DNA of 64,000 nt, from the NCBI RefSeq assembly GCF_003722315.1, contig NZ_CP033580.1, positions 991,001-1,055,000 of the forward strand, read 5' to 3'. The notes under the pieces are model-generated. The model was not told where the DNA came from. It saw nothing but the letters and a program-made list of their open reading frames with translations, and did no database searches. Origin of the DNA: Thermoanaerobacter ethanolicus JW 200 (GTDB lineage: Bacteria > Bacillota > Thermoanaerobacteria > Thermoanaerobacterales > Thermoanaerobacteraceae). Shown here in pieces: positions 1 through 64,000 of the stretch. The translations under genes and the position numbers were made by a program. Position 1 is the stretch's first letter; every line of letters begins with the position of its first letter.

Positions 1-428
1 GTACAAAAGATTTTACCGTATACAAACTTCCTGTTACAGAAAATGAGGCAAATCATCTTAGATTAAAGCCAGGAGATATCATATATAAAGTAGAAAGGGT
101 AAGGACAGCTGATGATGTGCCTGTTGTTTACTGTATAGATAGATTGCCTCAAAATATTGTAGGGGAATCTTTTACGGGATTTGAGCAATCTGTGTTTGCT
201 TATCTTGAAAGTGAGCATTCTATAACAATAACTTATGCAGTTTCCAATATAAGAGTCATAAAACATGACCCTGTAGTTGAGAAAAAACTTATGATGGATA
301 AAAATGATTCAATACTTCTTTTAGAGCAAGTCCATTACGATGAAAACAACATGCCAATCCTTTATTCTTCTAACTATTTTAACGCATCTAAATTTGATTT
401 CTATATTATACGCAAAAGGACATTATGA
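1..428 (+). CDS. GntR-family regulator, UTRA effector domain (5' truncated by window edge)
   Basis: The open frame enters from the left edge (codons in phase with position 3) and ends at the TGA at 426-428. The visible 141 residues look like the C-terminal UTRA ligand-binding domain of a HutC-type GntR repressor: VYKLPVTENEA, then GDIIYKVERVRTADDVPVVY, then the closing segment ILYSSNYFNASKFDFYI. The N-terminal winged helix lies outside the window. The cdd start codon follows 15 nt downstream on the same strand, so it probably controls or is co-transcribed with the nucleoside salvage genes. The effector cannot be read from the sequence. Confidence 0.85.
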   Translation, partial: TKDFTVYKLPVTENEANHLRLKPGDIIYKVERVRTADDVPVVYCIDRLPQNIVGESFTGFEQSVFAYLESEHSITITYAVSNIRVIKHDPVVEKKLMMDKNDSILLLEQVHYDENNMPILYSSNYFNASKFDFYIIRKRTL

Positions 429-443
429 AAGTAGGTGCATAAG

Positions 444-851
444 ATGGAATATAAAGATTATGAGAAGCTTATAGATTTAGCAAAAGAGGCGAGGGAAAGG
501 GCTTATGTGCCTTATTCCCATTTTAAAGTAGGTGCTTGTGTTCTTACTGAAAATGGCAAAACTTATCAAGGCTGCAATATTGAAAATGCTTCTTATGGTC
601 TTACAAATTGTGCAGAAAGAACAGCTCTCTTTAATGCTTATGCAAATGGAGAAAGGAAATTAAAGGCAATTGCTGTTGTTGCTGACACTGAAGGTCCTGT
701 CTCTCCTTGTGGTGCTTGTAGGCAGGTAATGATGGAACTTGGTGGAGAAGACATGGTCGTGATACTCAGCAATATGAAAGGCGATTACGCTGTTGTTACT
801 GTTAAAGACTTATTGCCAGGTGCTTTTACCTCAAAAGATTTAAGGGAATAA
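444..851 (+). CDS. cdd: Cytidine deaminase
   Basis: Hydrolytic deamination of cytidine/deoxycytidine to uridine/deoxyuridine, a cytosolic pyrimidine salvage step. 135 residues is the size of the small homotetrameric zinc class. The substrate and zinc motif is CNIENASYGLTNCAERTAL (Cys-Ala-Glu) and the second zinc pair is SPCGACRQV. The ATG at 444 is chosen because AGGTG at 433-437 sits 6 nt upstream. An in-frame GTG at 435 has no ribosome binding site. It lies between the GntR gene and deoB and fits a salvage operon feeding deoxyribose phosphate to catabolism. Confidence 0.96.
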   Translation: MEYKDYEKLIDLAKEARERAYVPYSHFKVGACVLTENGKTYQGCNIENASYGLTNCAERTALFNAYANGERKLKAIAVVADTEGPVSPCGACRQVMMELGGEDMVVILSNMKGDYAVVTVKDLLPGAFTSKDLRE

Positions 852-893
852 TGGGGAATAATACGTACACAAGTTCATAGAAGAGGTGGTAAA

Positions 894-2063
894 ATGTTCA
901 AAAGAGTCATACTAATAGTTTTAGATAGCGTCGGAGTAGGAGAATTGCCAGACGCATATAAATTTGGAGATGAGGGTTCTAATACTTTAGGTCACGTCAC
1001 AGAAAAAACAGGTATTGAACTTCCTAATATGGGAAAATTAGGTTTGGGAAATATTATACCTTTAAAAAGCGTTCCTGAAAACCCGAATGCTGTTGGCGGA
1101 TATGGCAAAATGGCTGAAAAATCAGCAGGCAAAGATACTACAACAGGCCATTGGGAGATAGCAGGACTTATTACTGAAAAGCCTTTCCCTACTTATCCCC
1201 ATGGTTTCCCTGAGGAAATTATCAAAGAGTTTGAGAAGAGGATTGGGAGAAAAGTTTTGGGAAATAAGCCTGCTTCAGGAACTGAAATAATAAAAGAATT
1301 GGGAGAAGAACATGTAAAAACAGGATATCCTATAGTTTATACTTCTGCTGATAGCGTATTTCAAGTAGCAGCCCATGAGGATGTCATACCTCTTGAAGAG
1401 CTTTATAGAATTTGTGAAATTGCCAGGGAAATACTAAAAGGAGACCATGCGGTGGGAAGAGTCATTGCAAGGCCTTTTACCGGTACTCCTGGAAATTTTG
1501 TGAGAACAGGAAATAGGAGAGATTTTTCGTTAAAGCCTTTTGAGCCTACTATATTAGATATGTTAAAAGAAGCTGGATATGAGGTTTTTGCTATAGGAAA
1601 GATTGAGGATATTTTCGCTGGACAGGGAATTACTGAAAAAAACCATACGACAAACAATGACGAGGGCATTACAGCTACTATAAAAGCGATGGATGAAATT
1701 AAAAATGGCTTGATTTTTACAAATTTAGTTGATTTTGATATGTTGTATGGCCATAGAAATGATGTTGAAGGATATGCAAAAGCTCTAACACATTTTGATA
1801 ACAGACTTCCTGAGATAATGGGAAAACTTACAAAGGAAGATTTACTAATTATAACTGCTGACCATGGGTGTGACCCTACTACACCAAGTACTGATCATTC
1901 AAGGGAGTATGTACCACTATTAGTTTATAGTCCTTCAATGAAACATGGAATAAATCTTGGAGTGAGAAGTACTTATTCAGACGTTGCAGCTACAATAGCC
2001 GAGATATTTAAAGTTGGACCTACAAAACATGGCACATCTTTCTTGAAGGAATTACCTTTATGA
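894..2063 (+). CDS. deoB: Phosphopentomutase
   Basis: Interconverts (deoxy)ribose 1-phosphate and 5-phosphate, linking nucleoside phosphorolysis to central carbon metabolism. 389 residues, normal for the bacterial alkaline-phosphatase superfamily enzyme. The N-terminal metal motif is [29 protein letters not shown] follows, and the C-terminal metal motif is [27 protein letters not shown] precedes the ATG at normal spacing. The next gene, pdp, starts 15 nt after the stop, so the two are surely co-transcribed. Confidence 0.97.
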
Positions 2064-2078
2064 GTGGGGGGATAATTT

Positions 2079-3374
2079 ATGCGAATGTATGACCTTATAA
2101 TGAAAAAGAGAGATGGTGGAGTTCTTACAAAAGAAGAGATTGATTTTATAATCTCTTCTTACACAAAAGATTATATTCCTGATTATCAGATGAGCGCTTT
2201 AGCAATGGCCATATATTTTAGGGGAATGACACCAGAAGAGACTGCCAATCTTACTATGGCTATGGCTTATTCTGGCGATGTGATGGATTTATCAGCGATT
2301 AAAGGAATCAAAGTGGATAAACACTCAACCGGTGGTGTAGCTGATACTACCACATTAGTACTTGCTCCTATGGTAGCAGCCTGTGGAGCTCCTGTTGCCA
2401 AAATGTCAGGAAGAGGTTTAGGGCATACTGGTGGAACGATAGACAAACTGGAGTCAATACCAGGAATGAGAGTAGAACTCAGCGAAGAAGAGTTTATTGA
2501 CAACGTAAATAAATACGGTATTGCTGTGATTGGGCAGACTAAAAATCTCACTCCTGCAGATAAAAAGTTATATGCATTAAGGGATGTTACTGCGACAGTA
2601 GATTCTATTCCGCTTATAGCGAGCTCTATAATGAGTAAAAAGATTGCTGCAGGAGCGGATGGAATAGTATTAGATGTAAAAGTTGGAAGAGGAGCTTTCA
2701 TGAAAGACTTAGAAAGTGCCAAAGCCCTTGCTAAGTTGATGGTGGATATAGGAAATTCTGTAGGGAGAAAGACTGTAGCCCACGTTACAAATATGGATTA
2801 TCCGTTAGGGCTTGCGATAGGAAATGCACTTGAGATAGTAGAAGCTGTTCAAGTATTGAAAGGTCATGGTTCTAAAGATTTATTGGAAGTATGTATGCTA
2901 CTTGGTTCTGATATGCTTCAAATTGCAGGTGTTGCAAAAGACGACAAAGAGGCGAGGGCAAAACTAAAAGAAGCACTTGATAGCGGAAAAGCCCTACAAA
3001 AATTTAAAGAATTTATAAAGGCTCAAGGTGGAGATGAAAGAGTAGTTGACGATTTATCACTTTTACCACAGGCTAAGTATATAAGACCTTGGATTGCCGA
3101 CAGGGATGTATATATAAAAGACCTGATGGCTTTAGATTTAGGCCTTGTAGCGATGAAGTTAGGAGCGGGAAGAGAGAAAAAAGAAGACAAAATAGATTTA
3201 GCAGTCGGTATAATGTTAGGTGGAAAAGTTGGAGATATAGTTAGAAAAGGTGAGCCTATTGCTACAATATATGCTAATGATGAGGGTAAAGCTGAATGGG
3301 CTTTAAATGAAATTAAAAAGTATATTCTTCTCTCTGATGAGCCTGTGGAAAGGCCAACATTAATATTTGAGTAA
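2079..3374 (+). CDS. pdp: Pyrimidine-nucleoside phosphorylase
   Basis: Phosphorolysis of thymidine, deoxyuridine and uridine to base plus pentose 1-phosphate, the substrate of DeoB next door. 431 residues with the N-terminal alpha-helical domain, the phosphate loop [37 protein letters not shown], and the C-terminal barrel-sandwich domain. The signature loop reads GGVAD where family members usually have GGVGD, a small variation. A GTGGGGGG Shine-Dalgarno stretch precedes the ATG. The gene ends the operon at a rho-independent terminator. Confidence 0.96.
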
Positions 3375-3380
3375 CAAAAA

Positions 3381-3420
3381 AGCGGTTCTTTTTAGTGTTT
3401 TGTAAGAAGAACCGCTTATT
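3381..3420 (+). terminator. Rho-independent terminator after pdp
   Basis: Perfect 10-bp stem AGCGGTTCTT (3381-3390) with AAGAACCGCT (3407-3416), loop 16 nt. It lies 6 nt after the pdp stop and closes the salvage operon. Confidence 0.8.
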
Positions 3421-3495
3421 TCTATTAAGTTTTGCTGATTTAAACCGATAAATAAATATGGAATTTTTTATTTTATCTAGAGGGGAGAAGTGCAA

Positions 3496-5142
3496 ATGGG
3501 AAAAACTATTCGAGCTCAGGTTGTGCGATCTTTTGTAATTATAGGTATTTTAACAGTTATACTTTCGGTGATTGTGAATTTAGGACTTATAAATACTATT
3601 AACAACATTGAAAAATTAAGAAAATATGTGGTAAATCAAGTCATTAACGTGTCAAATGCCCAAGTTCAAATTGCGGTATTAAGTGGCAATATTCAACAAA
3701 CTTTAAATGACTATATGAATGGCAATGCGACAAATTTTTCCGTTGGAGTTCCAATTAGTTCGATGGAGACCTACATTGCTAATATCCAAAATAGCTTAGA
3801 TGACTATAAAAATACCAAGAATTACGACTCACTTAATAAAAATTTATTGCTAATTAAAGAAGGTATTCAGAACCTAAAGAAAGCAGTAAATGAATTACCC
3901 GAAAAGTATGACTCTGTTAATGATAGCGACAAAGTAGTAACTATTACTTATTATTTGAATCATATACAAAGTGCTTTGAATGATTTTAGTTCTACATATT
4001 CCCAGGGCTTTTTACCCTATTTTAATCAAATGATAGAAAATAATAAAAGAAATTTTTACATATCACTAGGAATGAGTATTGTAATACTATTGATAATTTT
4101 AATTTATGCAGCGATAATAATAAGAAAATTAAGGAAATATGCGAAACTTATTAATTCTGAAATTATAAATGCAGAAAAGCAATCAGAAGAAGTCATGAAT
4201 TATGCGGTAAACATAAGAAACAAATCAGAAGAAAATACTATGAACATAACTTCTTCAAAACAAGGTTTAGAGGATTTAGTAAATGGAATTAACATAATTT
4301 CGGAAAATATAAATGAAGTTGCTGAGTCTATTACTAAAGTTTCAGAGACTAATGAAAATTTGTCACAAGTCTCCGATAAACTTATGAGAGATATGAATGA
4401 AGCAATGATGAAAATCAAAGAAATAGAAGAAAATGCAAACAGGCAAGGAGAAGAAGTTAAATCATTAATTGAGTCTTTACAAGAGAGCTTGGAAAACTCC
4501 AAAAATACTTCAAAACAACTAAATGAGCTAGATAAAAGAATGGGTGGTATAAAAGATATTCTTTATTCAATATCAGATATAGCTGAACAGACGAATCTTT
4601 TGGCACTTAATGCGGCAATTGAAGCAGCAAGGGCTGGAGAAAATGGAAGAGGATTTGCGGTTGTAGCAGAGGAAATAAGAAAACTTGCAGCGCAATCGAC
4701 AGAAAGTGTAGAAAGAATAGGAGAAATAATAGAATCTCTTACCCAATTTACAAGAAATACTGTGGATAATGTCATCAAAAACATTGATAATTCTACAAAA
4801 GCATCTCAGGAGGTAAATAAAGTATTAGATATATTTGAGCAGACAAAAGAAGGGTTTGACAAAGTCGCTGATATTATTAGTGAAATTTCTGTTGCAGCAG
4901 AAGAAACAGCCGTAAGTTCTAGTCAAACGCTACAAGCCATGAAAAACGTAATGTCAGCATCACAAAATATATCAGCACAGGTAGAAGAATTACTTGCCTC
5001 ATCTGAGCAGCTTCTTGCAGAGATAAATGTAGTAGATGAAAATAATTTAAAAAATCTTGAACACATAAAAGAACAAGTTGAATATGCAGAAAATCAAAAA
5101 GCTAATATGCAGAAAATTACAAGTATAGTGATGCAGTTGTAA
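3496..5142 (+). CDS. Methyl-accepting chemotaxis protein
   Basis: Membrane chemoreceptor of 548 residues. One transmembrane helix lies near residues 10-30, an extracytoplasmic helical sensor of about 150 residues follows, and a second helix lies near 190-210 ([23 protein letters not shown]). Next comes a long cytoplasmic coiled coil whose hairpin tip contains [20 protein letters not shown] and [15 protein letters not shown], the CheA/CheW contact region. The ATG at 3496 is preferred over the GTG at 3490 because AGGGGAG (3481-3487) then has an 8-nt spacing. It stands alone between two terminators or leaders. The ligand is unknown. Confidence 0.93.
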
Positions 5143-5145
5143 TAA

Positions 5146-5174
5146 TTGACATACACTACTTCATGGTATATAAT
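5146..5174 (+). promoter_or_regulatory. Sigma-A promoter of the 5265 gene
   Basis: TTGACA (5146-5151), a 17-bp spacer and TATAAT (5169-5174), both hexamers perfect. It fires directly into the antiterminator leader that follows. Confidence 0.85.
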
Positions 5175-5184
5175 TTAGTTAAAC

Positions 5185-5247
5185 AGCGTGCGACGGGTTA
5201 CGGCATGAGCTGGTAAGGTAGCTATTACCTTGCCAGCTTTTAATTTT
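5185..5247 (+). promoter_or_regulatory. RAT-like antiterminator/terminator leader (GlcT type)
   Basis: The terminator is AGCTGG, AAGGT, loop, ACCTT, CCAGCT (5208-5238) followed by a T-rich run. Its 5' arm overlaps an upstream element (5185-5211) with the GCGTG ... GGCATGAGC skeleton. The same skeleton occurs in the leader at 7018-7081 in front of the PTS gene and in GlcT ribonucleic antiterminators. The upper RAT stem here is degenerate (no TTACTG/CAGGCA pair), so binding strength is uncertain. Mutually exclusive folding implies control by the antiterminator encoded at 9137. Confidence 0.7.
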
Positions 5248-5264
5248 GAGAGAGGAGGATTTTT

Positions 5265-6212
5265 ATGAAAAGGATTTTTGAGCTTACAATGAAAGACATT
5301 GAGAGAATGGACAAAAATACACTCATTGAAACAATCAAAACTTCCGAAGGAAGGACGGTAATGGCAGAGACTATTGTAACAGTTCCACCGCTGGTTTATG
5401 GAGTATCAAACATGGAGCTTGCAGCGGCTTTTGGCAGTGATATGATTACGTTGAATTTTTTTGATTTTCAAAAACCATTTATTTTTGGTATAGATGATGC
5501 AGGAATAAACTTTTCAGCTGGGCCTTCTGAATTACAAAAAATAGTCGAAATAGCCTCCAAAAACGCAGAAGATTTTGACTACATCAAGAGAGTTAAAAAA
5601 ATTGTTGGAAGGTTTATAGGTGTAAATATAGAGCCTGTTCCTGAAGGAGTAGAATATGTAGAGGGACGAAAATTAAATAAAGAAAATCTTTTAAAAGCTA
5701 AAGAATACGGATTTGATTATATCGTTATAACTGGGAATCCCAATACAGGGGTAAGTGTAGGCACGATAATAAAAGGAATAGAATTAGCAAAAGAGATTTT
5801 GGGCGAAAATATGATGATCATTGCCGGAAAAATGCACGGTGCTGGTTCAGGAAACATATATGAAGACAAAATTTTAAAAGATTTTGTAAAAGCAGGTGCC
5901 GACTGTATTTTGATACCAGCGCCTGGTACTGTTCCAGGAATTGATTTAAATCTTGCAAAAAGACAGATAGATTCAATACATGAAGAAGGGGCATTAGCAA
6001 TGACTACAATTGGCACCTCACAAGAAGGCTCACAAAAAAGCACAATAGAATTTATCGGGGTTCAATCAAAAATGGCGGGAGCAGACATACAGCATATAGG
6101 AGATGCAGGATATGCAGGAGTGGCACTTCCTGAAAACATAATGGCACTTTCTATTGCTATAAGAGGAGTAAGGCATACTTATAGGAGAATGGCATATTCT
6201 TTGAATAAGTAA
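5265..6212 (+). CDS. TIM-barrel-like protein of unknown function linked to PTS regulation
   Basis: 315 residues. I recognise the family only as a PTS-associated conserved protein that databases often label haloacid dehalogenase-like or DUF7916. No HAD motif (DxDGT) is present, so the HAD label looks wrong. Visible repeated beta-strand ends (GRFIGVNIEPVPEG, FDYIVITGNPNTGVS, MIIAGKMHGAGSGN, GADCILIPAPGTVPG, GADIQHIGDAGYAG) suggest a (beta/alpha)8 barrel with glycine-rich phosphate-binding loops near the C-terminus. GAGAGGAGG precedes the ATG. Its leader is a GlcT-type antitermination module, which suggests sugar-dependent expression together with the PTS gene 2 kb away. Confidence 0.75.
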   Translation: MKRIFELTMKDIERMDKNTLIETIKTSEGRTVMAETIVTVPPLVYGVSNMELAAAFGSDMITLNFFDFQKPFIFGIDDAGINFSAGPSELQKIVEIASKNAEDFDYIKRVKKIVGRFIGVNIEPVPEGVEYVEGRKLNKENLLKAKEYGFDYIVITGNPNTGVSVGTIIKGIELAKEILGENMMIIAGKMHGAGSGNIYEDKILKDFVKAGADCILIPAPGTVPGIDLNLAKRQIDSIHEEGALAMTTIGTSQEGSQKSTIEFIGVQSKMAGADIQHIGDAGYAGVALPENIMALSIAIRGVRHTYRRMAYSLNK

Positions 6213-6223
6213 TTATGGTTATA

Positions 6224-6260
6224 AAAAAAGGCCTATGATGAATTCACCATAGGCCTTTTT
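6224..6260. terminator. Bidirectional terminator
   Basis: A-tract, AGGCCTATG arm, AATT loop region, CATAGGCCT arm and T-tract. It serves the 5265 gene on plus and the convergent Uma2 gene on minus. Confidence 0.85.
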
Positions 6261-6834
6261 ACACTCTTTTGAATATGTCTTTTAAATTTATAGTGAGGTC
6301 ATCGAAGATACTCACTTTTATGCTATCATCTTCTGAGTAGGTTTTAACTATTCTGTAACGTCCATCTTCAAGGATAAACACCATAACGACTTTTTGCTCA
6401 GGTTCGACTATCCAATATTCCTTTACTCCCGCTTTTTCGTATAGATTAAATTTTTCTACCTTATCTTTTCTTGCAGTAGATGGTGATACAATTTCTACAA
6501 TTAAGTCAGGAGCTCCTTTACATCCTTCATCATCTAACTTTGATTCGTCACATACGACCACTATATCCGGTTCAACGATAGTCTTTATTTCTTTATCACT
6601 TTTTTCATTGCCAGAAGGAAACCTTACACCAAAAGGTGCACTGTATACTCTACAACTTTTATCTTTCAGATATACAGAAAAAGCAGTTAATAGTTCTCTT
6701 GAAATTTCTTGGTGAATTCTCGATGGAGGTGTCATCATAAAAGGCTGTCCATTAATTAATTCAATTCTTTCTTCCTCTGGCCACATCAAAAGGTCACCAT
6801 AAGTATATACCTTATCTTCTTTTGGCAATGGCAT
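6259..6834 (-). CDS. Uma2-family (DUF820) putative restriction-endonuclease-fold protein
   Basis: 191 residues. It carries the PD-(D/E)XK-like signature of the Uma2 family: VEPDIVVVCDESKLDDEGCKGAPDLIVEIVSPSTARKD, with the acidic pair and Glu placed as in the nuclease fold, then KFNLYEKAGVKEYWIVEP. The family is common in multiple copies in thermophiles and cyanobacteria, but its biological role is not settled. The ATG at 6834 has GGAGG upstream on the minus strand. It is a single gene with its own probable promoter, convergent with the 5265 gene. Confidence 0.88.
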   Translation of the reverse strand: MPLPKEDKVYTYGDLLMWPEEERIELINGQPFMMTPPSRIHQEISRELLTAFSVYLKDKSCRVYSAPFGVRFPSGNEKSDKEIKTIVEPDIVVVCDESKLDDEGCKGAPDLIVEIVSPSTARKDKVEKFNLYEKAGVKEYWIVEPEQKVVMVFILEDGRYRIVKTYSEDDSIKVSIFDDLTINLKDIFKRV

Positions 6835-6882
6835 TATCAGAAACCTCCAATTTAAATATATTTTTATTATTCCTTAACTTTA

Positions 6883-6910
6883 ATTATAAATTATTTTTCA
6901 AATAATTCAA
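6883..6910 (-). promoter_or_regulatory. Probable sigma-A promoter of the Uma2 gene
   Basis: On the minus strand, TTGAAT (6910-6905), a 16-bp spacer and TATAAT (6888-6883), about 50 nt upstream of the start codon. Confidence 0.45.
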
Positions 6911-6964
6911 TGAAAAACGAGGGTGCGATTTAAAGATATATGTGAAATTATCAATAATTAGTTA

Positions 6965-6993
6965 TTGACAAACTGCAAAATAGATTATATAAT
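6965..6993 (+). promoter_or_regulatory. Sigma-A promoter of the PTS operon
   Basis: TTGACA (6965-6970), a 17-bp spacer and TATAAT (6988-6993), a consensus promoter immediately before the RAT/terminator leader. Confidence 0.85.
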
Positions 6994-7008
6994 ATTCGTA
7001 AACGAATA
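6993..7008 (+). promoter_or_regulatory. Inverted repeat at the PTS transcription start (possible operator)
   Basis: TATTCG TAAA CGAATA, a perfect 6-bp dyad beginning at the last base of the -10 box and covering the expected start site. Its position fits a repressor site. No regulator can be assigned. Confidence 0.4.
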
Positions 7009-7017
7009 CTAAATTAC

Positions 7018-7081
7018 GGCGTGTTACTGCAAAAGCAGGCATGAGCCGGTCAAGGTGTTATTACCTTGCCGGCTCTTTTTG
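7018..7081 (+). promoter_or_regulatory. RAT antiterminator/terminator leader upstream of EIICB
   Basis: The RAT element is GGC GTG TTACTGC AAAA GCAGGCA TGA GCC (7018-7047). It matches the GlcT/LicT-class ribonucleic antiterminator plan, with a lower stem, two small internal loops and an upper stem. It overlaps the terminator GAGCCGG, AAGGT, loop, ACCTT, CCGGCTC (7043-7075) followed by TTTTTG. Binding of the antiterminator encoded at 9137 would stabilise the RAT and allow read-through into the EIICB gene. Confidence 0.9.
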
Positions 7082-7119
7082 TTTAAATGCCTGAAAAATA
7101 AAAATAAGGAGGTTTTTAT

Positions 7120-8520
7120 ATGAAGTGGTTAGCAAGTGTTCAAAAACTTGGTAAAGCCTTAATGCTTCCAGTTGCTGTGTTACCTGCAGCTGCGTTGCTT
7201 TTGAGGCTTGGCGCACCTGATGTTTTCAACATTCCTTTTATTATGCAAGCAGGTGCAGCGGTATTTGACAATTTACCTCTCATCTTTGCTATAGGTATTG
7301 CAATAGGTTTTGCTGATGGAGATGGTGTAGCAGCTCTTGCCGCAGCAGTTGGCTATTTTGTACTGACAAAAGGTGCGACAACTATAAACAAAGATATCAA
7401 CATGGGAGTTTTAGGCGGTATTTTAATGGGTATCATAGCCGGTTATCTGTATAACAAGTATCATGATATTAAACTTCCTGATTTCTTAGGCTTCTTTGGT
7501 GGAAAAAGATTTGTGCCTATTGTAACAGCTTTCGCGGCAATTGTGTTAGCTTTTGCAATGGGATATGTATGGCCTCCAATACAGAAGGGCATATATGCTG
7601 TAGGTGAATGGATAATTGGAGCGGGAGCACTTGGAGTATTTGTATATGGTGTACTCAATAGGCTTTTGATTCCTTTTGGACTTCATCACGTTATAAACAG
7701 TCTTGTCTGGTTTGTATTTGGTACTTTTAAAACAGCAGCTGGCAAAGTTGTAACTGGGGATTTAAACAGATTCTTTGCAGGCGACCCAACAGCAGGAACA
7801 TTTATGGCAGGGTTTTATCCTATTATGATGTTTGGGCTTCCAGCAGCAGCACTGGCTATGTTGGCGGCAGCAAAGCCAAACCAAAGAAAAGCTGTGTCTG
7901 GTGTGTTAATAAGTGCAGCTCTTACAGCATTTCTAACAGGTATTACAGAGCCTATTGAATTTTCATTTATGTTCTTGGCGCCAGTACTTTATGTAATACA
8001 CGCTCTTTTAACAGGTTTATCTCTTGCTATAACTTATGTTCTTGGTATAAAGGATGGCTTTGGCTTTTCAGCTGGTCTCATTGACTATATCTTAAGCTAT
8101 GGTATAGCTACAAAACCTCTTTTGCTCCTTCTAATAGGTATAATTTATGGTGCAATATACTATGTAATTTTCTACTATATAATAGTGAAATTCAACCTGC
8201 CAACTCCTGGCAGATTAGAAGAAGAAGCTGTTGACCAATATGCAGACATGTCAAAATCAGAACTTGGTGATATTGCTGCACAATACGTAGAAGTATTGGG
8301 TGGAGCAGAAAACATCCAGTCTTTGGAGGCTTGCATAACAAGGTTGCGCTTGACTGTGAAAGACGATACAATAATAGACGATGATAAACTTAAAAAATTA
8401 GGAGCAACAGGTGTTATGAGAATGGGCAAAAATGCATTGCAAGTAATTGTTGGTACAAAAGCTGATTTGATTGCACAAGAAATGAAAAAACACATGAAAA
8501 AAGCAGGAGGTAAAATTTAA
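7120..8520 (+). CDS. PTS glucose/N-acetylglucosamine-type EIICB component
   Basis: 466-residue membrane permease-phosphotransferase. The IIC domain (about 1-370) is strongly hydrophobic and contains the family segments LPAAALLLRLG, GLHHVINS and GITEPIEFSF. The cytoplasmic IIB domain (about 385-466) carries the phosphorylation cysteine in EACITRLRLTV. No IIA domain is fused. A separate IIA gene follows. Glucose versus GlcNAc specificity cannot be decided from sequence alone. The GlcT-type leader favours glucose, while the length without IIA resembles NagE-like proteins. AAGGAGG precedes the ATG. Confidence 0.92.
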   Translation: MKWLASVQKLGKALMLPVAVLPAAALLLRLGAPDVFNIPFIMQAGAAVFDNLPLIFAIGIAIGFADGDGVAALAAAVGYFVLTKGATTINKDINMGVLGGILMGIIAGYLYNKYHDIKLPDFLGFFGGKRFVPIVTAFAAIVLAFAMGYVWPPIQKGIYAVGEWIIGAGALGVFVYGVLNRLLIPFGLHHVINSLVWFVFGTFKTAAGKVVTGDLNRFFAGDPTAGTFMAGFYPIMMFGLPAAALAMLAAAKPNQRKAVSGVLISAALTAFLTGITEPIEFSFMFLAPVLYVIHALLTGLSLAITYVLGIKDGFGFSAGLIDYILSYGIATKPLLLLLIGIIYGAIYYVIFYYIIVKFNLPTPGRLEEEAVDQYADMSKSELGDIAAQYVEVLGGAENIQSLEACITRLRLTVKDDTIIDDDKLKKLGATGVMRMGKNALQVIVGTKADLIAQEMKKHMKKAGGKI

Positions 8521-8535
8521 GGTGAAAATGTTTTA

Positions 8536-8556
8536 GGCGGCCGTAAACTGGCCGCC
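8536..8556 (+). other. Strong intercistronic stem-loop between EIICB and EIIA
   Basis: GGCGGCC (8536-8542), loop GTAAACT, GGCCGCC (8550-8556). It has no U-tract, so it is more likely an attenuating or mRNA-stabilising hairpin than a full terminator. Confidence 0.6.
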
Positions 8557-8577
8557 ATCAAAATTATTTTAAGAAGT

Positions 8578-8607
8578 TTGAAATATATGGGTATAATAAG
8601 ATATTAT
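8578..8607 (+). promoter_or_regulatory. Possible internal promoter before EIIA
   Basis: TTGAAA (8578-8583), an 18-bp spacer and TATTAT (8602-8607). Together with the preceding hairpin it suggests partly independent expression of the EIIA and antiterminator genes. Confidence 0.4.
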
Positions 8608-8633
8608 AAAAAATACAGAAAGGGATGGTATAC

Positions 8634-9119
8634 ATGTTTAACATATTTAAAAAGAAAAAATACGTAGATATATATTCTCCTATTAATGGCAGATTATTAA
8701 AAATTGAAGATGTCCCAGACCCTGTGTTTTCTCAAAAAATGGTAGGAGATGGAGTGGCATTAGAACCTAAAGAAGGTATAGTATATTCACCGGTTAATGG
8801 CACTATTATACAATTATTCCCTACAAAACATGCTTTGGGAATAAAAACAGAAGAAGGTTTGGAGGTACTAATTCATATTGGGATGGATACAGTAGAAATG
8901 AAAGGAAATGGATTTGAAAGTTTTGTTTCCGAAGGTGAAAAAGTCAAAGTAGGAGATAAGTTGATAAAATTTGATATGGAATTGGTTAAAAAAGAACACC
9001 CATTGACATCTCCAATTATTATTACTAATATGGATATAGTGGATAAAATTGTAAAAGAACCTGATGGTGAGGAAGTAAAAGCTGGAAACACAAAGGTTAT
9101 GAGAGTATACCTCAAGTAA
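8634..9119 (+). CDS. crr: PTS EIIA-glucose-type component
   Basis: 161-residue soluble phosphocarrier that passes phosphate from HPr to the IIB cysteine of the neighbouring EIICB. The conserved core is IYSPINGRLLKIEDVPDPVF, and the two active-site histidines fall in TKHALGIKTEEGLEVLIHIGMDTV. The ATG at 8634 is preferred over the in-frame ATG at 8625 because AGGG (8621-8624) is 9 nt upstream of the former and abuts the latter. In Gram-positive bacteria this protein is mainly a phosphocarrier. Role in signalling is unproven here. Confidence 0.93.
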   Translation: MFNIFKKKKYVDIYSPINGRLLKIEDVPDPVFSQKMVGDGVALEPKEGIVYSPVNGTIIQLFPTKHALGIKTEEGLEVLIHIGMDTVEMKGNGFESFVSEGEKVKVGDKLIKFDMELVKKEHPLTSPIIITNMDIVDKIVKEPDGEEVKAGNTKVMRVYLK

Positions 9120-9136
9120 AAAGTGAGGTATTGATT

Positions 9137-9964
9137 ATGCATCGGGTAATAAAAGTTCTTAACAATAACGTGTGTATGGCAAAGGATGATAAAAATGTGG
9201 AATGCATAGTTGTGGGAAAAGGTATAGGATTTGGCAAAAGACCGGGTGATATTATTGAAGAAGATAAATTAGAGAAAATATTTTATGTACAAGAGGATGT
9301 TAATAAGATTAAATTTTCTGAGTTAATGGAAAAGATAAGAGGAGATGTAATAGGGATTGCAGAAGAAATAATAGCGATGGCAGAAAGAATAAAAAGCAAA
9401 AAACTTAATGAGCATATACACATTGCACTTGCTGATCACATTGCCTTTGCGATTGAAAGAATAAATATGGGAATAGAAATAAAAAACCCTTTTAATATAG
9501 AAATAAAAGCTTTGTATAAAGATGATTATAATATTGCATTAAAAGCGCTGGAATTGATAAATCAAAGACTTAACATTTCACTTCCTGAGGATGAAGCAGG
9601 CTTTATAGCTCTTCACTTGCATGCTGCTTTAGAAAATGCTGGTTTATCAAACACTTTAAAAAATACTAGATTGGTATCTCAATTAGTGTCAACAATTGAA
9701 AACCACCTAGGGAAACATATTGACAGGGATTCGATTGATTATCTAAGGCTTGTAACTCACTTGCGTTTTGCTATTGATAGATTAGAAAAAAATTCACCTG
9801 TGGTAAATGAACTTTTAGCCTCTATAAAGAAAAAATTCAAAAAAGCTTATAATATATCAATACAAGTAGCAAAAGTAATAGAAGATACGTTAGGAAAGAA
9901 AGTGCCTGAGGAAGAAATAGGATATATTGCAATACACATTCAGCGATTAATCAATACTATTTAA
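9137..9964 (+). CDS. glcT: BglG/GlcT-family transcription antiterminator
   Basis: 275 residues. The N-terminal CAT RNA-binding domain (about 1-56) reads HRVIKVLNNNVCMAKDD ... GKGIGFGKRPGD. Two PTS regulation domains follow, with histidines in HIHIALADHIAFAIERI, FIALHLHAALEN, LRLVTHLRFAIDRL and GYIAIHIQRL, the usual PTS phosphorylation sites. The ATG at 9137 has GAGG 8 nt upstream. The TTG at 9131 is rejected. It sits 17 nt after the EIIA stop, and it should bind the RAT at 7018 and perhaps the one at 5185. Confidence 0.92.
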   Translation: MHRVIKVLNNNVCMAKDDKNVECIVVGKGIGFGKRPGDIIEEDKLEKIFYVQEDVNKIKFSELMEKIRGDVIGIAEEIIAMAERIKSKKLNEHIHIALADHIAFAIERINMGIEIKNPFNIEIKALYKDDYNIALKALELINQRLNISLPEDEAGFIALHLHAALENAGLSNTLKNTRLVSQLVSTIENHLGKHIDRDSIDYLRLVTHLRFAIDRLEKNSPVVNELLASIKKKFKKAYNISIQVAKVIEDTLGKKVPEEEIGYIAIHIQRLINTI

Positions 9965-9965
9965 C

Positions 9966-10007
9966 AAACCCGAACCAAAAGTAATTTTAGTTCGGGTTTT
10001 GCAATTT
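9966..10007 (+). terminator. Rho-independent terminator of the PTS operon
   Basis: AAACCCGAAC (9966-9975) pairs with GTTCGGGTTT (9990-9999), followed by a T-rich stretch. It lies right after the antiterminator stop. Confidence 0.85.
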
Positions 10008-10095
10008 TTATAATACAAAATTGCAAAATACTATTGACTTTATAAGGGGTTACATATAAAATATGTTATAAAGAGTTTTTGAAGGGGGAAGTGAA

Positions 10096-11247
10096 ATGAC
10101 TTTTAAAAAAGGCAAACCGGTCCATATTGTAGACACTACTTTGAGGGACGGAGAGCAAACTGCTGGTGTTGTATTTGCAAATAACGAAAAAGTCAGAATT
10201 GCGCAAATGTTAGATGAAATTGGAATAGATCAATTAGAAGTAGGCATTCCCACAATGGGGGGGGATGAAAAGGAAACAGTTGCAAAAATTGCAAAGCTTG
10301 GGTTAAAAGCCAGTATAATGGCATGGAATAGAGCAGTTGTAAAAGACGTTCAGGAATCTTTGGAATGCGGCGTTGATGCTGTTGCAATTTCTGTGTCTAC
10401 TTCTGATATTCACATTGAGCACAAACTTAAGAAGTCAAGGCAATGGGTTTTGGACAATATGACAGAAGCAGTTAGGTTTGCCAAAAAAGAAGGTGTATAT
10501 GTTTCTGTCAACGCAGAAGATGCTTCTCGTACGGATATGGATTTTCTTATTGAATTTGCAAAATGCGCAAAACAAGCAGGAGCTGATCGTTTGAGATTTT
10601 GCGACACTGTAGGATTTTTAGATCCTTTTAAAACATATGATATGGTCAAGGCAATAAAAGAAGCTGTTGACATTGATATTGAAATGCATACTCATAATGA
10701 CTTTGGGATGGCTACTGCCAATGCTCTTGCAGGTATGAAAGCAGGGGCAAAGTTTATAGGAGTTACAGTAAACGGCCTTGGCGAAAGAGCCGGAAATGCT
10801 GCTTTAGAAGAGATTGTAATGGCATTAAAGCACGTATACAAAATAGATTTAGGAATAGATACAACTAGATTTAGGGAAATTTCTGAATACGTTGCTTTGG
10901 CCTCAGGAAGACAGCTACCAGCATGGAAAGCTATAGTTGGAACAAATGTCTTTGCCCATGAGTCAGGTATTCATGTAGATGGTGCCCTTAAAAATCCTCA
11001 CACATATGAAATATTTAACCCTGATGAAGTAGGCCTTGAAAGGCAGATTGTGATAGGCAAGCATTCTGGCACTGCGGCTCTTATAAATAAATTTAAAGAA
11101 TACGGCAGAGTTTTAACAGAAGAAGAAGCAAATCAACTTTTGCCTCATGTCAGAAAATTAGCTATACAGCTTAAGAGGCCGCTTTTTGATAAAGAGCTCA
11201 TGTACCTTTATGAGGATGTTATCAAAAACAGAGAAAAGGCTATATAA
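10096..11247 (+). CDS. Homocitrate synthase (NifV)-like enzyme, candidate Re-citrate synthase
   Basis: 383 residues of the DRE-TIM acyltransferase family. VDTTLRDGEQTAGVVF is the metal and catalytic motif, HTHNDFGMATANALAG the metal-binding histidines, VNGLGERAGNAALEE the second signature, and HESGIHVDG the C-terminal one. Annotation pipelines usually call this homocitrate synthase. No nif or lysine genes are nearby, but an aconitase starts 24 nt downstream. Known Re-citrate synthases of strict anaerobes belong to this family. I infer acetyl-CoA plus oxaloacetate to citrate. The alternative is homocitrate or 2-isopropylmalate synthesis. Confidence 0.85.
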   Translation: MTFKKGKPVHIVDTTLRDGEQTAGVVFANNEKVRIAQMLDEIGIDQLEVGIPTMGGDEKETVAKIAKLGLKASIMAWNRAVVKDVQESLECGVDAVAISVSTSDIHIEHKLKKSRQWVLDNMTEAVRFAKKEGVYVSVNAEDASRTDMDFLIEFAKCAKQAGADRLRFCDTVGFLDPFKTYDMVKAIKEAVDIDIEMHTHNDFGMATANALAGMKAGAKFIGVTVNGLGERAGNAALEEIVMALKHVYKIDLGIDTTRFREISEYVALASGRQLPAWKAIVGTNVFAHESGIHVDGALKNPHTYEIFNPDEVGLERQIVIGKHSGTAALINKFKEYGRVLTEEEANQLLPHVRKLAIQLKRPLFDKELMYLYEDVIKNREKAI

Positions 11248-11271
11248 AATTATGTTACAGGAGTGAAGGCA

Positions 11272-13197
11272 ATGAATCTTACACAGAAAATACTATCTTC
11301 TCACCTTGTCGAAGGAGAAATGAGAAAAGGTCAAGAAATAGCCATTAAAATTGACCAAACTTTGACTCAAGACTCCACTGGTACCATGGCGTACCTACAA
11401 TTAGAAGCTCTTGGGATAGACAGAGTAAAAACTGAGCTTTCAGTTGCTTATATTGACCACAATACATTGCAGCAAGGTTCTGAAAACGCAGATGACCACA
11501 GATACATCCAGACTGTTGCAGCAAAATACGGCATATATTTTTCAAGGCCGGGAAATGGCATTTGCCATCAAGTGCATCTTGAAAGATTCGGAAGGCCAGG
11601 GAAAACTCTTTTAGGTTCTGATAGCCATACGCCAACAGCAGGTGGGTTAGGAATGTTAGCTATAGGTGCAGGAGGCTTAGATGTTGCTTTGGCTATGGCG
11701 GGAGAGCCTTACAGGATTATTATGCCTTCCATTGTCAATGTAAGGCTTACTGGGAAACTTAGACCTTGGGTATCGGCAAAGGATGTGATATTGGAGCTTT
11801 TAAGAAGACTTACTGTAAAAGGTGGAGTTGAAAAGATTTTTGAATATTCAGGGGATGGGGTAAAAACTCTATCAGTACCCGAAAGAGCTACAATTGCCAA
11901 TATGGGAGCAGAGTTAGGAGCTACTACTTCAATTTTTCCCTCAGATGAAAGGACTTATGAATTTTTAAAAGCCCAAGGGAGAGAAGATGCATTTGTGCCT
12001 TTGGCTGCCGATGAAGATGCAGAATACGATGAGGTCATTGAAATAAACCTTGATGAACTGGAACCATTAGTAGCACTCCCTCATAGCCCTGATAATGTTG
12101 TAAAAGTTAAAGACGCAGGAAGGCCAAAAGTTGACCAAGTTGCTATAGGGTCATGTACAAATTCCTCTTATGCTGATTTAATGAAAGTTGCTTCCATATT
12201 GAGAGGCAAGGTTATTCAAGAACATGTAAGCCTTGTAATTGCTCCTGGTTCAAGACAAGTTCTTAACATGCTTGCAAAAAATGGTGCACTTTCAGACCTG
12301 ATATCGGCAGGTGCAAGAATACTCGAAAGTGCTTGTGGACCTTGTATTGGCATGGGTCAAGCTCCCGCAACAGATGCAATTTCGATTAGAACCTTTAATA
12401 GAAACTTTTACGGCAGAAGTGGTACCAAGTCAGCGTCAGTTTATCTCGTAAGCCCTGAAGTTGCTGCTGCTGCAGCTTTGACAGGGTATTTAATAGATCC
12501 GAGAGAGTTAGGGGAAGCACCTGAAGTACCTTATGTGGAGAAATTTGAAATTAATGATAATATGATTATAAAACCGCCAGAGGATAGGGAAAAGGTGGAG
12601 ATAATAAAAGGACCTAATATAAAGCCATTCCCTCTCAATACACCTCTTTCTGATATAGAAAAGAAGGTGCTAATTAAAGTAGGAGACGATATAACTACAG
12701 ACCATATAATGCCTTCAAATGCTAAATTGTTACCCTTAAGGTCTAATATCCCTGAGCTTGCTAAACACTGTTTCGAAATAATAGATGAAAACTTTTCTAA
12801 AAGAGCGATTGAATGGGGCGGTGGCATAATTGTCGGTGGAAGCAACTATGGACAAGGCTCTAGCCGAGAACATGCGGCATTGGCTCCACTTCAACTGGGA
12901 GTAAAGGCTGTCATAGCAAAGTCATTTGCGAGAATACACAAAGCAAACCTTATAAATAGTGGAATTCTTCCTCTTACTTTTGTAGATGAAAAAGATTATG
13001 AAGACATTGAGGTTGGGGATGTTTTAAAGATAGAAAATGCGGTAGAACAAGTAAAAAGAGGCGGCAGGATAACAGTGAAAAACCAAACAAAAGGTACAAC
13101 CTTTGAAGTAGATCTTGAGGTTTCAGATAGAAACAGAGAAGTACTCATAGCAGGTGGCATGATAAATTATGTAAAAAGTAAAAAGAAAACAAATTAA
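11272..13197 (+). CDS. Aconitate hydratase (monomeric, AcnA/mitochondrial-like short type)
   Basis: 641 residues. The [4Fe-4S] cysteines are visible in IGSCTNSSYADL and SACGPCIGMGQAP. The swivel domain carries DDITTDHIMP and GGSNYGQGSSREHAALAP. The single chain with both domains distinguishes it from LeuC/LeuD pairs and argues for citrate/isocitrate as substrate. The ATG at 11272 has AGGAG 8 nt upstream. The in-frame GTG at 11263 overlaps that site. It is co-transcribed with the citrate-synthase-like gene and together they form the oxidative TCA branch toward glutamate. Confidence 0.93.
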   Translation: MNLTQKILSSHLVEGEMRKGQEIAIKIDQTLTQDSTGTMAYLQLEALGIDRVKTELSVAYIDHNTLQQGSENADDHRYIQTVAAKYGIYFSRPGNGICHQVHLERFGRPGKTLLGSDSHTPTAGGLGMLAIGAGGLDVALAMAGEPYRIIMPSIVNVRLTGKLRPWVSAKDVILELLRRLTVKGGVEKIFEYSGDGVKTLSVPERATIANMGAELGATTSIFPSDERTYEFLKAQGREDAFVPLAADEDAEYDEVIEINLDELEPLVALPHSPDNVVKVKDAGRPKVDQVAIGSCTNSSYADLMKVASILRGKVIQEHVSLVIAPGSRQVLNMLAKNGALSDLISAGARILESACGPCIGMGQAPATDAISIRTFNRNFYGRSGTKSASVYLVSPEVAAAAALTGYLIDPRELGEAPEVPYVEKFEINDNMIIKPPEDREKVEIIKGPNIKPFPLNTPLSDIEKKVLIKVGDDITTDHIMPSNAKLLPLRSNIPELAKHCFEIIDENFSKRAIEWGGGIIVGGSNYGQGSSREHAALAPLQLGVKAVIAKSFARIHKANLINSGILPLTFVDEKDYEDIEVGDVLKIENAVEQVKRGGRITVKNQTKGTTFEVDLEVSDRNREVLIAGGMINYVKSKKKTN

Positions 13198-13230
13198 GGC
13201 ACTTACTATAAAGTAGGTGCCTTGATTTTT
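13197..13230. terminator. Terminator between convergent aconitase and panD
   Basis: AAGGCAC ... GTGCCTT hairpin (13197-13222) with near-symmetrical arms, followed by a T-run on plus. Confidence 0.75.
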
Positions 13231-13583
13231 TACATATTTACTGGTTTATTGTTTTCATCTACAAATATTACTTTAGGCTTATAATTTTTGGCTTCCTCAT
13301 CCTCCATTATTGCATACGATATTATGATGATTATATCGCCTACCTGACATAATCTTGCTGCTGCGCCGTTTATGCATATTGTACCTGAGCCTCTTTCGCC
13401 TTCTATTGCGTAAGTGTCAAATCGTGCACCGTTGTTGATGTTTAAAACTTGAACTTTTTCATTTGGAAGTATATCAGCAAGTTCCATTAAATTTTTATCA
13501 ATTGTTATAGAACCCTGGTAGTTTAAGTTGGACTCTGTTACAATTGCTCTGTGTATTTTAGATTTCATCATAAACCTTTGCAT
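13230..13583 (-). CDS. panD: Aspartate 1-decarboxylase proenzyme
   Basis: Pyruvoyl enzyme making beta-alanine for pantothenate. 117 residues. The self-cleavage site is Gly-Ser in [10 protein letters not shown], the catalytic Lys and Arg lie in MKSKIHRA, and [19 protein letters not shown] is family-typical. I choose the ATG at 13583, which overlaps the panC stop as TAATG, because a G-rich ribosome binding site (GTGGGGGG) lies about 9 nt upstream. The longer frame to 13601 has none. It is the last gene of the minus-strand pan operon. Confidence 0.95.
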
Positions 13584-14434
13584 TATATATTTTCCCCCCA
13601 CAATAGATTATCTATAAGCCTTGTTGTCCCAATAAAGCAAGCTATTGCAATAAGTGCTTTATCTTTTATATAAGTTAAGTCTTCTAATGTATCAGGATGA
13701 ACGCAGGAGACATATTGTACTTTGCATAAAGGCTCTGAGTTTAAGACCTCATTTACTTTTTTTATTATAGTATTAGCATTTCTTTCGCCATTTAGAAGTA
13801 ATTTTTCAGCTTCTTTTAAAGATTTCGAAAGTATTAAAGCTGCTTTTCTTTCTTCAGGATTTAGATAGACATTTCTTGAACTCATTGCTAAACCATCAAC
13901 TTCTCTTACAATAGGCGCTTTTATTATTTCTACAGGGAAATTTAAGTCTTCCACCATTTTCTTTATTACTGCAACTTGTTGGGCGTCTTTTTGTCCGAAA
14001 ACTGCGATGTCTGGGGTGAAAATGTTAAATAATTTTGCTACAACTGTTGTGACGCCTTTAAAATGACCGGCCCTGAAAGCTCCACAAAGTTTATCAGTAA
14101 TTTTATCTACATTTACTGTTGTGAGAAGTTCAGAAGGATACATTTCCTCTACAAAAGGAGCAAAAACAAGGTCACAGCCTTCTTTTTCAAGAAGTTTTAA
14201 ATCCCTTTCCAGGTCTCGAGGATATCTATCAAAGTCTTCATTAGGTCCGAATTGAATTGGATTTACAAATATGCTTACAGATACAAAATTTGAATGCTTT
14301 TTTGCAATTCTTACGAGGGACAAATGGCCTTCGTGCAAATATCCCATTGTAGGTACAAGTCCAATTTTTTTACCTGACAATTTTTGTTCTTTAATTATAT
14401 TTCTTACATCACTAATTTTATCTGTTACTATCAT
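13583..14434 (-). CDS. panC: Pantothenate synthetase
   Basis: ATP-dependent condensation of pantoate and beta-alanine, in the cytosol. 283 residues of the nucleotidyltransferase fold. The HIGH-like motif lies in [35 protein letters not shown] is the pantoate site, [11 protein letters not shown] follows, and the KMSKS-like loop is [12 protein letters not shown]. Its start overlaps the panB stop by ATGA (14431-14434) and its stop overlaps the panD start, indicating tight translational coupling. Confidence 0.97.
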
Positions 14435-15255
14435 TTATTCTCCCTCTTTTCTAAAGTAAAAGAATGTTCTTCATCTGGAAATAAACCTTGTTGTACTTCT
14501 TTAATGTAGGCATTTATGCCCTCTATCATTATTTTTTCAATATCTGCGTATTGTTTTACAAATTTAGGCCTATGACCTTGTGTTATACCTAACATGTCAT
14601 GGGTGACGAGGATTTGGCCATCGCAGTAAGGACCTGCTCCTATTCCAATAGTTGGAACTGAAATATTTTCTGCAATGTCTTTTGCAAGCTCCATTGGGAT
14701 ACTCTCAAGCACCAGGGCACATATGCCGGCTTGTTCTAATACTTTTGCATCGTTAAAAATTTTTTTGGCTTTTTCTTTTTCTTTGCCTTGGACTTTATAT
14801 CCTCCCAATTGATGTACTGATTGAGGAGTAAGTCCGAGATGGCCTACCACCGGTATTCCTGCATCTACTATGGTTTTGACTATGGAAGCTATTTCTTCTC
14901 CGCCCTCCAACTTTACGGCGTGAGCTCCGCCTTCTGCAATAAGCCTTGCAGCATTTGCCATAGTCTGTTCTTTTGATATGTGATATGACATAAAAGGCAT
15001 GTCGGCAACTACAAAGGCACGATTTACTGCCCTTGAAACGGCTTTTGTGTGATGTATCATGTCCTCCATTGTGACAGGTATTGTGCTTTGGTATCCTAAA
15101 ACCACCATTCCAAGGGAATCTCCTACTAAAATCATGTCAATTCCGCAATTATCGAGGATTTTAGCTGTGGGGAACTCATAAGCAGTTAAAGCTACAATCT
15201 TTCTTCCTTCTTTCTTAAATTTCTTTAGTGTGAGAGTTGTTACTTTTTCCTCCAT
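14431..15255 (-). CDS. panB: 3-methyl-2-oxobutanoate hydroxymethyltransferase
   Basis: Adds a one-carbon unit from methylene-THF to ketoisovalerate, giving ketopantoate. 274 residues. Metal and substrate motifs include LTAYEFPTAKILDNCG, ILVGDSLGMVVLGY, VVADMPFMSY and VKLEGG. GGAGGG lies upstream of the ATG, and the gene begins inside the last 41 nt of the preceding reductase gene. It is normal length for a decameric PanB. Confidence 0.97.
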   Translation of the reverse strand: MEEKVTTLTLKKFKKEGRKIVALTAYEFPTAKILDNCGIDMILVGDSLGMVVLGYQSTIPVTMEDMIHHTKAVSRAVNRAFVVADMPFMSYHISKEQTMANAARLIAEGGAHAVKLEGGEEIASIVKTIVDAGIPVVGHLGLTPQSVHQLGGYKVQGKEKEKAKKIFNDAKVLEQAGICALVLESIPMELAKDIAENISVPTIGIGAGPYCDGQILVTHDMLGITQGHRPKFVKQYADIEKIMIEGINAYIKEVQQGLFPDEEHSFTLEKRENK

Positions 15256-16105
15256 TTAATATACCCTCCAATTCAAAATATTTTTCATTGTTAAAACTTC
15301 CTTTTTCATAAGCAATCTCAAGAGTTAATTTACCCAAACTTTTATAAAGCTCTTCAAGACTTGGATCTTTTATATTTTCAAGATGAAGATTTACAGTGTT
15401 TACATCCCCTCTTGCTATAGGACCTGTCAATGCATCAGTTGTGCCTTTTTCTTTTATATTTTTTAAAGTTCCCTCCATTAAGGGGATTAAGGCATCAGGA
15501 TAATTTTCAAAAGGAAAACCTGATTCTTTTAGAAGAAGCAAACTAAATTTTGAAAGAGCTACAAGGTAATTTGAGGCTACAACACAAGCAGCATGATAAA
15601 GGGGTCTTACTATATTGTTTAAAACTATGTATTTACCTGATATTTTATTTACAATTTCTTTTCCAATTTCAACTGCTTTTTCATCTCCTTCTAAAGTGAA
15701 ATAGGATTTTGGGAGAAGTTCTAAAGCTGATGATACAGAGGGACACGTTTGTATAGGATGCAATACCATGATAAAATTATTTTCATCTTTAAGAGGGTTT
15801 AAAACTTCTAAATTTAAAGCTCCACTTAAATGAGCAAAAGTTTTTTCTTTAAGTATTTCCTTGTACTGACTTAAATTATTTACTACTTCTGGTATGCTGT
15901 TGTCATTTGTGCTTATTATAATTACATCAGAATTTGTGATGACCTCTTCATAAGAAGAAAAGACACTGGATTGTGTAAATTCAGCTGATTTTTTGGCTGA
16001 TTCTAAACTCCTGCTTAAAAAACCTGAAATATTAATACCATTTTGGGATAACAAAAAAGCGAGGCTTGTTCCTACAACGCCAGCCCCGACAAATCCAATT
16101 TTCAA
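15215..16105 (-). CDS. Rossmann/DUF2520 NADPH-binding protein, candidate PanG-type ketopantoate reductase
   Basis: 296 residues. The N-terminal dinucleotide-binding motif is KIGFVGAGVVGTSLAFLL, and the C-terminal helical domain has the DUF2520 signature ALTGPIARGDVNTVNLHLENI. As first gene of the panBCD operon, with a 41-nt overlap into panB, it occupies the slot for ketopantoate reductase, which is otherwise missing (no PanE here). PanG of Francisella is a reported alternative ketopantoate reductase and, as far as I recall, belongs to this DUF2520 family. Function is therefore inferred from context plus family. Confidence 0.8.
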   Translation of the reverse strand: MKIGFVGAGVVGTSLAFLLSQNGINISGFLSRSLESAKKSAEFTQSSVFSSYEEVITNSDVIIISTNDNSIPEVVNNLSQYKEILKEKTFAHLSGALNLEVLNPLKDENNFIMVLHPIQTCPSVSSALELLPKSYFTLEGDEKAVEIGKEIVNKISGKYIVLNNIVRPLYHAACVVASNYLVALSKFSLLLLKESGFPFENYPDALIPLMEGTLKNIKEKGTTDALTGPIARGDVNTVNLHLENIKDPSLEELYKSLGKLTLEIAYEKGSFNNEKYFELEGILNGGKSNNSHTKEI

Positions 16106-16131
16106 TAGTTTTCCCTCCTTTTAATTAAGAC

Positions 16132-16157
16132 AAAAAACCTTCCACGGATGGGAAGGT
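16132..16157 (-). terminator. Attenuator terminator upstream of the pan operon
   Basis: On minus, ACCTTCC, CATCCGT loop, GGAAGGT, then TTTTTT (arms 16157-16151 and 16143-16137). It lies between the candidate leader RNA and the first pan gene, as expected for a transcription-attenuating leader. Confidence 0.75.
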
Positions 16158-16258
16158 AAATCTTCTTTATTTCCCGTCCCGGTCTTGTGATCCTGGCGGG
16201 GCATATAAGCCCTATTAAGTTTTTATGAAGTGTGTGGTTCTATGAAGATACCACCACT
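16158..16258 (-). ncRNA. Candidate pan-motif leader RNA
   Basis: On minus the leader folds into two stems: GTGGT/ACCAC (within 16258-16229) and CCCGCC ... GGGACGGG (16201-16173). The second stem has unpaired A residues on both strands (CCAGG and GGGAC). The pan motif described upstream of panB genes in Firmicutes is a stem with two conserved bulged A residues. The position between a promoter and an attenuator, ahead of panG/B/C/D, fits. Assignment is by eye, not by a covariance model. Confidence 0.55.
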
Positions 16259-16261
16259 TTT

Positions 16262-16290
16262 AAAATAGCACAATGTTTTTATAGAGTCAA
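16262..16290 (-). promoter_or_regulatory. Sigma-A promoter of the pan operon
   Basis: On minus, TTGACT (16290-16285), a 17-bp spacer and TATTTT (16267-16262). The start would fall near 16255, at the 5' end of the leader RNA. Confidence 0.65.
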
Positions 16291-16302
16291 TAAAGACAAT
16301 TA

Positions 16303-17067
16303 CTATTCTAGCTTTCTTGCAAAAATGAGATAACCTGTGTGACCTACCATCAGGTCTTCTGGCCTTAACCTCTGAGGGATTAATTTATATTTTCTAAGCA
16401 TAATTTCACTGACTTCTGAAATATAAAACCCATTTTTTTCAAGTGCAGCTAAACTTTCAGATACTTGATTTGTAGTGGGAACTAATATTCCTAAGTGCCC
16501 TGCAGGTTTTAGTGCTTTTTTTACTTCTTCTAAAACTTCCCATGGTTTTCTAACATCTAAGAAAAATGCGTCCAAATCTCTTTCTTTGATTCCATCATTT
16601 ATAGATTTATTGTACATTATGACATTGTCAAATTCCAAAAATTCGCTGAGATTTTTTTGTGCAAGCTTATAAAATTCCTCTCTTTGTTCATATGTATATA
16701 CTCTTCCATAAGGTCCCACAGCGCGAGAGAGGTATACAGTGAAAGCTCCAGAACCTGTTCCTGCTTCACCTACTCTTTTGCCTGGAAAAATGTCAAGGCG
16801 CATTGCTATGTAAGCTCCCTCTTTTGGATAGACAATTTGTGTTTGGCGCTTTAAGGAGTGCATTATGTAGTCAAAAGTATCACAATTAAGTACGTAATAT
16901 TTTACTCCGTGTACTTCAAAACTATTGCCGGGTTTTATTTGGGACAAAAAATCTGTATCAATTTGACCTTTTGGCAGTCCTATTTTAGAGGTAGAGGATA
17001 GATCAACTACTTTTTTAAAATTATCTGGCCCTATTATTACTCGTTTTGTAGTGATTTTTGAATCCAC
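16303..17067 (-). CDS. trmI: tRNA (adenine-58-N1)-methyltransferase
   Basis: 254 residues. The SAM-dependent Rossmann domain carries motif I GKRVGEAGTGSGAFTVYLSRAVG, then YTYEQREEFYKLAQKNL and DAFFLDVRKPWE. The N-terminal small beta domain holds IDTDFLSQIKPGNSFEVHG. m1A58 stabilises tRNA and is important in thermophiles. The start is a GTG at 17067 with GGGGG upstream. The adjacent ATG at 17069 is out of frame. It is a single gene. Confidence 0.92.
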   Translation of the reverse strand: MDSKITTKRVIIGPDNFKKVVDLSSTSKIGLPKGQIDTDFLSQIKPGNSFEVHGVKYYVLNCDTFDYIMHSLKRQTQIVYPKEGAYIAMRLDIFPGKRVGEAGTGSGAFTVYLSRAVGPYGRVYTYEQREEFYKLAQKNLSEFLEFDNVIMYNKSINDGIKERDLDAFFLDVRKPWEVLEEVKKALKPAGHLGILVPTTNQVSESLAALEKNGFYISEVSEIMLRKYKLIPQRLRPEDLMVGHTGYLIFARKLE

Positions 17068-17140
17068 ATTTTATTCCCCCTTTCTTTTAAAAGGGTTTTT
17101 TATGCCTATATTATAACACATTATATTATAAAGTTACAGA

Positions 17141-17524
17141 TTAAAGGATATTTTCAAGAGTTGGTTTTTCATTTTGGGGTATATGTCTTATTAACATTTT
17201 AATAGCTTTAAGCTGTGCCATGCTTAAATCTTTGTTTTTTGTTTCTACATAGCTTTTTAATTTTTCCATGTTTATTTCTATTTCGTCAATTTCTCTATGT
17301 TCTATCAGTATTGCCCATTTCTTGTCTATATTTTTCCATTCTTTTTCTGCTTTATCTATGTTTTTCTTTGCTTCAGTCCAGTTTTCCTTTTCTATATTTT
17401 GTTGAACTATTGTCAGCATTTTATCTAAATTTTCAGAGGTTTTATCAAGGTAGTTAAAAGATACAATATCTAAAAGCAGGACGAAAGCGACAATGGATAT
17501 CATCAAAGGAACTACATATCGCAC
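17141..17524 (-). CDS. DUF4363 membrane-anchored protein
   Basis: 127 residues. One N-terminal transmembrane helix (YVVPLMISIVAFVLLLDIVSF) is followed by a lysine/glutamate-rich helical, probably coiled-coil, extracytoplasmic domain. DUF4363 genes regularly follow DUF421 genes in Clostridia, and here the gap is only 2 nt. The family has no established activity. It probably works in a membrane complex with the DUF421 partner. Confidence 0.8.
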   Translation of the reverse strand: MRYVVPLMISIVAFVLLLDIVSFNYLDKTSENLDKMLTIVQQNIEKENWTEAKKNIDKAEKEWKNIDKKWAILIEHREIDEIEINMEKLKSYVETKNKDLSMAQLKAIKMLIRHIPQNEKPTLENIL

Positions 17525-17526
17525 AT

Positions 17527-18201
17527 TTAACCTTCCTTTCTGTAAACAGTCAAAACTTTATTGGTATCTAAAGAGGCAAAAAGCACTTCTTTGACATTTT
17601 GTATTTTCCACATTTTAAGTTGTGCGTTTAGCCATTCCATGTCAATACCCGCTTTTTGCATATTTTGGTGCATAATTCTTCCATCAATTATTATTGGAAG
17701 AGGCAAGCCTTCGTATTGAGGTGTCAAATTTAAATCTTGTGGTGTAACTGGTCTTTTATTGGATTTTGGTATTACGCTTAAACTGCCATTTGTTTCGAGT
17801 ATTGCGTATTCTACATCAGCTATGTTAGGATATCCCTTGACTCTTAACTCTTCCAAAAGGTCATTTATGTTGTACCTTTCTTTTTGGAGCTGAGATGTAA
17901 GGATTTTTCCATTTTCAACTAAAATTGTAGGAGTACCACAGATTATAGCCCTGGCTCGCAAACTTTTTATTGACAAATAAGATAAAAAAAGCTGAGAGAC
18001 TAATAAGGTTAAAATAGGTATAATACCTGATACAAGAGGTATCCCTTTGTTTTGCATAGGAATTGCCACTAAGTCTGCTATCATGATTGCTACAACTAAC
18101 TCGTAGGGTTGAAGCTGACCTATTTGCTGCTTTCCTGAGATTCGCATGAATATTACGACGAGAACATATAAAATTATTGTGCGAAAAAACAGTATCAGCA
18201 T
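17527..18201 (-). CDS. DUF421 (YetF-like) membrane protein
   Basis: 224 residues. Three predicted N-terminal transmembrane helices span about residues 1-80 and contain RISGKQQIGQLQPYELVVAIMIADL, a family hallmark. A cytoplasmic domain follows with GTPTILVENGKIL and RVKGYPNIADVEYAILETNGSLSVI. In B. subtilis relatives occur in spore and envelope contexts, but the biochemical role is unknown. It is first gene of a two-gene unit with DUF4363. Confidence 0.88.
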   Translation of the reverse strand: MLILFFRTIILYVLVVIFMRISGKQQIGQLQPYELVVAIMIADLVAIPMQNKGIPLVSGIIPILTLLVSQLFLSYLSIKSLRARAIICGTPTILVENGKILTSQLQKERYNINDLLEELRVKGYPNIADVEYAILETNGSLSVIPKSNKRPVTPQDLNLTPQYEGLPLPIIIDGRIMHQNMQKAGIDMEWLNAQLKMWKIQNVKEVLFASLDTNKVLTVYRKEG

Positions 18202-18376
18202 ATTTTCACCCTTTCTAAGTTTTCCATATATAGTATTGTTGAAGGGTTTTGAAAATATTCATTTACATTTATTCTAATCTTTAGCAATAAAGTTTGTTAA
18301 AAAACTTTTTGTAATGTAAAATTTTCAGTGGTAACGTTTTATAACAATTTATGATATAGTATGTAAATTTACAAAC

Positions 18377-18385
18377 TGTTATAAT
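18377..18385 (+). promoter_or_regulatory. Extended -10 promoter before the Cof gene
   Basis: TGT TATAAT (18377-18385) with no good -35 hexamer at 17 bp, typical of an extended -10 sigma-A promoter. It lies 39 nt before the start codon. Confidence 0.5.
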
Positions 18386-18424
18386 ATAGATAAGGGATAA
18401 ATAAAAAATAGGGGTTGAAGAGGG

Positions 18425-19246
18425 ATGTATAGACTTTTTGTCACAGATGCTGATGGGAGCTTATTAAATAGTAATTCTGAAATCTCTGATAAAAATAAAG
18501 AAGCAATAAAAGAGGTGATTTCAAGGGGAGTCATTTTTACTATTGCTACTGGACGTATGTTTTCTTCTATTTTGCCTTATGCCTTTGAACTTAATGTTAA
18601 TGCTCCGGTGATTTCTTATAACGGTGCTTTAATAAAAGATATTTACACTAAAAAGGTGTATTATTACAATCCTATACAGACAGAAGATGCAATATTTGCA
18701 ATAAGATTGCTAAAAGAAAGTGGATACCATATTAACCTCTATATTGATGATGAGTTATACGTGGAAGAAATAACTGATAGAGTAGAGTGGTACCTTTCTT
18801 TTAACAATGTTACTGTAAATGCGGTGGGGAATTTGGAGGAATTTCTTAAAAGAACGGGAAGCGTAACGGCTAAAATCTATGCGTTGAATGATATGAAAAA
18901 TCCTATTTCTATTGATGCAGAAATTTACGACGAAATTTCAAAAAGATTGACCATTTCTACTTCTGGAGGAGGACATTTAGAGATTAATGCAAAAGGAGTA
19001 AGCAAGGGAAATGCTTTAAAAACTCTTGCCAATATGTACAGTATAAAAAGAGAGCAGGTAGTGGCGATTGGAGACAATCTAAATGACCTGTCAATGATAG
19101 AATATGCAGGATTGGGAGTAGCTATGGGGAACGCTCCTGACATTGTAAAAATAAAAGCGGATTATACAACTTTATCAAATGATGAAGATGGAGTTGCTCA
19201 TGTAATAGATAAATTTTTCTTAAATAAAAAGACAGTAGCTGTATAG
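18425..19246 (+). CDS. Cof-type HAD-IIB phosphatase
   Basis: 273 residues. HAD motif I is TDADGSLLNSNSEIS (nucleophile Asp and acid/base Asp), motif II lies in FTIATGRMFSS, and motifs III/IV lie in KGNALKTLANMYSIKREQVVAIGDNLNDLSMIEYAG. The C2B cap is inserted between motifs II and III. Members dephosphorylate sugar phosphates, FMN or pyridoxal phosphate, and the substrate cannot be told here. AGAGGG precedes the ATG closely. Monocistronic, closed by a terminator. Confidence 0.9.
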   Translation: MYRLFVTDADGSLLNSNSEISDKNKEAIKEVISRGVIFTIATGRMFSSILPYAFELNVNAPVISYNGALIKDIYTKKVYYYNPIQTEDAIFAIRLLKESGYHINLYIDDELYVEEITDRVEWYLSFNNVTVNAVGNLEEFLKRTGSVTAKIYALNDMKNPISIDAEIYDEISKRLTISTSGGGHLEINAKGVSKGNALKTLANMYSIKREQVVAIGDNLNDLSMIEYAGLGVAMGNAPDIVKIKADYTTLSNDEDGVAHVIDKFFLNKKTVAV

Positions 19247-19273
19247 TAACAAGTTTAAACGAAAGGGAATAAA

Positions 19274-19308
19274 ATATATTACCGCGAGGGCGGTAATATA
19301 TTTTTTTA
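19274..19308 (+). terminator. Rho-independent terminator after the Cof gene
   Basis: TATATTACCGC, short loop, GCGGTAATATA, then seven T. Confidence 0.88.
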
Positions 19309-19323
19309 TTTTAGGTGATGACC

Positions 19324-19476
19324 ATGGAAGGTATGGTTATAAAATTTATCAGTTTGGTTATTATATTTGTTGGGATTTTATATATGTTATTCTCTTTTTT
19401 GCCTCTATTTTGCGAAAAAGAACAAAAAAGAGAGTTAAAAGATGAGTCAGTCAAAAAAATTCATGAAAATGAATGA
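19324..19476 (+). CDS. Small single-span membrane protein
   Basis: About 50 residues. One hydrophobic helix (VIKFISLVIIFVGILYMLFSFLPLF) is followed by a short charged tail. AGGTG (19313-19317) lies 6 nt before the ATG at 19324. An in-frame ATG at 19318 is too close. It sits between a terminator and the promoter of the CcpA-like gene. No family is recognised. Coding is supported by the ribosome site and the clean membrane-helix-plus-tail composition only. Confidence 0.5.
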   Translation: MEGMVIKFISLVIIFVGILYMLFSFLPLFCEKEQKRELKDESVKKIHENE

Positions 19477-19495
19477 AAAAAATTGAAAAAATCTA

Positions 19496-19524
19496 TTGAC
19501 AAAATTCTTTTTAAAAAGTAAAAT
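19496..19524 (+). promoter_or_regulatory. Sigma-A promoter of the ccpA-like gene
   Basis: TTGACA (19496-19501), a 17-bp spacer and TAAAAT (19519-19524). Confidence 0.8.
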
Positions 19525-19530
19525 AACATA

Positions 19531-19546
19531 AAGCGAAAACGATTAA
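19531..19546 (+). promoter_or_regulatory. Possible LacI-family operator (autoregulatory)
   Basis: AAGCGAAAACGATTAA just after the -10 box, around the expected start site. The central CG-containing, A/T-flanked pattern resembles cre and LacI-family sites without matching the cre consensus fully. Confidence 0.35.
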
Positions 19547-19564
19547 TCCTGGGAGTGATGTGCA

Positions 19565-20581
19565 ATGAGTGCAACGATAAAAGATGTGGCGAGAGAAGCA
19601 AAGGTTTCAATTGCTACGGTTTCTAGAGTGTTAAATAACAGTGCTGTTGTTACAGACGAGACGAGACAGAGAGTATTAGAGGCTATAAAAAAGACGGGAT
19701 ATAAGCCTAATGCGTTAGCTCGTAGTTTAAAGATCCAAAAGACTCATACTATAGGGCTTATAGTTCCTGATATTTCTAGTACTTTCTATCCTGAGGTAGT
19801 TAGAGGGATAGAGGATATTGCGGCGATGTATAATTATAACATATTTTTGTGTAATACTGACCAAAAAGAGGAAAAGGAAGTCAAATATATAGAAATATTA
19901 GGAGAAAAGCAAGTAGACGGGATTATCTTTATGGGGGATATTGTAAGGGATAGTGTTATACAAACGTTTAACGAATTTGGTGTACCGGTGGTGCTGGCAG
20001 GTACTCAGGACAAAGATAAGAGATTTCCTAGTGTTATGATTGACAATGAAAAAGCCGCATACGACGCAGTAAAATATTTGATTTCTTTAGGGCATAAGAA
20101 AATAGGTATGATTTCAGGGCCTATGCATGACCCTATAGGAGGGCTTCAAAGAATTGAAGGTTACAAAAAAGCTCTCGAAGAACACGGCATAAAATATGAC
20201 CCTGAATTAGTAGTAGAAGGAGAGTTTAAAACTCGCAAAGCGTATTTAGCTATGCTAAAGCTTTTGGAATACAAGGTAGATGCAGTGTTTGCAGCATCAG
20301 ATGATATGGCTGCTGCTGCCATAAACGCCATATTTGACTCAAACCTTAAAGTGCCCGAGGATATCCATGTAGTGGGTTTTGACAATACTTACATTTCTAC
20401 TATTTTTAGACCGACAATTACTACAATACAACAGCCTGCTTATGATATAGGGGCTGTGAGCATGAGGCTTTTAACTAAGCTTTTAGCAAAAGAACCTATT
20501 GAAGAAATGCATGTTATTTTGCCTCATCAGTTGATTGTAAGAGAATCTACTGGCTTTGGAGAAGAAAAAAATAGCCGTTAA
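19565..20581 (+). CDS. ccpA: LacI-family regulator, CcpA-like
   Basis: 338 residues. The N-terminal HTH is ATIKDVAREAKVSIATVSRVLNNSAVV with the minor-groove hinge KPNALARSLK. The periplasmic-binding-protein-like core includes GIEDIAAMYNYNIFLCNTDQKEEKE, KQVDGIIFMGD, HVVGFDNTYISTIFRPTITTIQQPAYDIGA, and the tail LPHQLIVREST. These segments follow Bacillus CcpA closely. In Firmicutes it acts with HPr(Ser-P) on cre sites for carbon catabolite control. Monocistronic with its own promoter and terminator. A sugar-specific LacI paralogue is the alternative. Confidence 0.8.
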   Translation: MSATIKDVAREAKVSIATVSRVLNNSAVVTDETRQRVLEAIKKTGYKPNALARSLKIQKTHTIGLIVPDISSTFYPEVVRGIEDIAAMYNYNIFLCNTDQKEEKEVKYIEILGEKQVDGIIFMGDIVRDSVIQTFNEFGVPVVLAGTQDKDKRFPSVMIDNEKAAYDAVKYLISLGHKKIGMISGPMHDPIGGLQRIEGYKKALEEHGIKYDPELVVEGEFKTRKAYLAMLKLLEYKVDAVFAASDDMAAAAINAIFDSNLKVPEDIHVVGFDNTYISTIFRPTITTIQQPAYDIGAVSMRLLTKLLAKEPIEEMHVILPHQLIVRESTGFGEEKNSR

Positions 20582-20594
20582 GGCTATTTTTTTT
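20565..20594 (+). terminator. Terminator overlapping the ccpA stop codon
   Basis: AAAAATAGCC, loop containing the TAA stop (20579-20581), GGCTATTTTTTTT. The 5' arm is inside the last codons. Confidence 0.88.
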
Positions 20595-20634
20595 GTAAAT
20601 TATTATGATATACTGGTGTCAGGGGGAGGTTTAG

Positions 20635-21312
20635 ATGGAAAAATTGTTGATTATAGACGATGAAGAGATGTTTGTAAAAGGTTTAAAACTTTCTTTAGAA
20701 GAAGAAGGGTTTGAAGTTGATACTGCCTACGATGGAGAAAAAGGGCTTGATAAGGTTCGTTTAGGGAATTATGACCTTGTAATTTTAGATATTATGCTTC
20801 CTAAGTTAGACGGTTTTTCAGTGTGTAGAGAGATAAGGACTTTTTCAAATATTCCCATAATTATGCTTACTGCAAGAGGAGATGATATTGACAAGATTGT
20901 AGGGATAGAAATAGGAGCTGATGATTATTTAGCGAAGCCCTTTAATACTAGAGAGCTTATTGCGCGAATAAGAGCACTTTTAAGAAGAGCTACAAATCCT
21001 TATATTAAGAGGAAAGACGAAATAAGAAGGGGAGAACTTTATATAAATATTCCAGAAAGAGCAGTTTACAAGAGAGGCAAGAGAATTGAGCTTACAAATA
21101 AAGAATTTGAAATTTTAGTGTTGTTAGCTTCTAATCCAGGAAAAGTCTATACGAAAGATAAATTGTTAGACTTGATATGGGGATTTGATTTTTACGGTGA
21201 TACTAATACTGTTACAGTGCATGTGAGAAAACTTAGAGAGAAAATTGAAGATGACCCTGCAAATCCTCAATATATTTTCACCAAATGGGGTGCAGGATAC
21301 TATATGAAGTAA
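20635..21312 (+). CDS. OmpR/PhoB-family response regulator
   Basis: 225 residues. The receiver domain has the acidic pocket IIDDEE, the phospho-acceptor Asp in LVILDIMLPKLDG, Thr in IIMLTARGDD and Lys in YLAKPFN. The C-terminal winged helix ends GDTNTVTVHVRKLREKIEDDP ... TKWGAGYYMK. The histidine kinase starts 11 nt downstream, so they form a cognate pair. The target is unknown. The lipoprotein that follows is a plausible one. Confidence 0.94.
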   Translation: MEKLLIIDDEEMFVKGLKLSLEEEGFEVDTAYDGEKGLDKVRLGNYDLVILDIMLPKLDGFSVCREIRTFSNIPIIMLTARGDDIDKIVGIEIGADDYLAKPFNTRELIARIRALLRRATNPYIKRKDEIRRGELYINIPERAVYKRGKRIELTNKEFEILVLLASNPGKVYTKDKLLDLIWGFDFYGDTNTVTVHVRKLREKIEDDPANPQYIFTKWGAGYYMK

Positions 21313-21322
21313 AGGTGATAAG

Positions 21323-22723
21323 ATGAGTTTAAGGTGGAAAATCTTTTCTTTATATTTGATAATTTTAATAATTTCATTGGCATTAACTGGGTTTTATCTT
21401 TACCGTTATATTGAAAAAAGCTATTTAGACAATGTCAGAGTCAATAATTTAATGCAAGCCAATATGGTATCTAATTTTGTATCAAGATTTGTAGGAACCT
21501 CTTCTTCTTATCTGATTGAGCCCACTATAATGGAGTATGCAAAACAAATAAATTCAAGGATACTTTTTACTAATATAAATGGAAAAGTATTGGTAGATTC
21601 TGCTTCCTCAAAGGAATTTGAAGGAAAAGTAATAAAGGATTACAGCGATATAAACGAGGCTTTAAATGGCAAGGGTTCTACAAGTATTCATGATATAAAT
21701 GGTGTAGGTTGGGCGATGTATACTGCAGTCCCCGTTATAGCAAAAAACAATGTAGTAGGGGCAATACTTATATCTTCTTCTATAGATAACATAATAGACC
21801 TTTTAAACTCTATAAAGTATCGCATGATATATACTTTTACAGGTATTGGATTTTTGGTAAGCCTTTTAAGCCTTTTAGTGGCTTCTTACATTACTAATCC
21901 TTTAAAACGATTAACAGAAGCAGCAAATATTTTATCTCAAGGGAAATTGGATTATAAGGTGGACGTAAAAAGTAATGATGAAATAGGAAAATTGGCGAGA
22001 GCTTTTAATAAAATGAGTTTAAGCCTTATGCAGATTGATGAAGAGCGCAAAAGATTTGTTTCAGATGCATCTCATGAACTTAAAACTCCTCTTGCGTCAG
22101 TAAAGGCTTTGGTTGAATCATTAATAGATAGCAGAAATGAGGATGTACATTTTTATAAAGAAATATTGAGGGATGTGGACAGTGAAATTGATAGGATGAC
22201 AAGACTAGTTAACGACCTATTAGAGTTGGCAAGAATGGACAAAATTAAATCAGTGAGAGTGAAGAAATGCGAAATTAGTGAAATCATATTGGACGTCATA
22301 GAAAGTCTCGCTCCGCTTGCAAAGGCAAAAGAAATAAACCTTGCTTTTCAAGGCAAAAGTAATGTCTTCGCAGAAGTGGATGCGGATAGATTTTACAGAA
22401 TGGTGTATAATATAGTAGAAAATGGAATAAAATACACCTATAATGGTGGCAATGTCATAGTGGGTTTGGAGGAAGATGAAAATAATATTTATTTAACAAT
22501 TGCTGACAACGGAATAGGTATAAGTGAAGAAACTCTTCCCAAAATATTTGACAGGTTTACAAGAGGAGATACCGCAAGGTCTAAGAAGAGCGGTGGTTTT
22601 GGCTTAGGACTCGCTATTGCTAAAGAGATAATAGACATTCATGAAGGCAAAGTCACAGTGGAAAGTAAAGTGGGAGAAGGAACTGTATTTAAAATTTCCC
22701 TGCCCAAAAAGAAAAAGGATTAA
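21323..22723 (+). CDS. Sensor histidine kinase with HAMP domain
   Basis: 466 residues. Transmembrane helices lie near 8-28 and 165-190 and flank an extracytoplasmic sensor. HAMP covers about 190-242. The phospho-accepting His is in FVSDASHELKTPLASVKALV, the N box in YNIVENGIKYTYNGG, and the G boxes in DNGIGISEETLPKIFDRF and GFGLGLAIAKEI. It is the partner of the preceding regulator and resembles WalK/PhoR-type kinases. No PAS domain is apparent. Confidence 0.94.
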   Translation: MSLRWKIFSLYLIILIISLALTGFYLYRYIEKSYLDNVRVNNLMQANMVSNFVSRFVGTSSSYLIEPTIMEYAKQINSRILFTNINGKVLVDSASSKEFEGKVIKDYSDINEALNGKGSTSIHDINGVGWAMYTAVPVIAKNNVVGAILISSSIDNIIDLLNSIKYRMIYTFTGIGFLVSLLSLLVASYITNPLKRLTEAANILSQGKLDYKVDVKSNDEIGKLARAFNKMSLSLMQIDEERKRFVSDASHELKTPLASVKALVESLIDSRNEDVHFYKEILRDVDSEIDRMTRLVNDLLELARMDKIKSVRVKKCEISEIILDVIESLAPLAKAKEINLAFQGKSNVFAEVDADRFYRMVYNIVENGIKYTYNGGNVIVGLEEDENNIYLTIADNGIGISEETLPKIFDRFTRGDTARSKKSGGFGLGLAIAKEIIDIHEGKVTVESKVGEGTVFKISLPKKKKD

Positions 22724-22806
22724 GCTTTTTTAATGATTTTTTTATGTTTATTTAATGTTTATGTAACAAAAGTATAGTAAGATTAAACTAGAGGGAGGGA
22801 ATAAAA

Positions 22807-24246
22807 GTGAAAAGAATTGCCTTAGTATTGATAGGTTTATTTATTTTGACACTGTCGGGGTGCTTTGCGAAAGTTAATAGCAATGATGAAAATGCTCCTA
22901 TAAATCCAAAGCCTATGGTACAAGACGTGTCAAAAGAGATTTCTCTTTATTTTTTAAATGATAAAATGAATGGACTTATTTTAGAAAAAAGGCTTATTTC
23001 TAAGGATGCTGATGTTTTAAAACAAGTTGTAATTGAAATGATTAAAGGGCCGACAGATGAATACGCAAAACCGGTATTCCCTAGTGGCACAAAGCTAATC
23101 TCTATAGAATTACAAGAGGGAACTGCTTTTGTAAATTTATCCAAAGAATTTTTACAAGACAGTGAAGATGAAGAAATAGACAAATTAAGAGTTGCGGCAC
23201 TCATAAATGCTTTGACCGATATACCCGGAGTTGACAGTGTTCAAATACTGGTAGAAGGAAATAAAATTGATGCGGTAGGGAAATATAAAATAGGTTTAGA
23301 TCCTTTAAAAAGAATGATATTAATAGGAGATGTATACAATAACCCAGATAGGATAAAGAAATTACAAGAGAGAGCAGATTTAGGAAAAGAAACATGGCGT
23401 TTTGACCCTATCCAACTCCTTAGAAAAGAAGGCGGGATAATAGGGATTGGAAGTGAAGATGATTTGACTTTAAAAAGCGAAGATAATGGTGTAGCTTATG
23501 TAGAGGCGATACACGATAACAAAATGTACAGCATAACATTGGTTCAGCCTCTTGGCAAAGGGAGTAACTATATTTGGGTTATAGACAATGTCAAAGCCAA
23601 GTTTACTCAAATACCTGAAGCAAATCCTCTTAAAGGAGAATCTTTCATATACGGTATAGTGAAGGCTATTGACTATCAAAACAGAATTATAACAATTGAA
23701 AGAGAATACCAGGACTCTCAGGACGTAAGAAATCAAGTAGGGCCGGATATAAAGGTATTGCCTGATGCTATTATACATTTTCAGGCGAAAGTAGGTTATG
23801 ACAGCCAAGGAGGATTTAAGTATGCGGAAAAAGACATAAACTTTGCAGAAATAAAAATAGGTGATGAACTGGGTATAATACTAAATAAAGATAAAGAAGC
23901 GAGGGCTATAATAGTTTCGGATAGAAGTAACATATCTTATGAGCCTAACATAAAAGTAATATCTCCTGTAAGAAACAATGTTGTGACAAGCCCATTTAAA
24001 GTAATAGGCAAAGCGAGAATATTTGAAGGGAATGTAAATATAAGGCTTGTTGACAGCAATGGAAATGTTTTGAATGAGACTTTTGTACAAGCAAGTAATG
24101 CTGCTCCTTCTTGGGGAGATTTTGAAGCTATAATTTCTTATAAACCATTGAAAGAGCCTCAAAACGGTATTCTTCAGGTCTTCTCTTTAAGTCCTAAAGA
24201 TGGTTCTGTGCAAAACCTCGTTTCTATCCCATTAAAACTTAAGTGA
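22807..24246 (+). CDS. GerMN-domain lipoprotein
   Basis: 479 residues. The lipoprotein signal peptide ends at the lipobox LTLSGC (Cys about residue 19). A GerMN (germination-like) domain lies at about 40-180 (VVIEMIKGPTDEYAKPVFPSGTKLISIELQEGTAFVNLSKEF, ALTDIPGVDSVQILVEG). A central beta-rich region and a C-terminal Gmad2 immunoglobulin-like domain (about 385-479, SPVRNNVVTSPFKVIGKARIFEGNVNIRLVDSNG) follow. The kinase gene ends 84 nt upstream. Family members occur in spore germination and cell-envelope settings. Confidence 0.88.
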   Translation: MKRIALVLIGLFILTLSGCFAKVNSNDENAPINPKPMVQDVSKEISLYFLNDKMNGLILEKRLISKDADVLKQVVIEMIKGPTDEYAKPVFPSGTKLISIELQEGTAFVNLSKEFLQDSEDEEIDKLRVAALINALTDIPGVDSVQILVEGNKIDAVGKYKIGLDPLKRMILIGDVYNNPDRIKKLQERADLGKETWRFDPIQLLRKEGGIIGIGSEDDLTLKSEDNGVAYVEAIHDNKMYSITLVQPLGKGSNYIWVIDNVKAKFTQIPEANPLKGESFIYGIVKAIDYQNRIITIEREYQDSQDVRNQVGPDIKVLPDAIIHFQAKVGYDSQGGFKYAEKDINFAEIKIGDELGIILNKDKEARAIIVSDRSNISYEPNIKVISPVRNNVVTSPFKVIGKARIFEGNVNIRLVDSNGNVLNETFVQASNAAPSWGDFEAIISYKPLKEPQNGILQVFSLSPKDGSVQNLVSIPLKLK

Positions 24247-24248
24247 AT

Positions 24249-24758
24249 TCAGTATTTCAAGGACAATTGGATGCTTTTAGCAATCACTTCGGCTATGTCA
24301 AATACAAACCCTAATCTTACGGAATTTAAAGGAATTGAGTCATATACATCGACAATGCCTACTATTGAAATATCTCCAACAGGAGGAAGCATTTTCCCCA
24401 CACCTTTTCCAGGGTACAGTGGGGCTTTTTTTATTGAGATTTTTCCTATACTTTCTTTGTCTCCCAACGAAGCATCTATAGCTATAATTTTACTATTAGG
24501 ATGCTTCTTTTTTATGTATTTTATATTTTCTTCTAAGTTCATAGCATGAATCGGAGACTTTAATGTGCCGTAAACGAAATAATTTGATGGAATAGTTTTG
24601 GAAAGCAAGTCACCCACAATAGGTCCTAATGAGTCGCTTATGAATTTGTCTGTGCCGATACATAAAAAAATTGAATTAGGACTTAAATATGTATTTAAAA
24701 AATTTGATATGAAATAAATTGCATTTGAGTCGTCATATTTAAGTCTTAATTCCTCCAT
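24249..24758 (-). CDS. YyaC-like sporulation protein (GPR-related protease fold)
   Basis: 169 residues from the ATG at 24758, chosen for GGAGG 12 nt upstream. The longer frame to 24827 lacks a site. Key segments are IFLCIGTDKFISDSLGPIVGDLL, VYGTLKSPIHAMNLEENI, IIAIDASLG and GVGKMLPPVGDISIVGIVD. YyaC is a small sporulation protein related in fold to the GPR spore protease. It is convergent with the GerMN gene and divergent from the 24852 gene. Confidence 0.88.
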   Translation of the reverse strand: MEELRLKYDDSNAIYFISNFLNTYLSPNSIFLCIGTDKFISDSLGPIVGDLLSKTIPSNYFVYGTLKSPIHAMNLEENIKYIKKKHPNSKIIAIDASLGDKESIGKISIKKAPLYPGKGVGKMLPPVGDISIVGIVDVYDSIPLNSVRLGFVFDIAEVIAKSIQLSLKY

Positions 24759-24851
24759 ATATAAATAGCCTCCTTTAAAATAAGCTGAATTAAAATCTTT
24801 ATGATAAGCAATAATAAAAATGTGCAATATTAATGAAAGGAATGGTTGTTG

Positions 24852-25457
24852 ATGAAGGGGCTAAAATATTTGGCTTTGATTACTGCAATTGCTCTTTTTA
24901 CTACTATGTTTATGTTGAAGACAAAGTTTGAAGAACCTATTTATTTTTCTCAACAAGATTTGTGGGATAAAAGTGAAAACCAACTTACAAAAGAAAATGA
25001 GACGGTTTGTAAAGAAGAGCAAACTGCCAGTTCAAAAGTAGATAAAGAAGAAAAAGAAATAGCAAAAAGAAATCAAGGAAGTGAAAATGCCAGAAAAGTA
25101 AGGATTTTTAAAGAGAAAATGTTAGAGGACCTGCTTAAACAAAAAAACAGAGAAGTTTATGATTTGGAAAATAACAAAAAAACGCAAAAGGAAAATAGTG
25201 GCGATGACAACATAATAATTACTCCAGAAAAGATTTTACAAGTGCAAAATGAGATGGAACCTTCACAAAAAATCAAAGTAATGAATATTATCCTTAAATT
25301 AGGAACGGATGATATGAACGAAATTATGAAAATGGCTCAGAAGGGTTTGACACAGAAGGATAATGACAAAATAATGGAAATATTAAAAAATAAGCTTTCC
25401 TCTGAAGATGTTCAGTACCTTGTAGAAATAGCAAATGAATATTTTGCAAAAAAATAA
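24852..25457 (+). CDS. Membrane-anchored protein of unknown function
   Basis: 201 residues. One N-terminal transmembrane helix (LKYLALITAIALFTTMFML) is followed by a highly charged, probably disordered linker and a compact helical C-terminus (EPSQKIKVMNIILKLGTDDMNEIMKMAQKG ... EDVQYLVEIANEYF). This tail resembles the short helical repeats of sporulation-associated proteins in Clostridia. I do not recognise a named family. It is divergent from yyaC, so a sporulation role is possible but unproven. A terminator follows immediately. Confidence 0.75.
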   Translation: MKGLKYLALITAIALFTTMFMLKTKFEEPIYFSQQDLWDKSENQLTKENETVCKEEQTASSKVDKEEKEIAKRNQGSENARKVRIFKEKMLEDLLKQKNREVYDLENNKKTQKENSGDDNIIITPEKILQVQNEMEPSQKIKVMNIILKLGTDDMNEIMKMAQKGLTQKDNDKIMEILKNKLSSEDVQYLVEIANEYFAKK

Positions 25458-25490
25458 ACCCCTCCTTAAAATTAGAAGGGGTTTTAAATT
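25457..25490 (+). terminator. Rho-independent terminator
   Basis: AACCCCT, loop with imperfect pairs, AGGGGTTTTAAATTT, directly after the 24852 gene. Confidence 0.75.
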
Positions 25491-25499
25491 TCGCTAAAT

Positions 25500-27863
25500 T
25501 TATTTATTTATAAGATTTTTAAACTGATAGTTTACTTCTTTGCCGTTTACCATTACAGAAATGAAGCCAAAGTCATTGTATATGTCATTTGTATTGCCTT
25601 CTACGTCTGTACCATAAGTTGTGATGTATCTTATTTCATCATTTAAAGTAGTGTAAAACTTGCTTTTGCTGTTATATATAATCCACACATTTTTACCTGT
25701 ATTTTTGTTAAATTCTTTTAGAGTTTCTTCAAATAAAGCAGCTTCTTTTACGTCTTTAAAACCATCACTTCCCCATACTGGTTTAGGAAGTATGACAAAA
25801 AGGTTATCTCCTTTTACGTTGCTGAGCTGTTCTTTAAACCAAGTCCATTGGTTTTTATCAGGACTTAAAAGACTTCCACTGCGATTGTTAAGTACAATAA
25901 ATGTTGAATTGTTATAATTATATACCTCATACTTCTCATTGGTGGTAATGTATTTAACCTTCAAATTATTTAAAACTTTTTCATCTACATCTCCTAAAAA
26001 TATAGCCAGTGGGTATTCTTTGTTTGCAATATCAGCCGCTTTTAAAGATATTTGCAACTTCAAAAGGGTATTGTATTTTGTATCACCAAATACCATAAAT
26101 TTAAAAGAATTAGAAGTATTTTTCACAGGCACTTCTTTGTTAGCTGGGTCTATTTGTGTAAACTCTGTAACTTTAGGAAGTACTGACGTGTCAAATTCTG
26201 AACCTTGCCCTACTTTAACGGGTAAAATGGCTTTTTCTCCCAGTATATTTGCGACAAGTGCACCACTCGCATCGAAATTAGAGGATATAAATACTCCCTT
26301 ACTATCTATATTGCCAATGTTGTTATAAACATCCCAAGTGATATCTTGCGGTTCTATTAAAGCTCTGTAGCCTTTTATGTTCTTTGCAGTGACTGTTATG
26401 GGTACTGCTTTGTTTTTATCAACGACTATATTAGCTGGATTAAATCGTATGTCTACAGGTTTGTCAAGTGAAGTTATCTTGATAGTCCCAATAGCATTTC
26501 CTACTCTTGCAGTTATAACACCTTCTCCTACGCTTGTTGGCATAAAAGCATTACCACTAAATACTCCAGTAATTCCCCTTACTGAAAACAAAACTTCTTC
26601 AGGATTAATTATGACAGGATTGTAATTTTCATCGTATCCTTTAACTGTAATTGTCCTGTGAAGTCCTTTAAACACGTTAGTATCTGATACTTCTAATTTT
26701 AAAGCGTATAGATTTCCCTTAGGAGCTGTGTTAAATATTCCTATTCCATTTGCTACTTTTCTTTCATAGCCTTCAGGAGCATAATTTGCAAGTTTAGCGT
26801 CAGTATCCCCTATTGGTCTTATTGCCATTTGTGTTGACCCGCCACCGTCTAAGTTTAAAGCATCATATGCACCTAAGGATATCATTAAATTTGCCATTTC
26901 TGTTTGTGTCATTCCACGGCTTGAAGTACCGTCAACAGTGGCGATGATCAAATATTTTTTGTCCTGAGTATAGCCTATTGCTGTTCGTGCTGTGTAGCCT
27001 TTTATTTCATGAGTGAAAGGCGCAATTTTTCCGTCTTTTACAAGGATTGTGCCGCCACTTACAGCCATTTTGAGATTTTGAAAGGGAGGATTTGTATTTA
27101 TGTCTTTTTGTATTATATCTCCTGGCTTTAAAGTGAGTAAATTTTCACCTACATAACCTGCACCAGCCAACACATATCCGCCTTGTGGTATTTCGACAGA
27201 AGGCTGTCCTTGACGCACTTCTAATACTCTGTCATTTTCATCTACAACGACTTCTACCAATTGAGGTACATTTTCATTTGCTCCCGGAGATGTTGTAAAC
27301 CAATCCCTTGTGTACATTACTAAATACTCAAAAGTATTGCTTATTTTATTTGTTGCGGCAAGAGGAAGTTTCGTGCCGTTTGGAAGAGTAACGGACATAC
27401 TTTTTGACCAATATTCTATAGAGGGAACTCCATTTGCGTCAATGGAGAAAGTGGCCAGTTTACTCTCATTTGAAGGGTCTGTTATTAACTTTCCATCTTT
27501 TACTGTTGCTCCTATTACGAATCCTGTTTTTGTATCGAAGAAATCGCCGTTCACAGCAGCCACAGCACCATAAGAATTTGCCATTTCACGCACTGGCATT
27601 CTATCTTTTATGCCAGTAGGATTGAAAATTACTGATACATCAGTATATTTATCAGTTAAGTCCACTTTTAACACGTTAATGTTTATCCATCCTTCAGTCG
27701 TAAAATAGGTTATATTTTTATGTACTACTCCTTTACTTAAATTTTGTGCAAATTCTTTTGCCTCAAGGATTGTATATGTATCGGCCTTTACATTTTGCAT
27801 TGGAAAAGCTAAAAATAGTAGAAGAGAGCTGATGCATAAAGATAAGATTTTTTTAATTCTCAA
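25500..27863 (-). CDS. Secreted phosphodiester glycosidase (NAGPA-domain) protein with C-terminal phosphoesterase-like domain
   Basis: 787 residues with a Sec signal peptide (cleavage near VKADTYT). An NAGPA domain lies at about 80-370 (AAVNGDFFDTKTGFVIG, AVSGGTILVKDG, ARTAIGYTQDKKYLIIATVDG, YDALNLDGGGSTQMAIRP). Ig/BIG-like beta domains lie at about 385-550. The C-terminal part at about 580-787 resembles a calcineurin-type phosphoesterase (FMVFGDTKYN, LAIFLGDVDEKVLNN, FIVLNNRSG) but lacks the usual GNHD/H motifs. It may act on cell-surface glycopolymers, but the substrate is not predictable. Confidence 0.88.
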   Translation of the reverse strand: MRIKKILSLCISSLLLFLAFPMQNVKADTYTILEAKEFAQNLSKGVVHKNITYFTTEGWININVLKVDLTDKYTDVSVIFNPTGIKDRMPVREMANSYGAVAAVNGDFFDTKTGFVIGATVKDGKLITDPSNESKLATFSIDANGVPSIEYWSKSMSVTLPNGTKLPLAATNKISNTFEYLVMYTRDWFTTSPGANENVPQLVEVVVDENDRVLEVRQGQPSVEIPQGGYVLAGAGYVGENLLTLKPGDIIQKDINTNPPFQNLKMAVSGGTILVKDGKIAPFTHEIKGYTARTAIGYTQDKKYLIIATVDGTSSRGMTQTEMANLMISLGAYDALNLDGGGSTQMAIRPIGDTDAKLANYAPEGYERKVANGIGIFNTAPKGNLYALKLEVSDTNVFKGLHRTITVKGYDENYNPVIINPEEVLFSVRGITGVFSGNAFMPTSVGEGVITARVGNAIGTIKITSLDKPVDIRFNPANIVVDKNKAVPITVTAKNIKGYRALIEPQDITWDVYNNIGNIDSKGVFISSNFDASGALVANILGEKAILPVKVGQGSEFDTSVLPKVTEFTQIDPANKEVPVKNTSNSFKFMVFGDTKYNTLLKLQISLKAADIANKEYPLAIFLGDVDEKVLNNLKVKYITTNEKYEVYNYNNSTFIVLNNRSGSLLSPDKNQWTWFKEQLSNVKGDNLFVILPKPVWGSDGFKDVKEAALFEETLKEFNKNTGKNVWIIYNSKSKFYTTLNDEIRYITTYGTDVEGNTNDIYNDFGFISVMVNGKEVNYQFKNLINK

Positions 27864-28055
27864 TTATATCCCTCCAGTTGGTTTTTATTGTGTTTTTACA
27901 GGTTAATTGTACCATTGCATTATTACAGGTGTATTACAAAAACATAAATATTTGGTTAATATATTATTATTTGCTGAGTAGATAAAGTTAAAACATTAAG
28001 CTTATCCTAAGGATAGAGTTAGTTTGAAGAAAAAATTCAAAAAATTCTTTGCTTC

Positions 28056-28081
28056 TATTTTAAATCAATTGATTTAAAATA
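28056..28081. repeat. Perfect 26-bp palindrome
   Basis: The left half (28056-28068) reads TATTTTAAATCAA and the right half is its exact reverse complement. No T-run follows and no gene ends nearby, so it is not an obvious terminator. Confidence 0.7.
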
Positions 28082-28156
28082 TGACGTATTCTTAAAAAAT
28101 TTAAAGATTACAAGCGATAAATCAATAAAACGGCCATTTTTAAGCTTCTATGCCTA

Positions 28157-28185
28157 TTGTGAAATTTCATTTTTTCTATTATAAT
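28157..28185 (+). promoter_or_regulatory. Sigma-A promoter of the tRNA operon
   Basis: TTGTGA (28157-28162), a 17-bp spacer and TATAAT (28180-28185), 19 nt before tRNA-Pro. Confidence 0.7.
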
Positions 28186-28203
28186 TTATTTCGTCACTGA
28201 TGT

Positions 28204-28279
28204 CGGGATGTGGCGCAGTTGGTAGCGCACGTGCTTTGGGAGCATGGGGTCGGGGGTTCAAGTCCCTCCATCCCGACCA
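28204..28279 (+). tRNA. tRNA-Pro (anticodon TGG), CCA encoded
   Basis: Acceptor stem CGGGATG/CATCCCG, D-arm GCGCAGTTGGTAGCGC, anticodon loop CTTTGGGAG with TGG, T-arm GGGGGTTCAAGTCCCTC, and ACCA at the 3' end. 76 nt. Confidence 0.97.
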
Positions 28280-28283
28280 TTGT

Positions 28284-28359
28284 GGTCGTATAGCTCAGCT
28301 GGGAGAGCACCTGCCTTACAAGCAGGGGGTCATAGGTTCGAGTCCTATTGCGACCACCA
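28284..28359 (+). tRNA. tRNA-Val (anticodon TAC), CCA encoded
   Basis: Acceptor GGTCGTA/TGCGACC, D-arm GCTCAGCTGGGAGAGC, anticodon loop with TAC in CTGCCTTACAAGCAG, T-arm ATAGGTTCGAGTCCTAT, and ACCA end. It follows tRNA-Pro by 4 nt. Confidence 0.97.
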
Positions 28360-28374
28360 TTTTCAAAAATTAAA

Positions 28375-30020
28375 TAGGGATGTGCAAAATTAATTAAAAT
28401 AATCACGAACAAAAACCAAAATATGTATGACATACAATATATAGTAATCAACACTGACAATCAAACATAAAGGAAGTGGTAAGGGAAAAGAAAAGACAAA
28501 AAGAGGAGCTAAAAAAGGGCATAAATATCCTGTAGAAGTCAAATGTTAAAAAATGGCATGAAATAGATTCAATAAAAATTAGGCCGATTGCATCAAAGCA
28601 ACAAGAGATCTAAACTCATCATATTTGCCCAATTTAATAGCTACAATAGCGACAGTAAGCAAAGTAATATGGCCAAAAGTATTAAGGTTGCTCACAGAAT
28701 TAATATTTCTAACATAAGCCTTTTCAAAATCCAGAGCTTTAAAGCGGGAATTATATCTTTCTGATTCAATTCTCAATTTGTAGACGGCCTTAAAATATAG
28801 GGAGTCTCTATTAATAGAGGACCTATAATCAGAAGATATAATAGCATACTTAGTACAGCCTCTATGCTTTTTGCCATTAAAATATTTAGGATGATTTATA
28901 GGGCAGGCAGAATCATCCTTAGAATTACAGAACTTGCAAACAAATTTTTGCTTAATAAAACCATCAAAATATTGCTTGCCATCTTTAAGCATTTTAATAC
29001 CCGCTTCACAGACCATATAACCATCATCAGTCAGAGGGGGATTTTTAGAATTACGCTTGTTAAGAGGAATAAAGCAATGACCGTGGAGAATATTTCTAAC
29101 ATAATTATAAAGTTTCTTAACATCATAGCCTTTATCAGCAATAAAATTAACATACTTAAGGTTAAACCACTTATTAGTCTTCTCAAGCAAAGATAAAGCG
29201 GCTTCAAAATCAGGGGCATCAGCGGGGGTAGTAGTTTCAGCGATGGGTAAACCAGAGATAGCATCAACAATAATGTGATTTTTATAGCCCCAATAAAACT
29301 TATAGCGTTTATTAGAAGAATCGTTAGAAGCAGAATAAACGCCTAATTTACAATCCTTATCTGACTTAGGCTGATTATCTTTAGAGAATTTATTTTTAGA
29401 AAAAGACTTAGGGTTATTTAACTTAGTGTTAGCTTTAATAGGGGTAGAATCCATGGAAATAAACTCACCGGAGATAATACCCATATTTTTGAGGATATTG
29501 ACCTGATTTTGAAAAATAGAGGTCAAATAATCATGAGAGAAGTCATTAATAAAACGGCGAAAAGTCCAATAAGAAGGAAGAGGTTTAGAAATGTCGAAGC
29601 CACAAAGATGAGCAATGATAAGATTATTGCGGAGATAATCTAAAAGGTCAGAAATTGTGCCGAATCTTTCAGCTTTCATGACAATAAAAGCTCTAAAAAG
29701 TGCATGATGAGAATAACCCTTACGGCCAGGATTAGAGGAAGGGAATTCAGGTATTGAAGACAGGTCAAGATTTTCAAACATAGAAGAATAGAAATCAATT
29801 TTAGACTGAGAGGTAAAGAGTTCAGGTATATTTAAAAGCAATTGAAGCTGGTACATGTAGGATTTCCTCCTTCTTAAAAAATTTTTTATAGTGTATATAT
29901 AATAATTCGACAAATGGGAGGGGAAATCCTACATAAAAGATAAAAAATTCAAGAGTGATAGGAAAAAAGTATGTCTGTAGAATGGCTTAAATTAAGGCTT
30001 CTGAATTTTGCACAAGTCTA
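28375..30020. mobile_element. IS1182/IS5-like insertion sequence inside the tRNA cluster
   Basis: The element carries one transposase gene on minus. Ends read TAGGGATGTGCAAAATT (left) and, reverse-complemented, TAGACTTGTGCAAAATT (right), sharing TGTGCAAAATT. It is flanked by direct copies of AAAATTAAA (28366-28374 and 30021-30029), extendable to a 12-bp repeat AAAAATTAAATA at 28365 and 30020. About 1.65 kb. It separates tRNA-Val from tRNA-Tyr. Confidence 0.85.
28579..29856 (-). CDS. DDE transposase, IS1182/IS5-like
   Basis: 425 residues from the ATG at 29856, which has GGAGG upstream. An N-terminal DUF772-like segment (NPGRKGYSHHALFRAFIVMKAERF) is followed by the catalytic Asp in EFISMDSTPIKANT, the second Asp in NFIADKGYDVKKLY, a cysteine-rich insert (FVCKFCNSKDDSACPINHP ... 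RGCTKY) that may bind zinc, and the C-terminal Glu in RIESERYNSRFKALDFEKAYVRN. It looks intact. The strand is opposite to the tRNA operon. Confidence 0.9.
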   Translation of the reverse strand: MYQLQLLLNIPELFTSQSKIDFYSSMFENLDLSSIPEFPSSNPGRKGYSHHALFRAFIVMKAERFGTISDLLDYLRNNLIIAHLCGFDISKPLPSYWTFRRFINDFSHDYLTSIFQNQVNILKNMGIISGEFISMDSTPIKANTKLNNPKSFSKNKFSKDNQPKSDKDCKLGVYSASNDSSNKRYKFYWGYKNHIIVDAISGLPIAETTTPADAPDFEAALSLLEKTNKWFNLKYVNFIADKGYDVKKLYNYVRNILHGHCFIPLNKRNSKNPPLTDDGYMVCEAGIKMLKDGKQYFDGFIKQKFVCKFCNSKDDSACPINHPKYFNGKKHRGCTKYAIISSDYRSSINRDSLYFKAVYKLRIESERYNSRFKALDFEKAYVRNINSVSNLNTFGHITLLTVAIVAIKLGKYDEFRSLVALMQSA

Positions 30021-30035
30021 AAAATTAAATATTGT

Positions 30036-30121
30036 GGAGGGATACCCAAGTGGCCAAAGGGGGCAGACTGTAAATCTGTTGGCTGTCGCCTTCGATGGTT
30101 CGAATCCATCTCCCTCCACCA
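30036..30121 (+). tRNA. tRNA-Tyr (anticodon GTA), CCA encoded
   Basis: 86 nt with a long class II variable arm. Acceptor GGAGGGA/TCCCTCC, anticodon GTA in CAGACTGTAAATCTG, T-arm GATGGTTCGAATCCATC, and ACCA end. It was probably the third gene of the Pro-Val-Tyr operon before the IS inserted upstream. Confidence 0.97.
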
Positions 30122-30124
30122 TTG

Positions 30125-30150
30125 AAAAAAAGACCGTGAGGTCTTTTTTT
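30125..30150 (+). terminator. Terminator of the tRNA operon
   Basis: AAAAAAAGACC, GTGA tetraloop, GGTCTTTTTTT, immediately after tRNA-Tyr. Confidence 0.9.
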
Positions 30151-30170
30151 ATTTTTCTCCTTCAAATATC

Positions 30171-30198
30171 TTGACATGGTAAAAAAGTGTAGTATAAT
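30171..30198 (+). promoter_or_regulatory. Sigma-A promoter of rubrerythrin
   Basis: TTGACA (30171-30176), a 16-bp spacer and TATAAT (30193-30198). Confidence 0.8.
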
Positions 30199-30258
30199 AT
30201 TATTTGAAAGAGAAAATAATTATTTATTAATAAAAATTTGATTAAGGAGGAATCTTTT

Positions 30259-30762
30259 ATGAGAGAAATGACGAGACACAATCTTAGTGAAGCCTATGCA
30301 GGAGAGAGCCAAGCTCACATGAGATATCAAATTTTTGCTGATGTAGCTGAAAAAGAAGGCAAACCTAATATTGCAAGACTTTTCAGGGCTATTTCCTATG
30401 CTGAATTGGTACATGCCACAAATCATTATAAAACTCTTGGAGAAGTTGGAAATACAGTAGAAAATCTTGAAAAAGCTATAGAAGGGGAAACCTTTGAAGT
30501 AGAAGAGATGTATCCTGCTTATAATGCTGTTGCAGAACTTCAAGAGGAATCTGGAGCTAAAAAAAGCATACATTATGCTATTGAGGCTGAAAAAATACAT
30601 GCAAAATTGTACACTGAAGCAAAAGAAGCAGCATTAAAAGGAGAAGATATAAAGATATCAAAAGTTTACATATGTCCTGTTTGCGGATATACCTCTGTTG
30701 ATGTATTGCCAGAAAAATGTCCTGTATGTGGAGTTCCTGGAGAAAAATTTGTAGCATTTTAA
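30259..30762 (+). CDS. rbr: Rubrerythrin
   Basis: Cytosolic peroxide reductase of anaerobes, 167 residues. The ferritin-like diiron domain has ligands in AYAGESQAHMRY, AISYAELVHATNH, EVEEMYPAYNAVAELQEES and YAIEAEKIHAKLY. The C-terminal rubredoxin-like Fe(Cys)4 site is VYICPVCGYTSVD ... EKCPVCGVP. The ATG at 30259 has AAGGAGG 8 nt upstream. The track of in-frame TTG codons further up has no ribosome site. Monocistronic. Confidence 0.97.
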   Translation: MREMTRHNLSEAYAGESQAHMRYQIFADVAEKEGKPNIARLFRAISYAELVHATNHYKTLGEVGNTVENLEKAIEGETFEVEEMYPAYNAVAELQEESGAKKSIHYAIEAEKIHAKLYTEAKEAALKGEDIKISKVYICPVCGYTSVDVLPEKCPVCGVPGEKFVAF

Positions 30763-30780
30763 ATATAATTTTTTAAAGAA

Positions 30781-30808
30781 AAGAGCATGTTTTGGCATGC
30801 TCTTTTTT
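30781..30808 (+). terminator. Terminator after rubrerythrin
   Basis: AAGAGCATG, 6-nt loop, CATGCTCTTTTTT. Confidence 0.9.
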
Positions 30809-30821
30809 GATGCAAAAATAT

Positions 30822-30850
30822 TTGACATAGTAGATAAAGTGTGCTATAGT
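30822..30850 (+). promoter_or_regulatory. Sigma-A promoter of metK
   Basis: TTGACA (30822-30827), a 17-bp spacer and TATAGT (30845-30850). Confidence 0.8.
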
Positions 30851-30870
30851 AAACATCAGAAAATTTAATA

Positions 30871-31020
30871 ACATGCTCTTATCAAGAGAGGTGGAGGGAA
30901 AGAGCCCGATGAAACCCAGCAACCTGTCCTATAGGACAAGGTGCTAATTCTCTCAGAAGCATGCTTCTGAAAGATGAGGGTATGGGCCTCTTCTTTTGGA
31001 AGGGGTTTTATTTTGTTTTT
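30871..31020 (+). ncRNA. SAM-I (S-box) riboswitch with terminator
   Basis: Canonical core: CTTATCAAGAGAGGTGGAGG, GCCCGATGAAACCCAGCAAC, AAGGTGCTAATTC and AAGATGAGGG (aptamer about 30875-30981). It is followed by a terminator hairpin CCTCTTC/GAAGGGG (30987-31006) and a T-rich tail. It should turn off metK transcription when SAM is abundant. Confidence 0.95.
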
Positions 31021-31038
31021 AAGGAGGAATAGAAAAAA

Positions 31039-32226
31039 ATGCGTAGACTGTTTACATCTGAATCAGTCACAGAGGGGCATCCTGATAAAATTTGTGATCA
31101 GATTTCTGACGCAATATTAGATGAAATTTTGAAAAAAGATCCCTATGCCAGAGTTGCTTGTGAGACTGCTGTAACTACCGGTTTGGTTTTAGTAATGGGA
31201 GAAATTACTACTCAGTGCTATGTAGATATTCCAAAAGTTGTAAGGAAAGTAGTAGAAGAGATTGGCTATACTAGAGCAAAATTCGGTTTTGATGCTGATA
31301 CTTGTGCGGTTATCACTTCTATTGATGAGCAATCACCGGATATTGCCCTCGGTGTGGACAAGGCATTAGAAGCTAAAAGAGGAGAACTTTCAGATTCGGA
31401 AATTGAGGCTATTGGCGCTGGAGACCAGGGTTTAATGTTTGGTTTTGCTTGCGATGAAACAGAAGAATTAATGCCTATGCCTATAATGCTAGCTCACAAG
31501 CTTGCAAGAAGACTTGCGGAAGTTAGAAAGAACGGGACATTAAGCTATTTAAGACCAGATGGTAAAACACAAGTAACAGTAGAGTATGAAGATGATAAGC
31601 CTGTGAGGGTAGATTCTGTTGTAGTATCAGCTCAACATGCACCTGAGATTGACCATGATACTATTGAAAGAGATATTATTGAACATGTAATAAAACCCAT
31701 AATTCCCGAAAATATGATAGATGATAAGACTAAAATTTTTGTAAATCCCACAGGAAGGTTTGTAATTGGTGGACCTCAAGGTGATAGCGGACTTACAGGA
31801 AGAAAAATTATTGTAGACACATATGGCGGATATGCAAGGCACGGGGGCGGGGCTTTTTCAGGCAAAGACCCTACAAAAGTTGATAGATCCGCAAGTTATG
31901 CTGCAAGGTATGTAGCAAAGAATATTGTGGCAGCAGGACTTGCTAAGAAGTGTGAAGTGCAATTGGCTTATGCGATAGGTGTTGCTACCCCTCTTGAAAT
32001 AGGTATTGATACTTTTGGCACAGGTAAAATATCAGATGAAAAGATTTCGGAAATTGTAAAACAAGTTTTTGATTTAAGACCTGCAGCTATAATTAGGGAT
32101 TTAGATTTGAGAAGACCTATTTATAGACAAGTTGCAGCTTATGGCCACTTTGGAAGACACGACTTAGACCTCCCATGGGAGAAAACAGACAAAGTAGATA
32201 TATTAAAAAAGTTGGCAGGAATATAA
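31039..32226 (+). CDS. metK: S-adenosylmethionine synthetase
   Basis: 395 residues. ATP plus methionine gives SAM, in the cytosol. Motifs: [39 protein letters not shown], the P-loop-like [41 protein letters not shown], and AYGHFGR near the C-terminus. AAGGAGG precedes the ATG. Expression is controlled by the SAM-I riboswitch directly upstream. Confidence 0.98.
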
Positions 32227-32232
32227 ATTTGA

Positions 32233-32268
32233 AAGCCCGGGTAAACCCGGGCTTCTGGCATTTTTTAT
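32233..32268 (+). terminator. Terminator after metK
   Basis: AAGCCCGGG, TAAA loop, CCCGGGCTT, then a short spacer and TTTTTT. Confidence 0.8.
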
Positions 32269-32425
32269 ATATCTTTTTTAAATGCCATAGAATTTATGTT
32301 TTGTAAACGCTTCGCTACCTTAATTATACCACAAAAATTGAAAAAAAGAAATGAATTGGCTTTAATTTGCTTTAAATATAAGGTAAAATTAAATAAAGAA
32401 AAGAATTAAAACAGGAGAATCGGCT

Positions 32426-34633
32426 ATGATTGACATAGAAGGTGTAGTTGAAGAAATAATTTTTAGAAATGAACAAAATGGTTATACAGTTTTAGAATTA
32501 AGTACCCAAGGTTTAGCAGTTACTGCTGTAGGTTATATGCCTTATGTAAACATTGGGGAAAGAATTAAAATTGAAGGTGAATGGGTAGAACATCCTGATT
32601 ACGGAGAGCAAATTAGGGTTTTAAATTATGAAACCTTGGCTCCCACCACCTTAGAAGGAATAGAAAAGTTTTTATCTTCTGGCTTAATTCCTGGAATAGG
32701 TCCTGTTACAGCAAGAAAAATTGTAAAAAAGTTTGGCGTTGATTCTTTGAATATAATTGAAACTGCACCAGAAAGATTAAAAGAAATAAAAGGTCTAAGC
32801 GATGAGAAGATAAAAAGAATTTGTGAAGCTTATGAAATGCAAAAGGGCATAAAAGAAGTGATGGTGTTTTTGCAGGGGTACGGCATTTCTACTGCAATGG
32901 CTATAAAGATTTATAAAGAATACGGAAACAACGCGATTGAAATTATTAAGCAAAACCCTTACAGATTGGCTGACGATATATTTGGAATAGGATTTAAAAC
33001 TGCAGACAAAATAGCAGAGAACCTAGGAGTTGACCCTCATTCTCTATATCGCATATCTTCTGGTACTCGATATGTTTTGATGCAGTATGCGGCAAATGGT
33101 CACACCTATGTGCCGAAAGAATTGTTAAAAAAAGAAGCAGCAAGTTTGTTAGAAGTAAGCGAAGAAGAAGTAGAAGATTCTTTTGTGCTTTTAGTACAAA
33201 ATGAAAAAATACATATTGAAACTTTTGAAGATAATACTGTAGGAATCTACTATATACCTTATTATATAGCTGAATTACACACAGCAGAGAGATTGTTTAA
33301 CATGACACTAATGGAAAATGAAGATTTAGGTTTAGATGTCCAAAAAGAAATTAGAAATTTTGAAAAAGAAACAGGTATTTTGTTGGCAGAAAATCAAAAA
33401 TTGGCTGTAGAAGAAGCTGTTAAAAATTCTGTTGTTGTCATAACGGGAGGTCCAGGCACAGGAAAGACTACGATAATAAATTGTATAATACGTATTTTTG
33501 AAAAAGCTGGTAAAAAAGTGGCTCTTGCAGCCCCAACAGGAAGAGCCGCAAAAAGGATAACAGAAGCTACTGGAAAAGAGGCAAAAACTATTCATAGGCT
33601 TTTAGAGTATACTTATTCGGAGGAAGAAGGGAAGGGATTTAACAAAAATGAAAAAGACCCATTAAAATACGACGTTATAATAGTTGACGAAGCTTCAATG
33701 GTAGATATATTGCTTATGAATGCTCTATTAAAAGCTATACCTATAGGAGCAAAGCTGATTTTAGTAGGGGATGCTGACCAACTTCCATCTGTTGGAGCGG
33801 GAAATGTCCTAAGAGATATAATAGACAGTGGCATAGTAAAAGTGATACGGTTAAAAGAAATTTTTAGACAGCAAAAGCAAAGCTTGATAGTGGTAAATGC
33901 TCACAAGATAAATAATGGAGAATATCCCACCTATAACGATAAAAATAGTGATTTCTTTTTTATAAATGCCAACACACAAGAGGATATATTAAAAACCATA
34001 TTGGAACTTGTGACAAACAGACTTCCTAAAGCTTATGGATTTCATCCTATTAATGATATTCAAGTACTCACCCCTATGAGAAAGGGGATAATTGGTGTTC
34101 ACAATTTAAATTTAGAACTGCAAAAAACATTAAATCCCCACGACAAAACTAAAGCCGAAAAAATAATGAAGGAGTTTGTCTTCAGGGTAGGGGATAAAGT
34201 GATGCAAATAAAAAATAATTACAAGATAAAATGGAAAAAAGGCGAGGAAGAAGGAGAAGGAGTGTTTAATGGAGATATAGGAATAATCCAATCAATAGAC
34301 GAAGAATTACAGGAATTGACTGTATATTTTGACGATGAAAAATTTGTCACTTATGACTTTTCTGATTTGGATGAACTAAATTTGTCTTATGCTATAACAG
34401 TGCACAAAAGCCAAGGCAGTGAATTTCCTGTTGTCATAATGCCAATTACTTATGGGCCTCCTATGCTACTTACAAGAAACCTTTTGTACACTGCCGTTAC
34501 AAGGGCAAAGAAATTGGTTATTTTGGTGGGTCAAGAGAAATATTTGAAATTTATGATTGACAACAATAGAATCTCAAAAAGATATTCAGGGCTTCTTTCA
34601 AGGCTTAAAAAAGCACTTTTGTATGTAAATTAA
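32426..34633 (+). CDS. recD2: RecD2-type ATP-dependent 5'-3' DNA helicase
   Basis: 735 residues, standard for RecD2 (RecD-like without RecBC). The N-terminal OB and helix-hairpin-helix region has GIEKFLSSGLIPGIGPVTARKIVKKFG. SF1B helicase motifs follow: Walker A ITGGPGTGKTTIINC, LAAPTGRAAKRITE, Walker B VIIVDEASMVD, GDADQLPSVGAGNVL, IFRQ, and the C-terminal SYAITVHKSQGSEFPVV and LYTAVTRAKK. Involved in DNA repair and replication stress. It is separated from comF by a sigma-D promoter region. Confidence 0.95.
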   Translation: MIDIEGVVEEIIFRNEQNGYTVLELSTQGLAVTAVGYMPYVNIGERIKIEGEWVEHPDYGEQIRVLNYETLAPTTLEGIEKFLSSGLIPGIGPVTARKIVKKFGVDSLNIIETAPERLKEIKGLSDEKIKRICEAYEMQKGIKEVMVFLQGYGISTAMAIKIYKEYGNNAIEIIKQNPYRLADDIFGIGFKTADKIAENLGVDPHSLYRISSGTRYVLMQYAANGHTYVPKELLKKEAASLLEVSEEEVEDSFVLLVQNEKIHIETFEDNTVGIYYIPYYIAELHTAERLFNMTLMENEDLGLDVQKEIRNFEKETGILLAENQKLAVEEAVKNSVVVITGGPGTGKTTIINCIIRIFEKAGKKVALAAPTGRAAKRITEATGKEAKTIHRLLEYTYSEEEGKGFNKNEKDPLKYDVIIVDEASMVDILLMNALLKAIPIGAKLILVGDADQLPSVGAGNVLRDIIDSGIVKVIRLKEIFRQQKQSLIVVNAHKINNGEYPTYNDKNSDFFFINANTQEDILKTILELVTNRLPKAYGFHPINDIQVLTPMRKGIIGVHNLNLELQKTLNPHDKTKAEKIMKEFVFRVGDKVMQIKNNYKIKWKKGEEEGEGVFNGDIGIIQSIDEELQELTVYFDDEKFVTYDFSDLDELNLSYAITVHKSQGSEFPVVIMPITYGPPMLLTRNLLYTAVTRAKKLVILVGQEKYLKFMIDNNRISKRYSGLLSRLKKALLYVN

Positions 34634-34681
34634 ATTTTGCATTAAATAAAAGGGAATTTAGTGTAAAATGATAATTTTCAA

Positions 34682-34708
34682 TTAATTTTAACAGAAGAGT
34701 GCCGATAT
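34682..34708 (+). promoter_or_regulatory. Sigma-D (flagellar) promoter before the comF-like gene
   Basis: TTAA (34682-34685), 15 bp, then a perfect GCCGATAT (34701-34708). It probably starts the comF-yvyF-flgM unit. Confidence 0.7.
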
Positions 34709-34743
34709 AGATTATAAGAAAAAATATTGTAAGGGGTAAAAAG

Positions 34744-35433
34744 ATGATTTTTTTAGACCTTTTATTTCCACCAAAAACAACCTGTATTATTTGTAAAACT
34801 GCTATAAAAACAGGATATTTATGCGACAAATGCAAAAGCACATTAAAATTTATTGAGGGTAATAGGTGTAATATTTGTGGTAAACCAATAGACTATGAAG
34901 GAACATGTCTTGATTGCTTAGAGCATGGCCATGAATTTAAACAAAATATAAGTCCTTTTGAATACGATGGTGTTGTAAAAGACTTAATAGGGCGGTTCAA
35001 ATATTTCAAAGAAAGAGAATTGGCACCTTTTTTTGCAGACTATATGGCTGATGCAGTTAAAAAAATGGACTGGCCTATCGATGTCATAGTACCTGTTCCT
35101 CTTCACAAAATTAGACTTGACGAAAGAGGTTACAATCAGTCAGAACTTTTGGCTAGAGAACTTTCTTATCGATTGAATATTTTTATGTCTAAAGCTTTAA
35201 GAAGAGTGAGAAATACAATAACACAGACTGCTTTGCACAAAGAAGAGAGGATAGAAAACGTAAAGGGTGCTTTTAAAGTGACTTACAAAGATACTATTGT
35301 TGGGAAAAATGCGCTACTGGTAGACGACGTGTTGACAACAGGTGCTACTTTGGACGAGTGTGCCAAAGTCTTAAAAGAAAATGGGGCAAAAGATGTATAT
35401 GTGGTTACTATAGCAACTGGCAAAAATATGTGA
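34744..35433 (+). CDS. ComF-family phosphoribosyltransferase-like protein
   Basis: 229 residues. Two N-terminal zinc-finger-like pairs (TCIICKTAI, LCDKCKS, RCNICGK, TCLDCLEHG) precede a phosphoribosyltransferase domain with the PRPP loop ALLVDDVLTTGATLDECA and RGYNQSELLARELS. ComF takes part in DNA uptake in competent bacteria. In Bacillus and many Clostridia it sits, as here, immediately upstream of yvyF-flgM-flgN, so flagellar co-expression is conserved. The biochemical substrate is unknown. Confidence 0.92.
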   Translation: MIFLDLLFPPKTTCIICKTAIKTGYLCDKCKSTLKFIEGNRCNICGKPIDYEGTCLDCLEHGHEFKQNISPFEYDGVVKDLIGRFKYFKERELAPFFADYMADAVKKMDWPIDVIVPVPLHKIRLDERGYNQSELLARELSYRLNIFMSKALRRVRNTITQTALHKEERIENVKGAFKVTYKDTIVGKNALLVDDVLTTGATLDECAKVLKENGAKDVYVVTIATGKNM

Positions 35434-35470
35434 TGGGGAGTTTGAAGTATCAAAAAGGGGATGAAAGGAA

Positions 35471-35887
35471 ATGGAAATAAGAAATTGTAAAAGGTGCGGA
35501 AGGCTTTACACGTATACAGGAATTGATTTATGTCCAGAATGTTATAGACAGGATGAAGAAGATTTTATGAAAGTGCGGGATTATTTAGATGCTCACCCTT
35601 CAGCTACCATGCTGGAAATATCTCAAAATACACAGGTTTCTACAAAGAAAATAATGGATTTTTTAAAGGAAGGCAGGCTTATTTTAACCTCTAATAACGT
35701 CAATATAGGTCTTAGGTGCGAAAAATGTGGTAAACCAATACTTACAGGGAGGTTTTGTGAGGAGTGCAAGACCAAATTAGCTAAGGAATTAATGAAAGGC
35801 TATTCGATTCAATCCGATGACAAAGAAGAAGAAAAACAAACAGGAGAAAGGCTGTACGTTTATGAAAACCAAAAAAAGAAAAAATGA
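35471..35887 (+). CDS. YvyF-type flagellar operon protein
   Basis: 138 residues. N-terminal zinc ribbon CKRCGRLYTYTGIDLCPECYRQDEEDFMKVRDYL, a central winged-helix-like segment (SATMLEISQNTQVSTKKIMDFLKEGRL) and a second zinc pair (CEKCGKPILTGRFCEECKTKLAKEL). This is the TIGR03826-like protein found between comF and flgM in Firmicutes and is thought to be a regulator of flagellar genes. Experimental function is limited. GAAAGGAA precedes the ATG. Confidence 0.88.
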   Translation: MEIRNCKRCGRLYTYTGIDLCPECYRQDEEDFMKVRDYLDAHPSATMLEISQNTQVSTKKIMDFLKEGRLILTSNNVNIGLRCEKCGKPILTGRFCEECKTKLAKELMKGYSIQSDDKEEEKQTGERLYVYENQKKKK

Positions 35888-35896
35888 TTTTTATAT

Positions 35897-35923
35897 TAAA
35901 CTTTTAAATTATTAAGTCGATAT
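35897..35923 (+). promoter_or_regulatory. Sigma-D promoter before flgM
   Basis: TAAA (35897-35900), exactly 15 bp, GTCGATAT (35916-35923). It gives sigma-D-dependent autocontrol of its own anti-sigma factor gene. Confidence 0.85.
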
Positions 35924-35948
35924 TAGTTGTAGTACGGGGGTGTTAAAA

Positions 35949-36224
35949 ATGAAAATTTATAACAACAATATTGAAAAAATAATGTCAATTTATCGAGTAG
36001 ATCCGGTAGAAAAGGTTACCAGCAAGAAAGCGGAGATAAAAGATAAAGTTGAGATATCAGAAGAAGCAATTAAACTTGCACAAAGTTCAAATGAATTTGA
36101 AAAGATTAAGGATCAAAAGATTGAAAACATAAAGTCAATGCTTAATGCAGGAACTTACAATGTAAAAGCTGAAGATGTAGCGGATGCTATTCTTAAGGGA
36201 ATATTGTTGAATAAAAAAATTTAA
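35949..36224 (+). CDS. flgM: Anti-sigma-28 factor FlgM
   Basis: 91 residues, small and mostly helical. KDKVEISEEAIKLAQS and the C-terminal sigma-binding segment IKSMLNAGTYNVKAEDVADAILKGIL are typical. It holds sigma-D inactive until the hook is complete. The ATG at 35949 has GGGGG 8 nt upstream. The in-frame GTG at 35940 overlaps that site. It is followed by flgN after 16 nt. Confidence 0.93.
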   Translation: MKIYNNNIEKIMSIYRVDPVEKVTSKKAEIKDKVEISEEAIKLAQSSNEFEKIKDQKIENIKSMLNAGTYNVKAEDVADAILKGILLNKKI

Positions 36225-36240
36225 AAAGGGTGTGCTGGCA

Positions 36241-36717
36241 ATGGCCAATAGCCAAAAGCTTGTAGATGTATTAAGGGGAGAAACAGAAATTTACAAAGTT
36301 TTATTAGACTTAGCGATAAAAAAAACTGATATTATAATTGCAGGGAAAGTAAAAGAATTAGATGAAATAGTTCAAATAGAGAAGCAACTTATAAAAAAAC
36401 TTATGGAATTAGAAGAACAAAGAGAGGATATATTGGAGAAGATTGATATAGAAGGCAAAATGACAATAACCGACTTGATAGAATCCATTTCTTCAGAAGA
36501 AGCAGAAAACCTTAAAGATATCAAATATAATCTGACTAATATTTTAAAAGAACTTGAAGAAAGAAACAAATTAAATGCTGCTTTAATTGAACAAGCGTTA
36601 GAATATATAAACTATTCTATTCAAACAATATCAAGTGCCTTAGAAAGTGATGATGGTGTTTATGGGAATAGTGGCAATATAAAAAGATACACCAGCCTAA
36701 TTGACAAAAAGGCATAG
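36241..36717 (+). CDS. flgN: FlgN export chaperone
   Basis: 158 residues, all-helical coiled-coil protein of the FlgN family (LVDVLRGETEIYKVLLDLAIKKTDIIIAGKVKELDEIVQIEKQLIKKLMELEEQRE). It is the cytosolic chaperone for hook-junction proteins FlgK and FlgL encoded next. The ATG at 36241 is preferred over the upstream GTG at 36232 because AAAGGGTG then has normal spacing. Its stop is 11 nt before the flgK start. Confidence 0.9.
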   Translation: MANSQKLVDVLRGETEIYKVLLDLAIKKTDIIIAGKVKELDEIVQIEKQLIKKLMELEEQREDILEKIDIEGKMTITDLIESISSEEAENLKDIKYNLTNILKELEERNKLNAALIEQALEYINYSIQTISSALESDDGVYGNSGNIKRYTSLIDKKA

Positions 36718-36727
36718 GGGGATGAAG

Positions 36728-38176
36728 ATGTCTACTTTTCAAGGATTAGAAATAGCAAAGACAGGATTGTTTGTAAGCCAAAAGGCTTTGGATGTCACTG
36801 GACACAATATTGCAAATGCTAATACTCCTGGGTATACTCGTCAAGTAGTAGATATGGCCTCAATTGCACCACCCACTACTTTTGGCATGTATGACCAATG
36901 GGGAAAAGCCATAGGAGAAGGCGTAAAAATACAGGATATAAGGCAAATCCGCGACCAATTTTTAGACAACCAATTCAGAAGGGAAAATAAATTTTTAGGT
37001 GAATGGGAAACAAAAGCCCAGGTTTTAGCTGCTGTTGAAGATATATTTAACGAACCTTCGGATAGCGGAATAAATACAGTGCTTAATGACTTTTTTAATT
37101 CCCTTCAAGAGTTATCCAAGAATCCAGAAAGTTTGACGGTAAGAGCGGAAGTTAGAGAGCGAGCTATTGCTCTTGCTGATACTTTTAATACTGTATATCA
37201 GCATCTTTATGATAAATTAAACGAATTGAATTCCACCATACAAAGTAGGATTTCAGAAATAAATTCTTATGCCGACAGAATAAGCAAATTAAACAATGAA
37301 ATATATAGATTTGAACTTACCGGACAGACAGCAAATGACCTAAGAGACCAGAGAAATCTCCTTGTCGATCAGCTTTCTAAGTTGGTGAATATTACTACTT
37401 ATGAAGATTCTAATGGAAATTTCAGAATCGACATAGCTGGACAAGCTTTAGTTGATGGGTCGACTGCTTTTACTATGAGTATGGATAGCACTGGAAATGT
37501 CGTATGGGATTTGACGGGAACCTCTGTAAACCCTTCAAGTGGTATATTAAAAGGCTTACTTGATATGAGAGATGGAGATGGCACCAACGGGATAAAAGGA
37601 GTACCCTATTATATAAATGAATGGAATAAACTGGCATATAGCATAGCGAAGGAAATAAATGCTGTCCATGAGTCAGGTTATGGTCTGGATGGGTCTCATG
37701 ATATTCCCCTTTTTGGTGGTTTTGATACGACTGGGGCATACGATTCAAAAGTTCAATATGCGCAATTAATTAAAGTAAGTTCACAAATATTAGCATCAGA
37801 TGGACTTCAAAAGATAGCTGCAGCTTCTGATCCTAATGCTTTACCGGGAGATAATACAAATGCTTTACAACTTATTGGACTGAGGGATATACCTATTCAA
37901 GGACTGAATGGAGCAACATTTGATGATTTTGCAAGGTCTTTAATATCAAATCTTGGAGTGGATGCCCAGCAGGCCAATATGATGCAACAAAATCAGCAGG
38001 TCATGGTGAAACAGATTGATTTAAACAGACAATCGGTATCTGGTGTATCCTTAGACGAAGAGATGACAAACATGTTAAAGTATCAAAAATCCTATGTTGC
38101 TTCTGCAAGAGTGATAACAGTTATGGATGAACTTTTAGATACTCTTATAAATAGGATGGGCATTGTAGGAAGATAA
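36728..38176 (+). CDS. flgK: Flagellar hook-associated protein 1
   Basis: 482 residues. The N-terminal rod/hook signature is TFQGLEIAKTGLFVSQKALDVTGHNIANANTPGYTRQ. Long helical regions flank a variable beta core, and the C-terminal signature is VSGVSLDEEMTNMLKYQKSYVASARVITVMDELLDTLI. It forms the hook-filament junction. The ATG at 36728 lies 6 nt after AGGGGG. An ATG at 36722 is too close to it. Confidence 0.95.
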   Translation: MSTFQGLEIAKTGLFVSQKALDVTGHNIANANTPGYTRQVVDMASIAPPTTFGMYDQWGKAIGEGVKIQDIRQIRDQFLDNQFRRENKFLGEWETKAQVLAAVEDIFNEPSDSGINTVLNDFFNSLQELSKNPESLTVRAEVRERAIALADTFNTVYQHLYDKLNELNSTIQSRISEINSYADRISKLNNEIYRFELTGQTANDLRDQRNLLVDQLSKLVNITTYEDSNGNFRIDIAGQALVDGSTAFTMSMDSTGNVVWDLTGTSVNPSSGILKGLLDMRDGDGTNGIKGVPYYINEWNKLAYSIAKEINAVHESGYGLDGSHDIPLFGGFDTTGAYDSKVQYAQLIKVSSQILASDGLQKIAAASDPNALPGDNTNALQLIGLRDIPIQGLNGATFDDFARSLISNLGVDAQQANMMQQNQQVMVKQIDLNRQSVSGVSLDEEMTNMLKYQKSYVASARVITVMDELLDTLINRMGIVGR

Positions 38177-38178
38177 TA

Positions 38179-38212
38179 TGTCATCCTGAGACGAAGCCGA
38201 AGGATCTCAGAC
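38179..38212. repeat. GTCATCCTGAG...GAAGGATCT-type interspersed hairpin repeat
   Basis: Between flgK and flgL lies GTCATCCTGAG, ACGAAGCC, GAAGGATCTCAG. It can fold as ATCCT/AGGAT or CTGAG/CTCAG. A motif of nearly this sequence is seen scattered in many bacterial genomes. Only this copy was noticed in the window. Confidence 0.55.
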
Positions 38213-38257
38213 CCAAGAGGAATACCATACAGTATTAGACTAAGGCAGGTGTAAAAA

Positions 38258-39151
38258 ATGAGAATTACAGATAACATGCTTATAACGAATTTTTTAAACA
38301 ACTATAACAATAACCTTGAACGATTACAAAAAAATCAAAACATGTTATCTACAGGCAAAAGAATATCAAGGCCTTCTGATGACCCTGTTGCAGTAGCTAC
38401 AAGCCTACGTATTCGAACAGATATGACAAGAAATGATGCTTATACCAAAAATGCCGATGATGCAAAATCCTGGTTGGACATAACTGATACTGCTTTAAGT
38501 CAATTGAATGACCTGTTACAACGCACAAGAGAATTAGCAGTTGAGGGATCTAATGGGACTTTGACACAAACAGATATGCAAAAAATAGCTAACGAGATAG
38601 AGCAGTTAAAAGCGCAGATGATACAAGTAGGGAATACTCAATACAATGGAAGGTATATATTTGCAGGTTTTAAAACTACAACCCAGCCTTTTAGTGAGAC
38701 CAAGAATTCTTATAGTGGTGATAATGGTGTAATAGAGTTTGAAGTAGGTGCTGGGGGAAATAAAATAGCTGTAAATGTAACTGGAGATAAAGTTTTTAAT
38801 GTAGATTCGACAGGAATTTCTCAACTTCTTACTGTGATGGATAAACTAAAAAATGCATTAGACTCGGGAGATCACCAGGCTGTAAGTAATTTAATAGCTG
38901 ATGTAGATAAACAATTAGAAAATGTACTGGCTGTAAGAGCAGATGTAGGCGCAAAATCAAACAGACTTGACCTTATACAAAATAGGCTCCAAGATGATAA
39001 TTATAACTTTACGGCTTTACTTTCAAAAAATGAAGATGTAGATTTAGCGCAGGTTATTACAAATCTTCAAATGGATGAAAATGTCTATAGAGCTTCTTTA
39101 GCAGCAGGTGCGCGCATTATACAGCCCAGCCTCATAGACTTTTTAAGGTGA
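38258..39151 (+). CDS. flgL: Flagellar hook-associated protein 3
   Basis: 297 residues. The flagellin-like N-terminus is MRITDNMLITNFLNNYNNNLERLQKNQNMLSTGKRISRPSDDP, and the C-terminal helix is ENVYRASLAAGARIIQPSLIDFLR. It is the second hook-filament junction protein. AGGTG precedes the ATG. The next gene follows after 4 nt. Confidence 0.95.
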   Translation: MRITDNMLITNFLNNYNNNLERLQKNQNMLSTGKRISRPSDDPVAVATSLRIRTDMTRNDAYTKNADDAKSWLDITDTALSQLNDLLQRTRELAVEGSNGTLTQTDMQKIANEIEQLKAQMIQVGNTQYNGRYIFAGFKTTTQPFSETKNSYSGDNGVIEFEVGAGGNKIAVNVTGDKVFNVDSTGISQLLTVMDKLKNALDSGDHQAVSNLIADVDKQLENVLAVRADVGAKSNRLDLIQNRLQDDNYNFTALLSKNEDVDLAQVITNLQMDENVYRASLAAGARIIQPSLIDFLR

Positions 39152-39155
39152 TAAT

Positions 39156-39713
39156 ATGAGCATAGTGATACATCAGACTTTTGGCAGGATAGGTATAAAT
39201 ACTACTCCTGCCCAAATTTCTATAGAAAGCCCAAAAGCAGACCTTGAAATAAAACAAATACCTGCGAAAATGGAAATAGACCAAAAACTTCCTCAAGTAT
39301 ATATAGACCAATATCAGTGTTTTTATGAATCAGGGCTTAAAAGTATTTTTGACCTTGTCCATGATGAAGCCCAGATGAGCAAACAAATAGCTCTTGAAGC
39401 AATAGGTAAAATTGCTGAAGAGGGGCGTTTTCTTGCCTCTATAGAAAACCATCAAAATGCTATTGCAGAGTTAGCTAAAAAAGCGATGGAGCATGAGGTT
39501 ACATTTACAATTGACCTCATGCCAAAATCAAGACCTAAAATATGGTTTGAGGGATATTTAAACATAAATTGGGAATTAGGCGGTGCAGAAATAAAAGCAA
39601 TACCACATAAACCTCAAATATCCGCAATACCAGGCCATATAAACATTTACATGAGACAATATCCCTCAATAAAAATAGAATATGTGGGAAACAATTTTGA
39701 TAAAACGGTTTAG
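39156..39713 (+). CDS. DUF6470 (YviE-like) flagellar-cluster protein
   Basis: 185 residues of the family encoded between flgL and fliW in Firmicutes (YviE in Bacillus). The N-terminal short repeats are PAQISIESPKADLEIKQIPAKMEIDQKLPQVYIDQYQC. The end is beta-rich with proline/glycine turns (GHINIYMRQYPSIKIEYVGN). Function unknown, probably linked to filament assembly by context. Confidence 0.85.
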   Translation: MSIVIHQTFGRIGINTTPAQISIESPKADLEIKQIPAKMEIDQKLPQVYIDQYQCFYESGLKSIFDLVHDEAQMSKQIALEAIGKIAEEGRFLASIENHQNAIAELAKKAMEHEVTFTIDLMPKSRPKIWFEGYLNINWELGGAEIKAIPHKPQISAIPGHINIYMRQYPSIKIEYVGNNFDKTV

Positions 39714-39783
39714 CTTTTATTGTTTCCCTGTTTTCCCTATAGGAATACCTATAAAACCCGAATATGAAAGTGAGGAACTGATT

Positions 39784-40236
39784 ATGCAAATAAATACAAA
39801 AAACTTTGGCATAATAGAATACAATCCTGATGACGTCATTTACTTTGAAGAAGGAATACCGGGCTTTGAAAACTTGCACAATTTTTTAATAATCACTGAC
39901 AACAGAGAAGACATGCCTTTTAAATGGCTTCAAGCAATTGATAATACAGATATAGCGTTTGTAGTTATTGACCCTAGAGTTTTTAAACCTAATTATACCT
40001 TTGAAATTGATGAAGAATTAATACAAGCTCTTCAAATAGAGGATGTGAACCACCTTCTCATATACGTAATTGTAGTAATCCCCGATGAAATAGAAAAAAT
40101 GACAGCAAACCTAAAAGCCCCTATAATTATAAATGCTAAAAATAACAAAGGTAAACAAGTCATTCTTGACAATGACGAATACCTCATAAAACATCCAATA
40201 TTGGAGGAACTCAAAAATGCTTATTCTAACGCGTAA
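39784..40236 (+). CDS. fliW: Flagellar assembly factor FliW
   Basis: 150 residues. Signature DDVIYFEEGIPGFENLHNFLII, then WLQAIDNTDIAFVVIDPR and ANLKAPIIINAKNNKGKQVILDNDEY. FliW binds either flagellin or CsrA and so couples filament growth to hag translation. GAGGAA is 6 nt before the ATG at 39784. The longer frame starting at 39682 overlaps the previous gene and has no site. Its end overlaps csrA by 20 nt. Confidence 0.94.
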   Translation: MQINTKNFGIIEYNPDDVIYFEEGIPGFENLHNFLIITDNREDMPFKWLQAIDNTDIAFVVIDPRVFKPNYTFEIDEELIQALQIEDVNHLLIYVIVVIPDEIEKMTANLKAPIIINAKNNKGKQVILDNDEYLIKHPILEELKNAYSNA

Positions 40237-40444
40237 AGTAGGTCAAGCCATAATTATAGGGGAAGACATAGAAATTAAAATATTAGAAATTGTTGATGGC
40301 CAAATAAAATTGGGGATTACTGCGCCAAAAAATATATCTGTTTTAAGAAAAGAACTTATAGAAATCAAAGACGAAAACTTAAAAGCCGCATCTGTAAACA
40401 AAGAAGCTTTGAGTAAAATAGAAAAATTTATTAAAAAACGCTAA
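40217..40444 (+). CDS. csrA: Carbon storage regulator CsrA
   Basis: 75 residues. RNA-binding dimer with MLILTRKVGQAIIIGEDIEIKILEIVDGQIKLGITAPKNISVLRKEL. In Firmicutes CsrA represses flagellin translation by binding GGA motifs in the hag leader, and such motifs are present at 40528-40560. GGAGG lies upstream inside the fliW reading frame. Confidence 0.96.
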   Translation: MLILTRKVGQAIIIGEDIEIKILEIVDGQIKLGITAPKNISVLRKELIEIKDENLKAASVNKEALSKIEKFIKKR

Positions 40445-40468
40445 AGTAAATTAAAAATATATCGATAT
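40442..40468 (+). promoter_or_regulatory. Sigma-D promoter of flagellin
   Basis: TAAA (40442-40445), 15 bp, ATCGATAT (40461-40468). The TAAA overlaps the csrA stop codon. Confidence 0.82.
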
Positions 40469-40492
40469 ATATAGTGGAAACAAAAGATAAAG

Positions 40493-40506
40493 CAGTTGGC
40501 CAACTG
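40493..40506 (+). other. Perfect 14-bp palindrome in the hag leader
   Basis: CAGTTGGCCAACTG, near the 5' end of the predicted leader mRNA. It could be a stability hairpin or a protein site. Confidence 0.55.
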
Positions 40507-40527
40507 TGGACTTTAAAAACTTAAAAA

Positions 40528-40560
40528 GGCAAGGATGCCAAATAAAAAATTCAAGGAGGA
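40528..40560 (+). promoter_or_regulatory. Candidate CsrA sites in the hag leader
   Basis: GGCA AGGA TGCC (40528-40539) is a 4-bp stem presenting AGGA in the loop, the ideal CsrA site. A second GGA-rich site, CAAGGAGGA (40552-40560), is the Shine-Dalgarno sequence itself. This is the two-site layout known for CsrA repression. Confidence 0.65.
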
Positions 40561-40566
40561 AGGATT

Positions 40567-42167
40567 ATGATTATCAACCACAACTTAAGTGCTTTAAACG
40601 CATGGAGAGCACTTTCAATTAATACTGCCAACACACAAAAATCATTAGAGAAGCTCTCATCAGGTTACAGAATCAACAGAGCAGGAGATGACGCAGCAGG
40701 TCTTGCAATTTCAGAAAAAATGAGAGCACAAATAGCTGGACTTAATCAGGCTCAAAGAAATGCTCAAGACGGTATATCTTTAATTCAGACAGCAGAAGGT
40801 GCATTGAATGAGACACAGGCAATACTTCAGAGAATGAGAGAATTAGCTGTTCAATCCGCAAATGACACTAACACAGCATCAGATAGGGCACAAATTCAAA
40901 AAGAAATAGATCAATTAGCACAGGAACTTGGCCGTATAGGGCGAACTACTGAATTTAATACACAAAAACTTTTAGATGGTAGTTTCAAAGGTATTTTCCA
41001 AATTGGTGCGAATGAAAATCAAAACTTGTCACTTACAATAAATGATATGCGAGGTTATGCTTTACAGATAGTTGGAGGTGTTACTTACAATATCACAGGT
41101 ACCTTTTCAGCAGCAGCAAGTGGTTCGTTAATTAGTAATGGTACTTATACTGTTTCATATGATGGAACTAAATATCTTTTAAAAGACCAAGCAGGCAATA
41201 CTGTTGCGACCAGTACAGATGGTAAGAGTTATACAAATACAGCAGGCGACACGATTAGTTTTAGTGATCCGGTTATCTCTGGGCAGATTACAATTAATGG
41301 TACAAATGCAACGGGTGTAGCTACGGTCACCAATAATGGTTTAGATGCAGGCACTTACACCTATGATTTCACAAATAAAGTTCTTAAAAACGCTTCTGGT
41401 GAAGTCATTGGCAAGAGCACAGATGGCAAAACGTTTGTAGACCTGCAGGGTAATACTTTATTTACGCTAGGAGCTGCAGTAACTGCAGATACTACTTTTA
41501 CTATTGGTGGAATTGATGTTACAACACAAAGTGCAGCGAATGCAGCTATTACTAAAATTCAATCAGCTATTGATAAAGTATCTACAGAACGTTCTAAACT
41601 TGGTGCATATCAGAATAGACTTGAACATACAATCAATAACCTTGGCACAGCAGCAGAAAACCTGACAGCAGCAGAATCTCGTATAAGAGATGTAGACATG
41701 GCAAAAGAAATGATGGAATTCACAAAGAACAATATACTCAACCAAGCAGCGACAGCAATGCTTGAGAGAATGGCTGCATAAGCCATTTCTCACAGGCGTC
41801 CTGAGAAGCAATTCTCAGGAGTATCACCGGGTGAATTGCTGGAAAAGTCTTAAAGCCCTTTATACCACAGCATAGCCGGAAACGGCAGGTGCGATGGTTT
41901 GAAAAATAAAGGGATTGGCCAACCAGCAGCCAAGCCCCTGTGCCGAAAGGCTGGGGAAGGTTCAACGACCAGGACATACCACCTAAGGGCGTAAAGCCTA
42001 TGGCGATGAAGTCCGTAGGGTTAGCGATTTAACCCGAAGCGCCCGGCTCCTACCAGAATAAGTGACTGGTAGGATGAAGATATGGTCTATCCGGTTTCCG
42101 AAAGGAACCGGCCTGGAGAGCTCAGGCAAATCAGTTACCACAAACAGTATTGCAATTACTCAGATAA
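40567..42167 (+). CDS. hag: Flagellin, gene split by a group I intron (exons 40567-41762 and 42119-42167)
   Basis: Exon 1 gives the D0/D1 N-terminus (MIINHNLSALNAWRALSIN ... SSGYRINRAGDDAAGLAISEKMRAQ), a variable central region (about 170-320) and most of C-terminal D1/D0 (SRIRDVDMAKEMMEFTKNNILNQAATAML). Unspliced reading stops after 404 residues at TAA 41779-41781, lacking the normal tail. Removing 41763-42118 restores frame: ATGCT joined to AGCTCAG gives TAML-AQANQLPQTVLQLLR-stop, the classic flagellin end, 414 residues. Exon lengths (1196+49) sum to 415 codons. Regulated by sigma-D and probably CsrA/FliW. Confidence 0.95.
41763..42118 (+). ncRNA. Group I self-splicing-type intron in flagellin
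   Basis: 356 nt, no ORF inside. Exon 1 ends in U (41762) and the intron ends in G (42118), as in group I introns. The internal guide GGCGT (41795-41799) pairs with exon ATGCT (41758-41762) including the U-G wobble. P1 is extended by TGAGA/TCTCA and AATGGC/GCCATT. Conserved elements: P AATTGCTGGAAA (41834-41845), Q near 41921-41938, R TTCAACGACCAGGACA (41961-41976), S GAAGATATGGTC (42076-42087). P7 pairs GACCA (41967-41971) with TGGTC (42083-42087). P9 hairpin 42091-42111. Confidence 0.92.
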
Positions 42168-42174
42168 CACTAAA

Positions 42175-42191
42175 GGGAGGCTTTGCCTCCC
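42175..42191. terminator. Hairpin after flagellin exon 2
   Basis: GGGAGGC, TTT, GCCTCCC (42175-42191), 7 nt after the flagellin stop and abutting the end of the convergent endonuclease gene. The T-tract is interrupted, so termination strength is uncertain. Confidence 0.6.
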
Positions 42192-43205
42192 TCAAATCAT
42201 ATTTTTGGCTTTTAAGTCTCTTATTTTCCATACTATACCCCAATACGTTCTATTTAACTTATTAGCAATTTCTTTATCTGAGAAACCTCTTCTTTTAAAG
42301 TCAATAATTTTGTCTATCTCATCATTTGTATACGAAAGAAATTTCCGGCTATAAAAATTACTTAAATTTATTCTTTCATCGCTTTTACTTTCTTTAAGGA
42401 TTCTTTTATCAATATTCCATTTATAATCCATTTTGCTTATTTGAGAGACGTAGGGTTTCACAACATCTATAAAATTAAAAATTTCTTCTCTTTTCCCAAG
42501 TGTTAAAATATATTTTTTTCCATCTGGATGTCGTTTTAAATTGAATCTAATATTAAAAGTTTTATAAATGTGTTCTTGCAATATAATATTTTCTTCTTCA
42601 CTAAAATTCAGTGTATATAATGTTATAATAGGGTTAACAGTTATATTAGGTTTATTATTTTTTGAAATAACCAAAGTACCATCATCCATATATAAACATG
42701 CAAGCCCTACTGGTTCATTGAGCAATTTGATGTTGTCATAAGTGATTGTTTTCTTTTTATTAATATAAAATTTTTCATACAAAGCAGAGAATATTGGATG
42801 TGATATTGATTTTAAAGTGTTATTTTTATTAATTTTGAATCCTAAATCTTTTAGTTGTGTACATTTCCATAATCTATATTCATATTGTTCTTGACAAAAG
42901 TGTTCTCTATAATAAGCATTTCTGCCTCTTGGTGCATATGACAAATTTCCATCACCTAAAATACTACCGACAATTATATTTAATTGATAATTGGTTGGAT
43001 GTAAATCTGGAATACTCGAGAGATATTTAGTTTCTTTTGCTTTTAAAAGTAATTCATGCTGTTTTTTCATATACTCTTTACTTTTTCTGATATTATATTT
43101 TGATGCCAATCTCCTGACTGATTGCTCAGATATACCGAGATACTTTGCTAAAACTTTATTGTCTGTACTTGGATAAAATTTTTGCAAATATTCTAATTTG
43201 TCCAT
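42192..43205 (-). CDS. LAGLIDADG-family homing endonuclease, free-standing
   Basis: 337 residues. Two LAGLIDADG-type helices are visible, IIVGSILGDGNLS (about 78-90) and PVGLACLYMDDGTLV (about 165-180), so it can act as a monomer. An N-terminal HTH (LAKYLGISEQSVRRLASKYNI) and a C-terminal HTH-like segment (FSDKEIANKLNRTYWGIVWKIRDLK) probably extend DNA contact. It lies 24 nt outside the 3' exon of the intron-split flagellin, on the opposite strand. It likely drives spread of the intron by cutting intron-less flagellin alleles. Confidence 0.85.
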   Translation of the reverse strand: MDKLEYLQKFYPSTDNKVLAKYLGISEQSVRRLASKYNIRKSKEYMKKQHELLLKAKETKYLSSIPDLHPTNYQLNIIVGSILGDGNLSYAPRGRNAYYREHFCQEQYEYRLWKCTQLKDLGFKINKNNTLKSISHPIFSALYEKFYINKKKTITYDNIKLLNEPVGLACLYMDDGTLVISKNNKPNITVNPIITLYTLNFSEEENIILQEHIYKTFNIRFNLKRHPDGKKYILTLGKREEIFNFIDVVKPYVSQISKMDYKWNIDKRILKESKSDERINLSNFYSRKFLSYTNDEIDKIIDFKRRGFSDKEIANKLNRTYWGIVWKIRDLKAKNMI

Positions 43206-43640
43206 AAAATCATCAGCCCTTCAGATTATTTTTAACTTTATTATAACATAAATGTAGCTATAGCGGTAAAAACCAAATTTATCATTAACATTAGGAGAAA
43301 TTGCGAACAACTCTTTTTTACTTTAGGAATTGATGGTATAAGTATTTTAAAAAATTATAATGGAGTAGATTTTTATGGAAATTAATGTAATTCTCTATAA
43401 TGTAGGTTGGATTATTGGTATTTTAAATGTAAAGTAAATTAAAGTTTTTGAAAGGCAGAGATATTTTTAAATTTATTTTTTCTCTGGCAGATGCTTTTAC
43501 TTTTAGGGAATTCCAACAAAGTTTTTGAGAAAGTAAAGGGGAAAGCGAAAGATCTTAAGGATACCGAATAGTATTTGTGAGTAACTTTATGAGTCATTAT
43601 TTCAATGGCAAAGATTCTTCGCATCCCCTTCACAATTTTA
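43206..43640. other. Intergenic region with no recognisable gene
   Basis: 435 bp, AT-rich, between the endonuclease start and the asnB stop. Only short frames without convincing ribosome sites occur. No repeat, tRNA or clear promoter was found. It could be remnant DNA of the insertion that separated hag from flaG. Confidence 0.5.
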
Positions 43641-45482
43641 CTACACTATAGAAATTTTATAATCTTTTAGCCACATATTTATTTGTACGAGGTAAGCGAA
43701 GAGTTGGGCGGAGCCCATAAGCTGTGAAAACCAGGCAGGGTCATAAGCTTTTGCATCTGTTTCTATAAGTTCTACGATTGCTTTTTTATCTACAAGCTGT
43801 AATAAAGGCGATGTACTGTCATCAATTATTTGTTTTAGCCATTCTTTAACGATGTTTTTAAATACTGGATTGTGTGTTTTAGGGTAAGGACTCTTTTTTC
43901 TTTCAATTACTTCCTCTGGGATGTAACCTTTTAGAGCGTATCTAAGTATTCCTTTTTCCCTTCCGTTGAGATTTTTCATTTCCCACGGTATATTCCATAC
44001 ATATTCTACAAGCCTGTAGTCTAAAAAAGGTACTCTTGCTTCAAAACCTACTGCCATACTCATTCTATCCATTCTATCAAGAAGCATGGGCATAAATCTT
44101 GTTATGTTAAGGTAAAACATTTCCCTCATTCGAGCATTATAGGGGTCTTCTCCATTCAGCTTTGGCACTTCATTTAAAGCTTCATTATATCTATCATTTA
44201 AGTATTCTATAGGTCTTATATATTTTACAACTTCTGGCAAAAGCAATTTCATGCGTTCATTGACCATTCTTATCCATGGGAAGGTGTGACTTTCAATTGC
44301 TTCTTTGTTTCTAAACCAGGGATAACCTCCAAAAACTTCATCAGCACCTTCTCCTGATAGAGCGACTGTGGCTCCTTTTTTTACTTCTTTTAAAAATAGA
44401 TATAAAGATGAATCTATATCTGCCATACCAGGAAGGTCTCGAGCGTACAAGGCTGGCTTTAGAGCATGTGCAAGTTCTTTATTATCTATAAATACATAGT
44501 TATGGTTTGTGTCAAGTTTATTTGCAACAAATTTTACCCAGTCTGCGTCAGAGTTTGGTTGAAATTCGTTTGGCGTAAAATATTTATCATTACCCACATA
44601 ATCTACAGAGTATGTTAGAAGTTTTTGACCTTTTTGTTTTAATTCTTCATTTGCGAAGAAAGATACAGCAGTTGAATCAAGTCCACCTGATAGCAATGAA
44701 CATAAAGGTACGTCTGAAACAAGCTGCCTCACTGAAGAATCTTTAAGGAGATACCTTATTTTTTCCCCTGTTTTCTCAAGGTCATCTTCATGGGGAAGAC
44801 TTTGTAATGACCAGTATTTGCTTATGTTTGCTCCATTTTTAGTGAATATGAGGTAATGCCCGGCTTTTAATTCTTTAATGTCTTTAAAGACACCACATCC
44901 AGGAGTTCTTGAAGGTCCCATTACAAATATTTCTGCAAGACCTTGTGAGTCTATCTCTGGTTTTACATGAGGATGTGCTAATATTGCTTTAATCTCTGAA
45001 CCGAATATCAAAGACCCGTTTCTAATGGTATAAAATAGTGGCTTTATTCCGAGATGGTCCCTGGCAATAAAAAGCCTATTTTGCACTTCATCCCATATTG
45101 CAAAAGCAAATATTCCATTAAATTTTTTAACACATAAAGGACCCCATTCTATATAAGATGTCAAAATAATTTCAGTATCTGAACGGGTTTTAAAAGTATA
45201 TCCCAAGGATATGAGTTCGTTTTTCAATTCATCCATATTGTAGAGTTCTCCATTGTGGATGATGACAAAATTTTTTTCACCGTATTTTTTTATCATTGGT
45301 TGACTTCCACTTTCTGGATCTATTACAATTAATCGACGATGACCTAAAGCACAATGTTTTGACAACCATATTCCAGAACCGTCAGGTCCTCTTTTTTTAA
45401 GAGTGTCTGTCATTTTTTCGATTACTTCATTTTGAAGTGATAAGTCCATATCAAAGTTAACCCATCCCGTTATTCCACACAT
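43641..45482 (-). CDS. asnB: Asparagine synthetase (glutamine-hydrolysing)
   Basis: 613 residues. The start at 45482 is fixed by MCGITGWV, whose Cys2 is the glutaminase nucleophile. AGGAGG lies upstream. The N-terminal Ntn glutaminase has RGPDGSGIWLSKHCALGHRRLIVID and HNGELYN. The synthetase domain has the pyrophosphatase loop SLLSGGLDSTAVSFF and ALSGEGADEVFGGYPWF. Aspartate plus glutamine plus ATP gives asparagine. It runs opposite to the flagellar genes and looks like an insertion into the cluster. Confidence 0.95.
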   Translation of the reverse strand: MCGITGWVNFDMDLSLQNEVIEKMTDTLKKRGPDGSGIWLSKHCALGHRRLIVIDPESGSQPMIKKYGEKNFVIIHNGELYNMDELKNELISLGYTFKTRSDTEIILTSYIEWGPLCVKKFNGIFAFAIWDEVQNRLFIARDHLGIKPLFYTIRNGSLIFGSEIKAILAHPHVKPEIDSQGLAEIFVMGPSRTPGCGVFKDIKELKAGHYLIFTKNGANISKYWSLQSLPHEDDLEKTGEKIRYLLKDSSVRQLVSDVPLCSLLSGGLDSTAVSFFANEELKQKGQKLLTYSVDYVGNDKYFTPNEFQPNSDADWVKFVANKLDTNHNYVFIDNKELAHALKPALYARDLPGMADIDSSLYLFLKEVKKGATVALSGEGADEVFGGYPWFRNKEAIESHTFPWIRMVNERMKLLLPEVVKYIRPIEYLNDRYNEALNEVPKLNGEDPYNARMREMFYLNITRFMPMLLDRMDRMSMAVGFEARVPFLDYRLVEYVWNIPWEMKNLNGREKGILRYALKGYIPEEVIERKKSPYPKTHNPVFKNIVKEWLKQIIDDSTSPLLQLVDKKAIVELIETDAKAYDPAWFSQLMGSAQLFAYLVQINMWLKDYKISIV

Positions 45483-45622
45483 AAAAATCCTCCTAAAATT
45501 TAAATCTATAAGTAAATATATTCTCTTTTTTTGCCATTGATACATGTTATAATTTTCTAATGAACTTTTAATTTCTACATGATATAATAAAAACATAAAT
45601 GTTTTAGGAGGATGCGGCTTAT

Positions 45623-45808
45623 ATGGAGAAAGTGATAAAAGAGCATTATTACGAAGAAAACGACATTGCTGAAAGAATAAAGCTTTTAAAAAAGAAATTA
45701 AATGAATGCAATATAGAGCTTCCTAAAGCTTTAGAGCTGAGCCGTGAATTAGACGAATTGATTGTCATGTACATGAAAAGAGAAAAACAAGTAAAACAGG
45801 TAAAATAA
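45623..45808 (+). CDS. Spo0E-like aspartyl-phosphate phosphatase
   Basis: 61 residues, two-helix hairpin with the family motif SRELDELIVMYMK. Spo0E proteins dephosphorylate Spo0A-P and so delay sporulation. AGGAGG is 11 nt before the ATG. It is divergent from asnB, with the starts 140 nt apart. A perfect 18-bp hairpin terminator begins inside its last codons. Confidence 0.85.
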   Translation: MEKVIKEHYYEENDIAERIKLLKKKLNECNIELPKALELSRELDELIVMYMKREKQVKQVK

Positions 45809-45830
45809 AGTGCTGTTTTACTTGTTTTTC
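45782..45830 (+). terminator. Long terminator overlapping the spo0E-like stop
   Basis: GAAAAACAAGTAAAACAG (45782-45799) pairs perfectly over 18 bp with CTGTTTTACTTGTTTTTC (45813-45830). Confidence 0.85.
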
Positions 45831-45955
45831 TCTTTGCGTGAAAATTACCGAACATCTAGCCGAAAGCTTCGCAACTTGTGGCGGAGATGAAGGCTTATTT
45901 TTTTGTTTCCTATTGATTTTTGATATTATATAATAAAATCAAAAGGATTGATAAT

Positions 45956-46361
45956 ATGGTAAGCCAGTATAAAAGTACAAGACATGAAGACATGCAAAAT
46001 AAATTATCATTTTATATGGATACCAAAATATAGAAGAAAAGTATTGGATAATCCTCAAGTTGTGGAGTTAATAAGAGATACCATTAAAGAATTGTCTATT
46101 CAGTATCAGTTTGAAATTATAGCTTTAGAAGTTATGCCTGATCATATACACCTTTCAATTAGCGCTGCTCCTAAATACAGTCCTTCCGAGCTTATAAACA
46201 AAATAAAAGGAGTAACCGGTTTTAAAATAGCAAAACAATTTCCACAATTAAAAGCGCATGGAAAGATATGGACTAACTCATATTTTTGTGCAACAACAGG
46301 AAATGTTAGTACGAAAATTATAAAAAAATATATTGAAGAGCAGTGGTCTAAAATAAAGTGA
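45956..46361 (+). pseudogene. tnpA: TnpA (HUH transposase), apparently frameshifted near its start
   Basis: The main frame from the ATG at 45984 gives 125 residues: INYHFIWIPKYRRKVL, the HUH motif in EVMPDHIHLSI, and the catalytic Tyr in KIIKKYIEEQW. The normal N-terminus (QYKSTRH) is encoded in another frame from the ATG at 45956, which alone has a ribosome site (AAAGGA). The two frames meet near 45985-45987, where a one-base change would join RH to KTCKINYHF. So it is a 1-nt frameshift, or translation starts late at 45984. Activity is doubtful. Confidence 0.65.
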
Positions 46362-46373
46362 GGTAATAAAATT

Positions 46374-47870
46374 ATGAAGAAAAATACACCTTCTTTTGTT
46401 TTGACACTAAGATTAGATACACAAAAATACCAAGAAGATATTTTGAATAAGAGAATGGAAATAGCAAGACAAATCTATAATGCATGTTTAAGAGAAGCAT
46501 ACAAAAACTACAGAACTATGTCTATAACAAAGAAGTATAGAGAGTTAATGGCTAATATACAAAAAGAAGAAGATAAAGAAAAATTAAAGATCTGCTATAC
46601 AGATTTAAAAACATTAAAAATTGACTACAACTTAACAGTTTCATACATGGACAAATTTGTAGCACCTATGCAGAAGAAATTCAAAAAAAATATTGATAGC
46701 CACACAGCGCAAAAGCTGGCAAAAAGAGCTCTTTCAGCCGTAGAAAAATTAATATATGGTAATGCAGAAAAAGTAAATTTCAAAAAATACGGAGCAGATA
46801 TTGCATTAGAAGGTAAAAATAATAAAGCAGGAATTAGATACAAAGACGGCTATATAGAATGGCTCGGTTTAAAAATACCGGTTGTTGTAAAACCAAATGA
46901 TAAATATGCTCAACTTGCAATACAAAGTCGTGTAAAATATTGCAGGATTATTAGAAAGTACATAGGCAACAAATATAAATATTATGTTCAATTGATCTTA
47001 GAGGGAATTCCACCTCAAAAGAAAAATAAAGACGGAACTTTAAAACTTCTACTTGGAAAAGGTACAGTTGGCATTGACCCCGGAGTACAAACAGAGGCTG
47101 TAGTATCTGATACAGAAGTAAAACTTTTAGAATTGGCCCCTGATATTGAAAATATTGACAAAAAAGTTGCCGGATTGCAACGTAAACTTGATAGAAGCAG
47201 GCGTGCTACCAATCCGGAAAACTTTAATGAAGATGGTACTGTTAAAAAAGGAACGAAAAATAAATGGATAAAAAGCAAAAATTATATAAAAACCCTTTTA
47301 AAATTAAAAGAACTAAATCATAAGAGAAAAGCAAAAAAAATACAAAGTCATAATAAACTAGCTAATTATATACTTTCATTGGGTGATAATTTTATTGTGG
47401 AAGACATGAATTATAAAGCCTTGCAGAAGAGAAAAAAAGAAACAGAAATTAACCCCAAAACAGGGAAATATAAATCTAAAAAAAGATTCGGCAAATCTAT
47501 ACTGTATAAATCACCGGGGCTGTTTTTAACAATTTTAGATAGGAAACTTCATTATTTTAATAAAGAACTTATAAAAGTATCGCCCAAGGAAATAAAAGCT
47601 AGTAAATACAATCACTTAACCAACACGTATGAAGAAAAAAGCTTAAGTGAAAGATGGAACTATTTTGAGTATAACGGTAAGCAAATAAAAGTTCAAAGGG
47701 ATTTGTATTCTGCATTTTTGCTGCAAAATGTTGAAGATAATAAGATTAACAGAGAAAAATGCATAGAAAAATTTGATAATTTTTTGAGACTGCACGATAA
47801 GGAAATTGAAAGATTAAGAAAAATGAAATTTGAAAACAATAAAAAGTTATTAGCAAGCATGGGAATATAA
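46374..47870 (+). CDS. tnpB: TnpB RNA-guided nuclease, zinc-finger-less variant
   Basis: 498 residues. The RuvC catalytic triad is complete: Asp in VGIDPGVQTEAV, Glu in FIVEDMNYKAL, Asp in VQRDLYSAFLLQN. The usual four-Cys zinc ribbon between the last two motifs is absent. That stretch reads ASKYNHLTNTYEEKSLSERW with no cysteine pair. TnpB uses an omega RNA from the element's right end to cut DNA next to a short motif, which maintains the element. It starts 12 nt after tnpA. Confidence 0.9.
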   Translation: MKKNTPSFVLTLRLDTQKYQEDILNKRMEIARQIYNACLREAYKNYRTMSITKKYRELMANIQKEEDKEKLKICYTDLKTLKIDYNLTVSYMDKFVAPMQKKFKKNIDSHTAQKLAKRALSAVEKLIYGNAEKVNFKKYGADIALEGKNNKAGIRYKDGYIEWLGLKIPVVVKPNDKYAQLAIQSRVKYCRIIRKYIGNKYKYYVQLILEGIPPQKKNKDGTLKLLLGKGTVGIDPGVQTEAVVSDTEVKLLELAPDIENIDKKVAGLQRKLDRSRRATNPENFNEDGTVKKGTKNKWIKSKNYIKTLLKLKELNHKRKAKKIQSHNKLANYILSLGDNFIVEDMNYKALQKRKKETEINPKTGKYKSKKRFGKSILYKSPGLFLTILDRKLHYFNKELIKVSPKEIKASKYNHLTNTYEEKSLSERWNYFEYNGKQIKVQRDLYSAFLLQNVEDNKINREKCIEKFDNFLRLHDKEIERLRKMKFENNKKLLASMGI

Positions 47871-48075
47871 AAACAAAGTTGGTACAAAAGTACGCGGGGA
47901 TCTAGACTCGATGCCCCGTTAAAGCTATCGATAATACCTCATTAGAGGTATAGATAGCAAAGTCTGTTGAACAAGGGCCAGTGTCTGTGTGTCTTCGTGA
48001 CCACAGAAGAAGCTCTTAAGTAAACAGAACCCTCGCCACTTGTGGCGGGGAGTAGTCAGATAAAAAAATTTAAAC
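47871..48075 (+). ncRNA. Candidate omega RNA (reRNA) of the IS605 element
   Basis: Noncoding right end after tnpB with stable stems: GGGG/CCCC near 47897-47919, GCTATC/GATAGC with ATACCTC/GAGGTAT (47922-47961), and CCTCGCCAC/GTGGCGGGG before the boundary at 48059. The scaffold end GAAGAAGCTCTTAAGTAAAC ... GAGTAGTCAG resembles known omega RNA ends. The guide would begin at 48060 and overlap the -35 box of the flaG promoter. Confidence 0.6.
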
Positions 48076-48097
48076 TTTTTAAAATATATGTCGATAT
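48071..48097 (+). promoter_or_regulatory. Sigma-D promoter of flaG-fliD-fliS-fliT
   Basis: TAAA (48071-48074), 15 bp, GTCGATAT (48090-48097). It starts only 12 nt beyond the inferred IS605 right end. Confidence 0.85.
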
Positions 48098-48161
48098 TTA
48101 TAATAGCAAAAAGGGAAGTTGTTACAAATGATAAATTTTTATTCCAGGAGGTAATAACGGC

Positions 48162-48503
48162 ATGTTGCAGGGGATAAGTACTGCGGGAACGGGGCAAGTA
48201 AATTCGCAGTTTAAAAGAGATAGTGCGTTAGTAGAGGAAATAAAAGCAGTAAAAGATATACTTAGTAAACCTGTGGATGAAGCTAAACTTAATAGTGAGC
48301 TTAATAAAGAAAATAGGAAAATAAGCATTAACGATCATACATATTTTGAATTTTCTGTACACAAGCCTACAAACACAATAGTGGTCAAAATTGTTGATAG
48401 CGATACAAATGAAGTTATTGACGAGATTCCTCCTGAAAAAATACTTGACCTTGTGGCAGGATTATGGAAAATAGCTGGACTTTTTGTGGATAGAAAAATA
48501 TAG
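48162..48503 (+). CDS. flaG: FlaG family flagellar protein
   Basis: 113 residues. Charged N-terminal linker, then the FlaG core YFEFSVHKPTNTIVVKIVDSDTNEVIDEIPPEKILDLVAGLW. It influences filament length in some bacteria. AGGAGGT precedes the ATG. It is first gene of the fliD operon. Confidence 0.92.
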   Translation: MLQGISTAGTGQVNSQFKRDSALVEEIKAVKDILSKPVDEAKLNSELNKENRKISINDHTYFEFSVHKPTNTIVVKIVDSDTNEVIDEIPPEKILDLVAGLWKIAGLFVDRKI

Positions 48504-48518
48504 TTGGGGGTATGAAAA

Positions 48519-50360
48519 ATGGATCCAATAAGTATGAATAGCTACAATGTGAGCAATTTATTGAGAATCAGTGGTCTTGCGACAGGACTCGATACTGATT
48601 CTATGGTACAGCAGCTTATGAAGGCTGCAAGTATACCTCTTGATAAATTAGAACAACAAAAGCAATGGTATCAATGGCAGCAAGAGGATTTAAGGGATAT
48701 AAACGCACAGCTTATGTCACTCCGAAATGACATTGTTTTTAAGCTCAAACTACAGGGGACTTTTATGGCAAAAACTGTTACATCGTCAAATCCTTCAGTT
48801 GCAACGGCTACAGCAGGTGTAAATGCGATAAATGGAACTTATACTATATCAGTAACGCAATTAGCTCAAGCTGCGACAACTGCAAGTACAGATAAAATTG
48901 GTGCTGCAACTAAAAATTCTGATGGAACATATACGTATAATACACTTAATAATACAGGAAACGATATATATCTTTATTTAAAGGGATTAGACGGTACAAA
49001 TAAACAAATAGTAATAAAAAATGGTGCAACAATAAATGATGTAGTTGCTGCTATAAATGCTCAGACTAATGCGACAGGCGTAATTGCTACATATGATCCG
49101 GGTTTAGATAGGCTGTTTTTGGTATCAAATTTTACTGGAGCAAATTCAAAGATTGATTTTAGTGGTACAAATGTTGATGGAGCAAATTTTTTAGCAAACA
49201 AGCTAAAAATTAATATTGCGCAATTAAGCAGCAGTGCTGCTTTAGGTCTTGGAGGAAATAGTGGTATTGTAAACAATACTGGAAGCGATATATCACTGCA
49301 ATTGAATGGTAAAACAATAATCGTAGCAAAGGGTGCAACTGTACAGAACTTCGTAGATGCTATAAATGCTGCTGGAGCAAATGTTACGGCTTCGTATGAT
49401 TCTACATCAGATAAAGTAATATTAACCGCAAGCGCTGGTTATTCAATAGATTTTACAGGAACAGGGCCTGACGGAATGAATTTGCTTAACAACACGTTAA
49501 AACTAACAATATCTTCGATTTCAGCACAAGGACAAGATGCCAAATTTACTTTTAACGGTGTTCAAATGACAAGTTCAACTAACAATGTCACAGTAGCAGG
49601 AATAAATATTACCCTCACAGGAACAACTAATAGTACAACAACTTTATCCGTTTCAACAGATGTTGACAAAATATATAACTCTATAAAAAGCTTTGTTGAT
49701 AGCTACAATGATATAATTACAAAGATTAATACAAAACTTACAGAAAAAAGATATTACGATTATCCACCTTTGACTTCTGAACAAAAACAAGCTATGAAAG
49801 ACAGTGACATAACATTATGGGAACAAAAAGCCCGCTCTGGGGATTTGGCTAATGACGAAACTCTTATGCAACTATATTACTCCATGAGAAAAGTTGTTTC
49901 ATCTACAGTTTCTGGTGTAGGCTCTTTAAGTTCAATTGGTATTACTACAGGCCAATGGTATGAGGGTGGGAAATTGTACATTGATGAGACTAAGCTTAGA
50001 GATGCTATCGCAAATAATCCTGATACTGTAATGAAGATATTTTCAGGTGTTTATCAGACAGATTCTAATGGAAACACTACTTTGGTTACTAAAGGCATTG
50101 CACAAAGTTTGTATGATACCTTAAACAGTGGCATTGATGCCATAACTCAAAAAGCAGGTAGTACCACACAGCTTTATGATACAAGTTTTATAGGAAACAG
50201 AATAAGAGAAATAGATGATAGGATTGCTCAAATGCAAGATTATCTAAATAACCTTGAACAGAGATATTATGCACAATTTACACAGTTAGAGATGTATGTA
50301 AGCCAAATGAATTCACAAAGTGCGTGGCTAAGCCAGCAAATTGGTGTTATGACGAAATAA
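48519..50360 (+). CDS. fliD: Flagellar filament cap protein FliD
   Basis: 613 residues. The N-terminal cap domain is LLRISGLATGLDTDSMVQQLMKAASIPLDKLEQQKQWYQWQQEDLRDIN. Flagellin-hook-like repeats lie in the middle (SDISLQLNGKTIIVAKGATVQNFVDAINAAGANVTA). The C-terminal domain ends in the coiled coil IREIDDRIAQMQDYLNNLEQRYYAQFTQLEMYVSQMNSQSAWL. It caps the growing filament. The next gene follows after 15 nt. Confidence 0.95.
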   Translation: MDPISMNSYNVSNLLRISGLATGLDTDSMVQQLMKAASIPLDKLEQQKQWYQWQQEDLRDINAQLMSLRNDIVFKLKLQGTFMAKTVTSSNPSVATATAGVNAINGTYTISVTQLAQAATTASTDKIGAATKNSDGTYTYNTLNNTGNDIYLYLKGLDGTNKQIVIKNGATINDVVAAINAQTNATGVIATYDPGLDRLFLVSNFTGANSKIDFSGTNVDGANFLANKLKINIAQLSSSAALGLGGNSGIVNNTGSDISLQLNGKTIIVAKGATVQNFVDAINAAGANVTASYDSTSDKVILTASAGYSIDFTGTGPDGMNLLNNTLKLTISSISAQGQDAKFTFNGVQMTSSTNNVTVAGINITLTGTTNSTTTLSVSTDVDKIYNSIKSFVDSYNDIITKINTKLTEKRYYDYPPLTSEQKQAMKDSDITLWEQKARSGDLANDETLMQLYYSMRKVVSSTVSGVGSLSSIGITTGQWYEGGKLYIDETKLRDAIANNPDTVMKIFSGVYQTDSNGNTTLVTKGIAQSLYDTLNSGIDAITQKAGSTTQLYDTSFIGNRIREIDDRIAQMQDYLNNLEQRYYAQFTQLEMYVSQMNSQSAWLSQQIGVMTK

Positions 50361-50375
50361 AAGGGGGGTGCAGCA

Positions 50376-50762
50376 ATGGTAAATCCGTATCAGCAATATA
50401 AAGAGAATGCAATTTTGACTGCCAGTCCTGAAGAGCTTGTTTTAATGCTTTATAATGGTATAGTAAGGTTTATAGAAGAAGCAAAAGGGGCGATAGAAAA
50501 AAAAGATTACATGGCAGCTAATAACAGCATACAGAGGGCACAAGACATTATTACAGAGCTTATGCTTACCTTGGATATGAATTATGACATATCTAAAAAC
50601 TTGTACAGCCTCTATGACTATATGTTAAGAAGATTAATTGATGCTAATGTAAAAAAAGACGTGGTAATTTTGGAAGAAGTAAAAGGGTTTGCAATAGAAT
50701 TAAGGGATACTTGGAGTGTAGCTCTTAATAAAGTTAGAGAGAAAGTCTACGCGAAGGGTTGA
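50376..50762 (+). CDS. fliS: Flagellin export chaperone FliS
   Basis: 128 residues, four-helix bundle: NPYQQYKENAILTASPEELVLMLYNGIVRFIEEAKGAIEKKDY. It binds the C-terminal tail of flagellin, the part encoded by the second hag exon. Hence the intron must splice for FliS recognition. GGGGGG lies before the ATG. Confidence 0.95.
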   Translation: MVNPYQQYKENAILTASPEELVLMLYNGIVRFIEEAKGAIEKKDYMAANNSIQRAQDIITELMLTLDMNYDISKNLYSLYDYMLRRLIDANVKKDVVILEEVKGFAIELRDTWSVALNKVREKVYAKG

Positions 50763-50766
50763 TGAG

Positions 50767-51237
50767 ATGCATAATAATGTAGAAAAGCTTACTCAAATTG
50801 TACAGGATAAAATTCAAAGATTGAAAGAACTTTATGAGATTACTGAAAAAATAGGTGTATCTATAGCTTCTAACAATTTAGAAGAATTGAAGAATTTACT
50901 TACTACAAAGCAAAAAATTATAGAAGAAATTGACAAATTAGACGCTGATTTTATCCCTTTGTATAATACTTTTAAAAAGCAAAATAAAGTGGAAAGTATT
51001 TTTGCTTTGGAAGGGAAAGTTACAGGAGAAATAAGTAAATTGAAGGCACTCTTTATAGAAACAAAAGCCCTTTTGGAAAAATTAAAAGAGAAAGACGATA
51101 AAAATCTTCAAAATATAATTGCTGTTTTCGAAAAAATAGAAAACAAATTAGAGGAATTGTCAAAGAATAAAGAAGGGTATATAGAATATCTTAAATACTA
51201 TACACCTGACAGTTATTTTTTAGATAAAAAACGTTAA
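50767..51237 (+). CDS. FliT-like flagellar chaperone
   Basis: 156 residues, fully helical and coiled-coil, directly after fliS with a 4-nt gap. Position and composition match FliT/YvyC-class proteins, the chaperone for FliD, though sequence conservation in this family is low. It ends the operon. Confidence 0.7.
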   Translation: MHNNVEKLTQIVQDKIQRLKELYEITEKIGVSIASNNLEELKNLLTTKQKIIEEIDKLDADFIPLYNTFKKQNKVESIFALEGKVTGEISKLKALFIETKALLEKLKEKDDKNLQNIIAVFEKIENKLEELSKNKEGYIEYLKYYTPDSYFLDKKR

Positions 51238-51238
51238 A

Positions 51239-51265
51239 AGAAGCGGCAAATCGCCGCTTCTTTAA
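51239..51265. terminator. Bidirectional terminator between fliT and the chemoreceptor
   Basis: AGAAGCGGC, AAATC, GCCGCTTCT with A- and T-rich flanks. It overlaps the convergent chemoreceptor stop. Confidence 0.85.
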
Positions 51266-53370
51266 ATTTTAAATTTATTTATTGTACTCATCAAGGTATT
51301 TGCAATATTGCTCAAATCTTGTGCGGATTTTGATATTTCTTCTATTGCAGTTTTTTGTTCCTCTGTTGCAGAAGATATTTCTTGGGTAGAGGCAGCAGCT
51401 TCTTCTGTTACTGCGGCGATATTTTGTATGGAATCTAACATTTCACTTCTGCTTTGAGAAATTTTCACCATTGAGTCATTGAGTTTATTAAGCTCCTCTA
51501 CGATTCGATTTACTGCTTGCTGAATGCCGTAGAAAGTATGAACTGTTTTTGCTAAAGATTCATTTTGTTTTTCTATAGAAGCACTTGCTTGTTCTACTAC
51601 TTTATGGGTATCATCAATGTTTTGCTGTATTTCTTTTATAATAGTTTCAATATTTTTAGCGGCTTCAGAAGACTGATTTGCCAATTTTCTCACTTCCTCG
51701 GCTACTACAGCAAAACCGCGACCGGCTTCTCCTGCACGGGCTGCTTCAATTGCAGCATTTAATGATAAAAGATTGGTTTGGTCAGCTATTGCGGTTATTG
51801 TTTCTACAATTTTTCCTATTTCATGAGATTTTTTCTTTAAATAGGAAGTAGATTCTTTCACTTTGCTGTGCATTAGTTCTGTGACTTTAGTCTTTTCGCT
51901 TAATTCTTTTATATTTTCTAATCCAGTATTTGCTGCTTTTGTTACAGAATCAGTTTCTTCATTTATATTCATTGAATTTTTCATTGTCACATCTAAATTT
52001 TGACTTAACAAATTGGTAATAGTTGCAGCTTTTTCAGCTTCTTTTGCTTGCTCCTGCGCGCCTTTTGCTATTTCTTCCATAGCTGCAACTACTTCATTTG
52101 TGATTTGCTCAGCTTTATTTGATGCAAAGGATACTTTTTTAGAATATTCGTATACAGAATTTGCGGCAGATAATACGTCGGCTACGAGGCTTTTTATACC
52201 ATCTATCATAAGGTTAAAGCTTAAAGCCAGCTTGCCTATTTCGTCGTTTGATTTCACTTCTACTTCTTGTGTCATATCCCCATTTGCAGCTTTGCTCATT
52301 ACTGTCATGACTTTTCCTATTTTTGAAGTAATATTTTTTGAGAAAAAATACGCTACTAATATTCCTATTAAAAGACTTATTAAACTAAAAATTATTGTGT
52401 TGTCTTTAATTTGAGAAGTTTTTTCAGCAAGTTCTGAAGAATCCATGGTTATTGCAGCTTTCCAACCAAAATTATTTAAAGTTTTTACAGATGCAAATTT
52501 ATTTGTTCCATTGTCATTGTACTCAAAACTTCCTTCTTGCATAGAGAGAATCTTTTTGCCGTAATCGTATTTTGTTATGTAGGAAAATAAATTTTTCTTA
52601 TCTTTATCAGCGATTATAATGCCTTCATTAGAAATTAAATACACATTTCCTGTTTTCCCTACTTTTATAGAAGAAATCATGTTAGAAAGAGAATCTAAAT
52701 TTATGTCAAAAGCCAAAACTCCTACGACATCAGAAGCAGCAGAAGTTAAAGAACTTCTAACGGCTTTTGAAACAGTAACTACGCCTCCATTTGTCCCATC
52801 ATTGCTGTAAGGGCCAGTCCATATTATTGCATCCGGATTTTCAATAGCTTTTTTATACCATTCCTGGCTGGTAGGGTCATAGTTTGGGTCGAGGGGAAGG
52901 TCAGGAGATTGAATTATTTTTTTATCTGGTGTTGCAAAATAAATAAGAGATATTTTAGTACTTTTTGCTTTTAAAATGGTTGTAAATAAATCTTGTAAAT
53001 TCTTTTTATTAGTTTCGAAATCACCTTGTCCTAAATTTAGAATTTGAGGATTGGCAGAGAGAATAGTAAGCTGAGTTTCAATATCATTTTTGAAAAGGTC
53101 TACATAATTATTTATTAGTCCTAATGTATCAGCATTAGAGAGGTTAATAGTATCTTGTAAAGTTTTTATTGATTTGCTTGTAGACATATAACCAGTGAAA
53201 GCAAGAGGTACGATTATTATAAAGGCTATGAAGGTCATTAATTTAGCAAATATGCCGCTGCCACTGTTTGAAAGCTTTAGTCTAACGTTTGCCTTAGGAA
53301 TTTTGAAAAACGAAATTTTAGAGAACCTTAGTTTTAACTCTTTCTTTTGAATTCCTTTTTGCCTTTTCAT
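51262..53370 (-). CDS. Methyl-accepting chemotaxis protein with dCache sensor
   Basis: 702 residues. Transmembrane helix about 38-60 ([22 protein letters not shown]), extracytoplasmic double-Cache domain about 65-325 ([54 protein letters not shown]), second helix about 333-353, HAMP, then the signalling hairpin [39 protein letters not shown]. The dCache PDxxYDP/RxWY-like pocket suggests an amino acid or related ligand, not provable here. Convergent with the flagellar operon. Confidence 0.93.
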
Positions 53371-53426
53371 TAGTTAAACACCTCCAAAATGGGTGAATTA
53401 AGTTATGCAAGCGGTTGTATAAATAT

Positions 53427-53455
53427 ATTATACCACTGTTAGATGGATTTTACAA
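53427..53455 (-). promoter_or_regulatory. Sigma-A promoter of the chemoreceptor
   Basis: On minus, TTGTAA (53455-53450), 17 bp, TATAAT (53432-53427). Confidence 0.6.
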
Positions 53456-53507
53456 TAAAATGTCGGAATTTGTATTTTGAGATCGTAAAAATTTTATTAA
53501 AATTTTA

Positions 53508-53773
53508 CAGACTGTAGACAAACTTTCGTAAAGGAGATATTTTGCATAAGGAGCGACTTGTTACAAAGCGCTAACAAAACTTAGCAAGACCGAGGGTGGA
53601 GGCAGGGCCGAAGCCATGGATGGCGGAGGCGGGCACCTTAAGGCATGGATGCCGATTGTGCACGGTACCCTGCCGGAACCTGAAGGTCGAGCTTTAGTTT
53701 TGTCGTTTTGGAACATCGGAGCGACGATGCAAAATATCTCCTTTGAATATTTTTTAATTTTGTCAACAAACTG
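53508..53773 (+). repeat. Structured MITE-like repeat, copy R1
   Basis: 266 bp, markedly more GC-rich than its surroundings. Ends CAGACTGTAGACAAACT and, inverted, CAGTTTGTTGACAAAAT. Inner inverted arms are GGAGATATTTTGCAT (53533 region) and ATGCAAAATATCTCC. Core stems: GGCAGGG (53601-53607) with CCCTGCC (53668-53674), GGCA TGGA TGCC (53642-53653). The left flank is a 21-bp direct repeat (53487-53507). Its partner is split by the IS30 element and reappears intact at 55131-55151. Confidence 0.85.
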
Positions 53774-53823
53774 AAAAATTTTAGGTTAGTTGTATAATTA
53801 AATGCAACAGATAAAAAAATAGA

Positions 53824-55050
<1,227 letters not shown>

Positions 55051-55244
55051 GGTTATATATGATTTGTTCCAAATCCTATATCTACATGATTTTCATTAGG
55101 TGTTGCATTTAATATTGCAATTTATAACTGAAAAATTTTATTAAAATTTTATTGCTATTTAAGGTTTAAGGTGATATAATACACGTATAATATAATCGAA
55201 AGATTATATTGAACCAAAAATTCAAAGTGAGGGGATTATTAGTT

Positions 55245-55442
55245 ATGTATCAAGACAAAGTGTTAGTGTGCAAAGATTGTGGAAAAGAGTTTGTGTGGAC
55301 AGCAGGAGAACAACAGTTTTATGCGGAGAAAGGTTTTCAAAATGAGCCTGTAAGATGTAAAGCGTGCAGAGAAGCGAAAAAGAGAAGAAACCATCAGTAC
55401 AATGCTAGAAGAGACAAGAAAGCTTTTGGCATGAGCAGATAA
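55245..55442 (+). CDS. Small zinc-ribbon protein
   Basis: 65 residues. zf-trcl-type zinc ribbon: VLVCKDCGKEFVWTAGEQQFYAEKGFQNEPVRCKACREAKKRRN. The CxxC pairs and FYxxKGFxNxPxRCxxCR are typical, and a basic tail follows. The family is widespread in Firmicutes, function unknown, likely nucleic-acid binding. The ATG at 55245 has GTGAGGGG about 10 nt upstream. The frame could begin at 55209 without a site. Confidence 0.88.
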   Translation: MYQDKVLVCKDCGKEFVWTAGEQQFYAEKGFQNEPVRCKACREAKKRRNHQYNARRDKKAFGMSR

Positions 55443-55483
55443 TCCCCTTACTTTTTCGCAAGAAAAGTAAAGAGGATTATACA

Positions 55484-55509
55484 AAAGACACCATTTTGGT
55501 GTCTTTTTT
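55484..55509 (+). terminator. Terminator after the zinc-ribbon gene
   Basis: AAAGACACC, ATTTT loop, GGTGTCTTTTTT. Confidence 0.9.
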
Positions 55510-55522
55510 ACACTTCAGAACT

Positions 55523-55583
55523 TTTTCCACATTGTTAAAAGCGAATTTAAAAGTTATTCACAAACTTATCCACATTATCCACA
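55523..55583. other. DnaA-box cluster
   Basis: Two perfect TTATCCACA boxes in direct tandem (55566-55574 and 55575-55583), a near-consensus TTATTCACA (55554-55562) and a weaker TTTTCCACA (55523-55531), all in one orientation in the 272-bp gap before the ABC transporter. No dnaA or dnaN is near, so this is not the usual oriC context. Confidence 0.75.
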
Positions 55584-55781
55584 GATTTTTATTTCACAAC
55601 ATATTTTTATACTTTCTAAAAAATTTCATGTCCTCTTTAAAGAAAAAAATATTGAAATTTTATTCATATGATATTATAATTATGAAAGCAAAAGGTCAGA
55701 AAATCTATTTGTAGCAGTTATTAATAATTGACATTTTTTATGAATTTACAAAATTTTTATAAAGAGGAGAGGAGAAGAAAA

Positions 55782-56567
55782 ATGAATAAAAAAACATTAT
55801 TTGTTTTCTTAACAATGACAATTATTTTGGGTTTAATTTTATCCGCTTGTGGCAACAAACCAGCTAATACTTTGGACAAAATTAAGGAAAAAGGCGTTAT
55901 CGTAATGGGTACAAGTGCAGATTTTCCTCCTTATGAGTTCCATAAAGTAGAAGGAAACAAAGATACAATAGTGGGGTTTGACGTTGATATAGCAAATGCC
56001 ATTGCGAAAAAATTAGGGGTTAAGCTGGAGATAAAAGATATGGACTTTAAAGGGTTGATTCCAGCTCTTCAAGCTGGGCGCATAGATATGGCGATTGCTG
56101 GAATGACTCCAACACCGGAGAGGGCTAAAAGTGTTGATTTTTCAGACCTTTATTATGATAGTAAACAAGTGGTAGTAGTGCGTAATGACAGTCCTATTTC
56201 CAAATTTGATGACTTAAAAGGCAAAACTGTTGCAGTGCAAATAGGCACCACCTCTGAAGAAGCTGCTAAAAAGATACCGGATGTAAAATTGAAGCAGCTA
56301 AATCGTGTTGGAGACGCTTTTATGGATTTAAAGAATGGCAGATGTGATGCGATAGTATTGGAAAATACTGTAGCAAATGCATATCTCAAAGAATACAAGG
56401 ACATGAAGATACTTAACATGAAAGAAATCAACACGGTAGAAAATGGTTCTGCTGTTGCAGTAGCTAAAGGAAATAAAGAATTAGTGAATATAATAAACGA
56501 TGTGATAAAAGAGTTAAAAGCAAGTGGCGAATATGACAAACTTATAGATAAATGGTTTAAGCAATGA
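55782..56567 (+). CDS. Polar amino acid ABC transporter substrate-binding lipoprotein
   Basis: 261 residues. Lipoprotein signal with lipobox ILSACGN. Family 3 solute-binding fold: IKEKGVIVMGTSADFPPYEFHKV, VGFDVDIANAIAKKLGVKLEIKDMDFKGLIPALQAGRIDMAIAGMTPTPERAKSVDFSDLYYDS. Likely binds glutamine, arginine or a similar polar amino acid. The start at 55782 is set by GGAGAGGAG upstream. First of a three-gene operon with permease and ATPase. Confidence 0.94.
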   Translation: MNKKTLFVFLTMTIILGLILSACGNKPANTLDKIKEKGVIVMGTSADFPPYEFHKVEGNKDTIVGFDVDIANAIAKKLGVKLEIKDMDFKGLIPALQAGRIDMAIAGMTPTPERAKSVDFSDLYYDSKQVVVVRNDSPISKFDDLKGKTVAVQIGTTSEEAAKKIPDVKLKQLNRVGDAFMDLKNGRCDAIVLENTVANAYLKEYKDMKILNMKEINTVENGSAVAVAKGNKELVNIINDVIKELKASGEYDKLIDKWFKQ

Positions 56568-56631
56568 TGAAATTTGGTGGAGAATTTTAAAAACAGTTCT
56601 CCACTAAAATTTTGCTGAAAGGAAGATTTTT

Positions 56632-57294
56632 ATGAGTGTAAATTTTTTGAGCATGCTAAAATACAGTCATTTATTTGTAAGCGGCCTTCTCATGACTTTA
56701 AAACTCACCTTTTTAGCAGTGACTATAGGAGTTATATTAGGCCTGATTGTTGCTCTTATTAAAATGTCTTCTATAAAACCTATAAGCTTTATAGGAGCCA
56801 GTTATGTTGAAATTATAAGAGGTACTCCTCTTTTGGTACAACTTTTATTGATATATAACGGTCTTATGCAATTTGGAATAGATATACCAGCTTTTACAGC
56901 AGGAGTTTCTGCTCTTGCCATAAATAGCGCTGCTTATGTTGCAGAGATTATAAGGGCAGGCATACAAGCTGTAGACCCTGGGCAAAACGAAGCAGCTCGT
57001 TCCCTTGGCATGACTCATGCTATGGCGATGAGGTATGTGATAATTCCCCAGGCAATAAAAAATATTTTACCTGCTTTGGGAAATGAATTTATCGTGATGC
57101 TCAAAGAATCAGCTATTGTATCAGTAATAGGCTTTGCTGACCTTACAAGGCAAGCAGATATTATACAAAGCATTACTTATAAATATTTCGAACCTTACAT
57201 CATAATTGCAGCCATATATTTTGTAATGACATTTATCTTTTCAAGACTCCTTGGAATCTTTGAAAGGAGGTTGAGGGCTGGTGATACTCGTTAA
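56632..57294 (+). CDS. Polar amino acid ABC transporter permease
   Basis: 220 residues with about five membrane helices (HisM/GlnP family). The EAA loop that contacts the ATPase is [34 protein letters not shown], and [16 protein letters not shown] is the family N-terminal signature. Its end overlaps the ATPase start by 14 nt. Confidence 0.95.
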
Positions 57295-58003
57295 AGATGT
57301 GCATAAAACTTTTGGCAATTTAGAAGTGTTAAAAGGCGTAAGTTTAAATGTAAATAAAGGAGAAGTTGTTGTAATAATAGGACCAAGCGGTTCAGGGAAA
57401 AGTACCCTTTTAAGGTGTATAAACCTTTTGGAAGTACCTACTAAAGGAGAAATCTACATTGAAGGAGTCAAAATAAACGACAAAAAAGTAAACATCAATA
57501 AGATAAGGCAAAAAGTAGGGATGGTTTTTCAGCATTTTAATTTGTTTCCACACTTAACGGCTTTAGAGAATGTAACTTTAGCTCCTATTAAAGTGAAAAA
57601 GATGGACAAAAAAGCCGCTGAGAATATAGCTTTGGGCTTACTGGAAAAAGTGGGGCTTGTTGAAAAAAAAGACGAGTATCCTATTAAGCTATCAGGCGGT
57701 CAAAAGCAACGACTTGCAATTGCAAGGGCATTAGCTATGCAGCCAGATGTCATGCTTTTTGACGAGCCCACATCAGCCCTTGACCCTGAAATGGTAAAAG
57801 AGGTTTTAAATGTAATGAAAGGATTGGCTAATGAAGGGATGACTATGGTAGTTGTCACCCATGAGATGGGGTTTGCGAGGGAAGTAGGAGATAGAGTCAT
57901 TTTTATGGACGATGGAATGATAATTGAAGAAGGGACTCCAGAAGATATTTTCTACAATACAAAAAATGAAAGGACAAAGGAATTTATAAGTAAGATTTTA
58001 TAA
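57281..58003 (+). CDS. Polar amino acid ABC transporter ATPase
   Basis: 240 residues. Walker [17 protein letters not shown]-loop [17 protein letters not shown], signature [15 protein letters not shown], Walker [16 protein letters not shown]-loop [11 protein letters not shown]. It is the GlnQ-type subunit of the preceding permease and binding protein. The start is GTG 57281 with AGGAGG upstream. Its terminator has been split by repeat R2. Confidence 0.96.
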
Positions 58004-58027
58004 AGGTACTCCGAAAAGGAGTGTGAG

Positions 58028-58285
58028 CTTGTACACAAAGTATAATTTTGATTGGCATTTTGCAAGTTTGCTCCAGCAACAAAGCAGGCTAAACTAACGC
58101 TCGCTCTCAGACTCTGGCGGGGTTCCGGCCACATTCGACATCCTTGTCTCAGGTGGCCGCTTCCGCCATCCGTGGCTCCAGCCCCGCCTCCGTCTTTCGA
58201 GCTTGCTAAGTTTAGCTACTGCTTTGTCGCGAGTCGCATTACTTCACAAAATGCCAATCTTGCAAAATAGTTTGTCAACAGTCTG
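58028..58285 (-). repeat. Structured MITE-like repeat, copy R2 (inverted)
   Basis: About 258 bp, opposite orientation to R1 and R3. Reading minus, it begins CAGACTGTTGACAAACT (58285-58269) and ends with the partner TIR near 58028-58041. Core stems on plus: GGCGGGG (58116-58122) with CCCCGCC (58182-58188), GACA TCCT TGTC (58137-58148). It is flanked by exact 17-bp copies of ACTCCGAAAAGGAGTGT (58008-58024 and 58288-58304), the hairpin of the glnQ-type gene's terminator. Confidence 0.88.
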
Positions 58286-58287
58286 GC

Positions 58288-58310
58288 ACTCCGAAAAGGA
58301 GTGTTTTTTG
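58288..58310 (+). terminator. Terminator displaced by repeat R2
   Basis: ACTCC, GAAAA, GGAGT, then GTTTTTTG. The hairpin is also present before the repeat (58008-58024) but there lacks the T-run. Confidence 0.7.
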
Positions 58311-58387
58311 TTTCCACATATTGCAGGAATATTGTTTTTTATGTAGAATTATATTAAATAGAAGGATAATGAGAGGGGTTTGATACT

Positions 58388-58933
58388 ATGAATATCACAG
58401 TAAGCGGTAAAAATGGCATGACAGTTACGGATGGACTAAGGGATGCGGTTATAAAAAATGTGAGCAAGTTAAGCAAATACTTTCCAGAAGATACTGAAGT
58501 GAGGACTGTTTTAAGTGTACAGAAAAACAATCACATTGCGGAAATCACGATACCTTTTAAGGGTATTATATTTAGAGCTGAAGAAGTCAGCGATGACATG
58601 TATGTGTCAATTGATAGGGTTGTAGACAAAATAGAAAAACAAATACTTAAACACAAGGCAAAGCTTAAAAATAGATTTGGTGCTAATGAGTCAATAAGGT
58701 TTGAAATTCCACCTGTTTATGAAGAAGCTAAGGGAGAAGAGGAAGAGGGTTCCTTTGAAATAGTTAAGACAAAGAGGTTCCCCATAAAGCCTATGTCACC
58801 TGAGGAAGCAATTCTTCAGATGAACCTTTTGGGACATAACTTCTTTGTATTTACAAATGCCGACACTGACACTATAAATGTCGTATACAAAAGAAAAGAT
58901 GGGAAATATGGCTTAATAGAGCCAATAGAATAA
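58388..58933 (+). CDS. hpf: Ribosome hibernation promoting factor, long form
   Basis: 181 residues. The N-terminal S30AE domain (MNITVSGKNGMTVTDGLRDAVIKNVSKLSKYF) blocks the decoding centre. A linker follows, and the C-terminal dimerisation domain is VKTKRFPIKPMSPEEAILQMNLLGHNFFVFTNADTDTINVVYKRKDGKYGLIEP. The long form makes 100S ribosome dimers in Firmicutes. In many Firmicutes hpf lies near secA, as here. GAGAGGGG precedes the ATG. Confidence 0.96.
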   Translation: MNITVSGKNGMTVTDGLRDAVIKNVSKLSKYFPEDTEVRTVLSVQKNNHIAEITIPFKGIIFRAEEVSDDMYVSIDRVVDKIEKQILKHKAKLKNRFGANESIRFEIPPVYEEAKGEEEEGSFEIVKTKRFPIKPMSPEEAILQMNLLGHNFFVFTNADTDTINVVYKRKDGKYGLIEPIE

Positions 58934-58953
58934 AACTACATAAGAAGCTAAAA

Positions 58954-58986
58954 AATTGGGGATAGGCTCTATCCCCAATTTTTTTG
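58954..58986 (+). terminator. Terminator after hpf
   Basis: AATTGGGGATAG, GCT, CTATCCCCAATT, then T-run. Confidence 0.92.
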
Positions 58987-59062
58987 TCTAAAAAGAAGGA
59001 ATTTTAAATTTTGTATAGAATATATTTTTAGTGTGGACAAATTTTAATAGGGTGTGAAGATA

Positions 59063-59704
59063 ATGGGTGAAATAACAAAAGATACAGTAAATTCGATGGA
59101 AGAGTATATAAATAAAATTCAAGGAGTACTATCCAGTAGGGTAGTTGTAGAGAATGGTGAGATAACAGAAATTCACGTGTTGGCTGACAGTACAAGGAAT
59201 GCAAAGCAGATTGCAAGAGATGTGCAATCTGTCATAATGGCGCAGTTTGGAATTGATATAAATCACAAGATTGTCAGTGTAGCGCAAATTGATACTGGAG
59301 AAAATCTCCAAGGAGAACAGAGGCTTGTTTTTTCAAGCTATTCATTTATAAATAATGGACTTACCAGTGAAGCAAGAGTTATCCTCACAAGAGGCGATGA
59401 GGTTTTTGAAGGATATGCTGAAGGACCTAATACTGCAAGTAATAAATATAAAATAATTGCCAATGCTACACTGGACTCTATTTCTAAATTGATTCCCAGA
59501 AACCATTTATTTTTATTGGAAGATGTCGATATATTTAATATAGCAAAAAACAGGATAATAGTTGTAGGGGTTACTCATGTGACAAATAACCAGGAGGAAC
59601 TCCTTACCGGGTCTTGTCTTATAAAAAAAGATGAAGGAGAAGCTGTGGTAAAAGCCACATTGGATGCTGTTAACAGGCGTGTAATGTCAATTACGTCCCG
59701 TTAG
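59063..59704 (+). CDS. Conserved protein of unknown function
   Basis: 213 residues, soluble, no signal peptide or membrane helix. The N-terminal part (EEYINKIQGVLSSRVVVENGEITEIHVLADSTRNAKQIARDVQSVIMAQFGIDINHKIVSVAQID) has an alternating beta-alpha pattern that recalls small ferredoxin-like or KH-like folds. The C-terminal part is a second alpha/beta domain (RVILTRGDEVFEGYAEGPNTASNKYKIIANATLDSISKLI). I recognise no named family. ATG 59063 has AGGGTG 8 nt upstream. The genes between hpf and secA do not reveal a role. Confidence 0.75.
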   Translation: MGEITKDTVNSMEEYINKIQGVLSSRVVVENGEITEIHVLADSTRNAKQIARDVQSVIMAQFGIDINHKIVSVAQIDTGENLQGEQRLVFSSYSFINNGLTSEARVILTRGDEVFEGYAEGPNTASNKYKIIANATLDSISKLIPRNHLFLLEDVDIFNIAKNRIIVVGVTHVTNNQEELLTGSCLIKKDEGEAVVKATLDAVNRRVMSITSR

Positions 59705-59720
59705 TTATTTTAGTTATTTT

Positions 59721-59912
59721 AACACCCAAACCGCTTAAAAGTTGCTTAGCGTAGCGTTACCTGAAGCCTAAGGGCAGAAGAGTTATCACAGCAAAGGAGG
59801 GTTTCAGGATGAACAAAGCGACACTTATAAAAATATTGCTGGCTTTAATGGCACTCGCATTAGCAGGAGGTGCAAATGTTGCATGGGGTTAAGGCGGTTT
59901 GAGGTGTTTTTT
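59721..59912 (+). ncRNA. Structured small transcript closed by an 18-bp stem, enclosing a peptide gene
   Basis: The left arm AACACC, CAAACCGC, TTAA (59721-59738) pairs with TTAA, GCGGTTTG, GGTGTT (59889-59908) with single-base bulges, followed by a T-run (to 59912). The arms bracket about 150 nt that contain a ribosome site and a 27-codon frame. The 3' arm overlaps the stop codon and works as a terminator. Confidence 0.55.
59809..59892 (+). CDS. 27-residue hydrophobic peptide
   Basis: MNKATLIKILLALMALALAG followed by GANVAWG. A strong AAAGGAGGG site lies 9 nt upstream. The peptide is a basic N-terminus plus one hydrophobic helix ending in small residues, like a signal peptide, a membrane-active peptide or a peptide-pheromone precursor. 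The stop codon lies in the 3' arm of the surrounding stem. No homologue is recognised. It is located between the unknown 213-residue protein and an HD-GYP gene. Confidence 0.55.
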   Translation: MNKATLIKILLALMALALAGGANVAWG

Positions 59913-59935
59913 AGATTGAAAATAGGAGGTTTATT

Positions 59936-61210
59936 ATGCTTAACAAAAGAGTAAAAATATATATTTCTATAATAATAATAGTGGGATTATTTTTTATTAT
60001 ATATTCTATTTTAAACGTCCCTACAAATAGAATTGTAGATATAATTCTATTTGGATTTTTTGCTGCTTTAGCTGAATCAATGCCATTATATGTAACAAAA
60101 GAATTAACTGTATCGGTTGCTTTCGCTGTTGATTTAATGGCGGTGCTTATTTTTGGACCATATGAAGGTTCTTTAATTGCAGCAATAGGTGTGGGATTTC
60201 AGGTTGGTAAATATATGGATGGCAAAATAAGACATATTTTTAATTTTCCTTATTACAAGACTTTATTTAATATATCTCAATTAGCTCTGAGTGTTGGTAT
60301 TGGTGGATTAATATATAGATATACTGGTGGTGTAAATACAAATTATATATATCCTAAATATATTCTTTCTGCATTGTTAGCTGCAATGATATATTACTTC
60401 TTAAACACTATTATTGTGGCTGTATTAGTGTCTTTACTAACTAATAGACGAATTAAATATGTTTTAACAAAAGATTTTAAATGGATGATTCCAAACTTTC
60501 TCTTCCTTGCCTTTGTAGGTATAGTTATGTCAGAGGCTTTTATAAGAATAGGATACATAAGCTTCATTTTACTCTTTATACCTCTTTTGATGATACGCTA
60601 TATGTTTAAGCTTTACATAGACTCAAAGCAGTCTTATTACGACACAATAAATGTGCTTGTAAAGGCTCTTGATGCAAAGGATAAATATACAGCGGGTCAT
60701 TCAAAAAACGTTGAAAAAATTGCGGCTTTACTTTGTAGAGAATTTGGTTTTAGTGAGTCTCACACTGAAATGGTGAGGATTGCATCACTTTTACATGACA
60801 TAGGAAAGATTGGAGTAAAAGAAGAGGTTTTAAATAAGCCAGGGAAGTTAACTGATGAAGAATTAAGCATAATAAAAGAACATCCCCAAAAAGGCTATGA
60901 AATTTTAAGAGATGTTCCGGCTTTAAAGGAGGCCTCTCTATGGGTGAAATACCATCACGAGTGGTACGATGGAAGTGGATATCCCGATGGCATAAAAGGT
61001 GACGAAATACCATTGGAAGCGCAGATACTTTCCCTCGCAGACGTTTTCGATGCTTTAGTTTCAGACAGGCCCTACCGAAAGGCTTTTTCACAAGAGGAAG
61101 CTTATAAAATAATTTTAGAACATGAAAGGACGCAGTTTAGCCCTAAAATAATAAACGCCTTTAAAAAAGCTTTTGAAAAGAATAGGGAGGAGTTTAAGCA
61201 TGATATTTGA
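59936..61210 (+). CDS. Membrane HD-GYP domain protein (putative cyclic-di-GMP phosphodiesterase)
   Basis: 424 residues. N-terminal membrane sensor with about six to seven helices (1-215) containing GPYEGSLIAAIGVGFQVGKYMDG, then an HD-GYP domain: HSKNVEKIAALLCREFGF, LLHDIGKIGVKEEVLNKPGKLTDEE, YHHEWYDGSGYPDGIKGDEIPLEAQILSLADVFDAL. The metal and GYP residues are intact, so activity on cyclic di-GMP or a related dinucleotide is likely. AGGAGG precedes the ATG. Its end overlaps the DUF5317 gene. Confidence 0.92.
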   Translation: MLNKRVKIYISIIIIVGLFFIIYSILNVPTNRIVDIILFGFFAALAESMPLYVTKELTVSVAFAVDLMAVLIFGPYEGSLIAAIGVGFQVGKYMDGKIRHIFNFPYYKTLFNISQLALSVGIGGLIYRYTGGVNTNYIYPKYILSALLAAMIYYFLNTIIVAVLVSLLTNRRIKYVLTKDFKWMIPNFLFLAFVGIVMSEAFIRIGYISFILLFIPLLMIRYMFKLYIDSKQSYYDTINVLVKALDAKDKYTAGHSKNVEKIAALLCREFGFSESHTEMVRIASLLHDIGKIGVKEEVLNKPGKLTDEELSIIKEHPQKGYEILRDVPALKEASLWVKYHHEWYDGSGYPDGIKGDEIPLEAQILSLADVFDALVSDRPYRKAFSQEEAYKIILEHERTQFSPKIINAFKKAFEKNREEFKHDI

Positions 61211-61784
61211 TTCACTTGGTGCTTCTCTAATTTATGGAACTTTAAGAAGAGGAAAAATCAGCGGAATCGCTGATATTGACATAAAAAAACCCAGCCTTTT
61301 TATAGCTGCTTTTGTTTTGGAGTTTGGTATGTTAAACCTTGCTAATAAGTTTCACGTCATTATGGAATACCGGTCTTATATCCACTTCTTTGTTTATCTT
61401 TTGCTTTTCATAGGATTGTGGTACAATAGAGATAACAAGTATTTTAGAATAATAAGTGTGGGAGTGCTTTTGAACTTTATTGTAATATTTGCCAACGGAG
61501 GAAGAATGCCTGTCTCTGTTGATGCTTTAAAGGCAGCGGGACTTAATAATCTCATCCCTGACCTTCAGGCAAATAAAATTGCTACACATCAGGTTTTGAC
61601 AAGTTCTACACGGTTAAAATTTTTAGCAGATGTCTTAGTGTTGCCGAAACCTTATCCATTGCCAAAAACCTTTAGCATAGGAGATTTTATAATGGCGACA
61701 GGCACATTTTTACTTGTTACAAATGCTATGCTTAAAAAGGTGAAGAATCATGACGGCACAAGAGCGAAGGAACAAAATAGTTGA
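61200..61784 (+). CDS. DUF5317 membrane protein
   Basis: 194 residues with about four membrane helices (PSLFIAAFVLEFGML, YIHFFVYLLLFIGLWY, IISVGVLLNFIVIFANGGRMPVS, FSIGDFIMATGTFLLV). The DUF5317 hallmark is NGGRMPVS followed by a luminal stretch with THQVLTSSTRLKFLADVLVLPKPYPLP. The ATG at 61200 has GGGAGG 9 nt upstream and overlaps the HD-GYP stop by 11 nt. Co-occurrence with HD-GYP genes suggests a joint signalling role. Confidence 0.85.
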   Translation: MIFDSLGASLIYGTLRRGKISGIADIDIKKPSLFIAAFVLEFGMLNLANKFHVIMEYRSYIHFFVYLLLFIGLWYNRDNKYFRIISVGVLLNFIVIFANGGRMPVSVDALKAAGLNNLIPDLQANKIATHQVLTSSTRLKFLADVLVLPKPYPLPKTFSIGDFIMATGTFLLVTNAMLKKVKNHDGTRAKEQNS

Positions 61785-62262
61785 AATTTTAAAGAATGCT
61801 AAAGAGCCTATATCCGGCTCTGACCTTGCTAAAAGGTTTGGAGTGACAAGGCAAATTATTGTGCAAGATATAGCTATTTTAAGGGCTAAAGGGATTAAAA
61901 TATTATCCACTCCTCAAGGATATGTAATAGACACAGCAAAAGAAAACACTGTAAAAAGAGTTTTTGCTGTCAAACACGGATATGAGAGGACAGAGGAGGA
62001 GTTAAATTTAATAGTTGACAATGGCGGAAAAGTGCTAGATGTAATTGTAGAGCATCCCTTCTATGGGGAGATAAAAGGGCTTTTAATGCTTTCTTCAAGG
62101 TATGATGTAAGTAAATTCATGGAGTTTGTAAAAGAAGGAAAAGCGACCCTTTTGTCTTCTCTGACGGATGGAGTGCATCTTCACACTGTTGAAGGGGAAA
62201 ATAAAGAGGTACTAGATAGAATACAAAAGGTCTTAAAGGAAAAAGGCTTTTTAATAGAATAA
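61750..62262 (+). CDS. niaR: NiaR-type transcriptional repressor of NAD biosynthesis
   Basis: 170 residues. N-terminal HTH_11 winged helix (RRNKIVEILKNAKEPISGSDLAKRFGVTRQIIVQDIAILRAKG) and C-terminal 3H domain with the conserved histidines (VKHGYERTEEELNLIVDNGGKVLDVIVEHPFYG, LTDGVHLHTVEG). It senses nicotinic acid. It is followed by its probable target, a NiaX-like transporter with an operator-like promoter. It overlaps the previous gene by 35 nt. Confidence 0.92.
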   Translation: MTAQERRNKIVEILKNAKEPISGSDLAKRFGVTRQIIVQDIAILRAKGIKILSTPQGYVIDTAKENTVKRVFAVKHGYERTEEELNLIVDNGGKVLDVIVEHPFYGEIKGLLMLSSRYDVSKFMEFVKEGKATLLSSLTDGVHLHTVEGENKEVLDRIQKVLKEKGFLIE

Positions 62263-62267
62263 GGACT

Positions 62268-62300
62268 TAACCACTTTAAAAATTTTTAAAAAGTGGTTAT
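62268..62300 (+). terminator. Terminator after niaR
   Basis: AACCACTTT, A/T loop, AAAGTGGTT, then ATTTTATT. Confidence 0.8.
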
Positions 62301-62307
62301 TTTATTA

Positions 62308-62337
62308 TTGACATGTGTATATACATCTGTGTATACT
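62308..62337 (+). promoter_or_regulatory. Promoter with candidate NiaR operator
   Basis: TTGACA (62308-62313), 18 bp, TATACT (62332-62337). The spacer holds TGTATATACA (62316-62325), a perfect 10-bp palindrome, followed by a related TGTGTATACT. An operator here would block the promoter directly. Confidence 0.6.
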
Positions 62338-62371
62338 ATAATTGTGAAAAGTAAAAAATGGGGGTTTTAAC

Positions 62372-62872
62372 GTGAAGACAAGAGAAATTACTATTGGAGG
62401 GCTTTTAGCAGCACTATCCCTTATTATACCTTTGGCTTTTGGAGGAGTTTTAGGGATAGTTATTCCGCCTTTCTCAGCCACACTGGCATCCCATGTACCT
62501 GTAATGCTGGCAATGCTTATAAGTCCTGCAACAGCGGTATTTGTGGGTGTTGTATCTGCGATAGGATTTTTAATAAAATTGGGACCTATAATAGCAGCAA
62601 GAGCAGCGGTTCACGCAGTGTTTGGTTATGTTGGAGCTAAAATGATACAAAGAGGATATTCTTTTCCCGTGGCGTTAGCTGTTACACTTCCAATACATGC
62701 TGTTTTAGAAGCAATTGTGGTGATGCCTTTTGGATTTGATTTTTACAAGGCTTTTGTGGTTGTAGGAGTAGGGACAATGATTCACCACACAATAGATTCT
62801 GCAATTGCATTGGCACTATTTTACGTATTAAATCCTATTTTGAAGTTTAAAGCTGTGGACATAAAAAATTAA
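62372..62872 (+). CDS. niaX: ECF-type S component, niacin transporter NiaX-like
   Basis: 166 residues, about five or six membrane helices: ITIGGLLAALSLIIPLAFGGVLGIVIPPFSATLASHVPVMLAMLISPATAVFVG. Small substrate-capture subunit of an energy-coupling factor transporter. The A1/A2/T units would be elsewhere. Assignment to niacin rests on the preceding niaR and the operator-like promoter. Its terminator is split by repeat R3. Confidence 0.82.
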   Translation: MKTREITIGGLLAALSLIIPLAFGGVLGIVIPPFSATLASHVPVMLAMLISPATAVFVGVVSAIGFLIKLGPIIAARAAVHAVFGYVGAKMIQRGYSFPVALAVTLPIHAVLEAIVVMPFGFDFYKAFVVVGVGTMIHHTIDSAIALALFYVLNPILKFKAVDIKN

Positions 62873-62908
62873 CCTTTTAAAAAGGAAACGTCTCATTTTG
62901 AGATGTTC

Positions 62909-63171
62909 TCAGTCTGTAGACAAACTCTTTATGATGTATTGGCATTTTGCATAAGTGAAGCGACTTGACAGAGCAGCAACTAAACTTAGCGAGACCGACA
63001 GACGAAGGCGGGGCCGAAGCCAAGGAGGGCGGAGGCGGGCACCTGAGACAGGGATGTCGAATGTGCCCGGAACCCCGCCTGAGTCAGAGGTCGAGCTTTA
63101 GTTTAGTCTGTGATGTCACCTGGAGCGAACGATGCAAAATGCCAATAAAAATGGAACTTTGTCTAAGACAG
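62909..63171 (+). repeat. Structured MITE-like repeat, copy R3
   Basis: 263 bp. Ends CAGTCTGTAGACAAACT (62909-62925) and, inverted, CTGTCTTAGACAAAGTT (63171-63155). Inner arms ATTGGCATTTTGCAT and ATGCAAAATGCCAAT. Core stems: GGCGGGG (63007-63013) with CCCCGCC (63073-63079), GGGCAC (63037-63042) with GTGCCC (63063-63068), GACA GGGA TGTC (63047-63058). Flanked by a 17-bp direct repeat (62892-62908 and 63180-63196, one mismatch) that is the hairpin of the upstream gene's terminator. Confidence 0.88.
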
Positions 63172-63179
63172 AGAATGCA

Positions 63180-63202
63180 TCATTTTGAGACGTTCTTTTT
63201 TG
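63180..63202 (+). terminator. Terminator half displaced by repeat R3
   Basis: TCATTTTGAGACGTTCTTTTTT. It pairs with AACGTCTC (62886-62893), now 290 bp upstream. Only the right copy retains the T-run. Confidence 0.6.
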
Positions 63203-63318
63203 TGAAAATTGTATGAAGAGAGTGTAAAATATTCTTGAAAAAAACTGCTTTTTATTGCCATAAAGACTGCATAGTGATATAATATATAGTTGATTAATAA
63301 CCTTAGAAGGTGATAAAA

Positions 63319-64000
63319 ATGTTGGGCTTAGTTGAAAAAATATTTGGCAGCTACAGTGAAAGAGAAGTTAAGAGATTGGAACCAATTGCCGATAAGGTTT
63401 TGTCATATGAAGATCAAATGGCAAGACTTACGGATGCAGAGCTTAGGGCGAAAACAGATGAATTTAAAAATAGATTGAAAAATGGTGAAACTCTTGATGA
63501 TATACTTCCCGAGGCTTTTGCGGTGGTAAGAGAGGCCGCTTGGAGAACTCTTAAAATGAAACATTTTAGAGTGCAGGTGATAGGCGGCATTGTCCTTCAC
63601 CAAGGACGCATTGCTGAAATGAAAACTGGTGAAGGTAAAACCCTTGTCGCGACATTACCTGCATATCTTAATGCTTTAGAGGGCAAAGGAGTTCACATTG
63701 TAACTGTCAATGATTACTTGGCAAAAAGAGACCGCGATTGGATGGGCAAGATATACGAGTTTTTGGGGCTGAGCGTTGGAGTAATACTTCACGATATGGG
63801 CCCTGAAGAAAGAAAAAAAGCCTATGCTGCTGATATAACCTATGGAACCAACAACGAATTCGGTTTTGATTATTTAAGAGACAACATGGTTATATACAAA
63901 GAAGACATGGTGCAAAGAGAACTTAATTATGCTATAGTAGACGAGGTAGATAGCATACTGATAGACGAGGCAAGGACTCCTCTTATCATATCTGGCATAG
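63319..64000 (+). CDS. secA: Preprotein translocase ATPase SecA (3' end beyond window)
   Basis: First 227 residues. [33 protein letters not shown] motor Walker A-type segment [55 protein letters not shown], and DEAD-equivalent [23 protein letters not shown]. Drives Sec-dependent export. AGAAGGTG precedes the ATG at 63319. No stop occurs before the window edge. Confidence 0.97.

Follow-up and report, generated by a model that had tools for sequence, protein, structure and literature searches.

A peptide with an allelic tail as a candidate signal for the membrane HD-GYP protein encoded beside it

Introduction

Peptide signalling with pherotypes is already known. In ComQXPA, Agr and ComCDE a small precursor gene lies beside a membrane receptor gene, and the variable mature peptide and the sensor are exchanged with conservation of the output and the flanks. 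SHP/Rgg and other short hydrophobic pheromones carry their signal in the C-terminal residues and have cytoplasmic regulators as receptors. In RpfR and RpfC/RpfG, diffusible fatty-acid quorum signals act on c-di-GMP phosphodiesterases, in RpfR directly. To our knowledge, the ligands of the membrane sensors in many c-di-GMP enzymes, HD-GYP proteins among them, are unknown, and the coupling of population signals to c-di-GMP in Gram-positive anaerobes is largely open. PMC11109136 describes the S-component fold, with an extra N-terminal helix, in bacterial receptors (5TMR histidine kinases), and also GGDEF/EAL fusions.

Here we describe a locus of Thermoanaerobacter ethanolicus JW 200 in which a short peptide gene, enclosed in a structured RNA, precedes the gene for a membrane HD-GYP protein. 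The window analysed was a stretch of 64,000 nucleotides.

Results and Discussion

A peptide gene linked to an HD-GYP gene

An initial annotation had described a strong ribosome site and a 27-codon hydrophobic peptide inside a unit closed by an 18-pair stem, directly preceding a membrane HD-GYP gene. The ribosome site and the frame were borne out (Shine-Dalgarno AAGGAGGG, ATG at 59809, stop codon TAA at 59890-59892), every element of the stem unit was found letter for letter at 59721-59912, and the HD-GYP gene does follow, starting at 59936. The features of the locus, all on the forward strand (+), are as follows.

59054-59704 (+): up216, a conserved upstream gene, used as a flank control
59721-59738 (+): 5' arm of the outer stem P1, made up of AACACC (59721-59726), CAAACCGC (59727-59734) and TTAA (59735-59738)
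59748-59756 (+): tandem motif AGCGTAGCG, of the AGCGnAGCG form in 42 loci
59760-59768 (+): CCTGAAGCC, complementary to GGGTTTCAGG (59799-59808) at the ribosome site, with which it can pair; only part of the loci keep this pairing
59794-59801 (+): Shine-Dalgarno sequence AAGGAGGG
59809-59892 (+): 27-codon open reading frame MNKATLIKILLALMALALAGGANVAWG
59878-59889 (+): variable tail codons 24-27 (VAWG), where the allelic island starts
59889-59908 (+): 3' arm of P1, made up of TTAA (59889-59892), GCGGTTTG (59894-59901) and GGTGTT (59903-59908)
59907-59912 (+): T-run after the 3' arm of P1
59936-60601 (+): HD-GYP protein, membrane sensor half (MASE9; predicted S-component fold), in the allelic island
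60602-61210 (+): HD-GYP catalytic half (HD..GK, HH and GYP motifs), conserved between alleles
61200-61784 (+): DUF5317 membrane protein, a regular downstream neighbour, used as a flank control

Its own genome, a single contig of 2.91 Mb, has one copy of the peptide, and a repeat or a mobile unit was rejected on that ground. The initial annotation had proposed searching relatives for the peptide upstream of HD-GYP orthologues and held that a frame not conserved among them would count against it. The frame is conserved: with tblastn at E<=1 it was recovered from 41 of 101 relatives, and none of the 19 genomes of the same family lacked it. A profile search for the peptide core (..LAGGAN..W) matched 79 of 398 genomes of the phylum at E<=1e-3, and 198 of the 398 at E<=1, many of these by chance. 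The peptide belongs to no Pfam or NCBIfam family.

Among the loci inspected the precursor is 21-29 residues long. In a 24-row alignment GGA is invariant and follows mostly small or hydrophobic residues; those before GG are not always alanine. Amino-acid changes cluster in the tail and the helix changes little. The two best-sampled genera each have a nearly constant helix, followed by the tails VAWG, VSWG, VSWV, YAWG, LMWG, LKWT and LTWH in the first and LTWG, YTWG, FTWG, LSWQ, LQWN and LVWE in the second. A metagenome-assembled genome (MAG) labelled Candidatus Aerophobetes (L196) has the peptide MRAKIIKVLIAIAALVLAGGANFHFG near a contig end, with no AGCG motif in the 120 bases upstream.

We took 60 peptide loci together with flanks of at most 5 kb each way. 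An HD-GYP reading frame follows the peptide in all 60, 56 of them found by a motif script, which took a later gene in at least one locus (largest gap 1361 bases), and four (L104, L113, L130 and L134) from the reading frames. As in pherotype loci, the peptide gene thus adjoins a membrane receptor-like gene in 60 of 60. Upstream lie up216, which matched nothing in Pfam or NCBIfam at the cut-off, and hpf; downstream lies DUF5317 and, further on, secA. In most of the 60 loci up216 again precedes the peptide, with which it may share a pathway. Of the 79 genomes whose peptide match reaches E<=1e-3, 77 carry DUF5317, in 68 cases within 4.5 kb on the same contig. Conversely, 28 of 114 DUF5317 genomes lack the peptide among the matches listed, a count that leaves out the four weakest DUF5317 matches and most peptide matches with E above 0.03.

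Twenty further DUF5317 loci were taken, most from genomes in which the peptide match was absent or weak. Eleven of them carry an HD-GYP gene of this kind, and a short hydrophobic reading frame precedes it in all 11 (six found by pattern, five by eye), some with looser motifs such as FASSANFMWL and LAAGSSVQVSC. No HD-GYP gene was seen on that strand in the remaining nine. Eight loci of the peptide set (L090, L095, L100, L102, L118, L128, L131 and L142) have at least one extra HD-GYP gene directly behind the peptide-linked one, without a peptide match of its own; these extra genes may give the same signal a second output. We identified no signal peptidase or export gene, and recognised no dedicated processing enzyme (ComQ, AgrB) or kinase/regulator pair among the neighbouring genes.

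Elsewhere in the window, a group I intron (41778-42110; 77 bits, Rfam) matches at the 3' end of a flagellin-like reading frame (40567-41781), so that the flagellin gene appears to be split near its last codons. It adjoins a 337-residue reading frame on the reverse strand (42192-43205), which, judging by its sequence, may be an intron endonuclease. A pan motif (16170-16257, reverse strand) and a SAM riboswitch (30876-30980, forward strand) score above their Rfam gathering thresholds.

The HD-GYP protein and its sensor

The domain search gave MASE9 followed by HD_5, and Pfam HD_5 is present in nine of nine aligned proteins. HDIGK, HHE and GYP are invariant in the nine-row alignment. An AlphaFold2 model built on nine sequences (pLDDT 83.7) has a helix at residues 4-27, membrane helices up to residue 205 and a long helix leading into the HD-GYP domain, and its catalytic part matches the solved HD-GYP structures 4mcw, 9rbz and 4r8z. 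Motifs and fold point to an HD-GYP phosphodiesterase, which would hydrolyse c-di-GMP or cGAMP.

By sequence the sensor matches MASE9 only. Residues 27-208 of the model match ECF S components with Z of about 10-15, at or slightly above the chance level of helical bundles. The S-component matches include 4hzu_S (Z 14.9, rmsd 3.0, 160 aligned), RibU 5kc0 (Z 13.4), FolT and BioY (13.3) and ThiT (12.6); a metal-transporter subunit matches with Z 14.3 over residues 1-207. Many S components for different substrates rank together and span the whole sensor domain. The sensor is therefore predicted to have the fold of the S components of vitamin transporters, with one extra N-terminal helix. Variable positions become rare after about residue 222.

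Tail and sensor form an allelic island

We compared pairs using one genome per species, with the sensor defined as HD-GYP residues 1-225. Along the DNA of close relatives, identity is mostly 93-100% until the peptide gene ends, drops to 55-90% between about +75 and about +800, and then rises again. The island covers the last peptide codons and the membrane sensor, and the catalytic domain is near-identical again. Pairs with different tails often have sensors only 55-80% identical, with mostly 92-99% identity in the catalytic half and mostly 92-100% in up216. For G012/G015 (LTWG/YTWG) the values are 100% for up216, 67% for the sensor and 99% for the catalytic half.

Genomes that share a tail mostly have similar sensors (93% identity for VSWG, 94% for LQWN, 96% for LTWG). 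The same-tail pair G012/G017 has sensors 96% identical, and no comparable drop in identity is seen in this pair, G013/G016 or G002/G005. The LMWG pair G006/G008 has 85% identity in the sensor and 84-85% in the catalytic half. Tail and sensor thus co-vary and the flanks and the output are conserved, as in pherotypes, with one exception: G009 and G015 share the tail NYTWG and their sensors are only 76% identical.

Synonymous divergence is also raised within the island. Among 17 chosen pairs, dS in up216, sensor and catalytic half was 0.071, 0.680 and 0.026 for G000/G007 and 0.076, 1.180 and 0.485 for G012/G015. This indicates replacement by old, diverged alleles and not merely faster protein change. 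In the same 17 pairs the tails change mostly through amino-acid-changing substitutions.

The pattern recurs in other families, where 20 of 32 planned genus pairs were computed (the peptide pattern missed the other 12). The difference between catalytic and sensor identity was -6 to 10 points in the five same-tail pairs and 11 to 42 points in the fifteen different-tail pairs. For G085/G039, with tails GGANARW and GGASTRWV, up216 is 100%, the sensor 55%, the catalytic half 97% and DUF5317 99% identical. For 1.5 kb upstream, identity between their DNA is 96-100%; divergence sets in at the GGA codon, and identity remains at 53-67% to about +600 and is back to at least 94% at +700 to +1000. Between Fervidicola ferrireducens (YRFGG) and Thermovorax subterraneus (YRLG), identity is 62% in the sensor and 96% in the catalytic part; for Thermovorax and a Tepidanaerobacteraceae MAG, both YRLG, the figures are 84% and 98%.

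We then permuted tail types among genomes, with sensor identity regressed on catalytic identity; G018 was excluded because its HD-GYP gene is cut by a contig end. Tail distance correlated with sensor identity in both genera (r -0.66, p 0.0012, nine genomes; r -0.89, p 0.0004, eight genomes of the second genus), though one recombination tract carries the adjacent tail and sensor, so that correlation alone cannot prove contact. Tail distance showed no relation to catalytic identity in either genus (p 0.10 and 0.38). A control HD-GYP protein has a 422-residue sensor that is 97-100% identical in G012/G015, G015/G017 and G011/G013, against 65-68% for the peptide-linked sensor. It is a poor control in G000/G007 and G007/G001, where it is itself divergent (sensor 78%, catalytic 85%). 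The second HD-GYP protein of the same operon, which has no peptide of its own, has a sensor 89% identical in L095/L128, against 60% for the first, and 78% against 60% in L095/L100; distant pairs show equal divergence.

A proposed peptide signal sensed by the HD-GYP protein

We propose, with a probability of roughly 0.6, that the peptide is a pherotype-like signal sensed directly by a c-di-GMP phosphodiesterase through a sensor of the S-component fold. A signalling-peptide gene with the HD-GYP protein as its receptor was one option of the initial annotation, and linkage, the allelic island and the correlation of tail with sensor support it strongly. The precursor would consist of a fixed membrane part (a positive start, a hydrophobic helix and AGGA) followed by a variable tail, about 3-6 residues long, in which tryptophan is usually at or near the end. 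After export, and perhaps processing, the tail would probably be released or displayed outside the cell, where it may pass between cells. As the helix is fixed and the tail variable, the linkage strict and the exchange of tail and sensor joint, we suggest that the tail is the cognate ligand, binding the outward side of the sensor encoded downstream. Binding would set the phosphodiesterase activity, in one direction or the other, so that the level of cyclic di-GMP, or a related dinucleotide, changes in one step without a kinase. Tail and sensor are swapped between relatives as an allelic cassette, as in pherotypes, and the catalytic half and the flanks stay.

The same linkage and the hydrophobic helix with its GG pattern would also suit a membrane micropeptide that is not secreted and serves its own cell as a small HD-GYP subunit. 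The helix would pack on the sensor and the tail would lock or tune it, with no signal between cells. Co-variation of tail and sensor is expected from any direct contact and fits this too. Such a subunit seems unlikely, however, as it leaves unexplained both the many long-lived allelic types with raised dS and the exchange of cassettes between near-identical genomes. Moreover, the amino-acid changes gather in the tail, with little change in the helix.

The RNA around the peptide gene

The outer stem P1 has 6+8+4 pairs with two single-base bulges (59893 and 59902), and the stop codon of the peptide sits within its 3' arm. The 5' arm begins 16 bases past the upstream stop codon, that of up216, and the HD-GYP start codon comes after the 3' arm with a gap of only 27 bases. 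The element folds with -58.1 kcal/mol, against -49.1 +- 3.9 for shuffled sequences (z -2.3; 4 of 200 shuffles equalled it), and P1 is present in both the minimum-energy and the centroid structures. Of 59 loci, 42 have a significant P1 helix, equalled by no more than 2 of 200 shuffles, and there are 57 distinct 5' arms; arm pairs that differ in sequence include GGGCCGAC/GTCGGCCC, TTGGATCGGCAGG/CCTGCCGATCCAA and AGGGGTCGTATG/CGTACGACCCCT. P1 fails the shuffle test in the other 17, among them L099, L104, L112, L124 and L125.

Between the end of up216 and the peptide gene come the 5' arm, the AGCGnAGCG motif and, often, a hairpin that has UAGCGG in the loop and GAG after it. This hairpin, which lies before the ribosome site, shows double changes at five of its six pairs. 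In 29 rows with trimmed loops, 98.9% of its cells are paired, against 71.0% in shuffles and at most 64.9% in slid versions, a figure biased upward because the rows were picked for pairing; by itself the hairpin is significant in only 15 of 57 loci. A helix sequestering the ribosome site was expected in all 59 loci and was seen in part of them (mean z 1.39; z above 2 in 15 of 59), and it is clear in some lineages only.

The MAFFT alignment of the element was too uneven for a covariance model. Neither the window nor 20 loci gave an Rfam 15 match that covers the element; the sole match in those loci was a Thr_leader in L069, away from the element, and the reading as a known riboswitch was dropped. 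CsrA or TRAP sites in the AGCGG repeats were also considered and dropped, as neither GGA nor GAG is kept among the variants.

P1 is a terminator-like structure that leaves little room for a promoter behind it. A promoter-like match at 59910-59937 overlaps the gap before the HD-GYP gene, and such matches are no commoner than in shuffles. With only 27 bases available, HD-GYP transcripts probably read through the terminator. The RNA would thus most likely set the dosage of peptide and enzyme through this read-through, to which a paired ribosome site would add in some lineages.

P1 with its T-run, so close to the HD-GYP start, would also suit a cis-acting leader. Translation of the peptide frame, or a ribosome paused near its end, would open P1 and let transcription run on into the HD-GYP gene, and the peptide would have no task afterwards. 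The conservation of P1 in 42 of 59 loci despite changed sequences, the covarying hairpin and the pairing of the ribosome site in some lineages all speak for such a leader. L124 (G020) and L125 (G022), however, lack both P1 and the AGCG motif and have a separate hairpin past the peptide stop codon, yet their peptide and HD-GYP genes are still adjacent. By eye, the region that replaces the structured leader there resembles a plain promoter. The spacing between stop codon and 3' arm, which ranges from overlap to more than 30 bases, is too variable for a single ribosome-blocking rule, and ribosome stalling at the stop codon was rejected as a universal switch. Nor does a leader require the tail to vary with the sensor protein. 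The leader peptide suggested by the initial annotation may therefore be partly true, given the terminator-like P1 and the scarce promoter room, but cannot be the whole story, since the RNA is gone in L124 and L125 and both genes remain; as the sole function of the peptide it is distinctly improbable. The RNA looks like an old regulatory dress and the peptide like the constant.

Hitch-hiking and toxin readings

The sensor could instead diversify for a reason of its own, such as another outside ligand or phage, with the tail changing as the edge of the exchanged tract. The tail codons do adjoin this tract, and G009/G015, with the same tail and different sensors, fit such hitch-hiking. We give it little credence, as the tract starts at or in the variable peptide codons in lineages of different families, the changes in the tail mostly alter amino acids, and the peptide is kept with the HD-GYP gene across the phylum.

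A type I toxin mRNA with 5'-3' closure, also considered initially for its short hydrophobic peptide and long-range closing stem, is hardly credible for a single-copy gene with a conserved position and the same partner across the phylum, whose tail diversifies with the sensor and for which no antisense RNA family was found in Rfam. Promoter-like sites were no commoner than in shuffles.

Wider meaning and comparison with known systems

A broader form of the proposed signal is that the locus represents a phylum-wide one-component family for quorum sensing or kin recognition. The allelic peptide would be the direct ligand of a sensor-phosphodiesterase of the S-component fold, tail and sensor would be swapped as a pherotype cassette, and expression would run through a structured RNA with the peptide gene inside its own terminator. 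We consider the odds of this whole picture to be about even.

Our literature search, outside which most subscription papers lay, returned no paper on this peptide, none that treats DUF5317 together with HD-GYP, and none with an HD-GYP protein as the sensor of a peptide pheromone; the word "pheromone" is absent from the accessible part of PMC8846402, which cites a paper on RpfR. A c-di-GMP phosphodiesterase as a direct receptor, the S-component-like sensor and the phylum-wide linked peptide are not described in the literature searched. Since Pfam and NCBIfam have no entry for the peptide, and Rfam none that matches the RNA, both may escape standard annotation. If the proposal is right, a whole class of sensors would have a genetically encoded ligand that can be read from the adjacent gene, and a peptide would reach a second messenger directly, without a kinase. 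The allelic cassettes supply ready-made cognate and non-cognate pairs.

The 5TMR receptors, as described in PMC11109136, resemble this protein in their S-component-like membrane sensor with an extra N-terminal helix, and differ from the MASE9 family, HD-GYP output and linked peptide gene found here. In the proposed reading, a cell-density signal controls a c-di-GMP phosphodiesterase, as with RpfR and RpfC/RpfG; those systems differ in their fatty-acid signal and their PAS or kinase-module sensors, and have neither a linked peptide gene nor allelic types. The precursor resembles the SHP/Rgg pheromones in size, in hydrophobicity and in the placing of the signal in the C-terminal residues, but the linked protein is a membrane enzyme and not a cytoplasmic receptor. 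As in ComQXPA, Agr and ComCDE, a precursor gene lies beside a receptor-like gene, and the variable tail and the sensor are exchanged while the output and the flanks are conserved. Unlike ComQXPA and Agr, with their ComQ and AgrB, this locus has no processing enzyme or kinase/regulator pair that we could recognise among its neighbours, and in place of the histidine kinase receptors of all three systems the output here is an HD-GYP phosphodiesterase.
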